From the NCBI GenBank assembly GCA_014859345.1, contig JACUUL010000006.1, positions 1-61,066 on the forward strand: a DNA stretch of 61,066 nt. Direction: 5' to 3'. Under the pieces are notes generated by a model. The model was not told the DNA's origin, made no database searches, and worked only from the letters and a program-made list of their open reading frames with translations. The DNA is from Thermoleophilia bacterium. Lineage in GTDB: Bacteria > Actinomycetota > Thermoleophilia > BMS3ABIN01. Positions 1 to 61,066 of the stretch are shown one piece after another (the first letter of the stretch is position 1; each line of letters begins with the position of its first letter). Both the position numbers and the translations under genes were made by a program.

Positions 1-36
1 GTTAATATTAGTTAATCTGGCTTAACCCTAATTCAG

Positions 37-64
37 TTGGCCTCTGGCCGGTCTTGGGTATAAT
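37..64 (+). promoter_or_regulatory. sigma-A-type promoter upstream of the HtrA gene
   Basis: A -35-like TTGGCC (37-42) and a perfect -10 TATAAT (59-64) are separated by 16 bases. Transcription would start near 71, giving a leader of about 100 bases before the protease gene. Assigned by motif only. Confidence 0.6.
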
Positions 65-120
65 TGCGTTATCGGGCATATGAGGCTCGGTCTGGGTCAG
101 CGGGAAACCGCGAGGGATTA

Positions 121-148
121 TCGGGTGGCTGGTCACCACCCGATTTTT
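121..148 (+). terminator. hairpin plus T-run in the HtrA leader (terminator or attenuator)
   Basis: An 8-bp perfect stem, TCGGGTGG with CCACCCGA around a 7-base loop, is followed at once by TTTTT. It lies between the predicted promoter (37-64) and the HtrA start (173). It could therefore attenuate htrA or end a short RNA of about 75 bases. A small GNRA-type hairpin (GCGG-GAAA-CCGC, 100-111) sits just upstream. No known riboswitch class was recognised. Confidence 0.55.
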
Positions 149-172
149 CTGTGTGTGGATAGACCATCAATA

Positions 173-1336
173 ATGAAAAGGAACCTGCTCTATATCGCGA
201 ATGCTTTCGTGGCCGGCCTTGCGGGAGCGGCCCTGTTCTTTATGGCGGCCTTTTATCTGCATTGGGGCGGGATCGGTCAGGAACGCGTAACGGTCTCCGA
301 AGCTCGTCCGGCAGCCGTGACTCCCCCTGTCTCCCAGCCGGTCTCTGCCGCTGGGGATTCCATGACCCCGGCACAGATCTATGAGAAATACGCCGATTCA
401 TCCGTGCAGATAGTCACTACTTTCGAGGGGGGCCGCAGTTTCTTCCGCTCCGATAGCGGCGGACGAGCGATCGGGTCCGGATTTGTAGTCTCCGCCGATG
501 GCTACATCCTCACGAACGCGCATGTCATAGTCGACTGGCAGCGCCGGACGCCCCAACAGGCATCCAAAGTCGAAGTCAATTTCCGCAACGGCAAATCAGC
601 CGAAGCCAGCATCGTCGGTTACGATCTGACCAGCAGCGACGTCGCTGTGCTGAAGGTTGATGCCGCGGGCATCGATCTGGTCCCGGTGGTGATGGGAGAT
701 TCAGAAAGCGTGATCGTGGGTGAGCCGGTGGTTGCCATCGGCAGTCCCTTCGGCCTTTATTCCAGCTCGATCACCTCCGGTATTGTGAGCGCCACAGATC
801 GGACAGTGGAATCTCCTGAGGCCGGTTTCGCCATCCAGAACGCCATCCAGACCGACGCGTCCATCAACAGCGGCAACAGCGGCGGTCCCCTGTTCAACAT
901 GCGGGGTGAAGTCATCGGACTCAACGAGCAGATCGCCACGGTCAGCGGCGGCAGCGAGGGAGTCGGGTTCGCGGTGCCCATCAATACCGCCAAGCTGGTG
1001 ATGGACCAGATCGTGGCCACAGGAAAGGTCGAGTACGCCTGGATGGGCATCGTGGGCCAGTCGGTGACTGCCGAGGCGGCGGACGATCTGGACCTTTCCG
1101 TCGACAGAGGCGCCCTTGTGGTCGAAGCGCAATCCGATGGCCCGGCCGCACAGGCCGGGCTTCAGAAGAACGACGTGATCGTGAAGATCGATGACCAGGA
1201 CATCGAGACGATGGAGGAAGTGACCGGCGTCCTGATCGCCCGCAAGCCTGACGACACTGTGAAAGTGACGTTCATTCGCGGTGGCGAAACCCGCGAAACC
1301 GAGCTTAAGCTGGGCAAGAGGCCGGAGAGGCTTTAA
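173..1336 (+). CDS. HtrA/DegP-family serine protease with PDZ domain
   Basis: A 387-aa membrane-anchored quality-control protease acting outside the cytoplasmic membrane on misfolded proteins. Residues about 3-30 form one hydrophobic signal-anchor. The trypsin-like domain has its triad in place: His in TNAHV (about 117), Asp in SSDVAVLKV (about 156) and Ser in NSGNSGGP (about 236). One PDZ domain follows at about 295-380. The ATG at 173 was chosen because the signal anchor begins there; the frame is open back to 80, but those extra residues cover the leader hairpin and do not look like protein. Single-PDZ, anchored architecture is typical of Gram-positive HtrA proteins. The gene stands alone with its own promoter. 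Confidence 0.93.
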   Translation: MKRNLLYIANAFVAGLAGAALFFMAAFYLHWGGIGQERVTVSEARPAAVTPPVSQPVSAAGDSMTPAQIYEKYADSSVQIVTTFEGGRSFFRSDSGGRAIGSGFVVSADGYILTNAHVIVDWQRRTPQQASKVEVNFRNGKSAEASIVGYDLTSSDVAVLKVDAAGIDLVPVVMGDSESVIVGEPVVAIGSPFGLYSSSITSGIVSATDRTVESPEAGFAIQNAIQTDASINSGNSGGPLFNMRGEVIGLNEQIATVSGGSEGVGFAVPINTAKLVMDQIVATGKVEYAWMGIVGQSVTAEAADDLDLSVDRGALVVEAQSDGPAAQAGLQKNDVIVKIDDQDIETMEEVTGVLIARKPDDTVKVTFIRGGETRETELKLGKRPERL

Positions 1337-1472
1337 CCCTTTTTCTTCCATACCGCTAACTGCGCCGATGCTGGAAAGGCCCCTCTGGTCGAATGGATTT
1401 ATTATGTCGAACGCATCTCCCGTCCAGCTCCCCGGAATGAATCCCTGGCCGGCGGGGTAATATTACCGCGAC

Positions 1473-2654
1473 ATGTCCGAGTCCGTCACGCTCATCTACA
1501 GCGACGATTACCAGGGTTACCGGTTCAGCCCGTGGCATCCCATGAAGCCGGTGAGGCTGCTGCTTACCGCCGAACTAATCAGGGCTTACGGGATCGACAG
1601 GCTGCCAAACTGCGGCTTCACCGGACCCCGGCCGGCTTCTGACGAAGAACTGGAGCTGATCCACGATCCTGTCTATATCGGGAAAGTCCGGGAGTTGAGT
1701 GAGCCCGGCGCGGAAGAGTCTTCAGGATGGAGCTGGGGGCTGGGCACCGGCGATAATCCGGTCTTTCCCCGGATGCATGAGTCCTCCGCCCTGATTGCCG
1801 GCGGCGCCCTGACGGCGGCGGAAAAGATCATGAGCGGGGAACTGGATCACGCTTTCCACGTGGCCGGCGGCCTGCATCACGCCCAGCGGGCCCGGGCCTC
1901 GGGTTTCTGCATCTACAACGACGTGGCCATCGCCATTGCCTGGCTGAGGCAGCAGGGCATCCGGGTTGTCTATATTGACATCGACGCCCACCATGGCGAC
2001 GGCGTCCAGAATGCTTTTTACGGCGATTCCGAGGTAATGACCATCTCCTTTCACGAATCCGGACGTTCTCTTTTCCCCGGCACAGGCTATACCGGCGATA
2101 TCGGGGAGGGCCGGGCCCGGGGGACGTCTATCAATCTTCCGCTGGCGCCGCACACTGGTGACGACCTGTTTCTCAAGGCGTTTGACGAGCTGGTGCCGCC
2201 GCTCACACGGGCGTTCAGGCCTGATGTAGTGGTAACTCAAAACGGATGCGACGGACATTTTGATGACCCGCTCACCCATTTATCCCTGACCCTGGAAGGC
2301 TATGCGAAGATATGGGCGCGGATGCATGATCTGTCGCATGAGGTGACGGCAGGCCGCTGGCTGGCATCGGGCGGAGGCGGATACCAGGCCTTCACTGTTG
2401 TCCCGTGCGCCTGGACGCTGCTGATGGCGGAACTGGCCGGAACCAGGCTGGCGGAGGAGATTCCGGAAAGCTGGCGCGAGCTCTGCGAGCGTCACTCAGG
2501 CGCACAGGCGCCCCGTTTTCTTACCCGCGAGTCTCCGCCACCGCCCGGCCCCGGAGCGCATGAGATAGCCCGCCAGGCGGTGGAAGACGGAACCGCGGAA
2601 ATCAAGAGCAAGATCTTCCCATTGATGGGCGCAGCTGAAAAACAAGGTCCTTAG
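1473..2654 (+). CDS. AcuC-like histone-deacetylase-fold protein
   Basis: A 393-aa zinc-dependent deacetylase of the class I/II HDAC fold. AcuC in Bacillus (about 390 aa) deacetylates acetyl-CoA synthetase; the substrate here is unknown. Visible motifs are GGLHHAQ with the catalytic His pair, DIDAHHGDG carrying zinc ligands Asp and His, the third ligand Asp in NGCDGH, and the GGGGY loop with the transition-state Tyr. All catalytic positions are intact. The ATG at 1473 is preceded by a weak G-rich ribosome site. No acuA or acs gene is adjacent, so an acetoin role should not be assumed. Confidence 0.9.
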   Translation: MSESVTLIYSDDYQGYRFSPWHPMKPVRLLLTAELIRAYGIDRLPNCGFTGPRPASDEELELIHDPVYIGKVRELSEPGAEESSGWSWGLGTGDNPVFPRMHESSALIAGGALTAAEKIMSGELDHAFHVAGGLHHAQRARASGFCIYNDVAIAIAWLRQQGIRVVYIDIDAHHGDGVQNAFYGDSEVMTISFHESGRSLFPGTGYTGDIGEGRARGTSINLPLAPHTGDDLFLKAFDELVPPLTRAFRPDVVVTQNGCDGHFDDPLTHLSLTLEGYAKIWARMHDLSHEVTAGRWLASGGGGYQAFTVVPCAWTLLMAELAGTRLAEEIPESWRELCERHSGAQAPRFLTRESPPPPGPGAHEIARQAVEDGTAEIKSKIFPLMGAAEKQGP

Positions 2655-2724
2655 TCCCCGGTTTCAGGGTTGTTCCTGCCCCGAGGTTTTCTTCTTTATC
2701 CGGCGTCCCTTATACTTCACGATT

Positions 2725-3693
2725 ATGCCTGCGGCTTTGACAGACATTCAGAAACTCGCCGTCGACCTGTCGGCGGCCATCAGGGAGCTCGTGCTGCCCC
2801 AACTGGGCAAGTCTGCTGCCCGCGCTCATGCCGGCACCGCGGTAGGCGGCGACGTCACATTTGGCATTGACGAGGAGGCCGAGGCGTTGCTTGTCAGCTA
2901 CCTTCAGGACAGCGGCCTCGACGTGGCCATGTATTCCGAGGACAAAGGTCTTATCGAGTGCGGCGAGCCGGAATACGTGCTCATCGTCGATCCGGTCGAT
3001 GGCACGCGGCCGGCGGCAGCGGGCCTGGAGTGCGCCATGGTTTCTATCGCAGTGGCCCGCTATACGGAAACGCCGACCATGGGCGATGTGGTTTTCGGCT
3101 GCCTGAGGGAGATAAAGAATGGCACGCTGTTCACATCCTCCCGCGGCCAGGGTGTCGACATCGTCTCTGCTGCCGGCGTCCCGGTGCCGGTAGCGCTTTC
3201 GCGAAACACGGATCTGTCACAGCTCTTCTGGACCATCGGCTTCAGGGGCCGCCCGGCCAGGGCCTTGATAGAGACCCTGGGAGATCTGGTTGACCTTTCC
3301 AGCACCGGCGGCGCCGTTTTCGACCTGGGCAGCGCCACTTTTTCCATAACCCGCATCCTCACGGGACAGCTGGATGCTTATGTAGACATAGGGCCCCGCA
3401 TGATCGAGGACGTGCCGGAAGTAAAACCCTTTTTTGAGAAAGTCGGCCGGGGAGCCATCCTCAACAATTCGCCTCATGACCTGGCTGCGGCCGGCATCAT
3501 CTGTGCCGAGGGAGGCGTGATTTTCGGAGACGGCCGCGGCCGGCCTCTTGACAGACGCCTGCTGCTGGGCTCCGATTACAGCTTCCAGATGTCCTGCGTG
3601 GCTGCGGCCAACCGCGAGTTATTTGACAGCATAGTCGCGGTCATCGACGAGGGCATCATCAAGCTGCGGGAAGCGTTTGGAAAAGATTGCTAA
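2725..3693 (+). CDS. inositol-monophosphatase-family phosphatase
   Basis: A 322-aa protein of the lithium-sensitive phosphatase superfamily (IMPase, FBPase, CysQ). The metal-binding core is recognisable: Glu in YSEDKG (about 75) and DPVDGTRPA (about 93-101), close to the family DPxDGTxxF. The family's WDxAA element near the C-terminus is not obvious, so this is a divergent member and the substrate cannot be named. The ATG at 2725 begins the conserved N-terminal helix. It is followed after about 50 bases by the radical SAM gene on the same strand. Confidence 0.75.
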   Translation: MPAALTDIQKLAVDLSAAIRELVLPQLGKSAARAHAGTAVGGDVTFGIDEEAEALLVSYLQDSGLDVAMYSEDKGLIECGEPEYVLIVDPVDGTRPAAAGLECAMVSIAVARYTETPTMGDVVFGCLREIKNGTLFTSSRGQGVDIVSAAGVPVPVALSRNTDLSQLFWTIGFRGRPARALIETLGDLVDLSSTGGAVFDLGSATFSITRILTGQLDAYVDIGPRMIEDVPEVKPFFEKVGRGAILNNSPHDLAAAGIICAEGGVIFGDGRGRPLDRRLLLGSDYSFQMSCVAAANRELFDSIVAVIDEGIIKLREAFGKDC

Positions 3694-3742
3694 CGGGCAG
3701 CAACGAGGCACAAGGCCGCCAAAAAAACATTTTAAAGGCAAA

Positions 3743-4804
3743 ATGGCAGAAACCTTCAAAGAAGAAGTCAGGGAAGGGATGCTTTATGAAAAGCGCCCGA
3801 AAGGCAAGGTCAAGTGCCGGGTCTGCCCGAGGCTTTGCGTGATCGCTGAAGGTAAAATGGGTATCTGCAAGACCCGGAAGAACATCGGCGGCAAGTGTTA
3901 CACCATGACCTATGGCAAGGTGGTTTCCGTTGCCGTCGATCCCATAGAAAAGAAACCCCTGTTCCATTTTCATCCCGGCACCAAGGTCCTTTCACTGGGC
4001 TCGTTAGGATGCAACATGCGATGCATTCACTGCCAGAACTGGCAGATTGCCCATGCCGGCGCCGATGAGGGGGGCGATCAGCTGCGCACCCTGGCGCCGG
4101 AGAAGCTGCCCGGGATCTCAAAACAGAACGATTGCGCCGGGGTCGCCTGGACGTACAACGAGCCCACTATCTGGCTGGAGTACTGCCTTGACGGGGCAAA
4201 GGTCTGCCACGAGGAAGGCCTCTATACCGTCTTTGTTACCAACGGCTATATCACCATGGAGGCGCTGGATGTCATCGCGCCGCACCTGGATGCTTACCGG
4301 GTCGATATCAAAGGCTTTCGGGCAGAGACATACAAGTTCCTGGCAAAAATCTCTGAGGTAAAACCCATGTTCGAGGCTGCCGCAGCTGCCAAAAAGAAAT
4401 ATGGCTGCCACGTGGAGATAGTCACCAACGTGATTCCGACAGTAAACGACGACGAGGAGACCCTGCGCAACATCGCCTCCTGGATCGCAGGCGAGCTGGG
4501 TGTCAAGACGCCCTGGCATGTCACCCGTTTTCATCCCTACCTGGAGCTCTCGCACCTGCCTGCGACACCTATCGAGACTCTGGAGAGGGCCATTGATATC
4601 GGGCATCAGGAAGGGCTCAAGTTCGTCTACATCGGAAATGTCCCGGGCCATGAGGCCGAGAACACAATTTGTCCAAATTGCCGGCGGCTGGTGGTTCGCC
4701 GTGACGGTTATATCATCGAGAAATCCATGGTCAGGGAAGGTTATTGCGCGTACTGCGGGGAAGAGTTGAACATCATTCAGGCAATGGCAGATGAGGAATC
4801 CTGA
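3743..4804 (+). CDS. amrS: AmmeMemoRadiSam-type radical SAM enzyme (AmrS-like)
   Basis: A 353-aa radical SAM protein related to pyruvate formate-lyase activase. An N-terminal cysteine-rich segment (CRVCPRLC and a later CKTRKN) precedes the cluster motif CNMRCIHC that binds the SAM-ligating 4Fe-4S cluster. Two C-terminal CxxC pairs (CPNC, CAYC) look like a metal knuckle. The AmmeMemo partners usually encoded nearby are absent, so the substrate is unknown. The ATG at 3743 follows an AAAGG site. An in-frame ATG at 3677 would overlap the upstream gene and adds only a low-complexity basic stretch. Confidence 0.85.
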   Translation: MAETFKEEVREGMLYEKRPKGKVKCRVCPRLCVIAEGKMGICKTRKNIGGKCYTMTYGKVVSVAVDPIEKKPLFHFHPGTKVLSLGSLGCNMRCIHCQNWQIAHAGADEGGDQLRTLAPEKLPGISKQNDCAGVAWTYNEPTIWLEYCLDGAKVCHEEGLYTVFVTNGYITMEALDVIAPHLDAYRVDIKGFRAETYKFLAKISEVKPMFEAAAAAKKKYGCHVEIVTNVIPTVNDDEETLRNIASWIAGELGVKTPWHVTRFHPYLELSHLPATPIETLERAIDIGHQEGLKFVYIGNVPGHEAENTICPNCRRLVVRRDGYIIEKSMVREGYCAYCGEELNIIQAMADEES

Positions 4805-4808
4805 AGAG

Positions 4809-4905
4809 CGGCAGGCCGGACGGAAGGCCTCAAAGTCCGGACCGCGGTCCGGCGGATGATTTGCCCGCGGCGGGCTCCGGGGTTCCGGTAGTCTGCCGTC
4901 CTTTT
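4809..4905 (+). other. multi-hairpin intergenic element ending in a T-run
   Basis: The 131-base gap between the radical SAM gene and treT can fold as an outer stem CGGCAG (4809-4814) with CTGCCG (4893-4898). It encloses CCGGAC/GTCCGG (4837-4852), CCCG/CGGG (4864-4874) and CCGG/CCGG (4877-4888). The outer stem is followed by TCCTTTTTG. It may be a terminator for the upstream gene or a structured leader of treT. No known RNA family was recognised. Confidence 0.45.
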
Positions 4906-4935
4906 TGCGTCAATTTGAGTAGTGGAGGTTGATAC

Positions 4936-6174
4936 TTGCTACAGGAAGTCCATGTAGGCCATAAGTCTCTGGCCGATTATCAGAGCGTGGTCGTGCCCCC
5001 GCTGATCGATGAGATCAGGGAAATTGCCCGGGAGCTCGAGGGCGCCCGGGTTCTCCACATCAACGCCACCTCGTTCGGCGGAGGCGTTGCCGAGATACTG
5101 TACACGCTGGTTCCCCTGATGCGCGACGTCGGCCTGGAAACAGACTGGCGGGTGATCATGGCGGCTCAGGAATACTACGAGAGCACCAAGGTCATACACA
5201 ACGCCCTGCAGGGAAACCCCATCGGTCTTACAGACGCGCAAAAAGAGACGTACGAGCTGCATAACAAGATAGCAGCCGAATCGCTGGGAGGCGGTTTCGA
5301 TTTTATAATCATCCACGATCCTCAGCCTGTGATGATCAGGCATTTCGCCGGTGATCTGGGAGCCAAGTGGATCTGGCGCTGCCATATCGACACATCCACA
5401 CCCAACCAGACGGTGGCGGAATACCTGACACCTTACATCTCCGGATATGATACAGCGCTGTTCACGCTGAACGATTACGTCTTCCAGGATCTTGACATGC
5501 CCATCAGGGTGATATCTCCTGCCATCGATCCGCTTTCCACCAAGAACATGGCCCTCTCTCCTGAAGACGCGGATTATGTGGTCAGCCAGTTCGGAATCGA
5601 GCCGGACCGGCCGCTCATGCTCCAGATCTCGAGATTCGATCCCTGGAAGGATCCGCTGGGAGTAATAGATGCCTACAGGATTGTCAAGGAGAAATACGCC
5701 AGTGTCAGGCTGGCGCTGGTCGGCTCGATGGCCACCGACGATCCGGAGGGATGGACCTTCTTCACGAAGACGGTGGAGCATGCCGGCGACGACAGCGACA
5801 TACTCATTCTCACCAACTTGAACAATGTCGGCAATCTCGAGGTCAACGCCTTTCAGTCGCGGGCGGATTTGATAATCCAGAAATCGATCCGGGAAGGATT
5901 TGGGCTTACCATCAGCGAAGCACTTTGGAAAGCGAAGCCTACAGTTGGCGGCAATGTGGGTGGCATTCCCTCGCAGCTCGAAGATGGTTTAACAGGTTTT
6001 CTTGTCAGTTCGCCAGAGGAGTGCGCCAAGCGGTGCATAAAGATACTTGAGGATCCACCCGGAGCGAAGGTCATGGGCCGGAGGGGCAAGGAGCACGTGC
6101 GGGCCCATTATCTGACGCCCCGGCTGCTCAGAGACTACCTGAAGATGTTCATTGAGCTGAAGGGCGCCGGCTAA
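4936..6174 (+). CDS. treT: trehalose glycosyltransferring synthase (TreT), GT4 family
   Basis: A 412-aa retaining glycosyltransferase. TreT enzymes make trehalose reversibly from an NDP-glucose and glucose. The N-terminus matches that family closely: a GGGVAEIL donor loop (about 50-58), LVPLMRDVGL, KVIHNALQG and IHDPQP. The C-terminal half has the GT-B signatures SRFDPWKDP (about 233) and EGFGLTISEALWK (about 322-334). It starts with TTG at 4936, seven bases after a perfect GGAGG. It is the first gene of a trehalose block with the otsA-like gene 44 bases downstream. No trehalose-6-phosphate phosphatase is visible here. Confidence 0.88.
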   Translation: MLQEVHVGHKSLADYQSVVVPPLIDEIREIARELEGARVLHINATSFGGGVAEILYTLVPLMRDVGLETDWRVIMAAQEYYESTKVIHNALQGNPIGLTDAQKETYELHNKIAAESLGGGFDFIIIHDPQPVMIRHFAGDLGAKWIWRCHIDTSTPNQTVAEYLTPYISGYDTALFTLNDYVFQDLDMPIRVISPAIDPLSTKNMALSPEDADYVVSQFGIEPDRPLMLQISRFDPWKDPLGVIDAYRIVKEKYASVRLALVGSMATDDPEGWTFFTKTVEHAGDDSDILILTNLNNVGNLEVNAFQSRADLIIQKSIREGFGLTISEALWKAKPTVGGNVGGIPSQLEDGLTGFLVSSPEECAKRCIKILEDPPGAKVMGRRGKEHVRAHYLTPRLLRDYLKMFIELKGAG

Positions 6175-6218
6175 ACAAACGGCAGGGGGCCGGCGCCCCC
6201 GGAAGCGGAGTACTTGCT

Positions 6219-7730
6219 TTGCGCCAATGTCCGTTTGAAAAGGAACTGATCCTGGTCTCCAACCGGGGGCCTTTTTCGTACCGGCGTGACGCGCGGGGTG
6301 AACTTATAACCCAGCGAGGCGCCGGAGGGCTGGTGACCGCGCTTCTCGGCGTGGCCACCGCCTGTGAAATCACCTGGATCGCCAGCGCCATGACCCCCGA
6401 AGATTCCGAGATGAGCCTGCGGATGGGCGGCGGCCGGATCAACGTCAGGCACGAGGATCATCAGCTCGGCCTGCGATTCGTTGTCACCGATCCAGAAGTC
6501 TATAACCGGTTTTATAACGTCATCGCCAACCCGATGATCTGGTTCATCCAGCATTATCTCTGGAACCTGTCGGTTGCTCCCGAAATTCGCATCAACGAGT
6601 TCGAGGCCTGGGAAGGGGGATACCAGGTGGTCAACGGGGAGTTCGCCGCGGCCGTGATCGACGAACTCCGGCAGCATGTTGACGAGAAGCCGGTAGTCAT
6701 GTTCCACGATTATCACCTTTATACCTGCCCTGAGCTGGTCAGAAAGGAGCATCCGGATGTATTCCTGCACCAGTTCGTCCACATTCCCTGGCCCCAATCG
6801 GATTCCTGGCGGGTGTTGCCCCGGCACATCCGCCGGGCGGTTATCAAAGGCTTGCTCGCCAATGACATCGTCGCCTTTCATACCAGGCGTTACGTGCGCA
6901 ATTTCCTGGTCTGCTGCGAGGAAATCCTGGATCTTGAGATCGATTACCGCAACTCCGCCGTCAGCTATGAGGGGCGGGACGTATGGGTCAGGGCATATCC
7001 CATATCGGTCGATTGCGCCGATTTTGAGCGGCTGGCTGAAAGCGCTCCGGTCCGCAGGGAAGAGGGCAGGATTATGGATCTCAGGCGTGAGTACCTGATC
7101 CTGAGGGTGGACCGCATGGATCTTTCCAAGAACATTGTCCGCGGCTTCAAGGCCTTTGACATGTTCCTGGACGAGCATCCGGAGTTCAGGGAGCGCATAA
7201 CTTTTCTGGCGCTGCTTCAGCCCTCGCGCGAGGATATCGAGGAGTACGTGGAGTACCGGCAGAAGATCATGCGCGTGGTCGAAATCATCAACACCAGGCA
7301 CGGCACCACCAACTGGATGCCCATCGACGTTCGCATGCAGGACAACTTCGCCCGCTCCGTGGCCGCCTACAAACAGTTCGATGTGCTGATGGTAAACGCC
7401 ATATATGACGGCATGAACCTGATCGCCAAGGAGGCGGGGCTGATTAACCGGCAGAACGGCGTGATTATTCTTTCCGAGAATGCAGGCGCCCACGAGGAGC
7501 TTGGCGATTTCTGCATCACTGTAAATCCCTTCGATCTGGAAAGCCAGTCCCGGGCCATTCATCAGGCGTTATCCATGCCGGAGGATGATAAAAACCGGAT
7601 GGCGGGTAAGATAAGGGATACCGTCAGAAATAACGACATCCACAAATGGATCGAGACCCAGTTCGTCGACATCAAGGCGAAGATGTCGGAAGGAATCAGT
7701 CCCGGTCATGAGGAGGGCTCAAATGAATGA
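6219..7730 (+). CDS. otsA: trehalose-6-phosphate synthase-like GT20 glycosyltransferase
   Basis: A 503-aa OtsA-type protein joining UDP- or GDP-glucose to a sugar phosphate. Family landmarks are present: LVSNRGPFSY at the N-terminus, HDYHLY (about 164), GLLANDIVAFHTRRYVRNF (about 210), VDRMDLSKNI (about 292) and YDGMNLIAKEAG (about 390), the last matching the nucleotide-sugar site of OtsA. The acceptor could also be another polyol phosphate, as GT20 includes glucosylglycerol-phosphate synthases. The TTG start at 6219 has GGAG at 6207-6210. Its end overlaps the next gene by 8 bases, implying translational coupling. Presence beside treT suggests two routes to osmolytes. Confidence 0.82.
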   Translation: MRQCPFEKELILVSNRGPFSYRRDARGELITQRGAGGLVTALLGVATACEITWIASAMTPEDSEMSLRMGGGRINVRHEDHQLGLRFVVTDPEVYNRFYNVIANPMIWFIQHYLWNLSVAPEIRINEFEAWEGGYQVVNGEFAAAVIDELRQHVDEKPVVMFHDYHLYTCPELVRKEHPDVFLHQFVHIPWPQSDSWRVLPRHIRRAVIKGLLANDIVAFHTRRYVRNFLVCCEEILDLEIDYRNSAVSYEGRDVWVRAYPISVDCADFERLAESAPVRREEGRIMDLRREYLILRVDRMDLSKNIVRGFKAFDMFLDEHPEFRERITFLALLQPSREDIEEYVEYRQKIMRVVEIINTRHGTTNWMPIDVRMQDNFARSVAAYKQFDVLMVNAIYDGMNLIAKEAGLINRQNGVIILSENAGAHEELGDFCITVNPFDLESQSRAIHQALSMPEDDKNRMAGKIRDTVRNNDIHKWIETQFVDIKAKMSEGISPGHEEGSNE

Positions 7731-8106
7731 GAAAGCGACCGTCAGCGATATGATCGAAAAGGTTTTCCTTATGGGCATCGGAGCGGCGTCCCTGACCAGG
7801 GACAAGCTCCAGGAACTGGTCGACGAGCTGGTAAAAAGAGGGCAGCTGACCCGCGAACAGGGGGAGGACCTGGTTGACAAAGCGCAGCATAAAGCGCGCG
7901 AGAGAGGCATCGATGTCAAGGAAACCATGTCCCAGACTTATCAGGACACGCTGCTTGGCATGGGAATCGCCACCAGGGAAACAGTTGATGAGCTGGAACG
8001 CCGCGTGTCCGTGCTGGAGGCGAAGGTTTACGGCAAGCAGGCCCGGGTTGAGGAGCCCGATCTCGGTTTCAGGGTGACGACCACGGAAGAGGAAGAGCCT
8101 ACATAA
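7723..8106 (+). CDS. phasin-like coiled-coil protein
   Basis: A 127-aa acidic, largely helical protein. The N-terminal part (about 5-60) resembles polyhydroxyalkanoate-granule-associated or phasin-like proteins: VFLMGIGAASLTRDK, then a helix with LVKRGQLTREQGEDLVD. Residues about 90-112 (VDELERRVSVLEAKV) form a clear coiled coil. It starts at the ATG at 7723, five bases after AGGAGGG and inside the end of the otsA-like gene (8-base overlap). A granule-surface or scaffolding role is possible; no PHA synthase is in the window. The phasin assignment rests on pattern only. Confidence 0.6.
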   Translation: MNEKATVSDMIEKVFLMGIGAASLTRDKLQELVDELVKRGQLTREQGEDLVDKAQHKARERGIDVKETMSQTYQDTLLGMGIATRETVDELERRVSVLEAKVYGKQARVEEPDLGFRVTTTEEEEPT

Positions 8107-8140
8107 ATTTCAGGCAGCCTCACGGGCGGCTTCATCAGAC

Positions 8141-9586
8141 TCAGCAAAACTCTTCAACGGCGCCGCCAGGCACCCACAGCTCCAGGTCGGGCCGGCTTCT
8201 GTTGCGGTAGTCCAACCGGTAGTTCTCCCTAACGTCGCCGATCAGAATTTCCTTCGTGAGCAGGTCTCCGGCGAACAGCACCGCGCCTGGTTCAGCCTGG
8301 ATAACTTCCTGTTTCAGGCTATTAAACATATCGATTGCTTCCCGGTCTCCCCTTTTGTATTTCTCTTCCCAGAAGATGCGGTCATAAAAGTCGAGGGTCA
8401 CCGGCCTGGCGGCCTCGAGGGCGAAACAGCCCGGAACCAGCACCGGCTGGGACTCTTCGCTGTGGCTTATGATCCGGGCCGCAACCACGTCGACGTCGTT
8501 TGAATTGCTCAGGGAAAGGAAATCCCGGTCCCGGTCGACCAGCGCCGGAACCGCGAGTACCACCCATATGGCAACCGCCGTGATTGCCGGCAGACTTCCC
8601 CTCTCCGCCAGGCCGATGATGCCCCAGGCTGCGAGGATCGCCAGCGCCGGCTCAGCCAACAGGAACAGGTTGGTATCATGGCCCTCCGCCGGCAGCGTCC
8701 CCAGAAGCACCAGCCCGGATACCAGCCAGCCAGCCAGCAGGAAAAGCCTGCCTCTCAGGCCCGGACTTAATTGCTGGCGCTTTCTGATGGCCCGCACAGC
8801 GAACCAGGCCCCCACCGCCCCCGGAAAAATCAGCGGCCAATCAATGGACCAGATGCGCCTCAGACCCTCCCCGAGATTGCTGAAGCTGTAACCCTTGCTG
8901 ACCTGCGAGACAAGTATATTGTCCAAATAGGCGCCGCCGGTCAGCAGATGCATCAGCAGCGCTGCTCCGATTGAACCCCCCAGGGCAACTGCCAGGTAAA
9001 CCCAGGCCTGTTTTCTGCGGAAGAAGATCACATAAAGGACGCATACGGCCAGTACCGGCAGCCAGGTAAGCTTTGTTAGCGTGGCCAGCACGCTTAAAAC
9101 ACCGGCCCCTATCAGAGACCTGCGGGTCCTGCCGAAAAGCTGCAGGAAAATCAGCGCGGTAAGAAGGGATACCAGGGGGTCGTTCGTGAACAGTTTGGAA
9201 AAAAAGAGTCCCAGCGGGGCGAAAAGCGTCAGCACTCCCGCGAGCATGGCGATGCCGCTGTTGGCAGTGACCTTGTACGCCAGCCGCCAGACGGTGACGC
9301 CGAGGGCCGCCAGCACGCCGATGCTGAAGACTCGGAAAGGCAGGGTGCCATCATCCATCATGGACAGCGGCGCTCCGATCACGTATATCAGCGGGGGGTG
9401 CGCCGCCAGGAAATCCCGGTAGGGGACCAAGCCGCGGCTGACGGCGTCCGCAGAGATCAGGTAGGCGCTGTCGGCATCGTCCAGGCAGCTGCGATCGACG
9501 CTTGCCAGCGCCACCAACAGAAAGAACAGGAGAAAGAGCAGAAAAGCCAGGCGGTCCAGAAAAGCCGGCCGTATGAAATTAACCAT
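8141..9586 (-). CDS. GT-C membrane glycosyltransferase (dolichyl-P-mannose mannosyltransferase-like)
   Basis: A 481-aa integral membrane protein with about ten hydrophobic segments. After the first membrane helix comes DDADSAYLISADAVSRG, the acidic first external loop typical of GT-C enzymes (GT39/GT83, ArnT-like). AHPPLIYVIG follows, also usual there. These enzymes transfer sugars from a polyprenyl-phosphate donor on the outer membrane face; the acceptor is unknown. A polyprenyl-phosphate-sugar synthase (42602-43315) elsewhere in the window could supply donor. It starts at 9586 and overlaps the upstream GNAT-like gene by 8 bases, so the two are co-translated. Confidence 0.8.
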   Translation of the reverse strand: MVNFIRPAFLDRLAFLLFLLFFLLVALASVDRSCLDDADSAYLISADAVSRGLVPYRDFLAAHPPLIYVIGAPLSMMDDGTLPFRVFSIGVLAALGVTVWRLAYKVTANSGIAMLAGVLTLFAPLGLFFSKLFTNDPLVSLLTALIFLQLFGRTRRSLIGAGVLSVLATLTKLTWLPVLAVCVLYVIFFRRKQAWVYLAVALGGSIGAALLMHLLTGGAYLDNILVSQVSKGYSFSNLGEGLRRIWSIDWPLIFPGAVGAWFAVRAIRKRQQLSPGLRGRLFLLAGWLVSGLVLLGTLPAEGHDTNLFLLAEPALAILAAWGIIGLAERGSLPAITAVAIWVVLAVPALVDRDRDFLSLSNSNDVDVVAARIISHSEESQPVLVPGCFALEAARPVTLDFYDRIFWEEKYKRGDREAIDMFNSLKQEVIQAEPGAVLFAGDLLTKEILIGDVRENYRLDYRNRSRPDLELWVPGGAVEEFC

Positions 9587-10232
9587 TCCGGGGGACTTCC
9601 ACAGACGGCCAGGCCTTCAGCACACCGGCAGTCGCGACAGGAACCGGAGGCGCCGGCCGGCGTTTTATCCGCTCCAGCAAACCCCGGCGGGGAACGCGGC
9701 AGGGACCGGCCGTCTCCGTGCCGCGAATTTCAAGTCTCATCAATTTCAGACCTTTGTGGCTGCGAACGGGATAGAACCCGCAATCCCTAAGAAAATCCGG
9801 TGAGAAAAAGCAGCAGGATTCCACGTTTTTGCCGGCTTCCGCGCAAAAGGCCTCAACAAAATCGACCCGGCGTTGCTTCAATTCTGTCAGCACCGCCGTA
9901 ATCAGGCTTCGCTCGACAGTTCTCAGGCTTCCTTCGGCGGCGCACCCGCAAGAAATGAGAACCGCGTTGTCCGAGACCGGCCCCGCGGGAAGCCGGCGGG
10001 ATCTGGCGAAAAGACCAGCCGGGCCGTACTGGATCATTCCCAGCACCTGATCATCCGCCAGAGCGAGCTTCCCCCATGTACCAAAAATCTCACAAGCGGT
10101 ATTTCTCCAGGCATTGGCCTCATGCTCTCCCGGCCAGCCGTCATCATATCCTTGCCACCAGCCGCATCCGCGGCAATGGCCGGGAATCAAATATTCCGAA
10201 TATCTATCCAGATTCTGGAGCTGGAAATTCAC
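9579..10232 (-). CDS. GNAT-like acetyltransferase, hypothetical
   Basis: A 217-aa soluble protein. The middle (VLGMIQYGPAGLFAR, then a strand and RTVERSLITAVLTEL) and the end (FFSPDFLRDCGFYPVRSH) follow the order of a GNAT fold: beta-bulge strand, CoA-binding helix, then FxxxGF. It is cysteine-rich (HCRGCGWW near the N-terminus and CC at about 145). The R/QxxGxG pyrophosphate loop is poorly conserved, so activity is uncertain. The GTG start at 10232 lacks a strong ribosome site. It is coupled to the downstream membrane glycosyltransferase. Confidence 0.6.
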   Translation of the reverse strand: MNFQLQNLDRYSEYLIPGHCRGCGWWQGYDDGWPGEHEANAWRNTACEIFGTWGKLALADDQVLGMIQYGPAGLFARSRRLPAGPVSDNAVLISCGCAAEGSLRTVERSLITAVLTELKQRRVDFVEAFCAEAGKNVESCCFFSPDFLRDCGFYPVRSHKGLKLMRLEIRGTETAGPCRVPRRGLLERIKRRPAPPVPVATAGVLKAWPSVEVPRNG

Positions 10233-10394
10233 GATCCCGTTCCCGGATATCCGAGGTTCGGGGCGCGGGGGCCCGCTTTCAACGCCGGGTTTGTTGCCTT
10301 AATTGCGCTTACCCATAACACGAATTATTATAACCCAAAAATAGACAGCCGGCTGGCTATGGCAAGACGCGAGAGCCGTGAATTTAACCAGGAA

Positions 10395-11336
10395 TCATCC
10401 TGTCAAATCAGCCTCCCGGGCCCTGGCCAGCTCCAGCAAGGTAATCTCGGGACGGCTCAGCAACCGGAAAGGAAGCAGAGTGGTGCCGACACCCGGCGAT
10501 ACGTGCATGATCAGGCCCGGAAAGCGGTAAAGACCATCGCCGAATGTGGAGCCCGAGGTCGAGAGCAGAATTTTCCCCCTGGTGGGATGGGGTATGCAAA
10601 TCTGTCCGCCATGAGTGTGGCCGGCCAGCACCAGCTGGTAGTCGCCATTCGGGATTACTCGGACGATGTCAGGGCTGTGAGAAAGCAATATCCTCAGAGA
10701 AGCCGATATGTCAAGCTGCTCGCTGACAGCGGGCAGGTCGGCATAACCATATTGATAATCATCGACGCCGCAGATCTGGATCTTTTCATCGCGAGCGTCC
10801 AGGGTAGCGCATTCGTTCTCCAGCAGGCGGATATCAGCACGAGACAGCAACCGCCGGTTGGCGCTGGCTGTCTCGTGCGGCGGGACCTCGGCGATCTCGT
10901 ATTTTCCCGGGCCTCCGTTTGTTCCTGACAGACGCCGGATGAGATCCTGCAAAAAAGTCTTCCGCAACCCATGGTCGTGATTTCCCAAAACCGCGAACTT
11001 TCCCAGAGGCGCCTCGATTCCATGAAGCATGGCCACCCACGGAGCCAGGGTCTTCCTCTTGTCGGTCATGTCTCCGGTAAAGAGGACCATGTCCGGCCGC
11101 ATTTCCTGAGCCGCCCGGGCGAATTTGACGATGGCGCGGCCAGCCGGCCCCGGAGCCCCCGCATGCAGATCGCTCACATGAAGCACCCGGAGGCCTTCCA
11201 GCCGTTCCGGAAGCCCGGGTACGGGCAGCCTGCGCCGCCTGGCCCGCAGCCACTGGGCTTCAAAGAGCATATAGCCGGCCCCTCCGAGGCCGGCTACAAC
11301 CGCTGCGATAGTCGCCTTTTTTCCGTATCCTGTCAT
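10395..11336 (-). CDS. calcineurin-like metallophosphoesterase (YkuE/YaeI type)
   Basis: A 313-aa protein with an N-terminal membrane segment (about 8-27) and a complete dinuclear-metal phosphoesterase core: HVSDLHAG (about 53), FTGDMTD (about 86), GNHDHG (about 118), LLSHSPD (about 218) and AGHTHGGQ (about 238-245). This is the YkuE/YaeI arrangement, enzymes attached to or facing the membrane; some cleave UDP-diacylglucosamine-like substrates, others are uncharacterised. It starts within the stop of the upstream YtxH gene (ATGA overlap), so the two are coupled. Confidence 0.88.
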   Translation of the reverse strand: MTGYGKKATIAAVVAGLGGAGYMLFEAQWLRARRRRLPVPGLPERLEGLRVLHVSDLHAGAPGPAGRAIVKFARAAQEMRPDMVLFTGDMTDKRKTLAPWVAMLHGIEAPLGKFAVLGNHDHGLRKTFLQDLIRRLSGTNGGPGKYEIAEVPPHETASANRRLLSRADIRLLENECATLDARDEKIQICGVDDYQYGYADLPAVSEQLDISASLRILLSHSPDIVRVIPNGDYQLVLAGHTHGGQICIPHPTRGKILLSTSGSTFGDGLYRFPGLIMHVSPGVGTTLLPFRLLSRPEITLLELARAREADLTG

Positions 11337-11605
11337 TTACTGCTCTGCTGACCCTCCTGCTCGGCTTCGATCTCGGACTTGAGGCGGGCGCGGGTTTCCT
11401 CGATTCTGGTTTTCAGGTCACCGGCTGCTTCCGTCTCCATGGACGGTCCGGGCCCGGCGCCGGGCTCGGCGAGGATATCAAGCTGGCTGCCTCCAAAGAG
11501 CTCTTTCCTGATCTCCTTGCCAGACTTGGGAGCCAGCAGGACCCCCGCCGCCGCTCCCAGGCCGATCCCCATCATGAATGTTGCACACCTTCTGCAGAAA
11601 GCCAT
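11333..11605 (-). CDS. small YtxH-domain membrane protein
   Basis: A 90-aa protein with one glycine-rich membrane helix (about 10-28, GIGLGAAAGVLLAPKSGKE), the hallmark of YtxH general-stress proteins. A charged helical tail carries the motif RIEETRARLK. The start at 11605 was chosen for its AGGAGG site; the frame runs further upstream but without a ribosome site. The tail motif recurs in the larger YtxH protein at 19897-20976, see findings. It is coupled to the metallophosphoesterase. Confidence 0.8.
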   Translation of the reverse strand: MAFCRRCATFMMGIGLGAAAGVLLAPKSGKEIRKELFGGSQLDILAEPGAGPGPSMETEAAGDLKTRIEETRARLKSEIEAEQEGQQSSK

Positions 11606-11713
11606 CCCTACCTCCTGTGATAAAAGGATTGACAGCGACGACGGGCAGATCGTTTTCTCCGCCTCTGAATCAATTCTATTGGCTTGACATTGACTCCGCA
11701 AGGAAGCACGTGT

Positions 11714-11742
11714 TTGCCACTGCTCTGCCACGGCAATAAAAT
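11714..11742 (+). promoter_or_regulatory. promoter for the DUF542 gene
   Basis: TTGCCA (11714-11719) and TAAAAT (11737-11742) are separated by 17 bases. They lie 43 bases before the DUF542 start, in the divergent gap with the YtxH gene. Motif evidence only. Confidence 0.5.
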
Positions 11743-11785
11743 GATTATGCCCATCATGACCTTTCCATGAAGGAGAAGCGTTCAA

Positions 11786-11992
11786 ATGGCTGAAAAGAAG
11801 ATAAGCGGCGATATGGTAATCAATGACGTAATTAAACGCTACCCCTGGACACTCCCCGTGTTTCACCGCCTTGACGTGGACTCATGCTGCGGCGGGGCCA
11901 GGACGGTCGCAACCATGGCGCGGGAACACGGACTCGATCTGGACGAGGTTATCGCCGAGCTGGAATCCGCGGCCGCCCAGTCCCAGTCATGA
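11786..11992 (+). CDS. DUF542/ScdA N-terminal-domain protein
   Basis: A 68-aa stand-alone version of the domain found at the N-terminus of ScdA/YtfE/RIC di-iron proteins, which repair iron-sulfur clusters damaged by NO or peroxide. The signature is visible: V-x-RYPWTLPVFHRLDVDSCCGG, with the paired cysteines at about 33-34. The haemerythrin-like di-iron domain is absent. Such single-domain forms may act as a redox or metal-binding partner. An AAGGAG site precedes the ATG. It lies 73 bases before lemA on the same strand. Confidence 0.85.
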   Translation: MAEKKISGDMVINDVIKRYPWTLPVFHRLDVDSCCGGARTVATMAREHGLDLDEVIAELESAAAQSQS

Positions 11993-12065
11993 TAAGGCCG
12001 ATTAATGCCGGACCTCGGCAAAAGCCATCGATAACAGCCTTCCACGCCCAGGCGAAAGGAGAGCA

Positions 12066-12620
12066 ATGACTGCCTTGATCGTGATTATCGCCATTGTGAT
12101 ACTGCTGGCCGGAGGCATCATGGTCATATACAACAGCCTTATCCGGTTGAGGAACCGGGTTGATAACGCGTGGAAACAGATCGATGTGCAGTTAAAACGC
12201 CGGTATGACCTGATACCCAATCTCGTTGAAGTTGTCAAGGATTACATGTCATACGAGAAGGAAGTGCTCGAGAATGTTACCCGGGCCCGGGCCCAGGCCA
12301 TGCAGGCCCAGGGACCGGCGGAATCCGGCCGGGCGGAGAACATGCTGACTGGCGCCCTGAAATCACTATTTGCGGTAGCCGAAAATTATCCTGAGCTGAA
12401 GGCCAACCAGAATGTCTCCCAGCTTCAGGAGGAACTAACCTCGACCGAGAACCGGATCGCTTTCGCCCGCCAGCTCTACAACGATGTGGTGATGGCCTAC
12501 AACAACAGAACCCAGGTCATGCCCTCCAATATCGTGGCCAGCATCTTCGGCTTCAAGGCAAGGGAATATTTTGCGGTCCCCGAGGAGGAGAAAGAAACGG
12601 TCCGGGTGAAACTGCGTTAA
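12066..12620 (+). CDS. lemA: LemA family protein
   Basis: A 184-aa protein with an N-terminal membrane helix (about 3-22) and the LemA signature: [23 protein letters not shown] split by the [15 protein letters not shown] element. A long antiparallel helical bundle follows, with FNDVVMAYN-type and [12 protein letters not shown] elements near the end. The length matches the family. LemA proteins are membrane-attached with an external helical domain and unknown biochemical role. The gene precedes htpX, a recurrent pairing. Confidence 0.93.
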
Positions 12621-12753
12621 AGAGGAGTCAGTTTCCCGGTTCTGTTTTCTGGTTCGTGTTCGGGGCCTTTTGATCTGATCATCGGCGCTGTTTCATGTCC
12701 GGGATTCCATAACCCGCGGAAGGAAGCGCCACCAACCGGGATCAGAGTCTTTC

Positions 12754-13662
12754 ATGTACGAGCAGATCGCAAAAAACAAGCGCCTGTCCTATCTGCTGAT
12801 CGTCGTGGTCGCGGCCCTGCTGGTGATTCTTGGCTACGTTATCGGCATGGCCACCGGCGTCAGCTGGTTTGGCCTGTTTTTCGCCCTGGCTATAGCCGTA
12901 ATCCTGGGCCTCACAAGTTATTTCAAGGGTGACAAGATCGTGCTTGCCGCCAGCCGGGCCCGGCTGGTCACCTATGACGAGGACCCCCGCCTCCACAACG
13001 TGGTGGAAGAGATGGCCATCGCCTCCGGAAACCCGATGCCCCGGGTTTACGTGATCAATGACTCGGCCCCCAATGCCTTTGCCACCGGCAGGAAGCCCGA
13101 GCTTTCCTCGATAGCCGTCACCACCGGGCTGCTGGAGAAGCTCAACCGGGACGAACTTCAGGGGGTCATCGCCCACGAGATGTCACACGTGCGAAACTAC
13201 GACATCCTGTTCGCAACCCTGGTGGGTATCCTGGTGGGCGCCATCGCCCTGATGGCAGATTTCTTCCTGCGCTGGGGGATCTGGGGCGGCGGCAGGCGCC
13301 GGGGCGGAAGCCACGGCGGCCAGGCGGCCATCATCTTTATGATCATCGGGCTGATAATGGCGATACTGGCTCCCATCGCGGCGCGCCTGGTGCAGCTGTC
13401 CATCTCCCGCAAGCGTGAATACCTCGCGGATGCTTCGGCGGTTGAGCTTACCCGCAATCCGGCCGGACTGGCAAACGCCCTGAGAAAGATATCCAAAGAT
13501 CAGGAAGTACTGGAAGCTGCCAACCGGGCCACGGCTCACCTTTATATCGCCCAGCCCATCAAAAAATTCGAGAAAAGGCATCGGGGGATGTTCGAGACTC
13601 ACCCGCCTATCGAGCGACGAATCGCCATTCTGGAGGCGATGGCCGGCGGCCGCCCGGCATAA
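12754..13662 (+). CDS. htpX: HtpX family membrane zinc metalloprotease
   Basis: A 302-aa membrane protease of family M48 that degrades damaged membrane proteins. Two N-terminal helices (about 14-33 and 37-55) and two central helices (about 150-170 and 190-210) flank the active site. The zinc motif HEMSH is at about 143-147, and the third ligand Glu lies in REYLADASA (about 222). The C-terminal ETHPPIERRIAIL is typical. Family members run 280-300 aa. The 133-base gap after lemA shows no strong terminator, so co-transcription is plausible. Confidence 0.94.
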   Translation: MYEQIAKNKRLSYLLIVVVAALLVILGYVIGMATGVSWFGLFFALAIAVILGLTSYFKGDKIVLAASRARLVTYDEDPRLHNVVEEMAIASGNPMPRVYVINDSAPNAFATGRKPELSSIAVTTGLLEKLNRDELQGVIAHEMSHVRNYDILFATLVGILVGAIALMADFFLRWGIWGGGRRRGGSHGGQAAIIFMIIGLIMAILAPIAARLVQLSISRKREYLADASAVELTRNPAGLANALRKISKDQEVLEAANRATAHLYIAQPIKKFEKRHRGMFETHPPIERRIAILEAMAGGRPA

Positions 13663-13759
13663 CCATCAAGCGCCTTAACCGCTTCTCCGATGAAAGCTCT
13701 TTCGACGCGGCTTTTTCATACAAGGGGTACGGAAACACTGGCAGTCCGGCGCCCGGCCG

Positions 13760-14608
13760 TCATCTTTTGCGCAGGTAGACCATATAGTAGACCAGCGCCA
13801 CCATGACTCCCCCTCCGAAAATGTTGCCGAGAGTAACCGGAATGAGATTCTGGATCACGCCGGCAATGTCCAGATTTTCCAGATTCGGGATGTCTGCAGA
13901 TACCCGGCTCTTGAGGATCAAACCGGAGCTCAGGAAATACATATTGGCCACAGAATGCTCAAACCCGGCCGCGACAAAGGCGGAGATGGGAAAGATAATG
14001 GCGCCGATCTTGTCGATAACGCTCCTGCCCGCGTAACACAGCCACACAGCCAGGCAGACCAGTATGTTGCAGAGGACTCCCTTGAAAAAGAGTTCGCCGA
14101 AGGGTAGTGAAGCTTTCGTGGCCGCGATCGAAACTCCGGTGACGCCCACGGCTCCATCAGCCATCTCCCACTGGCGCGAAAGAAAAAGCAGCAGGGCCAG
14201 CCCGGCGGCGCCGATGAAGTTGCCGGCATAGACGATGGACCAGTTTCTCAGGAGCGCGCCCGTTGATATTTTACGGCTCACCCAGGCCATGACGATAAGG
14301 TTGCTGCCGGTAAACAGCTCGGCGCCGGCAACAATTACCAGTATCAGGCCCAGTGAGAAGACGACGCCTCCGAGCACGCGGCCGACGGCCAAATCAAGCG
14401 CGGGGTCACTTGCCACCTGAATGTAAAAAATGCTGCCCAGGCCGATAAAGCCGCCGGCAAGCACGGCCAGTGAAATCAGCTGCACCAGCGGCAGATGCGC
14501 CTTGGTGGTTCCCGTCTCCTCCACACGGGCTGATATTTCCTGGGGGGAGTAGGCATCAATCCCGAATTTTTGCGTCGATTTGGTTCCTTGGCCGGGAATT
14601 CGATTCAT
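13760..14608 (-). CDS. formate/nitrite transporter (FNT) family channel
   Basis: A 282-aa membrane protein with six helices forming the FNT pore, conducting formate, nitrite, hydrosulfide or similar monovalent anions. Landmarks are LAGGFIGLGSIF, GAELFTGSN (the re-entrant-loop region), YAGNFIGA and GFEHSVANMYF. The start is uncertain: ATG at 14608 gives the usual N-terminus, while ATG at 14626 and TTG at 14668 are in frame. None has a strong ribosome site. In an anaerobe with CO-dehydrogenase accessory genes, formate export or uptake is plausible but not proved. Confidence 0.88.
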   Translation of the reverse strand: MNRIPGQGTKSTQKFGIDAYSPQEISARVEETGTTKAHLPLVQLISLAVLAGGFIGLGSIFYIQVASDPALDLAVGRVLGGVVFSLGLILVIVAGAELFTGSNLIVMAWVSRKISTGALLRNWSIVYAGNFIGAAGLALLLFLSRQWEMADGAVGVTGVSIAATKASLPFGELFFKGVLCNILVCLAVWLCYAGRSVIDKIGAIIFPISAFVAAGFEHSVANMYFLSSGLILKSRVSADIPNLENLDIAGVIQNLIPVTLGNIFGGGVMVALVYYMVYLRKR

Positions 14609-14661
14609 TATGCATATCGTTTCCATGCACCCGCATATACTCCTGCCCTGAAATGCATGTT

Positions 14662-14695
14662 TTGACAACCCAGGGCCGCCTTTGTATGATTACAA
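14662..14695 (+). promoter_or_regulatory. strong promoter for radC overlapped by an inverted repeat
   Basis: A consensus TTGACA (14662-14667) and TATGAT (14685-14690) are exactly 17 bases apart, reading toward radC. A perfect inverted repeat TTGTA-TGAT-TACAA (14682-14695) covers the -10, a position where a repressor would block initiation. The site also lies upstream of the divergent FNT gene. Confidence 0.65.
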
Positions 14696-14739
14696 CCCCC
14701 TCACTCAGTTCTCCACGTCACTCCATGACTTAATGCTGA

Positions 14740-15411
14740 TTGACGTACGGAGCCATTAAAAACGATCCCGGCTTCCCGGAAGTCCGCGAAGCCGCGGCGG
14801 CGCCGGCCAAGGTGCTGTTTGATCACGAGCTTGTCGGGCTGGTGCTGGGGCGCGACCCGTCGGCACCGGGAGCCGAGAGGCTGTGCGAGAAGATATTTGA
14901 GCTCTTCGCCGGACGGGCGCTGTCGCCGGTGACCCCCGAAGAGATAACTTCAGGGTGCGGCTTGCCTGAAACAGAAGCCGCCCGCCTCTCGGCGGCCATC
15001 GAACTGGCGCGGAGGTTGCTCTGGCCGGAAGAGGGCATGGGCCCCATCCGTTCGCCTCGCGATGCCTGCCGGGCGGCGGCCCGGATCCGTTGCGCAGATC
15101 GCGAACATTTCATCGTTCTTTACCTGAACGCGCGGAATGTGGTGATCAGCGAGGAAACCATCTCGGTTGGCAGCCTCAACGCAAATATAGTCCATCCGAG
15201 GGAAGTGTTCCGGCCGGCCATAACCGGAGGCGCGGCTGCCGTCATTCTGGTTCACAATCATCCCTCCGGTGACGTGGCTCCCAGCCGCGAGGATTTAAGC
15301 CTGACATCGAGACTTGCTGAGGCAGGCCGCCTGCTCGGAATCGAGGTGCTTGACCACCTGATCGTCGCCGGCCAGCGCTACCTCAGTTTCCGCAGCGAGT
15401 CTTACCTGTGA
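14740..15411 (+). CDS. radC: RadC family JAB-domain protein
   Basis: A 223-aa protein with an N-terminal helix-hairpin-helix region (about 60-95) and a C-terminal MPN/JAB metallo-domain. The metal motif is present as VHNHPSGDVAPSREDL (about 168-183). RadC proteins have no settled function; the DNA-repair label is historical. The start is TTG at 14740, with no better in-frame start nearby. It occupies the position upstream of rpmH that dnaA holds in many genomes. Confidence 0.9.
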   Translation: MTYGAIKNDPGFPEVREAAAAPAKVLFDHELVGLVLGRDPSAPGAERLCEKIFELFAGRALSPVTPEEITSGCGLPETEAARLSAAIELARRLLWPEEGMGPIRSPRDACRAAARIRCADREHFIVLYLNARNVVISEETISVGSLNANIVHPREVFRPAITGGAAAVILVHNHPSGDVAPSREDLSLTSRLAEAGRLLGIEVLDHLIVAGQRYLSFRSESYL

Positions 15412-15717
15412 GAGCGGCTCAAATGTGGGGAAAAAACTTTTATTTGTGGAAAAAGTTTTTTTGGGATAACCCGGGGCCTTTTACGGCAGATTGATCCCCT
15501 GGATTCGCGACTAAAATTTATGCAGGAAATGCTTGCCGCCTTTATGTCTAGTTTTGCAGGAGTTTTTCTAAAACAAGCCAATAGGTGGCCTTAACCATGA
15601 TGATATTAAATTCAAACATCCACATGCCGGAAAAGATGCTTTTTTAGGCGCGTTTTCTGAGTTATCCACACTATCCACATCTTTGTATAATGTTTCCTGG
15701 TGGCCGGGAAGTGCATA
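15412..15717 (+). other. AT-rich region with DnaA-box-like sites, possible replication origin
   Basis: No protein gene fits here, and the segment is far more AT-rich than its flanks. It holds one perfect DnaA box TTATCCACA (15662-15670), an abutting near-match CTATCCACA (15671-15679), TGTGGAAAA (15445-15453, a reverse-strand box with one mismatch), and weaker TGTGGGGAA (15424-15432) and ACATCCACA (15616-15624). The A/T stretch at 15430-15462 could unwind. Sitting beside rpmH-rnpA, this resembles oriC, but dnaA and dnaN are not adjacent. A DnaA-regulated promoter is the alternative. Confidence 0.45.
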
Positions 15718-15747
15718 TTGATTTTACTCGGAATCTGTCTGTATAAT
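15718..15747 (+). promoter_or_regulatory. promoter of the rpmH operon
   Basis: TTGATT (15718-15723) and a perfect TATAAT (15742-15747) are separated by 18 bases and lie 66 bases before rpmH. A second TATAAT at 15686-15691, directly after the DnaA boxes, lacks a convincing -35. Confidence 0.6.
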
Positions 15748-15813
15748 GTCTGGTCGGTTTAGCAAGAAAAGATTTCCCGCCTGTTAAGGCCGGGATGACG
15801 CAAGGAAACCGCT

Positions 15814-15948
15814 TTGAAACGAACATATCAGCCAAATACGAGAAAACGGAAGAAGACACACGGTTTCCGGGTCCGGTCGGCCAGCAAGGGCGGGATCCGC
15901 GTATTGAAACGGCGCCGGGCCAAGGGCAGGAAGAGGCTGTCGGCCTAG
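15814..15948 (+). CDS. rpmH: 50S ribosomal protein L34
   Basis: A 44-aa, very basic protein. The translation begins [19 protein letters not shown] and ends [12 protein letters not shown], which is unmistakably bL34 (usual length 44-46). It starts with TTG at 15814, seven bases after AAGGA. It opens the rpmH-rnpA-yidD-yidC-jag cluster. The entire gene lies inside an out-of-frame open extension of rnpA, see findings. Confidence 0.97.
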
Positions 15949-15965
15949 GTCGCATCTCGGCTTCT

Positions 15966-16331
15966 GTGGAGAAAAAACACCGTCTCAGCAGGTCGGCCGA
16001 TTTTCAGAAAGTGTACCGCAACGGCAAGTCCGTGGCGGGGCGTTATGCCGTACTTTATTATTTCGAGCGGGCCTCTGAAAACTGCGGCGGCCCCCGGTTG
16101 GGCGTCTCGGTATCCAGGAAAGTGGGCGGCGCAGTCGTTCGCAATCAGGTTAAACGGGTTCTGAAAGAAGTTTTCCGCGCCCGCAAAGACACCGTAGCCC
16201 CTAATTATGATTACGTGATTATCGCCCGTCCGGGATTGCCGGAATACATGGAGAAGAGCCGGTTCGACGAGGTCGTCGAGATGATAACCGGCCTCTTCCG
16301 GCGGGCAAACCTGATTCAGGAAGCAGACTAA
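15966..16331 (+). CDS. rnpA: ribonuclease P protein component
   Basis: A 121-aa basic protein subunit of RNase P, which matures tRNA 5' ends with the RNA subunit. The RNR-type signature is present at about 50-70 (VSRKVGGAVVRNQVKRVLKE), and the N-terminus (EKKHRLSRSADFQKVYRNG) matches the family start. The GTG at 15966 gives this usual N-terminus but has no clear ribosome site. The same frame stays open back to an ATG at 15795, in front of rpmH, giving a 178-aa alternative of the kind described in Thermus. Confidence 0.92.
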   Translation: MEKKHRLSRSADFQKVYRNGKSVAGRYAVLYYFERASENCGGPRLGVSVSRKVGGAVVRNQVKRVLKEVFRARKDTVAPNYDYVIIARPGLPEYMEKSRFDEVVEMITGLFRRANLIQEAD

Positions 16332-16332
16332 A

Positions 16333-16557
16333 TTGAAACAAATCCCGATTTTTCTTATTGGCCTCTACCGGAGGCTGGTATCTCCATCATTGCCGCGCCG
16401 GTGCAAATACCATCCCACCTGTTCGGAATACTCCATCCAGGCGCTAAGGGAATGGGGACTTTGCAGGGGCACGGCCTTGTCTGCCTGGAGGATCCTCAGA
16501 TGCAATCCGTTTTCGCACGGTGGTTTTGACCCGGTGAGGAAGAAACCGGCCTCATGA
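16333..16557 (+). CDS. yidD: membrane protein insertion efficiency factor YidD
   Basis: A 74-aa protein with the YidD/DUF37 signature: an N-terminal amphipathic stretch (PIFLIGLYRRLVSP), then RRCKYHPTCSEYS (about 22-34), and RCNPFSHGGFDPV near the end. The cysteines and length are normal. It starts with TTG one base after rnpA and overlaps yidC by 4 bases (ATGA). It aids YidC-dependent insertion at the inner membrane. Confidence 0.95.
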   Translation: MKQIPIFLIGLYRRLVSPSLPRRCKYHPTCSEYSIQALREWGLCRGTALSAWRILRCNPFSHGGFDPVRKKPAS

Positions 16558-17324
16558 GAGACTATCTGTCTTTCCTCATCGATCCCCTCAGGGCCTTGCT
16601 GGAGGCCATCCACGGCGTCCTGCCTGTCTGGATGCAGCCCTGGGGCTGGGCCATCTCCATTATCGTCCTGACGATTCTCGTCCGCGTCATCCTGATTCCG
16701 CTGACGGTCAAGCAGTACACCTCGATGCGGTCTCTTCAGAAGCTTCAGCCCAAGATGAAAGAGCTGCAGGCCAGGTACAAGGACGACAGGCAGAAGCTCA
16801 ACGAAGAGATGATGAAGTTCTACCGGGAGCACAAGGTAAATCCGTTCGGTTCCTGTCTGCCCCTTCTGTTGCAGATGCCCATCTTCATGGCGATCTACTT
16901 CATGCTGATCAGCGAGCCGTTTGCCACGGACAAGAGCTTCCTGTGGATAAGCGACATCAACGAAAAAGACTATTTCATCGTGCTCCTCTACATGGGCTCC
17001 CAGCTGCTGGCCAGCAAGCTGCTGACCGCCACGGTGGACAGGACTCAACAGATGATGATGTACATGCTGCCCCTGGTTTTTGGCTTCATCTTCCTTATCT
17101 ATCCGTTTCCGGCCGGCGTGCTGATCTACTGGGTCACCACAAACATCTGGACCATCGGGCAGCAGCTGGTCGTGATGCGCATCATCGACGCCAGGGAAGC
17201 CCACGCGCAGGCGGCGCTGGCCACCGAAGGGCCTCCCCCGGAAATGATCGAGAAGCGAGAGGTTAGCAAGGGTGGAGGCAAACGCGCCGGAAAATCCGGC
17301 TCAAAAAAGAAGAAGAGGCGCTGA
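16554..17324 (+). CDS. yidC: YidC/Oxa1 family membrane protein insertase
   Basis: A 256-aa insertase of the short Gram-positive type without the large periplasmic domain. Helices lie at about 24-48, 100-120, 140-160 and 178-200. The hydrophilic groove Arg is in RVILIPLTVKQ (about 46). The cytoplasmic helical hairpin LQKLQPKMKELQARYKDDRQ region is at about 62-90, followed by NPFGSCLPLLLQMP. The lysine-rich tail (about 235-256) can contact ribosomes. The N-terminus lacks an obvious lipobox. The gene is translationally coupled to yidD. Confidence 0.95.
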   Translation: MRDYLSFLIDPLRALLEAIHGVLPVWMQPWGWAISIIVLTILVRVILIPLTVKQYTSMRSLQKLQPKMKELQARYKDDRQKLNEEMMKFYREHKVNPFGSCLPLLLQMPIFMAIYFMLISEPFATDKSFLWISDINEKDYFIVLLYMGSQLLASKLLTATVDRTQQMMMYMLPLVFGFIFLIYPFPAGVLIYWVTTNIWTIGQQLVVMRIIDAREAHAQAALATEGPPPEMIEKREVSKGGGKRAGKSGSKKKKRR

Positions 17325-17325
17325 G

Positions 17326-18039
17326 ATGAGAGCTTCGGCAGAGGGCAAGACAGTATCCGACGCCTTTACGAAAGCCATCGCGCGCCTTGAACAGATGGCC
17401 GGAGCGCCTATCGACAAGGAGGAGGCCGAGGTCATTGTCATTTCCGAAGGATCAAAGGGTTTTTTGGGCATGGGCTCGACTATGGCCAAGGTCGAGGTGA
17501 GATTGCCGGTCCACGAGGCTCCCGTTGAAGAATCCGCGTCCGGGAATGCGCCGCCCGGTGACGAAGGGGCAAAACCGGCGTCGTCATCCGAGGCCCGTGA
17601 GCGCCTGACAGAGTTTCTGGAAAAGATTGTGAAAGCGTTTGGACTCGAAGGGAAAGTGCTCATCTCCGAGAACGAGAACGAGCTGGCGGGGAAAGTGGAC
17701 GGGCCCGATCTTGGCCTCTTCATTGGCCGTCATGGGCAGACCATGGACGCCATCCAGTACCTGGCTAACATCATAATCTACCGTCAACTGGGGGAGCGCA
17801 AGCGGATAGTCATCGATGCTGAGGATTACCGTGACCGCCGGGCGGAAACGCTGCAGGCGCTGGCCGACCGGGGAGCCGCCGAGGTCATGAAAGGCAGGTC
17901 ACGATACGAACTCAAGCCCATGAGCGCCGCCGAGAGGCGCATTATTCACATGCACCTTCAGGATCGTGACGGAGTGGAAACCCTGAGCGAAGGTGATGAG
18001 CCTTACCGGCGGGTGGTTATAGTCCGCGCGGAATGCTAA
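17326..18039 (+). CDS. jag: Jag/KhpB family RNA-binding protein
   Basis: A 237-aa protein with three expected parts: a Jag-N domain (about 5-55, with GKTVSDAFTKAI and SKGFLGMG), a central KH domain (about 95-165, with GLFIGRHGQTMDAIQYL) and a C-terminal R3H domain (about 175-237, with LKPMSAAERRIIHMHL). Such proteins bind RNA and affect cell division and elongation in Gram-positives. The ATG at 17326 is one base after the yidC stop. The rsmG-parA-parB genes that often follow are missing; convergent copZ comes next. Confidence 0.93.
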   Translation: MRASAEGKTVSDAFTKAIARLEQMAGAPIDKEEAEVIVISEGSKGFLGMGSTMAKVEVRLPVHEAPVEESASGNAPPGDEGAKPASSSEARERLTEFLEKIVKAFGLEGKVLISENENELAGKVDGPDLGLFIGRHGQTMDAIQYLANIIIYRQLGERKRIVIDAEDYRDRRAETLQALADRGAAEVMKGRSRYELKPMSAAERRIIHMHLQDRDGVETLSEGDEPYRRVVIVRAEC

Positions 18040-18100
18040 AACCCTGACGGCACCGCAGGGAGCGCCTTCTCAGCCGCGGGCCGGCCACAGCGAATTATTC

Positions 18101-18307
18101 TTATTCCGCGGGATAACCCGCCTCGGCGATTGCTTTCTTGATGGCGTCCAGAGAGACCATGTTCTCGTCGTAGGTGACCTCTATCCTTTTGCTCTCCGGA
18201 TCGGCTGAAACGGAGCTTACGCCCGCCAGGGCTCCCGCGGCGTTTTCCACCGCCATCTTGCAATGGCCGCATGACATCTTTGATGAGTTCAGAACCACTT
18301 CTTCCAT
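18101..18307 (-). CDS. CopZ-like copper chaperone (HMA domain)
   Basis: A 68-aa heavy-metal-associated domain. The metal site MSCGHC is at about 11-16, and the ferredoxin-like fold pattern (VSSVSADPESKRIEVTYD) follows. The ATG at 18307 has a GAGGAGA site, and the product is the exact length of a single HMA domain. It probably hands Cu(I) to the P-type ATPase at 45459-47909, but the two genes are 27 kb apart. Confidence 0.88.
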   Translation of the reverse strand: MEEVVLNSSKMSCGHCKMAVENAAGALAGVSSVSADPESKRIEVTYDENMVSLDAIKKAIAEAGYPAE

Positions 18308-18385
18308 GCTACTCTCCTCGTCCCGGATAACATAGAACAACAACCCCCCGATATAAAAAGGATATCAAAAGGACATCGAGAAAAG

Positions 18386-18420
18386 AAGCTAACCAGAAAG
18401 AAAATAAGCTAACCAGAAAG
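18386..18420 (+). repeat. short direct repeat, 20-base period
   Basis: AAGCTAACCAGAAAG occurs at 18386-18400 and again at 18406-18420, in the purine-rich gap between copZ and the zinc-ribbon gene. Its role is unknown; a variant (AAGCTAAACCAG) is near 24466. Confidence 0.6.
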
Positions 18421-18444
18421 AGGGGGCGGCGCGCGGCAGAAAGG

Positions 18445-18672
18445 ATGAAAATGCTGACAGGAAATAAATGGGTGAACATCACCTCGCTCTGGCAACCAGT
18501 CGAGTTGGAGTGCGCCTGGTGCGGTTCACGGGTGCCTCTGCCGGCCGGCGACTTTTGCGGGGTTTGCATTGATTGCGGCACGGTTATCTTCCGTCAGCCC
18601 GTAGATTCCGAACGCGAAACGCGGTCGGACCGCGGCAATGAACGCAGACACGCTGGTGCTCCCTCGGTATAG
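18445..18672 (+). CDS. small zinc-ribbon protein, hypothetical
   Basis: A 75-aa protein with two knuckles, CAWCGSR (about 24-27) and CIDCGTV (about 41-44), the layout of a treble-clef or zinc-ribbon domain. A charged Arg/Glu-rich tail follows. An ATG two codons downstream (18451) is an alternative start. It lies before the YhaM-type nuclease on the same strand. Not recognised as a named family; it could be a nucleic-acid-binding accessory. Confidence 0.5.
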   Translation: MKMLTGNKWVNITSLWQPVELECAWCGSRVPLPAGDFCGVCIDCGTVIFRQPVDSERETRSDRGNERRHAGAPSV

Positions 18673-18844
18673 CTTTGTTTCCGGCCAGGGTTGATGCTTG
18701 CCGGTCGCATTGTCTTCCAGGCGTCCTGCCCACGGTTGGCGTGAAGAGGACCCGCGCCTTCAACGGCGCCAGAACTGGTCTTCGGCCGGCGTGAGTGTGG
18801 TAAAATCGGATTCCTTAACGTCAACCGGACAAGAAACCGCCCTC

Positions 18845-19831
18845 TTGACTGATGTCTATCAGCAGCAGCCGGGCCCCGGCCGGGCTTTTATCGCCAATCT
18901 CGTCGACGGCGCCGCCGTTGATGAGATCTTTTTCCTGAAAGAAGCAGTTCCGGGGCGCGCCCGTAACGGGCAGCCGTATCTTTCGCTCAGGCTGAGCGAC
19001 AGGTCCGGAGCCGTGGATGCCCGGGCGTGGGAAGTGGACCCGGCATGGCAGGACAGGCTTCCCGGCCCTGGTTTCCTCCGGGTGCACGGAAAGGTCGAGA
19101 CTTTCCGCGGGCGGCTGCGGATAAGAATCGAGAGGGCCGAAAGGGTGGACGCGGCCGGTGTGGATCAGCGCGATTTTCTCCCCAGCTCATACCGCGATAC
19201 CGGCGAGCTGGTGGGTTACCTGCGGTATTTTCTGACGGAAGTCTATGATCAGGATCATTCCCGGCTGCTGGAATCGTTCTTCGGCGATGAGGATTTCCTG
19301 AAACGTTTTTGCCTGGCTCCGGGCGACGCCCGAACTCATCACGCCTATCTGGGAGGTCTGCTGGAACACACCATCTCCGTGGCGACGCTGTGCCAGCATG
19401 TGGCCGTGCAGCACCCGCGCCTTGACGGGGATCTGCTGGTAACCGCCGCCCTGCTTCACGATATCGGCAAAGTGGACGAGTTCACGTATGAAGGGCAAAT
19501 CGATTACAGCCGCGAGGGCAGGCTGCTGGGACACGTGCTCCTCGGGCAGAGGATGATCGAGGAAAGGATCCGCGAGCTGGGCGGTATTTCCAGGGAGAGG
19601 GAGATCGAGCTGCTGCACGTGCTGATCAGCCATCACGGGGAGCTGGAATGGGGGGCTCCCAAAAGGCCGCAGAGCGCCGAGGCGCTCGTGCTTCATCACA
19701 TCGATAACCTGGACGCCCGGGTCAAGGGTTTCCTGGAGGTCGTCGAGGGCCGGGGCGAGGTTTCCTGGCCCGAGCTGCAAAACTATTTCCGCCGTCCGCT
19801 TGACGAGCCGATGGCGGCCGACCGCGAGTAA
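18845..19831 (+). CDS. YhaM-type 3'-5' exoribonuclease (OB fold plus HD domain)
   Basis: A 328-aa protein like YhaM/CBF1, which degrade RNA and single-stranded DNA. An N-terminal OB-fold region (about 15-110, FLKEAVPGRARNGQPYLSL then LSDRSGAVDARAW) precedes an HD phosphohydrolase domain with HHAYLGGLLEHT (about 165), LLHDIGKVDEF (about 203), SHHGELEWGAPKRP (about 262) and HHIDNLDARV (about 285). The start is uncertain: TTG at 18845 gives the usual family length of about 314-330 aa. The frame is open to 18698, but that extension lacks family similarity and overlaps a -10-like TAAAAT (18800-18805). Confidence 0.85.
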   Translation: MTDVYQQQPGPGRAFIANLVDGAAVDEIFFLKEAVPGRARNGQPYLSLRLSDRSGAVDARAWEVDPAWQDRLPGPGFLRVHGKVETFRGRLRIRIERAERVDAAGVDQRDFLPSSYRDTGELVGYLRYFLTEVYDQDHSRLLESFFGDEDFLKRFCLAPGDARTHHAYLGGLLEHTISVATLCQHVAVQHPRLDGDLLVTAALLHDIGKVDEFTYEGQIDYSREGRLLGHVLLGQRMIEERIRELGGISREREIELLHVLISHHGELEWGAPKRPQSAEALVLHHIDNLDARVKGFLEVVEGRGEVSWPELQNYFRRPLDEPMAADRE

Positions 19832-19896
19832 CCCGGCAAGCCTGCTTCCGTGCCGGCCTGCAGAATCGGATCCCCGCGGCTAAAACCGCAATCCTG

Positions 19897-20976
19897 TCAG
19901 TCCTGCTCCGTGAGCGACTCGTCAACCTGAAACTCGATATCGTGGTCGAAACGCGTCTCGGGCAAAGCCTGTTTACTGATCTCTTCTTCGCCCTCGATGA
20001 AGGTTTCGCCGCTCACCATGGCGTCAAAAGCCTTGGCTTTTAGCCGGGCGCGGGTCTCTTCGATACGCCTCCGCATCTCATCACGGTCGAAATCCGACGA
20101 TGACCTTACGGTTGCTGATTCCGGTTCGCTGGTTACCGTAAGTTCAGCCTCCAGAACGGGCTCACCTTCAACTGGAGTCTTGAGCGCGGCCAGATCATCG
20201 ATACTGGGCGCCGTCTCCGGCTGCGGCTCCAGTTCCGCTACCGGCTCCGGTTCGACTTCGGCCGGCTCAGCCTCCAGAACGGGCTCACCTTCCACGGGAG
20301 TCTTGAGCGCGGCCAGATCATCGATCCTGGGTGCCGCCTCCGGCTGCGGCGCCAGTTCCGCTACCGGCTCCGGTTCGACTTCGGCCGGCTGCTCTGTTTC
20401 CGCCTCTGGCGCCGGCGGTTCCGGTTCTGACAGCCGTTCGAATTCCGCCGCCGGCCCCACTTCTGCCATGGGGGCCGCTTCCTCTGTGCTTCCTTTTTCC
20501 CATTCGTCCTCTGGGACTGCTGCCTCGGCGTCCACCGATTCGCCAGCCGGGGCCTCCTCGACGCCGGAAACCTCCGCGTCCGGGGGTCCGGTTACAAACT
20601 CCTCGGCGACCGTTCCGCTCATGGTTGCCTCCTCCCGGATGGAAAGCGTTTCCCCGGCGGCCTTTTCAACTGCTTCTGCCACGGGTGTTTCGGGAGCAGG
20701 CTCAGCGGCGCTTGAGGCAGAGGTCATGCTTTTCAGCTGGGCTTCGACCTGGCGGCGGGTCTCATCGATCCTTGCCTCCAGATCAATGGACGCCACCGCT
20801 TCATCCTGTTCAGGCGCGTGAACCGGACGGCTGGACTCCTCCTTAGGCGCGGGGAGCTGTTTCCAGCCGGCGCCCTTCAGTACGCGCCGCATCTCTTTCC
20901 CGGATTTTGGTGAAAGTATCAGGGCCAGACCGGCTCCGACTATTCCTCCGAAGATGAACCTTGAAAACCTGGGCAT
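19897..20976 (-). CDS. large acidic YtxH-domain protein with tandem repeats
   Basis: A 359-aa protein. Residues about 1-35 form a YtxH module: a glycine-rich membrane helix (FGGIVGAGLALILSPKSGKE) as in the small protein at 11333-11605. The rest is a very acidic, Pro/Glu/Ala-rich, probably disordered stretch. It contains two nearly identical 41-residue repeats (encoded at 20145-20390) plus a partial third copy. Two helical motifs, RIDETRRQVE and RIEETRARLK, flank the disordered part. The ATG at 20976 was chosen because GGGAGG sits nine bases upstream. Function unknown; a membrane-tethered spacer or scaffold is a guess. Confidence 0.75.
   Translation of the reverse strand: MPRFSRFIFGGIVGAGLALILSPKSGKEMRRVLKGAGWKQLPAPKEESSRPVHAPEQDEAVASIDLEARIDETRRQVEAQLKSMTSASSAAEPAPETPVAEAVEKAAGETLSIREEATMSGTVAEEFVTGPPDAEVSGVEEAPAGESVDAEAAVPEDEWEKGSTEEAAPMAEVGPAAEFERLSEPEPPAPEAETEQPAEVEPEPVAELAPQPEAAPRIDDLAALKTPVEGEPVLEAEPAEVEPEPVAELEPQPETAPSIDDLAALKTPVEGEPVLEAELTVTSEPESATVRSSSDFDRDEMRRRIEETRARLKAKAFDAMVSGETFIEGEEEISKQALPETRFDHDIEFQVDESLTEQD
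20145..20390 (-). repeat. two 123-base in-frame tandem repeats
   Basis: Copies at 20145-20267 and 20268-20390 are almost identical at the DNA level, each coding 41 residues (Glu/Pro/Val-rich, with DDLAALKTPVEGEP). High nucleotide identity suggests recent duplication and possible copy-number variation between strains. Confidence 0.9.
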
Positions 20977-21136
20977 CGATATCATTCCTCCCAAAAGCGT
21001 CAATCGCGGGACATGATCCTAGAGTCTATCTCAAAAGGCATTCCTTAGCGAAATCCGGCAATAAATGGAATATGCTTTTGGATTGACTCTCATTAATTTG
21101 TCGGAAGAAAGCGAGAAAAATCGAAAGGCTTCGTTT

Positions 21137-22456
21137 TCATTCGCCTTTCAGCTTCTTCAGTTTTCGGGCCAGTTCTTTTTCAAAACCGCGTTTTTCCGGG
21201 AAATAATAATCCTTTTTGTTCATTCCGGGCGGGAAATATTCCTGCTTGACTGCGGCATCAGGATAGTTGTGCGGATACTTGTATCCTTCCCCGTGACCCA
21301 TCTTTTTGGCTCCCGGATAATGGGAATCGCGCAAGTGCCTGGGAGGGCGGCGTGTTCCATCTTCTTCCACATCCCTCATCGCCGAGCTGATCGCCTTGAG
21401 AGAGGCGTTGCTTTTGGGAGCCAGGGCCAGATAGGTGGCGCCCTGGGCCAGGTTGAGCCGGCATTCCGGCAGTCCCACGAATTCCACGGCGCTGGCAACC
21501 GAGGTTGCTACCATTAACGCCTGGGGGTCCGCGTTTCCGACATCCTCAGAAGCAAAAATCACCATGCGCCTGGCGATGAACCTCGGATCTTCGCCGCCGG
21601 CGATCATAATCGCAAGCCAGTAGGTCGCGGCATCCGGATCGCTTCCCCGCATGCTCTTGATAAAAGCCGAGATGGCGTCGTAATGGAGGTCGCCGCCCTT
21701 CTGATAAAAAACCGGCTTGCGATGGATGGCTTCTTCGACCACCTCCAGGGGAATGGCGCCTTTCTTCCCTTCCGGCATGAGTTGGGCCGCGGTTTCCAGG
21801 ATTATTAGAGCCGCCCGGGCGTCTCCGCCGCTGGAGCCGGCTATTGCCGTTAGGCCGGGTTTGTCAAGTTTGAGTCCCAGGCTGCCCAGGCCGCGCTCCT
21901 TGTCTTTCAAAGCGCGGCCAAGCACCGTCTCTATATCAGCCTCCGACAGCGGCAGAAACTCAAAAAGCTCGCAGCGTGATATCAACGGACCGGTTACCTC
22001 GAAATACGGGTTTTCGGTAGTCGCGCCGATGAGAGTGACCACGCCGCTTTCCACCACAGGCAGCAGCGCATCCTGCTGGGCCTTGCTGAAACGGTGTATC
22101 TCGTCCACGAAGAGGATGGTGCCGCGGCCATAGAAGCCCAGCTGGTCTTCGGCCTCGGCGAAGATCCTGCGCAGATCGGCCACCCCGGAGCTCACAGCGC
22201 TTGCCTGGTGGAAATTGGAGCTGGTTTTACGGGCGATGATGCGGGCCAGGGTTGTCTTCCCGGTGCCCGGCGGTCCGAAGAAAATCATCGAAGGCAGCTG
22301 ATCGGCCTCGATAGCTCTCCTGAGAGCGCTTCCGGACGCCAGGATTTCCTGCTGTCCCACAAACTCCTCAAGCCCGGCAGGACGCATTCTGTGGGCCAGG
22401 GGGGCGCCATGCCTGATTTCTTCATCTGCCGCCTTGAATAAGCTGTCTTCGCTCAT
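21137..22456 (-). CDS. rarA: replication-associated recombination protein A (RarA/MgsA AAA+ ATPase)
   Basis: A 439-aa clamp-loader-like ATPase acting at stalled replication forks. Walker A is GPPGTGKTT (about 59-67), Walker B is LFVDEIHRF (about 115), sensor 1 is IGATTENP (about 138) and sensor 2 lies in GDARAAL (about 211). The C-terminal RarA tetramerisation region (SMRGSDPDAATYW, ARRMVIFASEDVGNADP) is complete. The length matches the family (about 430-450). Upstream in the divergent gap lies the promoter for the sugar-nucleotide transferase. Confidence 0.95.
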   Translation of the reverse strand: MSEDSLFKAADEEIRHGAPLAHRMRPAGLEEFVGQQEILASGSALRRAIEADQLPSMIFFGPPGTGKTTLARIIARKTSSNFHQASAVSSGVADLRRIFAEAEDQLGFYGRGTILFVDEIHRFSKAQQDALLPVVESGVVTLIGATTENPYFEVTGPLISRCELFEFLPLSEADIETVLGRALKDKERGLGSLGLKLDKPGLTAIAGSSGGDARAALIILETAAQLMPEGKKGAIPLEVVEEAIHRKPVFYQKGGDLHYDAISAFIKSMRGSDPDAATYWLAIMIAGGEDPRFIARRMVIFASEDVGNADPQALMVATSVASAVEFVGLPECRLNLAQGATYLALAPKSNASLKAISSAMRDVEEDGTRRPPRHLRDSHYPGAKKMGHGEGYKYPHNYPDAAVKQEYFPPGMNKKDYYFPEKRGFEKELARKLKKLKGE

Positions 22457-22512
22457 ACTCCGATTCTAGCACGGCTGAATTTCCCATACCTTCTTCCCGG
22501 TTTTGACGAAGT

Positions 22513-22541
22513 TTGACTCTTTTCCGGCGTCCTAATAATCT
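22513..22541 (+). promoter_or_regulatory. promoter for the NDP-sugar pyrophosphorylase gene
   Basis: TTGACT (22513-22518) and TAATCT (22536-22541) are 17 bases apart. They lie in the gap between rarA (-) and the nucleotidyltransferase gene (+). Motif evidence only. Confidence 0.4.
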
Positions 22542-22636
22542 AGTTTCACGATTTTCCACCGGTCTCAGTTTCCCTTATCCTTCCACCGGGGTGAGACTGG
22601 AAGCTAAAACTTTAAGGGACCCGAACTGGAGGATTA

Positions 22637-23746
22637 TTGAAAGCGGTAATTCTGGTCGGCGGTCAGGGAACAAGGCTGAGGCCTCTGACGCTGGGAACGC
22701 CCAAACCAATGGTTCCCTTGGCAAACAGGCCGTTTGTCTCCTACGTTCTCGAGCATCTCAGGAATCATGGGTTCACCGACATCGTATTCTCGATGGGTTA
22801 CCTTCCGGAGGGCATCAAGTCATATTTTGGAGACGGCAGCGCCATGGGAGTGGACCTTACCTATGTGGTGGAAGACTTTCCCCTCGGCACCGCTGGCGCA
22901 GTGAAGAACGTGGAGAAACACATTTCAGACGGTGATTTCCTGGTGCTGAACGGGGATATACTCACGGATCTTGATCTTACGGCCCTGCTCGCTTTCCACA
23001 AGCAGAAGAAGGCCACGGGCACCATCGCCCTGACACCCGTGGAAGACCCAACCGCTTATGGCCTGGTCAGCATAGGTGCCGATGATGAAGTGCTGGCCTT
23101 TCTGGAGAAGCCAAGCTGGGATCAGATAAGCACCAATCTCATAAACGCGGGCACTTACGTCCTCAAACGAGAGGTTCTGGACATGATTCCGCCGGGCGTG
23201 GAACACTCTTTTGAGCGCGGAGTATTTCCCAAGCTGGTCGGCAAAGGATTGTACGGCTTTCGCAGCGATTCCTACTGGATGGATATTGGCACGCCGGAGA
23301 AATATCTCCAAGCGCATTATGACATTCTGGAGAAAAACGTCAATACCAGCATTTCAGATTGCCTTGACCGGGATTTCGTCTGCCTGGAAAACAGCGTCGA
23401 TCTGGAGCTGGGCGCCAAACTGGTGCCCCCCCTCATCATAGGGGCAGGCTCCGTGATCAAGGCCGGATCGCGGGTTGGCCGCATGGCTATCATCGGTCCC
23501 GGATGCACTGTCTCAGCCGGAAGCATAGTCGAGGAATCAATAATCCAGGAAGGGTCGGTGATCGGAGAGAACGCGATCGTCAGAAAGAGCATCATCGCCC
23601 GTAACGTCCAGCTCGGCAAGGATTCCCTGGTTCAGGGCGGGGCTATCGTCGGAGAGGGCGCCCGGATCGGGGAAAACAATGTCCTGGCCAATCACATACG
23701 CATTTATCCGGGAACGCAGGTCAAGGACGGCTCGATCAGGTTTTAG
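22637..23746 (+). CDS. NDP-sugar pyrophosphorylase (mannose-1-phosphate guanylyltransferase-like)
   Basis: A 369-aa sugar-1-phosphate nucleotidyltransferase. The nucleotide-binding signature is at the start (GGQGTRLRPLTLGTPKPM), with the metal Asp in LNGDILTD (about 103) and the catalytic/metal segment SDSYWMDIGTPEKYL (about 210). The C-terminal 110 residues are a left-handed beta-helix of hexapeptide repeats (IIGAGSVIKAGSRVG and onwards). Specificity (GTP/mannose versus UTP or dTTP/glucose) cannot be read with certainty. The TTG start at 22637 has GGAGG four bases upstream. It overlaps the convergent HEAT-repeat gene by 11 bases and probably supplies the envelope glycan genes nearby. Confidence 0.88.
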   Translation: MKAVILVGGQGTRLRPLTLGTPKPMVPLANRPFVSYVLEHLRNHGFTDIVFSMGYLPEGIKSYFGDGSAMGVDLTYVVEDFPLGTAGAVKNVEKHISDGDFLVLNGDILTDLDLTALLAFHKQKKATGTIALTPVEDPTAYGLVSIGADDEVLAFLEKPSWDQISTNLINAGTYVLKREVLDMIPPGVEHSFERGVFPKLVGKGLYGFRSDSYWMDIGTPEKYLQAHYDILEKNVNTSISDCLDRDFVCLENSVDLELGAKLVPPLIIGAGSVIKAGSRVGRMAIIGPGCTVSAGSIVEESIIQEGSVIGENAIVRKSIIARNVQLGKDSLVQGGAIVGEGARIGENNVLANHIRIYPGTQVKDGSIRF

Positions 23747-24383
23747 CCAGCGCCGCCCGCGCCAGCTTCCCTACCTCCTTTTCCACCATCCGTCCTTTTT
23801 CGTAAATCCTGAGGCGGCCCCGATCACCGGCGAGTTCTCCCAGGCGCCGCGCTGCTTCGATATCCCCCCGGGAGGCCGCGATGACCGCGAGGCCCCGGAC
23901 GGCCTCGTCGGGATCGTCAAGAGCGGTCAGGACCACAGCGGCCGCTCCGGGCACATCCGTGATGCCGGACTGCGCCATCCGGGCTATCGCCCACAGCACT
24001 CCCTTGAGGAACACCTTTTCTTCGTCTTCTGAATGAAGCGAGACGATAATTGGCGGGATGTCGGCAAACTGGCGAGGACTGGCGCTGACGATCTCCGCCA
24101 GCAGTTCCGGAGCGCTCCAGCCCATGCCTCCGGATTCCTCCCGGGCTGACCAGATCAGGCGCTGAATCAGGTTGCGCAACCGGGAAGCATCGTGACGGGC
24201 CACAGCGGCCGCGCACGCTCCCATGGCCTCGATGGCGCGCCAGCAAATCACATCCTCCTTGTCATACGCGAGAGCGACGAGCTTGCCGAATACACGCTGA
24301 TCCGCTTCGGCCAGGCCGATAACGGCGCCGTAGTCTCCGGCAGCCAGGTACTGGATCAGTTTTGATTTCAGTGAAGTCGCCAA
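23736..24383 (-). CDS. HEAT-repeat-like protein, hypothetical
   Basis: A 215-aa all-helical protein. Several units look like HEAT/armadillo repeats: CWRAIEAMGACAAAVAR, LLAEIVSASPRQFADIPPIIVSLL-like, GVLWAIARMAQSG and VLTALDDPDEAVRGLAVIAASR. These usually form a curved protein-interaction surface. It starts with TTG at 24383 without a strong ribosome site. It follows ugd on the same strand and overlaps the convergent pyrophosphorylase gene. No named family is certain. Confidence 0.65.
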   Translation of the reverse strand: MATSLKSKLIQYLAAGDYGAVIGLAEADQRVFGKLVALAYDKEDVICWRAIEAMGACAAAVARHDASRLRNLIQRLIWSAREESGGMGWSAPELLAEIVSASPRQFADIPPIIVSLHSEDEEKVFLKGVLWAIARMAQSGITDVPGAAAVVLTALDDPDEAVRGLAVIAASRGDIEAARRLGELAGDRGRLRIYEKGRMVEKEVGKLARAALAKT

Positions 24384-24490
24384 AATCCGTAAAGACAGGC
24401 CCTTTTTCCCGAAAAGGAAGTTATCAGATCGAAAACCTCAACAGGGAAACAGCAGGCAGAAAGGAAGCTAAACCAGTTGGGGACAGTAAA

Positions 24491-25783
24491 TCAGATCCGG
24501 CCGATGCCCTCGTAGGCGAAGCCCGCAGCCCTTACCTCTTCGGGGTCGAGAAAATTCCGGCCATCGATGATGAGATGATGACGCATGCATTCCTTCATCT
24601 TTTCCAGGGGAAGGTGCTCGAACTCTTCCCACTCCGTCACCAGCACCACCGCGTCGCTGCCCGAAACCGCCGAGAGGATATCGTCGCAAAGCAGGATGCC
24701 CCTCACGGCCTTGGCCGCGTAGGGGATGGCTACGGGATCGTAGGCCTTGACATAAGCGCCGTCACCTAGCAGCCGGGAAGCCAGTACGATAGAGGACGCT
24801 TCTCGCAGATCGCTGGTATTGGGCTTGAAGGCCAGCCCCAGCAGCGCGATGGTTTTGTCCGACAGATTCCCCAGGTGTTTCTTAAGTTTGTTGACCACCC
24901 GGCGTTTTTGCAATTCATTAACCTCAATGACCGCGGTCAGGAGCTGGAAGTGATAGCCTGAGTTGCCGGCGATCTGTTTGAGCGCGGCCACGTCTTTGGG
25001 AAAGCACGAGCCGCCGAAGCCAATTCCGGCATTGAGAAAATGCCTGCCGATGCGCTGGTCGTAGCCCATCCCTTCAGCCACTACGCTGACGTCGGCTCCG
25101 ACTTCCTCACAAACGTTGGCGATCTCGTTGATAAAAGAAATTTTAGTGGCCAGAAAGGCGTTGGATGCGTATTTGATCATCTCCGCGGTGGGAACGTTGG
25201 TCTCGAGAATGGGCGCTTTCAGCTTGTCATAAAGCATCGCTACTTTTCTCCCGGCCTGCGGGTCGCGGGAACCTATCACAATCCGGTCGGGATTCATGAA
25301 ATCATGAATCGCGCTTCCTTCGCGCAGAAACTCCGGATTGGATACATAGTCTATGTTGCCGGCTTCCTGGCGGGCTAGCTCGGCGCTTATCTTGTTGCCC
25401 GTGCCCACCGGCACGGTGCTCTTCATTACCAGGACATGATGATTGTCCACCAGCCCGGGCAGCGAGGACATGACAGCGAATACGCGGCTCAAGTCGGCGT
25501 CACCGGTAAAAGTAGGTGGAGTATCAACGGCGATGAAAACGATCTCGCACCTGTCGAAGACTTTCTCGAGAGAGGTGGTGAACAGCATGCGTTCCTGATT
25601 CTTTCTCACCAGCTCTTCCAGGCCGGGTTCATAAATGGGCACCTGGCTCTGCTCGAGAGAGGATATCTTGTCCGCGTCTATGTCCATGCAGACCACGTTA
25701 TGACCCAGCTCTGCGAAACAGGCGCTGGTTACGAGACCCACGTAGCCAATCCCGATGACGCCAATTGAATTCCTTGCGGGCAT
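24491..25783 (-). CDS. ugd: UDP-glucose 6-dehydrogenase
   Basis: A 430-aa NAD-dependent enzyme oxidising UDP-glucose to UDP-glucuronate for envelope polymers. The N-terminal Rossmann motif is GIGYVGLVTSACFAELGH (about 9-26). The catalytic Cys lies in FGGSCFPKD (about 257-265), and the C-terminal nucleotide domain has LGLAFKPNTSDLREAS (about 318). The ATG at 25783 was chosen because a terminator (25838-25868) for the upstream gene occupies the longer open frame. Downstream is the HEAT-repeat gene. Confidence 0.95.
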   Translation of the reverse strand: MPARNSIGVIGIGYVGLVTSACFAELGHNVVCMDIDADKISSLEQSQVPIYEPGLEELVRKNQERMLFTTSLEKVFDRCEIVFIAVDTPPTFTGDADLSRVFAVMSSLPGLVDNHHVLVMKSTVPVGTGNKISAELARQEAGNIDYVSNPEFLREGSAIHDFMNPDRIVIGSRDPQAGRKVAMLYDKLKAPILETNVPTAEMIKYASNAFLATKISFINEIANVCEEVGADVSVVAEGMGYDQRIGRHFLNAGIGFGGSCFPKDVAALKQIAGNSGYHFQLLTAVIEVNELQKRRVVNKLKKHLGNLSDKTIALLGLAFKPNTSDLREASSIVLASRLLGDGAYVKAYDPVAIPYAAKAVRGILLCDDILSAVSGSDAVVLVTEWEEFEHLPLEKMKECMRHHLIIDGRNFLDPEEVRAAGFAYEGIGRI

Positions 25784-25837
25784 ACCTTCATTACCTCTGA
25801 TGTCGTTTCCAGGGGACGGCTTGCCCATCTCCCTGAT

Positions 25838-25868
25838 AAAAAAATTCCCCGGCCAGCTCGGTTGGCCG
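25838..25868 (-). terminator. intrinsic terminator of the LCP gene
   Basis: On the minus strand a 6-bp stem CGGCCA/TGGCCG with a 7-base loop is followed by a GC-rich spacer and seven T (25838-25844). It lies 70 bases beyond the LCP stop codon and upstream of ugd. Confidence 0.65.
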
Positions 25869-25937
25869 TGTGATTGTCCTCCCATTGCTTGAGGGGGGCA
25901 TGATCATTCGTGTCCGTCCGCGGTTACTCCGCTTCTA

Positions 25938-27707
25938 TCACACCGGCTGGAAGGAGGTGGCCAGCCGGATCATGACTTCTTCACTGAGGGAATTCTGAAG
26001 CGAGTTAGTGATCCAGACAACTGCTTCGCCGTCCTGCCAGGCGATATAACGCAGGTTTTTGCCGGCGTAAAAGAACTTGTAGTTCCTGCCCTCTATTTCT
26101 CGCTCGACCGTTGGACTCTTCAGCAGCGGCGCATCGGTATAAGTCGTTTCCATGATGCCCCAATTGTTGCCGGCCTCATCTTCGCATACGATCTTGAGCG
26201 CCGGCCGAGGCCCGTCATCGGTCTCTATCTCATAAGTGTGAAAATCCACGTAATCAAACTCTTCGGGGAAACTCCCCGGTTTTTGGAGCTGGAACGGCAC
26301 TTTAAGAGCGGATGCCTTCCACTCGGCCCATGAAGCATCGGAGTTGTCCTCGAAGTTCAGGGATGTCCCGGTTTCCGGCTGTTCTTCTGTCAGCAGTCCC
26401 TCGAAACTTTCGCCCATTACCACCAGCAACTGCGCAGAAGTGTCCATCTCATCGGTGAGAGGCGCGGAATCGCACGGCTTCATGAGAGAACAGAGTTCTT
26501 CGGCGGCCGCTTGAGCTCCTGTTTCGAAGTATATCTGATTTTCCGGGTATGTGTTGTTTGCATCGCCGCCCACGGTTACGTCGAGACAGCCCTTTTGTTT
26601 GAGCAGCTCTGCCGCGGTGGCCGCCGCCCCGTCCTTGCCGCTGCCGTTAAGGACCTCTATCACCAGCTTCCTTGCGGCTTGCGAAGGTAATCCGAGTTCG
26701 TCCGGCGCTTCTGCCTCGGGAACTGCCGGTTCGGGCGGCTCGAAGGCGGGATCAATAAATTTGTTCAACACCTGTTCGAGTTTCTCACTGTCCGGCCAGA
26801 TATAGTTTCCCAGAGGCTCATCCGCAACCTCTTTCACCGGTAACTGGGCCTGATAGATGTTATCTTTTTCCACCGAGAGTATGAACTTTGTCAGCGAGAG
26901 GATATCGTTTCTGCCGATGTCAGAGGTGGAATTGCTGGCAAAGACGTCGGCCAGCTCGATTATCCTAGTCACATTGCTCCACTCAAGCGACTGCGATTTT
27001 GCGTCCCTGATGAAGTATTGCTGGCGGGCGATGCGGACGAAATCGCTGTCGGTGTGCCGGAACCGCACATATGCGAGCGCGTCTGCGCCGTTCAGCCTCT
27101 GATATCCGGGGAAGATGTCAATAGGCTCGTATGCCTCTCCCCAGGGGGCGTCACTGTTATCGTTGAAGTATCGCCGGTCCACGTCTACGTAGACGCCACC
27201 CAGGGCATCCACTGCCTCCTCAAAGCCCAGGTAATCTATCACGACGAAGTGATGGATGGGCAAATCAGTCAGATCCCGTACCGTATCGATGGCCAGCGGC
27301 ACTCCGCCTATCGCATATGCGGCGTTGATCTTGTCCTGGCCCGCTCCGGGAATGTCCACGATTGTATCCCTGGGGATAGAGAGCAGGGAGAGGCGTTCGC
27401 CGTCGGGGTTGACTCGCACAAGCAATATGGTATCGGAACGCCTGCCGTCGCCGTCAGGGTCGGAATCCGTTCCCATGACCAGGATGTTTTTTGGCTCGTC
27501 AGGCAGCGGCACGTCCAGCTGCTGCCTTGCTTCATAGATTACGGCTGTGTCCTCACCGATTTTCCCGAGCGTATGATATACAAAAATGAAACCGGCGAGC
27601 CCGACGACTAAGCCGGCTGCCAGAAGAGAGAGAACCGTCCACTTGAGTATCCGCTTCCACGTTGACTTCTTCTTGTAGTGCCTCCCGCTTCTGAATAAAA
27701 AAACCAT
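25938..27707 (-). CDS. LytR-CpsA-Psr (LCP) family protein with LytR_C domain and extra C-terminal domain
   Basis: A 589-aa envelope protein. LCP enzymes transfer polyprenyl-linked polymers (teichoic acid, arabinogalactan, capsule) onto peptidoglycan outside the membrane. A basic cytoplasmic tail and one membrane helix (about 25-48) are followed by the LCP domain (about 75-225) with the phosphate-binding residues RSDTILL, SIPRDT and FVRIARQQ. A LytR_C domain follows at about 345-420 (VIEVLNGSGKDGAA). The last 150 residues (about 435-589) are not recognised; they contain three Trp-rich strands and may be a lipoprotein-like or carbohydrate-binding domain. Sugar genes on both sides support an envelope role. 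Confidence 0.92.
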   Translation of the reverse strand: MVFLFRSGRHYKKKSTWKRILKWTVLSLLAAGLVVGLAGFIFVYHTLGKIGEDTAVIYEARQQLDVPLPDEPKNILVMGTDSDPDGDGRRSDTILLVRVNPDGERLSLLSIPRDTIVDIPGAGQDKINAAYAIGGVPLAIDTVRDLTDLPIHHFVVIDYLGFEEAVDALGGVYVDVDRRYFNDNSDAPWGEAYEPIDIFPGYQRLNGADALAYVRFRHTDSDFVRIARQQYFIRDAKSQSLEWSNVTRIIELADVFASNSTSDIGRNDILSLTKFILSVEKDNIYQAQLPVKEVADEPLGNYIWPDSEKLEQVLNKFIDPAFEPPEPAVPEAEAPDELGLPSQAARKLVIEVLNGSGKDGAAATAAELLKQKGCLDVTVGGDANNTYPENQIYFETGAQAAAEELCSLMKPCDSAPLTDEMDTSAQLLVVMGESFEGLLTEEQPETGTSLNFEDNSDASWAEWKASALKVPFQLQKPGSFPEEFDYVDFHTYEIETDDGPRPALKIVCEDEAGNNWGIMETTYTDAPLLKSPTVEREIEGRNYKFFYAGKNLRYIAWQDGEAVVWITNSLQNSLSEEVMIRLATSFQPV

Positions 27708-27732
27708 CAGGCTACGATCCCGTCATAAATTT

Positions 27733-27756
27733 AAAAAAACAGCCTCCGGTGGAGGC
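27733..27756 (-). terminator. intrinsic terminator of the GT4 gene
   Basis: On the minus strand GCCTCC-ACC-GGAGGC is followed by TG and seven T (27733-27739). It separates the GT4 gene from the LCP gene. Confidence 0.8.
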
Positions 27757-27828
27757 CTCAAAACCGTGCAAATTATACATTCCGGCTTCCGGCACGGCAA
27801 GAAGGGGGCGGCCGGAGCAGCCGACGCC

Positions 27829-28863
27829 TCAGGCAGGAACGCAGCCTTGCAGGACTTTTTCGTAGATATGCTCATATCCGTCGGCGCACTTGTTGACACT
27901 GAATCTCTCTTGCACGCGCTGGCGGATGATGCGGGAGTCGAGTTGGTCGAGACGCCCCAGCGCCGCCACCATCTCGTTTACGGTTCGAACTGTGAAGCCG
28001 GTAACGCCGTCCTCGACGACTTCCGGAACCGATCCCTCCGGAAAGGCTATTACAGGCGTGCCTGTGGCCATGGCCTCGATCATCACCAGTCCGAACGGTT
28101 CCGGCCATTCGATCGGGAAGAGAAAAGCACGGGCCCGGGAGAACAGATTCCATTTCTCGGTGACGCTGACTTCGCCCAAAAAAGAAATCTGATCTCCGTC
28201 TACCTGCGGCTTGATCACCGTCTCATAATAATCGCGGTTTGACGGCTGGACAGCTCCTGCGATTATCAAACGGCTGCCGGTGCGCCTGGCCACTTCGATA
28301 GCCGTGTGAAAACCTTTGTCAACGCACAGCCTTCCGAATGCCAGCAGGTAATCCTCTTTTGCGCCGGACGGCAGGTAGGGCCAGCCATTGATATCGATGG
28401 GATTGTAAACGGTGCCGGCATACCGCAACTCCGGACAACAGCTTCGCTGATAGTCACTGATCGCGGCGTACCAAACGGAATCCCTGAAATCCCGGTAAAA
28501 ATTGCAGATATCAGGTTTGAAGGGACCGTGAAGCGTGTGCACCACCGGGGTGCTGATGAGAGAAGCGTACGCGACTACGGAAAAACTGGTGTGGTCGTGG
28601 ATGATATCGAATTCATCGGCTCGCCTCATGCAGTTTGCCGCATGCTGGACATCGTACATTGTGTGTCCAATCCGGTCCGGCATCTCAGAGTCAAAGGCGG
28701 AGGCAAGGTTCGCCTCGGTGACTGAACCGCCGGTAGCGAACAGGGTTACATCGTGTCCGCGCTCAACGAGCCTGTTGGTTAAATAGTGCACCACCCATTC
28801 GATGCCGCCGTAACGTGAGGGCGGTACCTTGATCCAGGGTGGCGCGAGCATGGCGATTTTCAT
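27829..28863 (-). CDS. GT4 family glycosyltransferase
   Basis: A 344-aa GT-B-fold transferase. The N-terminal domain starts MKIAMLAPPWIKVPPSRYGGIE, with the glycine-rich acceptor-side loop, then HDHTSF (about 98-103). The donor domain has GRLCVDKGFHTAIEVAR (about 192), FLGEVS (about 238), and EWPEPFGLVMIEAMATGTPVIAF split at the EPFGLVMIEA motif (about 263-272). Donor and acceptor are unknown. It is the single gene of a unit ended by the terminator at 27733-27756 and faces envelope genes. Confidence 0.9.
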   Translation of the reverse strand: MKIAMLAPPWIKVPPSRYGGIEWVVHYLTNRLVERGHDVTLFATGGSVTEANLASAFDSEMPDRIGHTMYDVQHAANCMRRADEFDIIHDHTSFSVVAYASLISTPVVHTLHGPFKPDICNFYRDFRDSVWYAAISDYQRSCCPELRYAGTVYNPIDINGWPYLPSGAKEDYLLAFGRLCVDKGFHTAIEVARRTGSRLIIAGAVQPSNRDYYETVIKPQVDGDQISFLGEVSVTEKWNLFSRARAFLFPIEWPEPFGLVMIEAMATGTPVIAFPEGSVPEVVEDGVTGFTVRTVNEMVAALGRLDQLDSRIIRQRVQERFSVNKCADGYEHIYEKVLQGCVPA

Positions 28864-28935
28864 AGAGCTTTTTTCCTGGCCGGAAATCGATTTTGCCGGC
28901 TTGCCAATTTTTTATCTACCCGGTAACTCCGCAAA

Positions 28936-29973
28936 TTAAGCCGAATGCTCTAATCTGTCCCGTTCCCGAGCCAGGTCGCCGCACACCTGTTCTTCCAAAA
29001 AAGCCACAATTTCATCCGGACTTTCCTCAGCGGTGAATCCAGACGCCTGCCTGTGGCCGCCGCCGTTTTTCCGTTTGGCGATGCGCTGCACGTTGATCTC
29101 ATCTGAAGATGACCTGAGACTCACACGAAAAACAGGTTTGCCGTCTTCGGAGGTCTCGCCGGGACGGGCGTAGACGAGGGCGGCTACCTGAACTCCTTCT
29201 ATGGCCCTGAGATTATCGACCAGGCCCTCGGTGAGCCTGCCTGTTGCTCCCGCCTGGCTGAATGCTTCTTTATCCAGAATCCCCACAGCCAGGCGGCCAT
29301 CGCACCTGAAAGTCATGGTCGAGAGCATCAGGCAAAGAAGCCTGGCTTTGGCCAGGGGCATGTTCTCGTAAACTTGTCGGAATATAGCCGTGTGATCCGC
29401 CCCGCTCTGGACCAGGTCAGCAGCAACCCGGAATGTTGTCGGCGTGACGTCGGAATACTGGAAGCGGCCGCTGTCGACCAGGATGCCGGCATAGAGGGCC
29501 TCCGCAATCTCCGGGGTGATTTCAACATCCATGCGCCTGAGGATGAAATAGACGATCTCCGACGTGGAGCTGGCGGGTACGACGAGGTTAATATCGCCGA
29601 ACCGGGTATTGTCGCCGTGATGATCGACATTGATGATGCGCGGCGCACCTTTGACCAGATCCTCATTGCCGATGCGTTCGGGATTGCCGCAGTCAAGGCA
29701 GACCAGGGTTCTGTCCGCCGCGTCTTCCGGCGCAGAACCGCGATAAACTTCCCCCAGGGCTTTCAGAAACCTGTATTCCGGCGGCACGGGGTCGGCTCCG
29801 GAAAGGTACATGGCGCTGTCGCCTCCCAGCTGCGACAGGCCGCGGTGCATGGCGATGAGGCAGCCAAAGGCGTCGCCATCCGGATTGACATGAACTGTAA
29901 GCAGGACCTTTTTTTCGTGGAGCAGCGCGTCCGCCACCGCGCCCAGGGCCTGATCGATGGTTTGGTTGCTCAC
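28936..29973 (-). CDS. nrnA: NrnA-type DHH/DHHA1 phosphoesterase (nanoRNase/pAp phosphatase)
   Basis: A 345-aa DHH-family enzyme that degrades 2-5-mer RNAs and, in many species, 3'-phosphoadenosine 5'-phosphate. The metal motifs are VNPDGDAFG (about 24-32), LDCGNPERIG (about 82) and NVDHHGDNTRFG (about 106), and the DHHA1 end has GGGHRQASGF (about 309-318). The GTG at 29973 was chosen to give the family N-terminus and avoid a long overlap with the upstream radical SAM gene. It lies 22 bases after that gene, so the two are probably co-transcribed. Confidence 0.9.
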   Translation of the reverse strand: MSNQTIDQALGAVADALLHEKKVLLTVHVNPDGDAFGCLIAMHRGLSQLGGDSAMYLSGADPVPPEYRFLKALGEVYRGSAPEDAADRTLVCLDCGNPERIGNEDLVKGAPRIINVDHHGDNTRFGDINLVVPASSTSEIVYFILRRMDVEITPEIAEALYAGILVDSGRFQYSDVTPTTFRVAADLVQSGADHTAIFRQVYENMPLAKARLLCLMLSTMTFRCDGRLAVGILDKEAFSQAGATGRLTEGLVDNLRAIEGVQVAALVYARPGETSEDGKPVFRVSLRSSSDEINVQRIAKRKNGGGHRQASGFTAEESPDEIVAFLEEQVCGDLARERDRLEHSA

Positions 29974-29995
29974 GGCTCCCGGGACGGCCGGCGGC

Positions 29996-31417
29996 TTAAC
30001 CCGCTTCGCGAGCTTTTCTCGCCGATTTGATGGCCTGCAGATAATTGCGGCCATCGCCGAACTCACGGGCGGAGCGGAGTATCCTGCGCAGGTGGCTGAT
30101 TGTCAGCCTCCTGGTGGCAAGCCCCGCCATGAGGGGACCGATCCTTTTCAGAAGGACGCCGGAATTGACGTAAGCGGACTTGTAGAGGCTGGCAAACTCA
30201 TTGTAGAAATCGTGCGGATCCAGCTTGGTAGGCACCACCGAATGCAAAAAGTCATAGAGCTCGTAATTCTTGGTCTGGATCTTGCTCTCGATCTCCTTGA
30301 ACAGGTCGGTTCCCGGCAAAGGCGTAAGCACTGTGAACTGCGGCACCGGAATGCGCCGGTCCCGGATATAGTTGCGCAGGCGTTCGAATTCCTTGTGGCC
30401 GTAATCGGGGTTTATGATAAAGGCGCTGGTGACCGTGATTCCCTGTGCCTGCACGATCTTGAGCGCCCGCTCGTTGGTTTCGACGCTGCTTTTCTTGTTG
30501 ACCGCCTTCAATTCTTCTTCATCGAGGCTCTCGAAGCCTATGAATATGTGGCCCAGGCCGACCTCGCGCCATTGGGAGATGATCTCCGGATTCCTGACGA
30601 TGGTATCGCTGCGGGCCTGGAACGAATAGCGCTTCTTGATGCGGCGTTCTTTGAGAATCTCGGCGATGCGGACCGCTCTTTTGACATTCAGCAGGAAATT
30701 ATCATCCGTTATGAGGACATACCGTTCATCGAGGCGGGCCAGTTCGTCGGCCACCCGCTCGGGACTCTTGGTGCGGCAGCGGCCCTCAAAGAAGGCCCAG
30801 ACGCTGCAGAAATTGCAGCGGTGCGGACAGCCGCGGGCAGTCTCGATGACGGCCAGAGGCTTCCAGAAATTGAAAAAATAACGTCGGCGGCGCCTTTTGG
30901 GTAAAAGTTGCCTGGCCGCGAAGGGCAACTCGTCGAGGTCGGGCACCTGAGTCCGGGGCCCGGTAAAAGCCTGCCCGTCGCCGGTATTGAGGTACAGCCC
31001 CGGAACATTCCGCAGATCTCCTCCCGCCTGGAGGGTGTCCACCAGTTCGCGGCTAACGAACTCCCCCTCCCCTACTGCCACGCAGTCGATTGCTTCGGTT
31101 TCGAAATCGGGCGGGTTGAGCGAAGCATGCAGGCCGCCGACAAAAACGAAGGGAACACCGCTCTCCTTGCAGGTCTTGGCGATATCCTGGGTGCGGTAGA
31201 CGTCAATGGTGAAGCAGCAGCTGATGCCCACCGCGTCGGGACGGAAAGACTCGATTACCCCCGCGAGATCGCGGTCGATGCGCATGTCGTGGATTTTGAC
31301 CTCGTGGTCCGGGATTAGCGCTCCCGCCACCATCTCCAGCCCCAGGGGCTCGACCAGGGCCACTTTGGCGAAGCCGGGCTTGCCGAACTGTTGCGGCTGC
31401 ACCAGAAGAACTTTCAT
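29996..31417 (-). CDS. B12-binding radical SAM protein
   Basis: A 473-aa class B-like enzyme. The N-terminal half is a cobalamin-binding Rossmann domain (MKVLLVQPQQFGKPGF, then PLGLEMVAGAL, FRPDAVGIS, VGGLHASLNP). The radical SAM core has RGCPHRCNFC (about 200), ITDDNFLLN (about 245) and IGFESLDEEELKAVNKK (about 300). Some members methylate hopanoids (HpnR type) or other unactivated carbons; the order and length fit that group, but the substrate cannot be assigned. The start at 31417 gives the usual N-terminus. It is probably co-transcribed with nrnA. Confidence 0.85.
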   Translation of the reverse strand: MKVLLVQPQQFGKPGFAKVALVEPLGLEMVAGALIPDHEVKIHDMRIDRDLAGVIESFRPDAVGISCCFTIDVYRTQDIAKTCKESGVPFVFVGGLHASLNPPDFETEAIDCVAVGEGEFVSRELVDTLQAGGDLRNVPGLYLNTGDGQAFTGPRTQVPDLDELPFAARQLLPKRRRRRYFFNFWKPLAVIETARGCPHRCNFCSVWAFFEGRCRTKSPERVADELARLDERYVLITDDNFLLNVKRAVRIAEILKERRIKKRYSFQARSDTIVRNPEIISQWREVGLGHIFIGFESLDEEELKAVNKKSSVETNERALKIVQAQGITVTSAFIINPDYGHKEFERLRNYIRDRRIPVPQFTVLTPLPGTDLFKEIESKIQTKNYELYDFLHSVVPTKLDPHDFYNEFASLYKSAYVNSGVLLKRIGPLMAGLATRRLTISHLRRILRSAREFGDGRNYLQAIKSARKAREAG

Positions 31418-31512
31418 TGACCGCTCGATTCCAGATTCAAAACCATGCCTCTTTTCACTATCGGGGTTTTAAGCATCCTATTGAATCCCGCGATCATATG
31501 CAATGAAGCGCA

Positions 31513-32583
31513 TCAGATGGCCACTGCCGGAGATTCAGCCGTCTGCTCGATCTCGTGCTCGAAAACCTCGTCTTTCTCCCGCTCTATCATGAATCTGAGC
31601 GCCATGAAGAGGAGAAGCTCTCCAGTAAGGCCGGTCAGCGCCCTGAACTCATCTTTGTAAAAGAGAAAAAGCTGTCCTACGAATATACCCACTAGGACCG
31701 AACGCTGGAACATCGTGTAGGCCTGAAGGCGGTTACGCTTGAGAAGCAGAACTCCAATCGCGATGAAAATCGCGGCGATGATGTTGGATCCGAGAATGGC
31801 CCAGTCGGCAAAGACGAACGTCCGGACCTGCCCGGCGATCTCCCCGGGCTCGAACATCAGCGCGACCATCACCGACAGCGACCCGATGAATTGCAGAATG
31901 AAGAAAACAACGATAGCGGGCGCGAACCAGCGCGCGCGCGCGATGCGTCGGTACCAGAGGAAAAAACGTTCCTTCCAGCGGCGGTACATTCCGGGTTGCC
32001 GGGGTGGCGACGCGTAGGCGCCACCGGCTATGACCCGGAGATTCGCCACCAGGGGGTTGCTCTGGTCGCATCGGTTGAGGTAATGAAGAATCTGTTGCCG
32101 GTCGTGCTCGTGCATGCGGTTTCCGGGGATGTTCTGCATCTCCCTGATCGCGTTCACGAGGTATTCGATCTCCATGACGCCGGCAGAATTGAATATATAA
32201 CGCACCGAAAGATACAGCGCTATGAAAGTCACATACATGATGGCCACGGAAGGCTGGAAGAAATAGTCATTGGTCTGGGTGGTGAACTTACCCACTTCAT
32301 CGATGAAGAGCCCGAATCCTGCCCCGCCGGTGAGCGCGGCCAGAGTCTCAACCCGCTTGCTCAGAAATATGATCAGCATGAGGATCGAGATCCCCATCAG
32401 CAGGCCGCCCCAGATGGCATGGGCTATATGCAGGGTGGCGCCCCCCACCTGGGGATATCCGGTGATCTTCAGGATCAGCCTTACGCCCAGGATGGTCGCC
32501 ACAGCCGCGACCATGAAGACCTCGAACTGGTCCATGCCGCGCAGGTTTCTGATGAAGTGGATTCTGACCGGATGTTTCATCAT
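31513..32583 (-). CDS. multi-pass membrane protein of unknown function
   Basis: A 356-aa protein with about eight hydrophobic segments in two groups (about 18-150 and 215-330). A cytoplasmic-looking region lies between them, with a basic helix (RRWKERFFLWYRRIARARW). A conserved-looking stretch is GGAGFGLFIDEVGKF then TQTNDYFFQPS (about 85-115), containing acidic residues inside or next to a membrane segment. The tail is highly acidic. I do not recognise the family. It is transcribed away from the tRNA-Arg gene immediately upstream. Confidence 0.7.
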   Translation of the reverse strand: MMKHPVRIHFIRNLRGMDQFEVFMVAAVATILGVRLILKITGYPQVGGATLHIAHAIWGGLLMGISILMLIIFLSKRVETLAALTGGAGFGLFIDEVGKFTTQTNDYFFQPSVAIMYVTFIALYLSVRYIFNSAGVMEIEYLVNAIREMQNIPGNRMHEHDRQQILHYLNRCDQSNPLVANLRVIAGGAYASPPRQPGMYRRWKERFFLWYRRIARARWFAPAIVVFFILQFIGSLSVMVALMFEPGEIAGQVRTFVFADWAILGSNIIAAIFIAIGVLLLKRNRLQAYTMFQRSVLVGIFVGQLFLFYKDEFRALTGLTGELLLFMALRFMIEREKDEVFEHEIEQTAESPAVAI

Positions 32584-32618
32584 GAAATGTCGCTTTGCCG
32601 ACTCTACATGAAATTTGG

Positions 32619-32692
32619 CGCCCCGAGAAGGATTCGAACCTTCGACCTACCGCTTAGGAGGCGGTCGCTCTCATCCTCTGAGCTATCGGGGC
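32619..32692 (-). tRNA. tRNA-Arg (anticodon CCT)
   Basis: A complete cloverleaf on the minus strand: acceptor GCCCCGA with TCGGGGC, D stem GCTC/GAGC, anticodon stem ACCGC/GCGGT with loop CTCCTAA (anticodon CCT), 5-base variable region and T arm GAAGG-TTCGAAT-CCTTC. The discriminator base is G. The 3' CCA is not encoded. Confidence 0.96.
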
Positions 32693-32729
32693 AAGAAGCA
32701 ACAATAAATTTTAGCAAATCCATGGTAGC

Positions 32730-32893
32730 GCGGGCGGGATGTTTTCTGCTCCGCTTTTGCTTATGGAGAACCGCTCCGCAGAAAACATCCCGCCCGCCCC
32801 CAAAATACGTCCGGTCCCGGGGTGGCGCACGGCTTTCTGTGGCTCCGCTTTTTCTTGTGGAGAACCGCTCCGCAGAAAACATCCCGCCCGCCC
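32730..32893. repeat. duplicated hairpin element beside tRNA-Arg
   Basis: A 20-bp perfect inverted repeat (32730-32749 with 32778-32797; core GGGCGGGATGTTTTCTGC) has a 28-base loop. A 51-base segment of it (32749-32799) is repeated directly at 32843-32893 with two mismatches. The second copy lacks the matching left arm. There is no coding potential beyond frame shadows. It could be a miniature mobile element or an intergenic palindrome family. Confidence 0.75.
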
Positions 32894-32917
32894 AAAAAGC
32901 CCGGTCCAGAGATGATG

Positions 32918-33853
32918 CTAACCTTCCAGAGCCGCCTGAAGTATCTCGTCCACAAGCTGGTTGAAGCCGATGCCTGCCGAGTCAGTCGCCATGGGGAGGA
33001 GGCTGGTGTCGGTGAAACCCGGGATGGTGTTGATCTCCAGGCAACTCAGGTTTCCGGACTCGTCAAGGATAAGATCCACGCGTCCAAAGCCGGCGCAGCC
33101 CAGCAGGTTGAAAGCGTTCAGTGAAACTTCCACGGCCCGCGCAGCCACATCCCCGGGGATCTCGGCCGGCACCACATAATCGGCCCTTCCCATAGTGTAA
33201 CGGGCTTCGAAGTCGAAGAATTCAGTCTTGGGAATGGCCTCAACTATCGGCAGCGCCCTGGGCTCCTTTCCCAGAATGCTGACAGCCAGCTCCCTGCCCT
33301 TCACATATTTCTCCAACAGCACCTTGTTGTCGAAGCTGAAAGCCGATATCAGCGCCGCCGGCAGCTCTTCTATCGCGTGGGCAAAGCGGATGCCCAGAGC
33401 CGAACCCTGCCCGGCAGGCTTGACCACGATGGGCAGGCCCAGCGCCTCGGCCACGATCGGCATGGTATCGACCGCGCCCAGCTCCTGAAAGGCGTTCCGG
33501 TTGAAAGCGTAAAAAGCCGGTGTGGGGATGCCTCCGGCCTCAAACATGTGCTTGGAAAGCACCTTGTCCATGCAGCGTATGGAGGGCAGCACATCAGAGC
33601 CGGTGTAGGGGATGCCCAGGATGTCCAGCAGCTCCTGGACCGTGCCGTCCTCGCCGCTGCGGCCGTGCATGGCGATGAACGCCGCGTCGGGCTTGAACTC
33701 CTTCAGGCGCTTGACGAGGCGCTCGTCCACGTCGATCCCCTCGACTTTGTGCCCCAGTTCCGCCAGCGCCTTTTCCACCCGGGTACCGGACCGGAGCGAG
33801 ATGTTGCGCTCCAGTGAGCGCCCACCCTTGAGAACCGCGATCTTCATGCTCAT
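32918..33853 (-). CDS. ddl: D-alanine--D-alanine ligase
   Basis: A 311-aa ATP-grasp ligase making the D-Ala-D-Ala dipeptide of peptidoglycan. N-terminal GGRSLERNISLRSG is the substrate-binding Glu/Ser loop, then AMHGRSGEDGTVQ (about 62). ATP-binding VVKPAGQGSALGI lies at about 140-152, and the metal-binding end DLILDESGNLSCLEINTIPG is split by a short linker at about 255-275. The length matches the family. GGAGG lies eight bases before the ATG at 33853. Confidence 0.94.
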   Translation of the reverse strand: MSMKIAVLKGGRSLERNISLRSGTRVEKALAELGHKVEGIDVDERLVKRLKEFKPDAAFIAMHGRSGEDGTVQELLDILGIPYTGSDVLPSIRCMDKVLSKHMFEAGGIPTPAFYAFNRNAFQELGAVDTMPIVAEALGLPIVVKPAGQGSALGIRFAHAIEELPAALISAFSFDNKVLLEKYVKGRELAVSILGKEPRALPIVEAIPKTEFFDFEARYTMGRADYVVPAEIPGDVAARAVEVSLNAFNLLGCAGFGRVDLILDESGNLSCLEINTIPGFTDTSLLPMATDSAGIGFNQLVDEILQAALEG

Positions 33854-33967
33854 CTTGAAAACCTCCGCATCTGTCGGAGTCGACTTATGTTTCCAGGTTT
33901 CTGTTTTTCACGTCACCGGTCTTTGAGCCGATTCCATGCAAACCCGGAACCTGTAAAACGGGACAAC

Positions 33968-35212
33968 CTATCCCCTCAATGCCCGGTAAAGGTCCATCTG
34001 CTCCCTGATCACCTTTGCCAGCCGCTTGATCCCCTCCTCGATCTTGTCCTCGGGCACGCCACAGAACGCCAGCCGCATGTGATTGGCGCCGCTGCCGTCC
34101 ACCCAGCCTCCGGAGCCGGGAACGAAGGCAACCTTCTGCTCCTCCACGGCCAGGGCCAGCAGGTCGACCGTGTTCAGGTATTCCGGCAGAGTCACCCAGA
34201 TGAAGAATCCGCCCCTGGGATGAGTCCAGACCGCTTCCTCCGGGAAATACTTCTCCAAAGCCGCCAGCATTGCATCGCGGCGCTTGTGATAAACCCGGGT
34301 GACCTTCTCGACGTAGTCCTGCCAGCGAGCTTCCCGGAAGTACTCGTTGACGATCATCTGCGCCAATGTCGAAGGGCACAGGTCGGCGGCCTGCTTTCCG
34401 AGGTTGATCTTCTGCAGGATCGGCGGCGGGGCCACCAGCCAGCCCAGGCGGATGCCGGGCGAAATGATCTTGGAAAACGTACTTAAATAGATGACATTGT
34501 CGTCCTGGTCCAGTGAATACAGGGTCGGCAGCTGCTCTCCTTCGAAGCGCAGCTGGCCGTACGGATTGTCCTCGACGATGATGAGGCCGTAGTCGCGCGC
34601 CATGGCAATCATCTCCAGGCGCCGCTGCCGGCTGATGGAAACCCCCGCCGGGTTATGAAAATTGGGAATTGTGTAGATAAATTTAGGCTTCGTGCCCGCC
34701 CTTTTGAGTTTCTCCAATGTGTCCTTCAGCAGGTCGGTGCGAAAGCCGTCCTCATCCAGCGGCACCTGAATGACGTTGGCCTCAAAGCTGCACAGCGATG
34801 GAATGGCTCCCGGATAGGTGGGCGCCTCAGTGATCACCAGGTCGCCGGGGTTTATAAGAATGCGGCAAACTAGGTCGATGGCCTGCTGCCCGCCGGTGGT
34901 GACGATGATATTGTCGGTATTGACCAGTGTGTTCTCGGCCTCCATCACCCTGGCTATGTTGGCCTTGGTCTCCTCCAGGCCTTCCGTGGGGCCGTACTGA
35001 AGGGCGGCTGCGCACGCCTTCGTGGCAACCTCGTGCGTCACCCGGGCCAGCGTCTTGGCAGGGAAACTTTCAGTGCTCGGCAGGCCGCCCGCGAGGGAGA
35101 TGACGTCTGGCATGGCGGTGACCGCCATGAGATCGCGCATAACTGACGAGCGCATGCATCCGGTGCGCCGGGCGTAAAAGTCCTCATACTTGTCAAAGCC
35201 GATCCTGGTCAT
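33968..35212 (-). CDS. PLP-dependent class I/II aminotransferase (2-aminoadipate/MocR-type fold I)
   Basis: A 414-aa fold-type I aminotransferase resembling LysN/ARO8-like enzymes. Motifs are ISLAGGLPSTESFP (about 40), YGPTEGLEETK (about 78), TTGGQQAIDLVCRIL (about 108), PNFHNPAGVS (about 188), EDNPYGQLRF (about 217) and the PLP-lysine segment STFSKIISPGIRLGW (about 246). The GGGAG site supports the ATG at 35212 rather than one four codons upstream. The substrate is probably an amino-acid/2-oxoacid pair but is not readable. It stands between ddl and the divergent DUF4126 gene. Confidence 0.88.
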   Translation of the reverse strand: MTRIGFDKYEDFYARRTGCMRSSVMRDLMAVTAMPDVISLAGGLPSTESFPAKTLARVTHEVATKACAAALQYGPTEGLEETKANIARVMEAENTLVNTDNIIVTTGGQQAIDLVCRILINPGDLVITEAPTYPGAIPSLCSFEANVIQVPLDEDGFRTDLLKDTLEKLKRAGTKPKFIYTIPNFHNPAGVSISRQRRLEMIAMARDYGLIIVEDNPYGQLRFEGEQLPTLYSLDQDDNVIYLSTFSKIISPGIRLGWLVAPPPILQKINLGKQAADLCPSTLAQMIVNEYFREARWQDYVEKVTRVYHKRRDAMLAALEKYFPEEAVWTHPRGGFFIWVTLPEYLNTVDLLALAVEEQKVAFVPGSGGWVDGSGANHMRLAFCGVPEDKIEEGIKRLAKVIREQMDLYRALRG

Positions 35213-35323
35213 GGACTCTCCCATATTAGTCCAGCCCGGATTCTTTAAGCAACAGGGTGAGAATGGTAAAATCCCCGGGACTCGGGGAATCCGTAAAAAG
35301 CCTGAAGGAACGGGGAGGAGCAG

Positions 35324-35896
35324 ATGGCGATCGCGTGGGCAATCGGAGCCGGAATCGGGCTCTCGTCACTGGCCGGGTTCAGGGCCTTTCTGCCTGTGGC
35401 GGTGTTTATGTTCATGTCCAGGCTGGGCTGGTCGTGGGGTATTCAGGTGGAAGGCACCTCCTTTGATTTTCTGACATCAAACCTGGTCATCGTCATATTG
35501 CTGGCGCTGGTGGTCCTTGAGGTGCTCCTTACCCGCGTCGGTTCGCTGGTTACACTGGAAAGGATGCTGCGCCTGCCGCTGGCCGCGGCTGCGGGGGCCC
35601 TGCTTTTTACAGCCGCCCTGGCCGGCGAGTCTGCCGGCAGCGTCCTGCATTTTTTGGGCATCCCTTTGGGCCTGGGCCTGGCATGGCTCGGCTATTACGT
35701 GTACCGGGGCCTCATGCACGTGGGGGAGGGCCGGGACCCCGGTCCGGCGCTGGACCTCTCTGTGGTTGTTCTTTCGGTGCTCATGATGCTGCTGCCGCCC
35801 GCGGGCTTTTTCTTCGGCGCCCTGACCGCCTGGCTGGCGCTCAGGGTAAGAAAGCTGAAGCGGATGAAATACAAGGGGCTGAGGGTCCTGGCGTAG
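35324..35896 (+). CDS. DUF4126 family membrane protein
   Basis: A 190-aa protein with five or six hydrophobic segments. The family signature near the N-terminus is GIGLSSLAGFRAFLPV (about 9-24), followed by helices at about 50-66, 78-98, 105-125 and 145-170 and a basic tail. Function unknown. It is preceded by a GGGGAGG site and followed after 19 bases by acylphosphatase, probably in one transcript. Confidence 0.78.
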   Translation: MAIAWAIGAGIGLSSLAGFRAFLPVAVFMFMSRLGWSWGIQVEGTSFDFLTSNLVIVILLALVVLEVLLTRVGSLVTLERMLRLPLAAAAGALLFTAALAGESAGSVLHFLGIPLGLGLAWLGYYVYRGLMHVGEGRDPGPALDLSVVVLSVLMMLLPPAGFFFGALTAWLALRVRKLKRMKYKGLRVLA

Positions 35897-35915
35897 TCGC
35901 TGCAGGAACTTATAG

Positions 35916-36200
35916 GTGCCCATCAAACGAGCTCACATATTTATCTCCGGCCGCGTCCAGGGGGTTTTTTTCCGTCAGTGGTCAGCCGACCATGCCCGCC
36001 GGCTCGGTCTGGCGGGCTGGGTGCGAAACCGGCTGGACGGCCAAGTGGAGGCGGTTTTTGAAGGCCCGGCCGGTTCGGTTGATAAGATGGTGGAACTCTG
36101 CAGAGAGGGCCCGCCCCATGCCCGGGTGGACACCATCCTGGATGATTACTCCCAATCCGTGGAAGGGTTAACGGGGTTCGAGGTGAAGAGTTCCGTCTGA
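35916..36200 (+). CDS. acyP: acylphosphatase
   Basis: A 94-aa enzyme hydrolysing acyl phosphates. The catalytic Arg lies in GRVQGVFFRQW (about 12-22) and the Asn in GWVRNRLDGQVEAVFEG (about 33-49); both are intact. It starts with GTG at 35916 after a CAGGA site. The length is normal. It shares a transcript with the DUF4126 gene. Confidence 0.93.
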   Translation: MPIKRAHIFISGRVQGVFFRQWSADHARRLGLAGWVRNRLDGQVEAVFEGPAGSVDKMVELCREGPPHARVDTILDDYSQSVEGLTGFEVKSSV

Positions 36201-36218
36201 GCTTTCAGGCCGTTCGGC

Positions 36219-36239
36219 GCCGCGGGCCCGGTCCGCGGC
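36219..36239. other. hairpin between convergent genes
   Basis: A 7-bp stem GCCGCGG/CCGCGGC with a 7-base loop lies between acyP and the convergent cbiO. There is no T-run, so termination is only a possibility. Confidence 0.35.
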
Positions 36240-36263
36240 TCCCCGGTTCCGCATGCGTCCCTT

Positions 36264-37124
36264 CTAATGCTCGTCACCGTGATGATGTTCCTCCAGGTGG
36301 CTGTGGGGGTGATAGTGCTCCATGCCCGCGTGACTGTGGGGATGATCGTGGATCAGGTTGGCGGAAAGGAGCAACTCACGGTTTCCCAGTATCCGCGCCG
36401 CAGGCCCGTCGCCAGCCGTCCGGTGATCCTCGCCCAGCACGATCGCCCGCCCGGCCACCTCCTTCGCCAGGGCCAGGTCCTGGGTGGCCGTGATGACAGT
36501 CTTGCCCGCGGCGGCCAGCTGCACTGTAAGCCTGGCCAGGAAACCGGCGGTCTTGGGGTCGAGACCCGCGGTGGGCTCATCCAGCAGCAGCACTTCCGGG
36601 CTTATGGCCAGGACCGACGCCAGAGCCACCTTCTTTTTCTCGCCGCTGCTCAGATGGAATGGCGGCCTGTCCCTGAGATGCTCCAGGCCGAGAATGTGCA
36701 CGGTGGCTTCGACCCTCTCTTCCACCTCGCCCGGCTCAAGCTCCAGATGCAGCGGTCCGAAGGCTATCTCTTCCCAGACGCTGGGGGAGAAAAGCTGCGC
36801 GTCGGAGTTCTGAAACACGAAACCGACACGGCGCCTGAACGCCAGTGAGAAGCCCTCATCCTGAAGCGATTCCTCAGACAGCTCTTCGCCGAACGCCCGG
36901 ACGGAACCGGACGACGGAAAGATCAGGGCATTCATCATTTTCAGCAAGGTTGATTTGCCCGAACCGTTGGCGCCCAGAAGCGCCAGGCTCTCTCCGGCTT
37001 TTACCTCGAAGGTCACATCGTCAAGCGCCCCGGTTTCCTCATAGCTGTAAGAAACGGATGATACCTCGTAGACAGCGTTGCCTTCGCCAATTGCCGGACC
37101 TCCCACCTGATTATTCTCAGCCAA
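36264..37124 (-). CDS. cbiO: nickel/cobalt ECF transporter ATPase (CbiO/NikO)
   Basis: A 286-aa ABC ATPase powering a group I ECF metal transporter. Walker A is LGANGSGKSTLL (about 46), the Q-loop FVFQNSDAQLF is typical of CbiO, the signature is HLSSGEKKKVALA (about 158), and Walker B is LLLDEPTAGLD (about 180). The C-terminal 28 residues hold about 11 His (HPHSHAGMEHYHPHSH and more), a metal-storing tail common in nickel handling. The start is uncertain: TTG at 37124 overlaps cbiQ by 8 bases with GGAGG 11 bases upstream; GTG at 37136 is possible. Confidence 0.9.
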   Translation of the reverse strand: MAENNQVGGPAIGEGNAVYEVSSVSYSYEETGALDDVTFEVKAGESLALLGANGSGKSTLLKMMNALIFPSSGSVRAFGEELSEESLQDEGFSLAFRRRVGFVFQNSDAQLFSPSVWEEIAFGPLHLELEPGEVEERVEATVHILGLEHLRDRPPFHLSSGEKKKVALASVLAISPEVLLLDEPTAGLDPKTAGFLARLTVQLAAAGKTVITATQDLALAKEVAGRAIVLGEDHRTAGDGPAARILGNRELLLSANLIHDHPHSHAGMEHYHPHSHLEEHHHGDEH

Positions 37125-38067
37125 TAATCCTGTCACCTCCGATGACGGCCACCGCAAGAATCGCCACGCACGCGGCGAACACCAGATCCCTGCCCGCCAG
37201 GGAGAAACGGTTAAGCGTCCGCGGCTCGCCGCTGTAGCCCCGGCTGACCATCGCCGCGTAGACTTCCTCGCCGAGCGCCTGGGACTTCCCCAGCAGTGCA
37301 CCCATGCTGCCGGTGACGAAACGGCGGTCTTCCCGGGGAGTCGAGACGCCGGCCAGGCGGCTGCGGCGGGCCGTGAACATGTCCGTGGCCAGTCCCAGAA
37401 GCAGGAAGATATACCGGTATGTCATAGAAATTATCAGCACGAACACCCTCGGCACGTGGAAGACCCGGAGCGCTTTCAAAAGATCCGGCCAGCGGGTGCT
37501 AAGAGTCAGCAGAACCGCCAGAGATACCGAGGCCGCTACTCGCAGAACGAAGATAACGGCGCCGGTTGCGCCCTGCCGCGTCACAGCCAATGAGTCGCCC
37601 AGCAGCCACGGGCCCAGGTGCACGTCGCGCCCGAAGTCCCATAACGTGACCAGCGGATCGCCTGGCCTGATGATGTTGAACAGGCTGGGAAGGACGATTA
37701 CTCCCGTAAACAGCGGGATGAACAGCCAGACGCGCTTGACGAAATATCCCGGTGAAATCCGGGACATCGCGGCCAGCAGGACCGTGCCGGCATAGAGACC
37801 CAAAAGGATGAACGGGCTATGGATCAGGCCTATCGCGATCAGCAGCGTCAGAAATCCCAAAATCTTTATTCTGGGGTCGATACGCTGCAGAAGGCCCGGG
37901 CGCGCCGCTATCCGCTCGGAGAAGATGCTGCTTCTGAGCGCCTCGGAAAGGCCCGAAATGGTCCGCTCCACAACGCTGGTCCGGCGGCGGCGGCCGTTTC
38001 TTGACACACCGGCGTCGATCGGCTTTTTCCGCATCCATTCCGGTATCGAAAGGCCGGCTTCAGCCAT
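37117..38067 (-). CDS. cbiQ: ECF transporter T component (CbiQ/NikQ)
   Basis: A 316-aa membrane coupling protein linking the ATPase to the substrate-binding subunit. Five or six helices are visible. The two coupling helices carry the Ala-Arg-Gly-type signatures DMFTARRSRLAG (about 232) and AAMVSRGYSGEPR (about 272). The N-terminal 45 residues are basic and atypically long. It starts one base after cbiM and overlaps cbiO, so the three are tightly coupled. Confidence 0.9.
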   Translation of the reverse strand: MAEAGLSIPEWMRKKPIDAGVSRNGRRRRTSVVERTISGLSEALRSSIFSERIAARPGLLQRIDPRIKILGFLTLLIAIGLIHSPFILLGLYAGTVLLAAMSRISPGYFVKRVWLFIPLFTGVIVLPSLFNIIRPGDPLVTLWDFGRDVHLGPWLLGDSLAVTRQGATGAVIFVLRVAASVSLAVLLTLSTRWPDLLKALRVFHVPRVFVLIISMTYRYIFLLLGLATDMFTARRSRLAGVSTPREDRRFVTGSMGALLGKSQALGEEVYAAMVSRGYSGEPRTLNRFSLAGRDLVFAACVAILAVAVIGGDRIIG

Positions 38068-38068
38068 C

Positions 38069-39091
38069 CTATTTCCTCACGTCTTTCCCGGCGGTCAACC
38101 GCACGATAACGTAGGTCAGTAACGATACGATGCCGAGTCCCAGGATGGCCGAAAATACATACGCCGCCACCCCGGCCCAGGGCTCTCCTCCATCACCAGG
38201 CAGGGCATAGTCGGGCAGGATGCCGCTCCAGAGGCCCGCGAACCGCTCCATGCCCTCGGGGATGAAGCCCAGCTCTTCGCGGATCTCCTCAGGGCCCCAT
38301 TCGCCCCAGGCCGGCGCGCTGGCCAGAAGCCCGAGGGGAACGAACACAATCATCAGCAGAAGTCCGATTGCCAGCGGCTTTAGCCGCTGCCCTCCCGCCC
38401 TGGCCTTCTTCGATTCCGCGGCGGCCAATAGCAGGCCTGGGTTTGTGCGTTGGAGATACAGGACCACCAGCGAGGTTACCGCCGCCTCGACAAAGCCCAC
38501 CAATGTGAGGTGCGCCGCCATCATCGCCGGGACGGCCTGGGAGAGCCCGTAAGGAGAATAGAGGGCGGCGCCCGCGGCAGTCTGGAAGAAGTCGCCCTGG
38601 ATCCCTATTTGCACAGCCGTCAGAAAAGCCGCCACATTGATTCCTGCGTACGCCCCCACTCCCGCGGCCAGCCATTGCCGGGCCGACCCCGGCGCGGCGC
38701 CAAGGCTAAACACGCGGTAGACATAATAACCCGCGACCGGCATGGCGAACCCGATGTTCAAACAGTTGGCGCCCAGAGCCAGCAGACCGCCGTCGCCAAA
38801 GAAGAGCGCCTGAATGACCAGCGCCACGGTCAAGGCGATAACGGCTGTCCAGGGTCCCAGCACGACAGCCACCAGCGTCCCGCCGATGGCATGCCCGGTA
38901 GTGCCCCCCGGCACCGGGATGTTGAACATCATGATTACGAAAGTGAAAGCGGCGCCGATGGCCACCAGCGGCGCCTGCCGGGCCTTTAGCAGCCTCTTTG
39001 CCTTGTATCCGGCGGTATACCACACCGGCACCATCAGGGCCCAGAGGCCTCCTGCCGTCTGCGGGCTTATATAACCGTCGGGGATGTGCAT
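38069..39091 (-). CDS. cbiM: nickel/cobalt ECF transporter substrate-binding CbiM fused to a CbiN/PDGLE-like domain
   Basis: A 340-aa membrane protein. The mature N-terminus MHIPDGYIS provides the His2 and main-chain ligands for Ni(II)/Co(II); seven helices follow (about 15-215). The last third (about 235-340) adds two helices flanking an external segment with EGMERFAGLWSG and DYALPGDG, resembling a PDGLE/CbiN-type partner. It begins 152 bases after cooT, and that gap is highly structured. Nickel is favoured as substrate because cooT lies in the same operon and cooC in the window, but cobalt is not excluded. Confidence 0.92.
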   Translation of the reverse strand: MHIPDGYISPQTAGGLWALMVPVWYTAGYKAKRLLKARQAPLVAIGAAFTFVIMMFNIPVPGGTTGHAIGGTLVAVVLGPWTAVIALTVALVIQALFFGDGGLLALGANCLNIGFAMPVAGYYVYRVFSLGAAPGSARQWLAAGVGAYAGINVAAFLTAVQIGIQGDFFQTAAGAALYSPYGLSQAVPAMMAAHLTLVGFVEAAVTSLVVLYLQRTNPGLLLAAAESKKARAGGQRLKPLAIGLLLMIVFVPLGLLASAPAWGEWGPEEIREELGFIPEGMERFAGLWSGILPDYALPGDGGEPWAGVAAYVFSAILGLGIVSLLTYVIVRLTAGKDVRK

Positions 39092-39136
39092 CGGTTGCTC
39101 GTTCCGGTTCCCCTTTTTGGGGCGGGAAATAGACCA

Positions 39137-39233
39137 CTTGCGTCCGGCGCCGCCTTACTGGCGGCACACGGGCCTTCGCGGCCCGGAGTCCATTGCTGTT
39201 TCGCAAGCCGGGTCCTGCCGTCGCGTCGGCAGG
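39137..39233 (-). other. structured intercistronic RNA before cbiM
   Basis: Between cooT and cbiM the minus-strand RNA can form a 7-bp hairpin (39214-39220 with 39227-39233). A long-range stem CGCAAG/CTTGCG (39202-39207 with 39137-39142) encloses two hairpins, GGGCC/GGCCC (39170-39184) and GCCGCC/GGCGGC (39149-39165). A-rich CCCC-AAAAA-GGGG lies just before the cbiM start, which lacks a clear ribosome site. A metal-responsive element is possible. No known riboswitch consensus was recognised. Confidence 0.45.
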
Positions 39234-39243
39234 ATCGCCGACA

Positions 39244-39429
39244 TTACCGGGTCAGATAGACCTTGTGTTCGAGGAGCCTGAGTTCCTTGATCCTGGCCTC
39301 GACGATTTTCTGCTGACCCAGCAGGTCGGTCAGCACCAGCCGTTCACCGTCGGGAATAATGGTGGCGACATCTTCCATCAGCTTTTCTTCCTTCTCTTCA
39401 TTCTGGAGGTAGACCGTGAGCTCACACAT
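39244..39429 (-). CDS. cooT: CooT family nickel-binding protein
   Basis: A 61-aa protein. CooT binds one Ni(II) per dimer through the conserved Cys2 and helps mature carbon monoxide dehydrogenase. Here Cys2 is present (MCELTVYLQ), followed by the small beta-barrel pattern VATIIPDGERLVLTDLLGQQ. The length equals the family (about 60-66). The start lies 8 bases inside the DUF3842 gene with a GAGGTG site. Position ahead of cbiMQO links nickel import to CODH assembly. Confidence 0.85.
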   Translation of the reverse strand: MCELTVYLQNEEKEEKLMEDVATIIPDGERLVLTDLLGQQKIVEARIKELRLLEHKVYLTR

Positions 39430-39871
39430 CCGCTTTCACCTCCTCTTCGATGTCAAACATCTTCTTCAGCCTGGCCAGGGCTTCATCCATCAGGTGGGGA
39501 AGCGGCTGACGGCTGGTGCCAACGAAATGAGTCCGGGGGTGCCCCAGTGGCAACAGTATTTTTTGAGCCCGGGCGGCAGCGATGGCGCCTGCCATTCCCG
39601 GCGTCAGCTCTCCCATGTACGAATTCGGTATGACCGCGGAGGCAGGCGCCAGGATCACATCCGCCTGGTCGATTGAGACGCGGATGGCGTTCTCACCGGT
39701 TGCGCCCCGGCTGGCGCGGGCCCGCATCATGTTTGCCGTGGCGGCGGAGTTGGTGCCGAAGACGAGGATTTCGACATCCTCAGGCAGTTCCCGCCTTATC
39801 TGGCTTACGATCTGGTGGCCGATGTTGCCGCCCATGCCGTCCACAACAGCTATCACGGGTAGTTTTTTCAT
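39422..39871 (-). CDS. DUF3842 family protein
   Basis: A 149-aa protein with a Rossmann-like start (VIAVVDGMGGNIGHQI), then FGTNSAATANMMRARASRG, ATGENAI and NSYMGELTPGMA, all characteristic of DUF3842. This family is often found next to CooT and CbiM-type genes in anaerobes. Its biochemical role is unknown; nucleotide or metal-centre binding is inference. First gene of the nickel operon, behind the promoter at 40101-40129 and a hairpin-rich leader. Confidence 0.87.
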   Translation of the reverse strand: MKKLPVIAVVDGMGGNIGHQIVSQIRRELPEDVEILVFGTNSAATANMMRARASRGATGENAIRVSIDQADVILAPASAVIPNSYMGELTPGMAGAIAAARAQKILLPLGHPRTHFVGTSRQPLPHLMDEALARLKKMFDIEEEVKADV

Positions 39872-39983
39872 AAGTCAGGCTTTCCTGGTTTCCGGTTTGT
39901 CATTCCCGGTTCTATTGCCGATCAAAAAGGAGGCTTCCCCTAAACCGGTTTGCGCCGCTTCCTTGTTGAAGATCCTGAGACGC

Positions 39984-40094
39984 AAAAAACCCCGAAGTCG
40001 GGAGCCCAGCGGCTCTTCCGGACCTTCGAGGTCGGGTAAACAGATCAATCAGTCTTTAGAGCTTCGGCTCTCTGACGGAAGGCTTCGGCCTTCC
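39984..40094 (-). promoter_or_regulatory. hairpin-rich leader of the nickel operon, possible attenuator
   Basis: Read on the minus strand, five hairpins follow one another from the predicted transcription start: GGAAGGC-CGAA-GCCTTCC (40077-40094), AGAGC-CGAA-GCTCT (40058-40071), GACC/GGTC (40021-40033), GAGCC-GCTG-GGCTC (40002-40015) and CCCG-ACTT-CGGG (39991-40002), then T6 (39984-39989). The last two share a base, so they could compete. This is the form of an attenuator or riboswitch upstream of a metal-uptake operon; no known class was recognised. Confidence 0.5.
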
Positions 40095-40100
40095 TTGATA

Positions 40101-40129
40101 AACATAGACGACCGGGACCAGCGAGTCAA
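40101..40129 (-). promoter_or_regulatory. promoter of the DUF3842-cooT-cbiMQO operon
   Basis: On the minus strand TTGACT (40124-40129) and TATGTT (40101-40106) are 17 bases apart. Initiation would fall near 40094, exactly at the first leader hairpin. Confidence 0.6.
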
Positions 40130-40143
40130 ATAATTGCTAAACT

Positions 40144-41163
40144 ATGATTGATATGTTGTCCGCTTATTTTGACATCCTCGCAGGTAAAAAGAAGCCGCGG
40201 TTTCACGCTCTCCGCTCGCGGGACACCGGCCTGAACCGCCTCGATCTGGAGGGGGCGGACGCGGGCGTGCTCTGGGAGGTTCACGATGCCGCCCTGGACG
40301 GCCTGGCCGCCGGAGTTCGGGAAAAATCATCCCGGCCGGATAACGCGAACCTGCTTGAGCTTAAGCAGGCAATCTCCCGCCGTCTTCTATCATCATGCAA
40401 TTTCTGCGAGCGCCGCTGCGGCGCCAAGCGGACGTCGGGCAAAACCGGAACCTGCGGGGTCCCGGTGCGGTCCCGCTATGCCAGCGAGTTCTTTCACTTC
40501 GGCGAGGAAGCGGAGCTGGTTCCTTCCCACACAATTTTCTTCACCGGCTGCAATTTCAGTTGCGTTTACTGCCAGAACCATGATATCGCCACCAGCCCTG
40601 CTGCCGGCTCTGTGGCTGACCCGGCAAGCCTGGCGCGGTCCATCGACCGGGGCCGGGAAAGGGGCAGCCGGAACGTCAACTTCGTGGGCGGCAACCCAGA
40701 CCCTCATCTTCACACGTGCCTCGATATCATCTCCCTGCTCCGGTCAGATGTTCCGGTTGTCTGGAACTCAAACGCTTATGCCTCCCGGGAGGCCATGAAA
40801 CTGCTCGGCGGCGCCGTCGACATCTATCTCAGCGACTTTCGCTACGGGGATAATGGCTGCGCCGAAGAGTATTCGGATGTACCGGAGTACTGGGAAACCG
40901 TTACGCGGAACCTCCTTCTCTCTTACCGCCAGGCCGAATTGATGCTCAGGCATCTGGTGCTGCCGGGCCATCTCGACTGCTGCACGGCGCCCATCATGGC
41001 ATGGGTGGCCCGGAATCTGCCGGGCGTCCGCTTCAATCTCATGTTCCAGTATCGCCCCGAGCATGAGGCCCACCTCCATCCCGGAATCGATCGAAGCCTA
41101 ACCGCCGAGGAGACAGTCCGGGCGCGGTCGCTGGCCCGCGATTATGGTATCAAAGCCGCCTGA
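40144..41163 (+). CDS. PflA/PflX-like radical SAM protein
   Basis: A 339-aa radical SAM enzyme distinct from the amrS-like gene. An N-terminal cysteine cluster (CNFCERRC and a later TCGVP) precedes FFTGCNFSCVYCQN, the SAM-binding 4Fe-4S site (about 135-145). FVGGNPDPHLH (about 180) matches the GGEP-type SAM motif in variant form, and a paired CC lies near about 280. It resembles PflX/PFL-activase-like proteins; the substrate is unknown. The ATG at 40144 lies close to the divergent nickel-operon promoter. Confidence 0.82.
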   Translation: MIDMLSAYFDILAGKKKPRFHALRSRDTGLNRLDLEGADAGVLWEVHDAALDGLAAGVREKSSRPDNANLLELKQAISRRLLSSCNFCERRCGAKRTSGKTGTCGVPVRSRYASEFFHFGEEAELVPSHTIFFTGCNFSCVYCQNHDIATSPAAGSVADPASLARSIDRGRERGSRNVNFVGGNPDPHLHTCLDIISLLRSDVPVVWNSNAYASREAMKLLGGAVDIYLSDFRYGDNGCAEEYSDVPEYWETVTRNLLLSYRQAELMLRHLVLPGHLDCCTAPIMAWVARNLPGVRFNLMFQYRPEHEAHLHPGIDRSLTAEETVRARSLARDYGIKAA

Positions 41164-41300
41164 GGCTGGCAGCCGCCGGCGGCCGGCGATTAAAGCTTTC
41201 TTTAAATAGGGCCGATACCCCCCACAAAATCCGCCTGTAGAAACAGCGTCGGAAACTCCTGCAAGCAAGAAGCATCTTTTCTGATTTGCATTTTTATGAG

Positions 41301-42557
41301 ATGAAAGACTTCGCCGAGCAGCGCTTTAAACCCTGGATGATCTATGCCATGGCTCTTGCCGGGATCAGCATAAATGTCACATATTTTGGCATCCGCTTCA
41401 GCGGCCAGGGCCAATCGTTATTTTCTTTTATTCCGTTCGGCCACGCGGGACACATAGCTGCCTTTTTCCTGTTTGGCGTCTTCCCCCTCCTGGCAGTGGC
41501 TGCCAACCGTCTCGTCAGGGGGCACCCCCGGAACGGGCTCACCCGGTCTTTGGAACGCGAGCTGGACAGGCTCACGCGAGAGGTCGCGGAGCTCAAGCAT
41601 TTCTGTGAGAAGATCCTGTCGGGCATAAACGATCTGGTCTTCGTGATAGGTTCGGACGGCCGGCTCCAGTATGCAAGCGATGAAAGCGACGGCGTCCTTG
41701 GTTACGAGCCGGAGGAACTGCTGGGCCGTCAGCTGATCGATCTGCTGGCGCCCGGTTCTGTGGCCCCCGCTGTCGAGAGTTTCGAAAAAATCATGCGGGG
41801 CATGGAGGTCGAGCCGTATGAGCTGCGGATAAAAGACGGCAGGGACAGTGCGCGCCTCCGTTGCCTGCAGATAACCACCACCGGCTATCTTGACAACGGC
41901 AGGGTGGTTGCCCAGGTGTGCCTGGCCCGCGAGATCACCGAGCGCCTCAGTCTCGAAGAGCGCGTAAGCGCAAGGAATCGTGAGCTGGCGGCTCTCTACC
42001 AGTTGGCCGCGACCGCGGGCCAGACCCTGGATCTGGATGAGGTGCTGGAGAATGCGCTGGACCAGGTTCTGCCTCTGCTGGCCGCCGACAGGGCCTGGAT
42101 CCATCTGTATGACAGCAGCGCCGACCAGTTGACATTCAAGCTCTGGAAGCAGGCGGGTGGCGAGAGCGAAGTGGTAAAGGAAGTCCGCAGACTGAAACCC
42201 GGCAGCGGTTTTTCAGGCATGGTGGTCAAGAGGGGCAGCTCGATCGTAATTAATGTTGACGACCTGGAAGAGGCGTCCGCGGGAATGTTCAAGCGGTGCG
42301 GCGATGGCTCGCTGGCAGCGATGCCCATGCTCTTTCGGGGCAGGCTGGTGGGGGTGCTGGGCGTGGCCGGCAGCCAGCCGGACCATTTCGGGCAGGCGGA
42401 AATCGAAGTGCTCGAGGTGGCATCTATCCAGATCGCCATGTTTATCGGGAATTCCAGGCTCTATCAGGATCTTAAAAAAAGGACCGCCGAGCTTGAGAGG
42501 CGGAACGAGGAACTTGCCGGCGGCGTTCGCATCAAAGGCATCCAGCAGATCGCCTGA
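41301..42557 (+). CDS. membrane-anchored PAS-GAF sensor protein lacking an output domain
   Basis: A 418-aa protein. Two membrane helices (about 12-30 and 45-65) are followed by a coiled coil (about 75-105), a PAS domain (about 100-220, ILSGINDLVFVIGSDGRLQYAS and GYEPEELLGR) and a GAF domain (about 245-395, LYQLAATAGQTLDLDEVLENALD and PMLFRGRLVGVLGVAG). A short coiled coil ends it at about 400. No histidine kinase, GGDEF, PP2C or helix-turn-helix part follows. The ATG at 41301 is preferred over TTG at 41286. The partner protein is unknown. Confidence 0.82.
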   Translation: MKDFAEQRFKPWMIYAMALAGISINVTYFGIRFSGQGQSLFSFIPFGHAGHIAAFFLFGVFPLLAVAANRLVRGHPRNGLTRSLERELDRLTREVAELKHFCEKILSGINDLVFVIGSDGRLQYASDESDGVLGYEPEELLGRQLIDLLAPGSVAPAVESFEKIMRGMEVEPYELRIKDGRDSARLRCLQITTTGYLDNGRVVAQVCLAREITERLSLEERVSARNRELAALYQLAATAGQTLDLDEVLENALDQVLPLLAADRAWIHLYDSSADQLTFKLWKQAGGESEVVKEVRRLKPGSGFSGMVVKRGSSIVINVDDLEEASAGMFKRCGDGSLAAMPMLFRGRLVGVLGVAGSQPDHFGQAEIEVLEVASIQIAMFIGNSRLYQDLKKRTAELERRNEELAGGVRIKGIQQIA

Positions 42558-42601
42558 AGCCGAAGAAGAAATAATGACTTGAAAACGTTGGCTGGCCGGT
42601 G

Positions 42602-43315
42602 CTACCCATCCGGTTTAAGCCTCAGCTTCCAGACCATCACGGCCGCTTCCAGCACAATCCTCTTCGACATCTTGGACTTTCCCAGCGCCCTGTCGGTGAA
42701 GTTTATGGGAATCTCCTTCACCCTGAAACCCTTCCTGATCGCCTTGAAAGTGAGTTCGATCTGGAAACCGTAGCCGTGAGACGAGACGCTGTCGAGATCC
42801 AGGGATTCAAGGACTTCTCTCCGGAAGCATTTCAATCCCCCGGTCAGGTCATTAACGGGAATCCCCAGAACCCAGCGGGCGTACAGACCGCCCCAGCGGC
42901 TGATCAGCTTTCTGAACAACCCCCAGTTTTCCACCGTACCTCCCGGAACATACCTGGAGCCCAGCACCAGATCGGCGTCCCGGGCTGCCTCCAGCATGCG
43001 TAGGACATTGGCAGGAGCGTGGGAGAAATCGCAATCCATTTCGAATATAAACCGCGTATCTGTTTTAAGGGCCTGCTTGAAACCGGCCACGTAAGCCGGA
43101 CCGATGCCCTCCTTGCGGTCGCGGTGGATAACCGAGAGGTTTTCCATGCGGGCAGACAAGCCATCGGCGATTTCGCCGGTGCCATCAGGCGAACTGTCAT
43201 CGACCACGATCATCCGCCCGTCGAGGCCGTTTAATTCAAAGACGCCGACAAGGGCGTCCACGAACCGCTCCAGGTTCTCGCGCTCGTTGTAAGTAGGCAG
43301 GACGATTGTAAACAT
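42602..43315 (-). CDS. polyprenyl-phosphate mannosyl/glucosyltransferase (DPM1-like GT2)
   Basis: A 237-aa GT-A enzyme that loads a sugar onto polyprenyl phosphate at the cytoplasmic face. Motifs are LPTYNERENL (about 5-14), VVDDSSPDGTG (about 37), MDCDFSHAP (about 93-101, the DxD), GSRYVPGG (about 121) and a C-terminal GYGFQIEL, then EIPINFTDRALGKSKM. There are no membrane helices after the catalytic domain, as in soluble bacterial Dpm1/Ppm1. It could provide donor for GT-C enzymes such as that at 8141-9586. It overlaps no neighbour and converges with the PAS-GAF gene. Confidence 0.9.
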   Translation of the reverse strand: MFTIVLPTYNERENLERFVDALVGVFELNGLDGRMIVVDDSSPDGTGEIADGLSARMENLSVIHRDRKEGIGPAYVAGFKQALKTDTRFIFEMDCDFSHAPANVLRMLEAARDADLVLGSRYVPGGTVENWGLFRKLISRWGGLYARWVLGIPVNDLTGGLKCFRREVLESLDLDSVSSHGYGFQIELTFKAIRKGFRVKEIPINFTDRALGKSKMSKRIVLEAAVMVWKLRLKPDG

Positions 43316-43391
43316 ATTCTCTGGTTCCTCGCTTCGCGCGGCTGACGATCAGGGTCGCAACCGGCGAATCGATGGTCGCTTCCTTATAATT

Positions 43392-44171
43392 TTACCTTAC
43401 CAGGCGCTTGTGCATGCTGCGCACCGCCAGCTCCGTGAAAATCAGCGTCGAAATGAACACCCAGGCGCCTTCCAGGAAGAGGGCAAAATCGGCCGGCCGT
43501 CCCAGCATCAGGGTGCGGGCGATATCGATGACGCTGGTGAAGGGGATGGTCCAGGCGATTACCTGCACTGCCTCCGGGAAACGGGATACCGGGAAAAAGG
43601 TGCCGCACAGAAACTGCGCCGGCAGTATGAAGCCGGCGAAGTAAAAGCGGAAGTATTCCATCTGGGCGATACGGCTGGTGACCAGCACCGCGATCGCGGC
43701 GAAATTGAAAGCGGCCACAAACATCAGGAGCGGAATGAACATTACTTGCCAGCGGTCCAGAATGCCAAGAAAAAATAAAATGATCAAAACCAGGGACGAG
43801 TTGACAAAGCCGCGGGAAGCGCCCCAGGAAATCTCGCCCAGGCCCACCTCGCTGGCGCTTACCGGCGTGGAGATGATGCTTTCAAAGGTCCCCTGGATGG
43901 ACATGCGAAAGAATGAGCCGTAGGTGCATTCGAAGGTAGCTTGCATGATGGCGGCGCTCCCCAGAATGCCGGCGGCCACGAACTCGATATAGGGCACTCC
44001 TTCGATCTCGGTGATATAGGAGCCGATGCCCAGCCCGAACACGGTGATGAAGAGGACCGGCTCCGCCAGTGACGGCAGGATGTTGAACTTGAGCAGAGCC
44101 ACGTATACCTGGCTGTTCCGGCGCCAGACCCTGAAAAAGGCGGGGGTTACGGCCAGTATTCCCGCTTTCAC
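43392..44171 (-). CDS. ABC-2 type transporter permease
   Basis: A 259-aa membrane subunit with six helices. It shows the ABC-2 pattern: LPSLAEPVLFITVFGLGIG (about 33-51), the amphipathic EGVPYIEFVAAGILG, and FLCGTFFPVSRFPEAVQVIAWTIPF near the end, like NodJ and drug/polysaccharide exporters. It overlaps the ATPase gene by 4 bases, so the two form one exporter. The substrate is unknown. Confidence 0.88.
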   Translation of the reverse strand: MKAGILAVTPAFFRVWRRNSQVYVALLKFNILPSLAEPVLFITVFGLGIGSYITEIEGVPYIEFVAAGILGSAAIMQATFECTYGSFFRMSIQGTFESIISTPVSASEVGLGEISWGASRGFVNSSLVLIILFFLGILDRWQVMFIPLLMFVAAFNFAAIAVLVTSRIAQMEYFRFYFAGFILPAQFLCGTFFPVSRFPEAVQVIAWTIPFTSVIDIARTLMLGRPADFALFLEGAWVFISTLIFTELAVRSMHKRLVR

Positions 44172-45085
44172 TGGCGGATCTCCCTTCCGGTCAGCTTCAG
44201 GAAAACATCCTCGAGCGAGGCTGGCCGCATAATTCGTTCCGTGTCCGGATAGGCTGCGACGATCTCCTCGAATTCATCCTGGGAGTTTCCGTAAAAGTAT
44301 ACGTTCTGACCGCTCATCTGGTGGCCCAGGTGCCGGAAGCGTTCTTGAATCTTCTGGATGAGTCTGCGCTCCACTCTAAGCTCCAGCACGTAGGGGGGCA
44401 CGTGTTTGCGGACGAGCCCCGCGGGGCTGCCCATATCGACCGCATTGGCCTGGTCCATGATCAGCACCCGGTCGCACAGCTTCTGGGCCTCTTCCATGTA
44501 GTGGGTGGTAAGAAGCAGGGTGATGCCCCGGTCCTTGAGCTCCAGCAGCCGGTCCCAGATCAGGTGGCGCACCTGGGGGTCCAGTCCGGTGGTGGGCTCA
44601 TCGAGAATCAGAAGGTCGGGGTTGTTGATCAGCGAGCGCGCCAGCACCAGGCGCCGTTTCATGCCTCCAGAGATATCGGGCACCCGGGAATCGGAGCGCT
44701 CACTCAACTGCACGAAGCCCAGCAGCTCCTGGCAGCGGCTGCGGGCCACGTCGCGGGACAGGCCGAAATAGCTGGCGTGGGTCATCAGGTTCTGGCAGAC
44801 GGTAAGGTCAGGGTCAAGGTTGTTTTCCTGTGGCACTACCCCCAGCCTGGCCTTTATTTTCCGCGGCTGCAGGCTGACTTCCATGTCGAAAACACGGAGG
44901 GAGCCTGAAGTGGGGGTCACGATGCAATAGACCATTTTCATGGTAGTGGTCTTGCCGGCGCCGTTGGGACCTACCAGGCCGTAGCACTGCCCTTTTTCAA
45001 CCTCGAAATCCAGGGCCGCCACGGCGACTACGTCACGGTAGCGCTTGTTGAGCGATTTGGCTGCGACGACCATGGGGAGAATCAT
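44168..45085 (-). CDS. ABC-2 type transporter ATP-binding protein (NodI/DrrA-like)
   Basis: A 305-aa ATPase. Walker A is VGPNGAGKTTTMKM (about 38), the signature is VPDISGGMKRRLVLARSL (about 137), Walker B is LLILDEPTTGLDPQV (about 158) and the H-loop is LTTHYMEEAQKL (about 190). The C-terminal 80 residues form the regulatory region usual in NodI/DrrA-type exporters. The start at 45085 or four codons inside (45073) cannot be decided, as neither has a ribosome site. Confidence 0.9.
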   Translation of the reverse strand: MILPMVVAAKSLNKRYRDVVAVAALDFEVEKGQCYGLVGPNGAGKTTTMKMVYCIVTPTSGSLRVFDMEVSLQPRKIKARLGVVPQENNLDPDLTVCQNLMTHASYFGLSRDVARSRCQELLGFVQLSERSDSRVPDISGGMKRRLVLARSLINNPDLLILDEPTTGLDPQVRHLIWDRLLELKDRGITLLLTTHYMEEAQKLCDRVLIMDQANAVDMGSPAGLVRKHVPPYVLELRVERRLIQKIQERFRHLGHQMSGQNVYFYGNSQDEFEEIVAAYPDTERIMRPASLEDVFLKLTGREIRQ

Positions 45086-45458
45086 AGGGTTTACTGTTTC
45101 CAGTTTCCAGTTTTCGCTTTCCGGTATTTATCTGGTAATTTCAACATGTACCTCGAAACTGAAAAATGGAACGGTAACAGGCTTCCAGCTGCACGGTCAG
45201 CCATTTAGGATGAAGGAGGTTCGGAAAGAACATATTGATTGCTCGATTAGCTCAGGTTTGTCATCCTGAGGAGCGCGAAGCGCGACGAAAGGATCTGCTT
45301 TTCCTTTAAAAGCGGATTCCTCGGGAAGTTTATCCTGAGCGAGCGAAGAACCAGAATGCCACCTTGGGATATTCCTGACAAACAGAATGAGCAGTTACTT
45401 TCTTTCGGATTGATTTTGTGATAAAAGGTAGAAATAAATACGATAATAAGTAGTAGAT
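45086..45458. repeat. 373-base gap with dispersed-repeat-like segments
   Basis: No gene seen. TTTCCAG repeats lie at about 45108-45121. A segment at about 45258-45297 (GTCATCCTGAGGAGCGCGAA then GCGCGACGAAAGGATCTG) and a related one at about 45330-45352 (TATCCTGAGCGAGCGAAG) resemble short sequences scattered through intergenic DNA of many environmental genomes; that comparison is from memory. It lies between the ABC exporter and copA, which are divergent. Confidence 0.5.
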
Positions 45459-47909
45459 ATGAGCGAAGGTCTGAAAAAGGCATCCCTTCCCATCGGCGGC
45501 ATGACCTGCGCGTCCTGCGTGGAACGCAATGAGAAGGTCCTGCGGCAGGTTGCCGGCGTCGTCAGCGCCGACGTCAATTTCGCCACCGAGAAAGCGACAG
45601 TCCAGTACGACCCGCAGGTCGCCGGAGTGAAAGACCTGATTGCGGCTGTCGAGGGGGTCGGCTATCAGGTGATCACCGAAAAAACTGCCCTGGCCATCGG
45701 CGGCATGACCTGCGCGTCCTGCGTCGAGCGGGTTGAGAAGGCGCTGGCCGGCCTGGATGGCGTTGTCGAGGCCTCAGTCAATTTCGCCACCGAGAAGGCG
45801 ACAGTGGTGTATGTTTCGGGGGCGGTCGAGCGCGCGGATCTGACGAACGTCATCGAGCAGGCCGGATACCATGTGCTGGAGGCCAGGGAGGAAGAAGCGG
45901 CAGAGGACGCCGAGGCCCAGCTGAGGAAGAAGACCTACCGGCGCCTGCAATTTAAGCTCGTCATCGGCGTGGTGCTGTCGGTGCCGATATTCCTGGGAAG
46001 CTTTCCGGACTGGTTCGGCCAGCTGGGGCCGCTCAACAATCACTTTGTGCTCTGGGCGCTGGCGACTCCGGTGCAGTTCTGGGTAGGCTGGCAGTTTTAC
46101 ACCGGCGCCTATGCCGCTGCCCGCCATTATTCCGCCAACATGAACACCCTGGTGGCGATCGGTACTTCTTCCGCCTATTTATACACGGTGGCGGCTATCC
46201 TTGTCCCGTCGTTCTTCGCGGCGCAGGGACTGGGCGAGCCGATGTATTTCGATACCGCCGCCATCATCATCACGCTGATTCTGCTGGGCCGCATGCTGGA
46301 AGCCCGCGCCAAAGGGCAGACCTCGGAGGCCATCAAGAAGCTTATCGGCCTCAGGCCGAAGACGGCGCGCGTGGTGCGGGGCGGCCGGGAGATTGACATT
46401 CCCGTGGAGGAGGTGGCGGTCGGCGACCTGGTGGTGGTCAGGCCGGGTGAACGGATTCCGGTGGACGGCGTGGTCAAGGAGGGAACCTCCAGCGTCGACG
46501 AGTCGATGATCACGGGCGAGAGCATGCCGGTAGGCAAACAGCCCGGCGATGATGTTATCGGCGCCACCATCAACAAACTGGGAAGCTTCCGTTTTTCCGC
46601 CACCAAAGTAGGCAAGGATACGGCACTGGCGCGGATAATACATCTGGTGCAGGAGGCGCAGGGCTCCAAGCCGCCGATTGCCAGGCTGGCCGATGTCATT
46701 TCGGGTTACTTTGTCCCGGGCGTAATTCTGGTGGCGTCCCTCTCGTTCGTTATCTGGATGTTATGGGGCCCCGAGCCGGCGTTTACCTTTGCCCTGCTCA
46801 ATTTTGTGGCCGTGCTCATCATCGCCTGTCCGTGCGCCCTGGGCCTGGCCACCCCTACGGCCGTCATGGTAGGGACCGGCAAGGGAGCCGAAGCGGGCGT
46901 TCTCATCCGCGGCGGAGACTCGCTGGAGACCGCCCATAAGCTGGATACGATCATTCTGGACAAGACCGGAACCCTCACCCGGGGGGAGCCGACTGTAACC
47001 GATGTCCTGGCCGACGGCTTCAGTGAGCGGCAGGTTCTTGGCCTGGCGGCATCCGCGGAGAAGGGATCCGAACATCCCCTGGGCGAGGCGATCGTCAGCG
47101 GAGCCGCCGAGCGGGGCATAGAGCCGGTTGCCCCGGAAAGTTTCCGCGCCATAACCGGCCAGGGCATTGAAGCCGAGGTGGAAGGACAATCCGTCCTGAT
47201 CGGCAATCCGGGCCTGCTTGCCGGCCGTGGCATCGAGCTGAATGGTTTCGCTGAACGGGCCCGTGCTCTTTCCAGCCAGGGCAAGACTCCCGTGTTCATG
47301 GCGGTCGACAAGCAGACTGTAGCTGTCATCGGCATAGCCGATATCCTCAAGGAAGGCTCCCGCGAGACCGTATCCCGCCTGCGGAACATGGGACTCGAGG
47401 TGGTCATGCTCACTGGCGACAACAGGCAGACCGCCGAGGCCATTGGCGCAGAGGTGGGGGTGAGCCGGGTGTTGGCCGAAGTGCTGCCCGAGGACAAGGC
47501 CAACGAGGTCAAGAGGCTGCAGGCCGAGGGCAGGATCGTGGCCATGGTGGGCGACGGCATCAACGACGCTCCCGCCCTGGCCCAGGCCGACGTAGGCATT
47601 GCCATCGGCACGGGCACCGATGTAGCCATGGAGGCCGGAGATATCACCCTTATTTCCGGCGACCTTAACGGGGTGGTCGCCTCGATCGCCCTAAGCCGCC
47701 GCACCATCAGGACCATCAAGCAGAACCTGTTCTGGTCGTTCCTTTACAATACCTCGCTCATCCCGGTGGCGGCCGGCGTGCTCTACCCGTTTTTCGGGAT
47801 TTTGCTCAATCCAATCCTGGCGGCGGCCGCCATGGGCCTCTCGTCGGTTTCCGTGGTCAGCAACTCACTCAGGCTCCGGCGTTTCAAGGCGCCCGGCGCT
47901 CTCAAATAA
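45459..47909 (+). CDS. copA: copper-exporting P1B-type ATPase with two HMA domains
   Basis: An 816-aa Cu(I) efflux pump. Two N-terminal metal-binding domains each carry GGMTCASC (about 11-18 and 79-86). Then come eight membrane helices, the actuator loop MITGES (about 348), the transmembrane metal site CPCALG (about 458), the phosphorylation site [11 protein letters not shown] (about 502) and [16 protein letters not shown] (about 700). The final helix pair includes [15 protein letters not shown], and [16 protein letters not shown] is a CopA signature. All key residues are intact. The two HMA coding regions are very similar, suggesting duplication. It is partnered in function by the chaperone at 18101-18307. 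Confidence 0.96.
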
Positions 47910-47915
47910 TCTCGC

Positions 47916-47944
47916 TTGACACCGCCTATTTCCGGGGATAAGCT
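47916..47944 (+). promoter_or_regulatory. promoter for the rhodanese gene
   Basis: TTGACA (47916-47921) and TAAGCT (47939-47944) are 17 bases apart, starting just after the copA stop codon. Confidence 0.55.
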
Positions 47945-48054
47945 TTCGGCATTGAATCTGGGGGGAAGCCCGTTTGGCCCTACCCGGCCCTTTTCCGGGT
48001 ATTAATCCGGAACGGTTTCTCAAGCCCGCAACCAATCAGACAGGAGTGATGAAG

Positions 48055-49119
48055 ATGACAAGATTCGGCAGGCTGTTCCTGATAATCCTGTTGCTAATGG
48101 GGTTATTGCTGGCAACAACGGGACTCGTTTGCGGCGAGGAAGAAGAAATCGTAACCGACACCATAGAGGCGGTTCCCGAGGAGAACGGGGAAGCGATCAT
48201 TGCCGAACGGGCGCTCGAAGTTCTGGCGACGACGCCGCCAGGAGGCGTGGACTACACTGCAAATTCCATTTTTGGCGTGGCGCTGGCTGAGAAGCTGGCC
48301 GATCCCGCGGAAGCCGAGAACATCTACATCCTTGATATCCGCGACCAGGAGGATTTCGATCAGGGTCATATCGAGGGAGCGGTCCGGATTGATTTCCAGG
48401 ATTGGGCTGAACCCGAGACTCTCGCCATGCTTCCCGAGGATGACAAAATCATCGTTGTAGGTTACAGGGAGAACACTGAAGCACAGGTCGTCATGGGCCT
48501 GAGGATGCTGGGATTTGACGCGGCGATCATCAGGGGCGGCATGAGTGGCTGGGCTCAGACTCCTCAGACGCAGGAAACAGTGGCCGACCTGGCAGACACA
48601 AATCTGCCGGTAGTGGCGGGCCCGCCAGATGAGACGGCCGCGCCGGCGCCGGAGAACGGACCCTTGACCCAACCCTCGGACGACGATTACGATCTGATTG
48701 CTGATAAGGCCGCCGAGGTCATGAGAGACATGCCGATGACCGGTGATTTTGCCAATTACAGCATCACTGCTCCCGTCCTCTACGAGAAACTCTCAGGTGA
48801 CGAGGCGGAGGATCTCTTCCTTCTCGACATCCGGGGTCTGAACGAGTACGAGTTGGGACACATCGAAGGAGCTGTCAACATCCCGTTCCGGGCGGGCATG
48901 GTGCCGGAAAACCTGGAAATGCTGCCCAAGGACAAAACCATCGTGGTAATCTGCTATACGGCAAATACCGCTGCTCAGCTGAACATGATGCTGAGGATGC
49001 TCGATTACGATGCGGTTGTGCTCGATTACGCCATGATGGCCTGGGACGGCAGCGGCAAGGAAGGATACCTGAATGATATCCAGGCCGCCAACAACCCGGT
49101 TGTAGTCGGCGTCAGCTAG
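48055..49119 (+). CDS. secreted tandem rhodanese-domain protein
   Basis: A 354-aa exported protein. A signal peptide or anchor spans about 4-27 (LFLIILLLMGLLLATTGLVC); the Cys there may be lipidated, though the lipobox is imperfect. The first rhodanese domain (about 65-175) has LDIRDQEDFDQGHIEGA, but the active-site position reads VVGYREN, with Gly replacing Cys. The second (about 235-345) has LDIRGLNEYELGHIEGAV and VVICYTANTAAQ with the Cys in place. Between them is a Pro/Ala-rich linker. The ATG at 48055 was chosen for the AGGAG eight bases upstream. It has its own promoter and terminator. A sulfur-handling role outside the membrane is inference. Confidence 0.87.
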   Translation: MTRFGRLFLIILLLMGLLLATTGLVCGEEEEIVTDTIEAVPEENGEAIIAERALEVLATTPPGGVDYTANSIFGVALAEKLADPAEAENIYILDIRDQEDFDQGHIEGAVRIDFQDWAEPETLAMLPEDDKIIVVGYRENTEAQVVMGLRMLGFDAAIIRGGMSGWAQTPQTQETVADLADTNLPVVAGPPDETAAPAPENGPLTQPSDDDYDLIADKAAEVMRDMPMTGDFANYSITAPVLYEKLSGDEAEDLFLLDIRGLNEYELGHIEGAVNIPFRAGMVPENLEMLPKDKTIVVICYTANTAAQLNMMLRMLDYDAVVLDYAMMAWDGSGKEGYLNDIQAANNPVVVGVS

Positions 49120-49143
49120 CTAGAGGAATAACTGGAACCACCA

Positions 49144-49172
49144 GGGCGGGCCCTCATGGGCCCGCCCTTTTT
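49144..49172 (+). terminator. strong intrinsic terminator of the rhodanese gene
   Basis: A perfect 10-bp stem, GGGCGGGCCC with GGGCCCGCCC, has a TCAT loop and is followed by TTTTT. Confidence 0.92.
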
Positions 49173-49295
49173 CGCATCCACCGCATTTATCTTCCGGGGA
49201 CATCCGGAACACCGCAGGCACTGAGGAAAGTCAGGGCTCCCGGCGCCGGGATGCCGGTCAGCCGCGGGTTCGTTGCGGCCGGCTGAAGCTGCGCG

Positions 49296-49472
49296 TCAGC
49301 CCTCTTCCATCTCTTCTTGTGCCTGCTTCTTTTGCCGCCACCGGTCCTTCTTGCCGTATTTCTTATCGGAATGGTACCCGGCGCCGCCGCGGGGGCGGCC
49401 GGCGAACGGATTGCGGAGCCGTTTGAGGCCTCTGCGGGATGGCTTTTCGGTTTTCTTTCTGCCTGGCGCCAT
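49296..49472 (-). CDS. small basic protein downstream of dtd
   Basis: A 58-aa, strongly basic protein beginning MAPGRKKTEKPSRRGLKR, with a central glycine/aromatic segment AGYHSDKKYGKKDRWR and an acidic end. Its ATG lies two bases after the dtd stop codon, so translation is probably coupled. The composition suggests RNA or ribosome binding, which would suit a neighbour that edits aminoacyl-tRNA; this is inference. I do not recognise a named family. Confidence 0.6.
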   Translation of the reverse strand: MAPGRKKTEKPSRRGLKRLRNPFAGRPRGGAGYHSDKKYGKKDRWRQKKQAQEEMEEG

Positions 49473-49474
49473 AA

Positions 49475-49945
49475 TCAGGGTCTTGAGGATTTGCCGGCTT
49501 GCTTTTTTGGGCTCTCCAGGATTATCGTCACCGGTCCGTCATTTATCAGCTCCACTTCCATCATTGCCCCGAACTCCCCGGTCCTAACCTGAAGGCCTGC
49601 CTTCCTGATGCCTGCCGCGACTTCCAGGTAAAGCTGTCTGGCGAGGTCTGGCCCGGCGGCTTCTGAGAAACTGGGACGGTTTCCTCTGCTGGCGTCTCCC
49701 AGCAGGGTGAACTGGCTGATCAGAAGCAGCTCTCCCCGGATGTCTGCCGGCGACAGGTTCATGTGACGCCGCCCATCCGGGAACACCCGCAGCCGGGAGA
49801 TCTTGCCGGCCATCCAGGACGCGTCATCGGAAGTATCCCCGGCGGCGACCCCCAGTAACACAAGCAGTCCCTGTCCTATCCGGGCTTTCTCGGTTCCCTC
49901 GACCCGTACGCAGGCCAGGCTGACTCTTTGCACTACCGCTTTCAT
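49475..49945 (-). CDS. dtd: D-aminoacyl-tRNA deacylase
   Basis: A 156-aa editing enzyme that removes D-amino acids (and Gly) from mischarged tRNAs. The start MKAVVQRVSLACVRVEG is typical; the active-site region appears as LLISQFTLLGDASRGNRPSF (about 78-97, the SQFTL motif), and the cross-subunit GPVTIILES motif lies at about 140-148. The length is slightly above the usual 145-150 aa because of a short lysine-rich tail. Confidence 0.95.
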   Translation of the reverse strand: MKAVVQRVSLACVRVEGTEKARIGQGLLVLLGVAAGDTSDDASWMAGKISRLRVFPDGRRHMNLSPADIRGELLLISQFTLLGDASRGNRPSFSEAAGPDLARQLYLEVAAGIRKAGLQVRTGEFGAMMEVELINDGPVTIILESPKKQAGKSSRP

Positions 49946-50028
49946 GTCTGAAAGTCTAAAACTCCGAAGAGAAAGTTAAAAGGGCAGGGAGAGCCCGGAC
50001 CGGTCTGCAAGTTGCGCGAAGCCCCCGG

Positions 50029-51420
50029 ATGGAACAAAATCAGGGAATGCTGAAAAAAACAGGCCTATATGTTCTGATGGCGGCCCTCCTCCTGGGCACA
50101 ATGTGGCGCGGTGGGTATTTCACGGAGCCCAAATTGGTGCTGGCCTCGCTGCTGCTGCTGGCCGGCTCCTGGGAGATCGTCACGGCAGTGTCCTTGGGCG
50201 AGCGGCGGATTCTGCGCTCGCCGGCCCTGTGGATATTCACGGTTTTGACCGCGCTGGCCACGGCCAGCCTGTTTTGGAACGAGGCACCCGGGCGGGCGGG
50301 GCTGGAGGCGGCGCTCATGGCGGGCTATCTGGCGGCTCTGCTGGTTGCCCGCAGCCAGGTGCTGCGGTCGGGAGGCGCCGCGGCGGGAAGCCTGCTTCGC
50401 TGGCTGGTTTATGCGGCCTGCTTCACCGCCGTCTGGGGCATAGTCGCCTACCTCCTGAGAATCTATCCCTACGTCGTTTTCGTGGATCACTTTCTGAGGG
50501 CTGGCTCAGTATTTGAATACTCTAACGCCCTCAGCTGTTTTCAGCTTATGGCGCTGCCCGTGACTCTGGCATTTTTTTTGACGGCCGGAAAAGCGGACCG
50601 GCCGGTTTTCGCGGCCGCTGCGGCGCTGCAGATCGCTGCGGTGGCCCTGGCTTTTTCCCGGCTGGGAGCCGCGATGCTGCTTGTCATGCTTGCTTTTTTT
50701 TTGGCGTCTGCCTGGCGGCGCGGGCTGGCGCCGGAAACTTTCCTGACGATGCTGGCCGGCCTGATCATGGCGGCGGCGGCGCTGGCTTTCGGCGAGGCGG
50801 AGCAGGGGGAAATAGGCGTCGCCGTCGTGACGCTCCTGACGGTATCCCTGTACGCCGGCCAGGCATTCGCGGCCACGGCAAAAGGACGCCCGTTGTTCAA
50901 CAGGGCCTTCGCGCTTTTCGCCGTCCTGGGGGGACTGACAGCAGCTGTTTTTTTCGCCATTAGCCACCGGACGCAGGTCATTCTGAGCAGCAGGTTCATC
51001 GAGGGCCTGAGCGCGGACAGGCTCCTGCCCCATCGCCAGGTCACCTGGAACTCCGCGTGGCAGGCATTCATGGATCGGCCGGCAGGCGGATGGGGACTGG
51101 GTTCCTTCTACGAGATATTCTCGCGGTATCAGGAAGCGCAATTCACCAGATACGCCCACAACGTGGTCCTGCAGATGGCCGTGGACACCGGCATCGTCGG
51201 TGCGGTTCTGACGGCGCTGTTTCTGGGATACGCGGCAGCTCTGGGCGTTTGGCGGCTGTTCGGCAGGTTCGACCTTATGGGACGGGCGCTGGCCGCCTCG
51301 GCCCTGGTCTTCATCGTCTATAACATGTTCGACTGGGAATGGTACATTCCGGCGCTTACCGCCTGGTTCATGGTCATCGTGGCATGCCTGGAAGCAGGGG
51401 AACGAAAATCAGGGACATGA
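50029..51420 (+). CDS. O-antigen-ligase/Wzy-like membrane protein
   Basis: A 463-aa protein with about 12 hydrophobic segments. The large external loop has the WaaL/Wzy_C landmarks: HRQVTWNSAWQAFMDRPAGG, then WGLGSFYEIFSRY and TRYAHNVVLQMAVDTGIVG (about 375), where the H-N and R residues match ligase/polymerase sites. It may polymerise or attach a lipid-linked glycan. The start at 50029 has no strong ribosome site; ATG at 50047 is also possible. It converges with ubiA and is isolated from other glycan genes. Confidence 0.82.
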   Translation: MEQNQGMLKKTGLYVLMAALLLGTMWRGGYFTEPKLVLASLLLLAGSWEIVTAVSLGERRILRSPALWIFTVLTALATASLFWNEAPGRAGLEAALMAGYLAALLVARSQVLRSGGAAAGSLLRWLVYAACFTAVWGIVAYLLRIYPYVVFVDHFLRAGSVFEYSNALSCFQLMALPVTLAFFLTAGKADRPVFAAAAALQIAAVALAFSRLGAAMLLVMLAFFLASAWRRGLAPETFLTMLAGLIMAAAALAFGEAEQGEIGVAVVTLLTVSLYAGQAFAATAKGRPLFNRAFALFAVLGGLTAAVFFAISHRTQVILSSRFIEGLSADRLLPHRQVTWNSAWQAFMDRPAGGWGLGSFYEIFSRYQEAQFTRYAHNVVLQMAVDTGIVGAVLTALFLGYAAALGVWRLFGRFDLMGRALAASALVFIVYNMFDWEWYIPALTAWFMVIVACLEAGERKSGT

Positions 51421-51451
51421 CCTCGTTTCAACCGGGGACCCGAAGACAGGG

Positions 51452-52333
51452 TCAAACCAGCAGGTCCGCTGTCAGAAAAGCGATGTAGACAACGCTGATG
51501 ATGCCGTTCATGGTCATGAAGGCGGCGCCGGCACGGGAGAGGTCCCGGGGGGACACGATAGCGTTTTCGTAAACGAGCAGAGCCGTGGCCGCAGCCACCC
51601 CCAGATAATAGATAATTCCCATCTGAAGCGCCACGCCGGCAGCCGCCAGAAGCGCCGCCGCCAGCAGATGCATGGCCCTGGTGATCCAAAGAGCCTTCCC
51701 CGCTCCCAGGGCTGCCGGAATCGATTTTAGTCCCTCGCGCCGGTCGAAGCCGATGTCATGGCATGCGTAGATGATGTCGAAACCGCCGATCCAGAAGGTC
51801 ACAGCCCCGAAAAGCAGCCAGGGCTGCCACGCCATGGCGCCGGTGATCGCGATCCAGGCTCCGACGGGCGCCAGGCCGATTGTCGCTCCCAAAAACAAAT
51901 GACACAGGAAAGTGAACCGCTTCGTGTATGGATAGATGACAAAGGCGGCGATGACGACCGGCGACAGGTACCAGGTGAGCCGGGGCAACTGGAAGAGGGC
52001 CACAACCAGTACAGCCAGCGATATGGCGCCAAAGGATATGCCTTCATCGACTGACAGCCTGCCGGAGGGTATCTCCCGGCTGGCCGTGCGGGGGTTGCGG
52101 GCATCGATCTCGTGGTCAATCACACGGTTCAGGGCCATGGCCAGGCTGCGGGCCGCTACCATGGCCACGGTGATCCATAACAACCTGTCCCAGGCGGGAA
52201 TCCGGTTCTCGGCCAGGAAAGCGCCGGCATACGCGAAGGGCAGGGCGAAGACACTGTGCTCGATCTTGACGAAGCGCGCCAGCAGCGCAGGCGTCCTGAG
52301 CGGCCGGAGACGCTGTAAGCCCGGGGACGCCAT
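51452..52333 (-). CDS. ubiA: UbiA family prenyltransferase
   Basis: A 293-aa membrane enzyme transferring a polyprenyl chain to an aromatic acid in quinone synthesis. The two Asp-rich motifs are NRVIDHEIDARNPRT (about 63-77, NDxxDxxxD type) and YACHDIGFDRREGLKSIP (about 187, DxxxD), with nine helices. The ATG at 52333 gives the standard N-terminus (KIEHSVFALPFAYAGAF); the open frame further upstream overlaps ubiD. Adjacent UbiD suggests UbiA/UbiD-type or futalosine-pathway (MqnP/MqnL) menaquinone synthesis. Confidence 0.9.
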   Translation of the reverse strand: MASPGLQRLRPLRTPALLARFVKIEHSVFALPFAYAGAFLAENRIPAWDRLLWITVAMVAARSLAMALNRVIDHEIDARNPRTASREIPSGRLSVDEGISFGAISLAVLVVALFQLPRLTWYLSPVVIAAFVIYPYTKRFTFLCHLFLGATIGLAPVGAWIAITGAMAWQPWLLFGAVTFWIGGFDIIYACHDIGFDRREGLKSIPAALGAGKALWITRAMHLLAAALLAAAGVALQMGIIYYLGVAAATALLVYENAIVSPRDLSRAGAAFMTMNGIISVVYIAFLTADLLV

Positions 52334-52371
52334 GCTCAATCGCCAGGTTGCTGTCTTATCCAGGCTTCCAC

Positions 52372-53823
52372 TTACCCGAAGTCCCTGCCCAGGTCGATCC
52401 CGTAGCTGGACCATTTCATGTCCACCAGGCGTTTGATCTCCCCGCTCATGACGATATCGTCCGGCCACTCCCGGGGATAGCCCTCGCTGGCCCAGGCCTT
52501 GGTGGCGTCCAGGCCCATCTTGGCGCCGTAATTGGGCGTGGGACTGGAATGGTCGAGCACGTCCAGCGGCCCCTCGGTGATAACCACGTCGCGGCGAGGA
52601 TCCACATTGTTGAACACCCTCCAGGCCACCTCGCTCTCGTCATGCACGTTCACATGCTCATCGACAATGACCACGAACTTGGTGAGGGAGAGCATCCCCA
52701 GGCCCCAGACGGCGCTCATCATTTTCCGGGCGTGCATGGGATAGCTCTTCCTGATCGAGAGGATGGCGCAGTTGTGGAAGACGCCCTCTAGTGGCAGATT
52801 CATGTCCACCAGCTCCGGCAGTGTCAACCGGAGCAGGGGCAGAAACAGCCGTTCGGTAGCCTTGCCCAGGAAGCAATCCTCCATGGGCGGGCGTCCCACG
52901 ATAGTCGTGGCGTAGACCGGATCGCGCCGGTGGGTGACACAGGTCAGGTGAAAAATCGGATAGTCGTCCGCCACCGAGTAATAACCAGTATGGTCTCCGA
53001 ACGGTCCCTCACGCCTCAGCTCGCCCTTCTTCACGAATCCTTCGAGCACTATCTCCGCGGTGGCGGGAACCTCCATATCGACTGTCTTGCAGGCCACCAT
53101 CTCCACCGGGCTGCCCTTGAGGAAACCGGCCAGCATCATTTCGTCGATGCCCCGGGGGAGCGGCGCCGTGGCCGCGTAGGTGGTGGCCGGGTCTGTGCCG
53201 ATGGCCACCGCCACCTCCATGCGGTCGCCCGAGGCCCGGAAGTTCTCTGCCGCGTCCTTGTGCACGTGCCAGTGCATGCCGGTGGTGCGCGAGTCGAACT
53301 TCTGCAGCCGGTACATGCCGGCGTTGCGGTTGCCGGTGGAGGGATCCTTGGTGAATACCACGGGAAGGGTGATGAATGGTCCGCCGTCACCCGGCCAGGT
53401 CTTGAGGATGGGGAGGGAGTCCAGGTCTGGCTCGTCCATGACCACCTCCTGGCAGGGCCCTTTCTTCACGAGCCTGGGTGCCGAATCGGAAAGTTCCTTC
53501 AGCCTGCCCAGAGCTTTCACTTTGGCCACGATTCCCTGGGGCACCTGCAGCTCCAGGACCTGGCCCAGCTCGGCCGCGATATCGTCCAGGTCCCGCCTGC
53601 CCAGGGCCATGCCCATCCGCTTCATGCTGCCGAATTGGTTGATGAGGATGGGCATTCGTGAGTCAATCGGGTTTTTGAATAGAAGGGCCGGGCCGTGGGC
53701 CTTGCTTACCCTGTCGGTCACTTCGGATACCTCCAGGTGAGGGTCTACCGGCGCGTCAACCACGACCAGCTCGCCCTGTTTCTTCAGGATTTTTATGAAA
53801 TCTCTCAGATCATTGATAGCCAT
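52372..53823 (-). CDS. ubiD: UbiD family prenylated-FMN decarboxylase
   Basis: A 483-aa enzyme decarboxylating a prenylated aromatic acid in quinone synthesis. N-terminal MAINDLRDFIKILKKQGEL, the prFMN-binding region NRNAGMYRLQKFD (about 170) and the catalytic segment LRREGPFGDHTGYYS (about 275-289, with the Glu-Arg-Glu triad positions) are all present, as is PDDIVMSGEIK at the end. The length is normal (about 480-500). It resembles the menaquinone-associated UbiD clade. It is co-transcribed with ubiA. Confidence 0.92.
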   Translation of the reverse strand: MAINDLRDFIKILKKQGELVVVDAPVDPHLEVSEVTDRVSKAHGPALLFKNPIDSRMPILINQFGSMKRMGMALGRRDLDDIAAELGQVLELQVPQGIVAKVKALGRLKELSDSAPRLVKKGPCQEVVMDEPDLDSLPILKTWPGDGGPFITLPVVFTKDPSTGNRNAGMYRLQKFDSRTTGMHWHVHKDAAENFRASGDRMEVAVAIGTDPATTYAATAPLPRGIDEMMLAGFLKGSPVEMVACKTVDMEVPATAEIVLEGFVKKGELRREGPFGDHTGYYSVADDYPIFHLTCVTHRRDPVYATTIVGRPPMEDCFLGKATERLFLPLLRLTLPELVDMNLPLEGVFHNCAILSIRKSYPMHARKMMSAVWGLGMLSLTKFVVIVDEHVNVHDESEVAWRVFNNVDPRRDVVITEGPLDVLDHSSPTPNYGAKMGLDATKAWASEGYPREWPDDIVMSGEIKRLVDMKWSSYGIDLGRDFG

Positions 53824-53939
53824 GTCGCCTCTTGGATGTAGTTCCGGCGATTTCGATACGTATGATACGTGCTCATGCTTCTGGCCTGGGAGGAATTGCT
53901 GCCTCGGTATGCGCTTGGGTGATTGTGTGAACGTTTCGT

Positions 53940-54575
53940 TTAATTGTTAAAGCTGGAGTATAGCTCATTCAGGATCACTCGTAACTTGCCGGCCGCGGGT
54001 TCCGGGAATTTCAGCAGCAGTGATTCGGCCTGGCCGTCCGCATCCTTGAGGATGCCGCGTGCCTGAGCCTCCAGGCCGCCCTCCGGATTCAGGGGACCGG
54101 CCAGGCCGCTGCCTTTGCTGCCGGCGGCATGCGCCGCCAGCTTCAGGGTAGTCGCGGACCAGGCATTAAGGCCCAGGCCGGGTTCGAGCCCCTCACAACT
54201 GATTACGGCGCAGGTCCGGATCAGATCGGCAAGCATGTCTATGGGAACCGGATCCTCCAGCCGGGCCACCCGGTTCAGGCCCCGGGCATACATATAATCT
54301 CCGGCGAGGAGAGCGAAGCCACCATCAGGGGGGGCCAGCAGGCGGCTGGCTCCGATATGGAGCAGGTATCCCTCGAAGATGTACTCGAGTCCCGCCAGGT
54401 AGAGCCCGTCACCGTCGCTGCAGGAAGGGCCGGCCGCGTCCCTGGCGGCTGTGAACAGGTCGGAGTATCCGGCGTCTTCAGTCCGGGCCGGGGTCAGCAG
54501 GGCATTTCCCAATAGCGGGGTATCGGCGGCGATCTCCGCCCGGATCAGCGAGAGGATGCGGCCGGCCGTCGTCAT
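53940..54575 (-). CDS. isoprenyl-synthase-like orphan protein (HepS-type?)
   Basis: A 211-aa, largely helical protein. The stretch FALLAGDYMYARGLNRVARL (about 87-106) echoes the LAGDY segment of trans-prenyltransferases, but the catalytic DDxxD motifs are missing, as in the non-catalytic HepS subunit of two-component heptaprenyl diphosphate synthases. Position between rex and the quinone genes fits a side-chain-synthesis accessory. Its start overlaps the rex stop by 4 bases. No catalytic partner subunit is in the window, so the assignment is tentative. Confidence 0.5.
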   Translation of the reverse strand: MTTAGRILSLIRAEIAADTPLLGNALLTPARTEDAGYSDLFTAARDAAGPSCSDGDGLYLAGLEYIFEGYLLHIGASRLLAPPDGGFALLAGDYMYARGLNRVARLEDPVPIDMLADLIRTCAVISCEGLEPGLGLNAWSATTLKLAAHAAGSKGSGLAGPLNPEGGLEAQARGILKDADGQAESLLLKFPEPAAGKLRVILNELYSSFNN

Positions 54576-55207
54576 TTGTCAAGGTGAAAGGACAGGATCA
54601 TGAGTTCGGTTGACAGGTCCACCTGCCTGAGGATAGCCGGCTCCACGGTAGTGGCCCGGATGGGAGCAAAGTTCAGCACCGAAGGCACGCCCGCCCTGGT
54701 CACCCGGTCGATGAGCGGCTGGGCCGGCTCGGCCGGAGTGGTGATGATGGCTATGTGGACGTCGTTCTTTTTCAGAAAATCTTCCAGGCCGTCCACATGC
54801 ATCACCGGCCCGGCGCCCCGGTCCCTGCCCACCACTCCCGGATCGGCGTCGAACATGCCGATCAGGTTGAATCCCTGCTTCTGAAAGCCGCGGTAAAGAG
54901 CCAAAGCCGTGCCCAGCTTGCCCGCGCCTATGATGATCACGTTCCAGGACCGCCAAAGGCCCAGGCATTTTTTCAGTTCTGATATCAGGCGGTCCACATC
55001 GTAGCCTACCCCGCGAATGCCGAACTCGCCGAAATAGGATAGATCCTTGCGGATCTGGGCCGGGTTGGTGCCCACCTCCTTCGCCAGCTGGCGGGAAGAT
55101 ATCGTGGTCACGTCGCGGCTCTGGATTTCCTGCAGTTTGCGCAGGTACTGGGAGAGGCGCGGCACCGTTGCTTCGGGGATAGAGCTTTTCCTGTTCGCCT
55201 GGCTCAT
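54572..55207 (-). CDS. rex: redox-sensing transcriptional repressor Rex
   Basis: A 211-aa dimeric repressor that releases DNA when NADH/NAD+ rises. The N-terminal winged helix (about 15-75) contains SRQLAKEVGTNPAQIRKDLSYF-type recognition residues, and FGIRGVGYDVDRL is diagnostic. The NAD-binding Rossmann motif is IIGAGKLGTALA (about 91-102). The length matches the family. It lies within the hemB-hemL-rex-ubiD-ubiA operon, whose promoter carries a Rex-like site at 57637-57654, implying autoregulation. Confidence 0.96.
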   Translation of the reverse strand: MSQANRKSSIPEATVPRLSQYLRKLQEIQSRDVTTISSRQLAKEVGTNPAQIRKDLSYFGEFGIRGVGYDVDRLISELKKCLGLWRSWNVIIIGAGKLGTALALYRGFQKQGFNLIGMFDADPGVVGRDRGAGPVMHVDGLEDFLKKNDVHIAIITTPAEPAQPLIDRVTRAGVPSVLNFAPIRATTVEPAILRQVDLSTELMILSFHLDK

Positions 55208-55232
55208 GGCAGCTGGATGGCGACCTCCTCTT

Positions 55233-56540
55233 TCATGAACTCAGAAAGTCCGCAGCGGCGGCCACGGTGTGTTCCAGGTCTTCATCGCTGTGGGCCAGCG
55301 ATACGAAGCCGGCCTCGAACTGGGACGGCGCCAGATATACTCCGTTCTCAAGCATGTGTTTGAACCAGTCCGCGTACATGCCGGTGTCGCTCTCCTTGGC
55401 GCTGGCGAAATCCCTGACCGGACCGGAAGTGAAGAACAGGGTCATCATGGAGCCGACCCGGTTGGCGCACCAGGGCCTGTCCCCGGAAGAAGCGGCCTTT
55501 TCCAGACCTGCCGCCAGGGCCGCGGATTTCCGCTCCAGGATATCGTAGACGCCGGGTTTGGCCAGCTCGGTCAGGGTGGATATGCCGGCTGCCATCGCCA
55601 GCGGGTTGCCGGAAAGGGTGCCGGCCTGGTATGTGGATCCCGCCGGAGCCACGGTTTCCATGATCTCGCGGCGGCCTCCGAAAGCGCCCACCGGCAGGCC
55701 GCCGCCGATGATCTTGCCCAGGCATGTCATGTCCGGAGTGACGCCGAAAAGTTCCTGGGCGCCGCCGTAAGTCACCCTGAAACCGGTCATGACTTCGTCA
55801 AAGATGAGCACCGCTCCGTACTCGTCGGCCAGCGAGCGCAAGCCCTCGAGAAACCCTTTTGCCGGCGGCACGACTCCCATGTTGCCCGCCACAGGTTCCA
55901 AGATTATGGCCGCTACCCGCTCCCCCTCGGAGCCCATTATCGCGCCGGCCGCGTCCAGGTCGTTGTAAGGAGCCAGGATCGTGTCGGCCGATGTGCCCGT
56001 GGTGACGCCGGGACTGTCCGGCAGGGAGAGAGTGGCCACCCCCGAGCCGGCCTGTACCAGCAGGCTGTCGACAGCGCCGTGGTAACAACCGATAAACTTG
56101 ACGATCTTGTCGCGGCCGGTATAGCCGCGGGCCACTCTCAGCGCGCTCATGGTGGCCTCGGTGCCGGAGTTGACCATCCGCACCATCTCTACGGACGGCA
56201 CCGCCTTTATGACCAGTTCCGCCATCTCGATCTCCAATGGGCTGGGAGCGCCGAAGCTGACGCCGTCCCGCAGGGTCTTTTCCAGTTTTTCCAGAACCTG
56301 CGGATGGGAGTGCCCCAGGACAAGCGGCCCCCAGGAGCCTACGTAGTCGATGTAGGAATTGCCGTCGGCGTCGTACATGCGGCTGCCTTCTCCCCGGGTG
56401 ATAAACAGCGGCCGCAGGCCCACGGAGCGCATGGCGCGCACCGGGCTGTTGACGCCGCCCGGAAGCAGGCGGACAGCCTTGTCGAATAGCTCATCTGATT
56501 TTGTGGTATCCAAGAGTTCCCCCGGGGAATCAGTTGGCAA
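55233..56540 (-). CDS. hemL: glutamate-1-semialdehyde 2,1-aminomutase
   Basis: A 435-aa PLP enzyme of the C5 heme pathway, producing 5-aminolevulinate. Motifs are [12 protein letters not shown] (about 28), [21 protein letters not shown] (split at about 60-78), [15 protein letters not shown] (about 120), FDEVMTGFR (about 243) and the PLP lysine in [16 protein letters not shown] (about 270). It starts with TTG at 56540 after a GAGG site, 12 bases after hemB. Order and spacing indicate co-transcription. Confidence 0.96.
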
Positions 56541-56552
56541 AGTGTCCTCGGA

Positions 56553-57527
56553 TTATTCGTTCAGCCAGCGGGCCGCGTCCTTGGCGTGGTAGGTGATGAT
56601 AATGTCCGCTCCGGCCCGCCTGATGGCGCCCAATGCCTCCAGCACGGCGCCCCTTTCGTCCAGCCAGCCCCGTTCGGAGGCGGCTTTCAGCATGGAGAAT
56701 TCGCCGCTGACGTTGTACGCGGCCACGGGGAACTTCGTCTCCTGCTTGACGCGGTGAATGATGTCCAGATATGGGAGCGCCGGCTTTACCATAACGATGT
56801 CCGCACCTTCCTCGATATCCAGGTGCACCTCGCGCATGGCCTCGTCGCTGTTGCGGGAATCCATCTGGTAGGAGCGCCTGTCCCCGAACTCCGGCGTTGA
56901 CCCGGCCGCTTCCCGGAAAGGCCCGTAGAACGCGGAGGCGTACTTGGCGGCGTATGACATGACAGGCGTGTCGCTGAAGCCTTCGCTGTCAAGCCCGGTG
57001 CGGATTGCCGCAACCCGCCCGTCCATCATGTCGGACGGAGCTATGATATCGGCTCCCGCCTGGGCATGCGATATCGCCATCTTGGCCAGCATCTCCAGAG
57101 TGATGTCGTTATCCACCCGGCCGTCCTTGACGATGCCGCAATGGCCGTGGCTGGTGTATTCGCAGAGGCAAACATCCGTGATGACCAGCAGGCCGGGCAC
57201 CTCCTCCTTGAGCGCCGCTACGGCCATCTGCACGATGCCTTCTTCGTCGTAGGCGCCGGTGCCGGCCTCATCCTTCTCGGCAGGGATGCCGAACAGGATC
57301 ACCCCGGGGATGCCCAGCTCCCGCACCTCCCTGGCCTCGTCCACCAGGTTGTTGATCGAGAGCTGGAAGCAGCCAGGCATGGACTCGATAGGATTGCGCA
57401 CGTCCTGGCCGTGGATGACGAACAGCGGAAAGATCAGCCTGTCGGGCAGCAGCTCGGTTTCCCGGACGAGGTTTCGCATCTGAGCCGACTGCCTGAGGCG
57501 GCGCATTCTGTATGAAGGGAAATACAC
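56553..57527 (-). CDS. hemB: delta-aminolevulinic acid dehydratase (porphobilinogen synthase)
   Basis: A 324-aa enzyme joining two 5-aminolevulinates. Landmarks are DVCLCEYTSHGHCGI (about 117-131, metal-binding Cys), MSYAAKYASAFYGPFREA (about 195, active-site Lys), VMVKPALPYLDII (about 245, second Lys) and YNVSGEFSM (about 270). The GTG start at 57527 follows AAGGAG by six bases. First gene of the operon behind the promoter at 57658-57686 and the Rex-like operator. The order hemB-hemL-rex is unusual in mixing heme synthesis with its redox regulator. Confidence 0.96.
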   Translation of the reverse strand: MYFPSYRMRRLRQSAQMRNLVRETELLPDRLIFPLFVIHGQDVRNPIESMPGCFQLSINNLVDEAREVRELGIPGVILFGIPAEKDEAGTGAYDEEGIVQMAVAALKEEVPGLLVITDVCLCEYTSHGHCGIVKDGRVDNDITLEMLAKMAISHAQAGADIIAPSDMMDGRVAAIRTGLDSEGFSDTPVMSYAAKYASAFYGPFREAAGSTPEFGDRRSYQMDSRNSDEAMREVHLDIEEGADIVMVKPALPYLDIIHRVKQETKFPVAAYNVSGEFSMLKAASERGWLDERGAVLEALGAIRRAGADIIITYHAKDAARWLNE

Positions 57528-57636
57528 CCGAAGCTCCTTAGATTGATATGGTCATCCTGTTAACGTATCCCGGGCAAACAAATTGCGCCCATCCTGATCT
57601 AACAAAGCCTGACGGAGGACCTCTCCTCCCGCTCGC

Positions 57637-57654
57637 TTGTGTAGATTTTCACGA
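57637..57654 (-). promoter_or_regulatory. Rex operator-like site
   Basis: TTGTGTAGATTTTCACGA has the TTGTG-N8-CACAA form bound by Rex, with two departures from the ideal palindrome. It lies three bases downstream of the -10 of the hemB promoter, covering the transcription start. It fits the presence of rex three genes downstream. Confidence 0.6.
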
Positions 57655-57657
57655 AGT

Positions 57658-57686
57658 ATATTAACGCAGTCAGTGGGGCTGGTAAA
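57658..57686 (-). promoter_or_regulatory. promoter of the hemB-hemL-rex-ubiD-ubiA operon
   Basis: On the minus strand TTTACC (57681-57686) and TAATAT (57658-57663) are 17 bases apart. The leader to hemB is about 120 bases and contains a GGAGG/CCTCC hairpin (57614-57629). Confidence 0.55.
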
Positions 57687-57701
57687 CCGCAGGCCGAAAA
57701 A

Positions 57702-58469
57702 CTATGGGCTTTCCAGCTTTTCCAGGATCTTCTCAACCTCCGCCGAATATCCCGGGGCCGTGTCATAGGGGGTAGCGGCTGCCAGGTCGGCCCGGCGCAC
57801 GTCTTCGTCGAAGGGGAGGCAGCCGATCACGTCATATTCGCTCTTCATCTCGCGGCAGAAGTCCTCATCGGCTTCAGTCACCTTGTTGACCACTATATGG
57901 ATGTTGGTAATACCAATATCAGCGGCCAGTTTGCGGATCTTCTCCGCAGTCTGCAGAGAGCGGCGCCCGGGTTCCACGACCACGAGCATCGCGTCCACGC
58001 CGCGAGCGGTGGCGCGTCCCAGATGCTCCAGGCCGGCCTCCATGTCCACGATGACCACATCCTTTTCGCCCAGCAGGAGATGTGACAGCAGGGACTTAAG
58101 AAGCGCCGATTCGGGACAGATGCAGCCGGCGCCGCCGGTTACCACAGTTCCCAGCCTGAGCAGGCGCACGCCGTGCGCCTCCACCGAAAGGCTCTCGGGC
58201 AAGTCATCAACCGTGGGGTTCATCTTGTAGACCGGAGCCATGGCGCCCGGCTCGGCGCCGGTCCGCTCTTTGATCAGCTGTGTCATCTCAGAGATGGGAA
58301 CGACGGTCTCGGCTACTTCGGGAGGTATGCCAATCGCTGAAGCCAGATTTGCATCCGGATCGCCGTCCACGGCGTATACCCGCATGCCCCGGCCGGCGAG
58401 GATTCTCGCCAGGGTGCCGGCAACCGTGGTCTTGCCGACTCCTCCCTTGCCTGTAACCGCAAGTTTCAT
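57702..58469 (-). CDS. cooC: CooC-type carbon monoxide dehydrogenase maturation ATPase
   Basis: A 255-aa MinD/SIMIBI-class ATPase that helps insert nickel into CODH. Deviant Walker A is GKGGVGKTT (about 8-16), switch I is DGDPDANL (about 35-42), and the metal-binding CxC lies in GAGCICPESALL (about 112-123). Walker A' appears as VIVDMEAGLEHLGR (about 138). The CxC motif is the CooC hallmark and distinguishes it from MinD. The structural CODH genes are not in the window. Nickel import is encoded at 36-40 kb. Confidence 0.93.
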   Translation of the reverse strand: MKLAVTGKGGVGKTTVAGTLARILAGRGMRVYAVDGDPDANLASAIGIPPEVAETVVPISEMTQLIKERTGAEPGAMAPVYKMNPTVDDLPESLSVEAHGVRLLRLGTVVTGGAGCICPESALLKSLLSHLLLGEKDVVIVDMEAGLEHLGRATARGVDAMLVVVEPGRRSLQTAEKIRKLAADIGITNIHIVVNKVTEADEDFCREMKSEYDVIGCLPFDEDVRRADLAAATPYDTAPGYSAEVEKILEKLESP

Positions 58470-59077
58470 GTAGTAACCCTAAAACGATGCTCTACCGATT
58501 GCAAAAAAACCATGAGCGGATCCGCGCCCGAAAATCAGCATAATTCAGAAACAAATTAAGGGAATTCCCTTAAAAAAAATTCAAAAAGGAGTGCTTATAG
58601 GAATACCCCGGGGGGCTTATATTACATAAAATTTGAAGCTTAATCACCAGGAATAAGATTAAATTGCATCATGAAAAACTCGTCAATTAGAGTAAACTAC
58701 TTGCATTATAAGTGTCTTTGTCAACAATCAGGGAGTTCGGCGGCACTAACCGGCTTTCGGGATAAGACTTGACCAAGCATGACGGCGGCGTGGAAGCAGC
58801 GGCTCACAGCAGCGACCGCGGTCTATCCGACTCAAGCAAGTCTTTTAAAAATCAAGAAGATCGAATATCCGGATTTAGTGACCCCTGTGGCTCCTTCCAT
58901 AAAGACACTTTATTTCCATGTAAATGATTAACTTGACATCCGGGGCGCTCGGGAGGTGATGCGAAGCCCTAACAGGTAAAGCAGTCGAAACAGCGATACC
59001 AGAACGCAAGAACAAGAAGGATCAATGTGCAATCATCTGACCCAGACTGAGTCACCATTGCTAAGGAGGGTGAAGGG
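58470..59077 (+). promoter_or_regulatory. 608-base AT-rich control region with an 18-bp palindrome
   Basis: No convincing gene. The perfect palindrome TTAAGGGAATTCCCTTAA (58556-58573) could bind a dimeric regulator. Positions 58540-58740 are strikingly AT-rich against the flanks. A long-range inverted repeat AAGACTTG/CAAGTCTT (58764-58771 with 58837-58844) is followed by TT and AAAA. TTGACA at 58933-58938 has no good -10. AAGGAGGG precedes the next gene at 59063-59070. No known riboswitch was recognised. Confidence 0.55.
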
Positions 59078-60430
59078 ATGAAGTCAAGTTGGAAAGTAAG
59101 CCTAGTGGCCGTCGCCATCATGGCGCTGGCCCTGGTGCCAGTTCTTGGCGCCAGCATAGGCACTGCTGCCGCGCCGGATTCGCAGCTCAGCGATGATATT
59201 GTATTCATGGGCAACGGCGGTCCGGGCGGCAACAACGTCAAGGTGCTCGACATCGACGCCATGGCGGTGGTAAACACCATTGGCGGCGGCGGCCTGCTGG
59301 CCAATAACCACGGCGTGCTGGTGGAGGACGGCGTCCTCTGGAACGCTAACGCCGCGCTGGCCGGTTACGACAGCCGTATCGTCAAGCTCGATCTCGGCAC
59401 TCTGGCGCAGTCCTCTTACGAAGTGGCTAGCGCCGACCAGTACGCGTTCACGGCCGGACTTTGCGGCATCGAATTTGCTCCGAACGGAAAGATCTGGGCT
59501 ACCTCGATGTCCGCGGCTGCCGGCAACGGCGGCATCTACGAGTTCGACAAGGCCACCGGCAGCACCGGCGGCTACGTGAATCCCGGAGTGGGCGCCGATA
59601 ACCGCGCCACCTGCGGCATCGGCTGGAGCACCGACGGCACCACCGCCTACGCTTCACTGATGCCCGCCAAAAAGCTCACCACGATGGCGTGGCCGGGTGG
59701 CGCGATAAGCGATCAGCTGGATATCATCGACACCGGCGCCCTGCACATCCTCGACGTGGCCCGGACCGCTAACTATGCCTACGTGACAGGTGGAAACATC
59801 AGCGGCGACAGCAAGCTGGCGGTCGTCGACCTGTCCAGCGGCGCGCAGGTCGGTGTAACAACCGTAGCGGGCGGCGGCGACATGCACGGCCCCACGGTGG
59901 CCCATGACGAGGGCTTCCTGTATGTGCACTCCCGGGGCGGCTCCGCCGGCATCAATCCGTCCTTCCCGGGCACTACGTTCATCTTCGACATCGGCGGCGG
60001 CTCTGCCGGAGGCACAAAGACCGCGCCTGCACTGATCGGCCAGGTCGCCGACGAAGGCACAGGCGGCATCTCCTGCGGCACCGATGTGGCCACCAAGAGC
60101 GACTACTGCGCCAAGCCGGCCCTGAGCCTGAGCAAGACCAACGTCTACTGGGCCAGCTATGCCGACTACACGGACCGGAACCTGTCGGTTGACTACAGCA
60201 TCGGCAACGGCTCCGCTCTGGCGGCGGCTCATAACGTGGCCATCAGCGGCACCGTCAACACCAACGGCGTCACCATGGTAAGCGCCTCCGCGGTGGGCAA
60301 CATCGCTGGCGGCGGCAGCGCACCGGCTACGGTCGTTTACAACGTGCCTGCGGGCGTAAGCTCGTTCAATACCACAGTACAGGCCACTGCCAACGATCTG
60401 TGCAACAACTCCTACTCCTACCCCGCCTAG
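59078..60430 (+). CDS. secreted beta-propeller-like protein with C-terminal Ig-like domain
   Basis: A 450-aa exported protein. The signal peptide (about 1-31) ends in a likely cleavage site after GTAAA. Residues about 40-345 hold glycine-rich units of about 45-55 residues recalling a beta-propeller: NNVKVLDIDAMAVVNTIGG, SRIVKLDLGTLAQ, GGIYEFDKATGSTGG, LHILDVARTANYAYVTGG and SKLAVVDLSSGAQVG. The last 100 residues (DRNLSVDYSIGNGSALAAAH onwards) resemble a DUF11/CARDB-type Ig fold and carry a late Cys. Few Lys, many Gly/Ala. Surface display is likely; binding or enzymatic function unknown. It is followed after 80 bases by a RiPP-like peptide gene. Confidence 0.75.
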   Translation: MKSSWKVSLVAVAIMALALVPVLGASIGTAAAPDSQLSDDIVFMGNGGPGGNNVKVLDIDAMAVVNTIGGGGLLANNHGVLVEDGVLWNANAALAGYDSRIVKLDLGTLAQSSYEVASADQYAFTAGLCGIEFAPNGKIWATSMSAAAGNGGIYEFDKATGSTGGYVNPGVGADNRATCGIGWSTDGTTAYASLMPAKKLTTMAWPGGAISDQLDIIDTGALHILDVARTANYAYVTGGNISGDSKLAVVDLSSGAQVGVTTVAGGGDMHGPTVAHDEGFLYVHSRGGSAGINPSFPGTTFIFDIGGGSAGGTKTAPALIGQVADEGTGGISCGTDVATKSDYCAKPALSLSKTNVYWASYADYTDRNLSVDYSIGNGSALAAAHNVAISGTVNTNGVTMVSASAVGNIAGGGSAPATVVYNVPAGVSSFNTTVQATANDLCNNSYSYPA

Positions 60431-60510
60431 CCTGAATAACGCCAGGGCAACAAGGTAGCAGCGAGGAGCAGCCAGTGCTAACGACACTGAGGATGAAGGG
60501 AGAACGCAAT

Positions 60511-60648
60511 ATGGCAGTTACAAAGAGCGACCATCGGGAGCCTTACGCGAAGCCTGAGCTGGTCAGGCACGAGAACCTGAAGGAGATCACCTTCGAGTGC
60601 GCCGACTGGCAGTGCAGCGTTCAGGTTCCGGGCGAGCCGTCCGCATAG
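60511..60648 (+). CDS. candidate RiPP precursor peptide with lasso-type leader
   Basis: A 45-aa peptide starting MAVTKSDHREPYAKPELVRH. The leader has Y12-x2-P15-x-L17 and Thr27, the pattern that PqqD-like recognition proteins bind in lasso-peptide and related precursors. The putative core after about residue 27 is FECADWQCSVQVPGEPSA, with two Cys (30 and 35) in C-x4-C spacing around a Trp. There is no Gly/Ser at core position 1 with Asp/Glu at 7-9, so a classic lasso ring is unlikely; a thioether, cyclophane or disulfide product is more plausible. The start has GGGAG eight bases upstream. Modification genes would lie past the window. Confidence 0.65.
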   Translation: MAVTKSDHREPYAKPELVRHENLKEITFECADWQCSVQVPGEPSA

Positions 60649-60680
60649 GCGGTTAAACGGTCGATCAAGACGAGAAAGAC

Positions 60681-60708
60681 GGGAGGAAGGCCTCCGGGCC
60701 TTCCTCCC
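60681..60708 (+). other. 12-bp perfect hairpin after the precursor gene
   Basis: GGGAGGAAGGCC pairs perfectly with GGCCTTCCTCCC around a TCCG loop, 32 bases after the precursor stop. There is no T-run, so it may stabilise the 3' end of a processed precursor mRNA or act as a partial terminator. No gene is seen between it and 60916. Confidence 0.8.
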
Positions 60709-60915
60709 GCGCCAGGATGAGATCGAGTCACATCCGGATATCAGTAAGACGTTCTGCGCCGGATCATGATAAAGAAGTACTGTTCCGGCAGACAACAACC
60801 GGCGCCTGACCGGGCGCCGTGAAGGGGGTTTTGGGACCTGCAGCATGGGTCTGAAAGGAAGAAGGCCCGAATATCGGGTCAAATTTTCATCTGAGGATGA
60901 AGGGAGGAAGTACTT

Positions 60916-61066
60916 ATGCAAGTAAGTTCCAAATTGCTGTTTAAAACGGCAATATTATTGCTGGGCCTGCTGCTGGCGGTATCGGTTTTCGTGGGCATAA
61001 GCGCCCAGAAGGCCAGCGCCCTCAACGCCAGCCAGTGGGAAACCGTGCGCGGCTACGTCGATTCTT
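60916..61066 (+). CDS. secreted protein, N-terminal fragment (cut by the window end)
   Basis: The first 50 residues are visible. MQVSSKLLFK and a hydrophobic stretch (about 11-29, TAILLLGLLLAVSVFVGIS) end in a signal-peptidase site near QKASA-LN. A perfect GGAGG lies eight bases before the ATG, inside a 16-base sequence also found before the precursor gene. The mature protein begins LNASQWETVRGYVDS; no family is recognisable from this length. Confidence 0.7.
   Translation, partial: MQVSSKLLFKTAILLLGLLLAVSVFVGISAQKASALNASQWETVRGYVDS

Follow-up and report, generated by a model that had tools for sequence, protein, structure and literature searches.

The peptide gene and its neighbourhood

The window, i.e., the whole stretch of 61,066 nucleotides analysed here, is a complete contig (G000:C27) of a Thermoleophilia bacterium. 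Close to its right end, a short gene (60511..60648, plus strand; ATG at 60511, stop codon ending at 60648) encodes a 45-residue precursor peptide, MAVTKSDHREPYAKPELVRHENLKEITFECADWQCSVQVPGEPSA, in which Tyr12, Pro15, Leu17, Thr27, Cys30, Trp33 and Cys35 can be read. A putative ribosome-binding site recognised by sequence, AAGGGAG (60496..60502, plus strand), precedes the gene, and comparable sites precede its homologues. The preliminary description of this DNA had given the gene the same boundaries and pointed to the leader signature formed by the Tyr, Pro, Leu and Thr residues, as well as to the odd placement of the gene between two genes for secreted proteins (59078-60430 and 60916 onward); our reading agrees on each of these points. 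Just 3′ of the gene there is an inverted repeat, CGGGAGGAAGGCCTCCGGGCCTTCCTCCCG (window positions 60680-60709), that lacks a T run; it may limit read-through or stabilise a short mRNA.

The upstream gene (59078..60430, plus strand) codes for a propeller-like protein of 450 amino acids with a signal peptide and a C-terminal Ig-like domain; the propeller call relies on a weak SGL match (E 0.0042) that falls under the cut-off. The second secreted protein (MQVSSK...; 60916..61066, plus strand) is cut by the contig end. Its counterpart in relatives has this Ig-like domain at the C-terminus, and a further peptide gene comes next. To the left, hemL-, hemB- and CooC-like genes (55233..58469, minus strand; named by reading) are syntenic with other family genomes and anchor the locus.

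The gene order in relatives is, with variations, hemL-hemB-CooC, then propeller-Ig, peptide, lipoprotein, the HPr-kinase-like gene K, MQxSK-Ig and peptide, then a flank that includes bacA and ispE (flanks named by reading). Contig 56 of the same genome as the window starts with the right half of this locus (Ig, peptide, lipoprotein, K, bacA, ksgA, ispE). As the window contains the left half, synteny suggests that the lipoprotein and K genes probably lie within a few kb beyond the window end.

A conserved precursor with a lasso-type leader

Searches of the window's own genome returned seven strong paralogue matches to the peptide (E 2e-28 to 2e-9). A profile built from 32 homologues matched in all 19 family genomes, with 4-12 near-identical copies in each, and in none of 41 genomes of the same class outside the family. 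A larger sample of 399 class genomes gave matches in 19, all of them members of this one family, and none in the other 380. A scan of 84,980 species retrieved matches in assemblies titled Thermoleophilia, Gaiellales, Actinomycetes/Actinobacteria or Bacterium BMS3Abin01 and one more in an assembly titled uncultured bacterium, with no further sources. The host family consists of uncultivated Actinomycetota of sediment and subsurface. The ratio of nonsynonymous to synonymous changes, counted over single-base codon differences among 57 distinct peptide DNA sequences, was 0.36 versus 3.58 expected (omega ~0.1), and third codon positions accounted for 18,642 differences as compared to ~6,700 for the first and second positions each. 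The ratio, being far under the neutral expectation, shows strong purifying selection on the reading frame, and the 45-residue peptide encoded at 60511-60648 is the product of a real gene and not a chance open reading frame. The preliminary description was to be given up if there were neither a modification enzyme within about 15 kb nor conserved homologues in related genomes; homologues proved to be abundant.

In lasso precursors, YxxPxL occupies positions -17 to -12 and the penultimate leader residue is critical (PMC10368454); the leader residues matter to B1 (a PqqD-like RRE), to the B2 leader peptidase and to a kinase (PMC10368454). When the cut is placed one residue past Thr, as in lasso precursors, Tyr falls at -17, Pro at -14, Leu at -12 and Thr at -2 of the peptide studied here, which is the lasso-leader register. 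The leader would thus comprise residues 1-28 (60511..60594, plus strand) and the predicted core would be ECADWQCSVQVPGEPSA (60595..60645, plus strand). The pattern (Y/N)xxPx(L/I)x9T is kept in 59 of 59 distinct homologues, and their register (-17 Tyr, -14 Pro, -12 Leu/Ile, -2 Thr) is exact in every one, with Tyr replaced by Asn in two; the pattern used to collect these homologues presupposed Pro, Leu and a T-F-x-C-x-x-W-x-C core but left Tyr and the exact spacing free. Conservation of the leader and Cys positions in relatives, which the preliminary description proposed as a check, is borne out, Tyr, Pro, Leu, Thr and Cys being invariant or nearly so.

The predicted cores are 15-21 residues long and read E/D/Q-C-x-x-W-x-C-S-V-x-V-P... 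As can be seen from the alignment, C2, W5, C7, S8, V9, V11 and P12 are invariant, and Ser8 is found in all 59 homologues. The cores listed have Cys7, Ser8 and Val9, and none of the 59 has Asp or Glu at these positions. The sequence thus rules out an ordinary lasso ring; the lack of ring residues had been noted earlier for the single peptide. The C-x4-C pair, which the preliminary description had pointed out in the core, is typical of the main core class; only W-x-C-S is common to both main classes.

Precursors of the second class have the same leader and W-x-C-S, lack the first Cys and mostly carry Asp/His/Ser-rich tails (L143:6730-6882, L144:6216-6467, L145:6757-6996, L146:6571-6771, L147:6814-7403, L148:6750-6893, L149:6506-6667 and L150:6554-6730). 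At several loci, Ig-domain secreted proteins adjoin them. Divergent cores behind the same leader have W-x-C-S and then an Asp/His-rich tail or, in one case, are of C-W-E-C type; of nine loci read, four have such a precursor beside a secreted protein with the YWxSxxDY Ig-like domain described below. In a different family of the phylum, there are mini-precursors, some of them tandemly arranged, that share the YxxPxL...T leader; their cores, which mostly begin with Gly after T-K/R, have only ~10 residues and are too short for lassos (L163:5880-6127, L164:23-783, L165:3265-3692, L166:147-251 and L167:9739-9897). They are located near radical SAM-like genes and, in one locus, near nucleotidyltransferase-like genes.

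Probable processing enzymes encoded in trans

An RRE, B2 or radical SAM gene had been expected next to the peptide gene. No such neighbour was found: the contig ends, and RRE and B2 are each encoded once, elsewhere. The single PqqD protein and the single PF13471 protein of the genome are products of adjacent genes on contig 81, in an operon that encodes the HPr-kinase-like protein K (358 aa), the PqqD/RRE protein B1 (104 aa), B2 (147 aa) and a DUF2079 membrane protein; no precursor is present inside the operon. B2 scores 50.4 bits against the NF033537 lasso_biosyn_B2 model (cut-off 33), and its Cys and His are conserved in seven genomes. B1 is over the PF05402 cut-off, with a PqqD score under the lasso-specific cut-offs. 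In other family genomes read, K-B1-B2 adjoins the same hemN/dnaJ-type genes.

The enzymes and the peptide co-occur. B2 is present in 16 of 19 peptide-bearing genomes versus 5 of 41 genomes without the peptide (Fisher p 9e-8); the three family genomes without a B2 match are 69, 92 and 78% complete. Full-length K is confined to the family, and in 14 of the 15 genomes that have a second K, the distance from it to a peptide gene is at most 2.3 kb (in the one pair aligned, it is 38% identical to the first K). The position of the second K beside peptide genes ties the peptide loci to the enzyme operon; of the candidate modification genes, only an HPr-kinase-like one was found in these loci. We thus consider it likely that the peptide is processed by K-B1-B2, an operon that may serve other precursors as well. 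One could suppose instead that the product is a small intracellular protein, a regulator or a zinc-binding peptide, that stays unprocessed and merely looks leader-like. A weak match of the peptide to the Ogr/Delta zinc finger (E 0.0085, under the cut-off) fits this explanation, but the peptide has only two Cys residues, one of them absent in the second class, and the exact lasso register in 59 of 59 homologues and the co-occurrence with B2 and K make it quite improbable.

The closest known systems are phosphorylated lasso peptides (bsf of Bradymonas, paeninodin type), which comprise A, B1, B2, C, D and K. Shared with them are the leader register, a PqqD-type B1, the lasso B2 protease and the HPr-kinase homologue and, in one genome (L069), a nucleotidyltransferase-like gene that comes after both B2 and the DUF2079-like gene (named by reading). 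Unlike them, the operon described here lacks cyclase C and transporter D, the core lacks a ring acceptor, and there are many unlinked, near-invariant short-core precursors paired with Ig-domain secreted proteins. The HPr-rel-A and SynChlorMet cassettes (TIGR04352/04353 and TIGR04248/04249) likewise combine HprK-related and PqqD-like proteins; however, scores are far under the curated cut-offs (for HprK_rel_A, 65 and 64.5 bits versus 200), and the present system has a lasso B2 and short leader peptides.

The YxxPxL leader with Thr at -2 and the PqqD-like RRE and B2, encoded in the genome away from the precursors, are lasso features, whereas Asp/Glu at core positions 7-9 and an asparagine-synthetase-like cyclase C are missing. 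As these two features define lasso peptides, the system is built of lasso parts yet is not a lasso peptide. An ordinary lasso peptide was therefore rejected, there being no ring acceptor and no cyclase consistent across genomes. A lasso peptide whose unrecognised ring chemistry depends on an asparagine-synthetase-like protein encoded elsewhere would account for the leader, B1, B2 and K, and the window's own genome does encode asparagine-synthetase-like proteins, one of which has Ser in place of the catalytic Cys. Yet the K-B1-B2 operon contains no lasso cyclase, a 98% complete genome with 11 peptides (G002) encodes no full-length PF00733 protein, and the cores, besides lacking Asp/Glu at positions 7-9, end in Pro-rich tails, which makes such a peptide very improbable. 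An asparagine-synthetase-like protein that starts with MSGI, its catalytic Cys being changed to Ser, was seen at L157:6571-8451, with a normal MCGI copy and radical SAM-like genes nearby.

Alternatively, the conserved Cys and Trp might be crosslinked into a thioether or cyclophane RiPP by an enzyme encoded elsewhere, radical SAM or other, with B1 as the docking domain. The invariance of C2, W5 and C7, the presence of W-x-C-S in both main core classes and, in several genomes, the location of a SPASM radical SAM gene in the vicinity of the K-B1-B2 operon are all in line with this proposal. However, that protein, the best candidate, is missing in 5 of 12 family genomes searched, one of them 98% complete, and its gene sits among glycosyltransferase-like genes. 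No radical SAM enzyme was present at the peptide loci read. Across the family, neither a lasso cyclase nor a dedicated radical SAM enzyme was seen to co-occur consistently with the peptides, the above candidate being the radical SAM protein surveyed. We consider crosslinking of this kind unlikely. A separate PqqD-radical SAM-kinase-like system with signal-peptidase-like neighbours was noticed at L067:8146-10518, L068:2731-5056 and 7837-9268, and L065:2405-2590, a Cys-rich candidate precursor (RRPYRAPAVERVPLVAEEAVLFNCKCQAP...) being encoded at L065.

The Ig-like partner domain and a proposed role of the core

The constant partner of most peptide genes is an Ig-like domain of ~105 residues with the motif YWxSxxDY; in the window, this 'YWASYADY' domain is encoded at 60113..60427 (plus strand). 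Nearly all upstream proteins end in one, usually 10-110 nt before the peptide start, and are otherwise varied: propellers, fibronectin-like proteins, or a signal peptide plus one domain (153 aa). The preliminary description associated the peptide with the propeller gene; homologues are indeed conserved beside secreted proteins, but it is the Ig-like domain that is constant and the propeller that is incidental. On contig 8, the order is reversed, the peptide gene being followed by a protein with an N-terminal Ig-like domain, so that here, again, the domain is on the side of the peptide gene. All seven peptides of the window's own genome abut an Ig-like domain (one a divergent copy), as do 32 of 38 elsewhere, counted on named contigs with contig-edge cases left out. 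Of the six peptides without such a neighbour, five represent a single orthologue located beside hemC/hemA, with no Ig gene (L092, L096, L099, L102 and L111; peptide near 6000 or 3000). The other flank of this orthologue is mostly a LOG-like or helicase-like gene.

The Ig-like domain is expanded to 11-39 copies per family genome, with a single weak match among 41 other genomes, and no Pfam match to it was obtained in the proteins scanned. We rejected the notion that a peptide accompanies each Ig-like domain: in the window's own genome, ~7 of 29 domain matches have one and ~22 do not. Since most copies lack a peptide, the peptide serves a subset of them.

In three loci, the peptide and the Ig gene are in one frame with a single TAA between them. 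Two AlphaFold co-folds were made, both of artificial read-through chains, with TAA read as Gln in the first. In the first model, the Ig-like sandwich has pLDDT 94-98, core residues 160-164 form a strand (block mean pLDDT 91), and the leader and linker have low pLDDT. The core strand presumably pairs with the Ig-like domain, because the model contains no other ordered partner. In the second co-fold (another locus, alignment without fused rows), the core again forms strands, with pLDDT of only 61-63, i.e., the confidence of the first model was not reproduced. Together, the two models are suggestive of core docking to the domain. The nearest PDB folds to the Ig model include the TRAP, COPI and gamma-adaptin appendages and CARDB (3idu). 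The modelled partner domain resembles CARDB and adaptin-ear-like folds in being an Ig-like sandwich; unlike them, it is family-restricted among 60 genomes searched, bar one weak match.

Our leading interpretation, to which we give a little less than an even chance, is that the peptide is a short, cyclase-less derivative of lasso precursors that is processed in trans and works with the Ig-like domain of the adjacent partner. B1 would bind the YxxPxL leader and present it, and the B2 cysteine protease would cut after Phe28, one residue past Thr27. HPr-kinase-type kinases phosphorylate serines of lasso precursors (PMC10368454, PMC8498205), and K would probably act in this way on Ser8, which is invariant in the core. 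The released product would be a short linear peptide, E-C-x-x-W-x-C-S-V-x-V-P-x-x-P, perhaps with a Cys2-Cys7 disulfide. Once exported, the freed peptide would act extracellularly, together with the Ig-like domain of the secreted partner from the adjacent gene; most likely, the core would add a β-strand (S-V-x-V-P) to that domain and serve as a ligand for assembly or anchoring. The link to surface proteins put forward in the preliminary description thus appears possible; gene pairing and the two co-folds, one of them weak, point to binding of the core to the Ig-like domain. The precursor family, the leader register, the operon, the co-occurrence and the gene pairing are observed, whereas cleavage, phosphorylation, export and docking are inferred. 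Speaking against the interpretation are the low confidence of the second co-fold, the orthologue beside hemC/hemA, the many Ig-like domains that lack a peptide, a search that identified no exporter, the PqqD score under the lasso-specific cut-offs, the three family genomes without a B2 match and the possible service of the operon to other precursors.

The same K-B1-B2 processing could instead yield a released signal or antimicrobial, in which case the Ig-domain proteins are mere co-regulated operon neighbours. RiPPs of such a kind are usually secreted, the evidence for the leader and for processing is independent of the Ig-like domain, and both the orphan peptide beside hemC/hemA and the many Ig-like domains without a peptide are as expected for such a product. 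On the other hand, the core is nearly invariant among the 4-12 paralogues of a genome, unlike diversifying signals, the Ig-like domain is a constant neighbour across protein types, gene orders and core classes, and no exporter or immunity gene was seen. We consider a released product a genuine but rather doubtful possibility.

Antibiotics that are secreted, cofactors and signals are the main known products of RiPP enzymes, and precursor and enzyme genes then form a cluster. In the present family as a whole, a single conserved set of enzymes appears to act on a large number of scattered precursors with a near-fixed core, and the separation of precursors from enzymes makes the system invisible to cluster-based mining. 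If the link between the core and the Ig-like domain is true, lasso machinery would here have a structural, housekeeping role in the construction of the cell surface. The literature searched contained no description of multi-copy fixed-core precursors whose enzymes act in trans and whose partners are surface Ig domains.

A lipoprotein (~190 aa) encoded after the peptide gene and beside K (L042:9564-10121, L038:871-1443 and relatives) has a Gly/Ser-rich linker and then a GWDSGGIEIVVPPSP-like tail that resembles the peptide core; the tail, G-I-E-I-V-V-P-P-x-P, is similar to the V-x-V-P end of the core. With a position matrix of the core, three lipoprotein tails ranked 9, 10 and 12 of 676 proteins, with scores below zero, and the pattern that cleanly separated the tails was chosen after they had been seen, so that the likeness is suggestive. 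As a conjecture in which we place low confidence, the core may be a detachable β-strand, perhaps phosphorylated, that completes or locks the Ig domain of the surface protein from the adjacent gene, and the lipoprotein tail could present the same ligand on the membrane, the two making up a surface-assembly code.

Tandem Ig-like domains without peptides were observed on contigs 35 and 102 of G000 (L131, L133 and L139); after each array, a small membrane protein with the sequence LISRFEK(I/V)VL is encoded.
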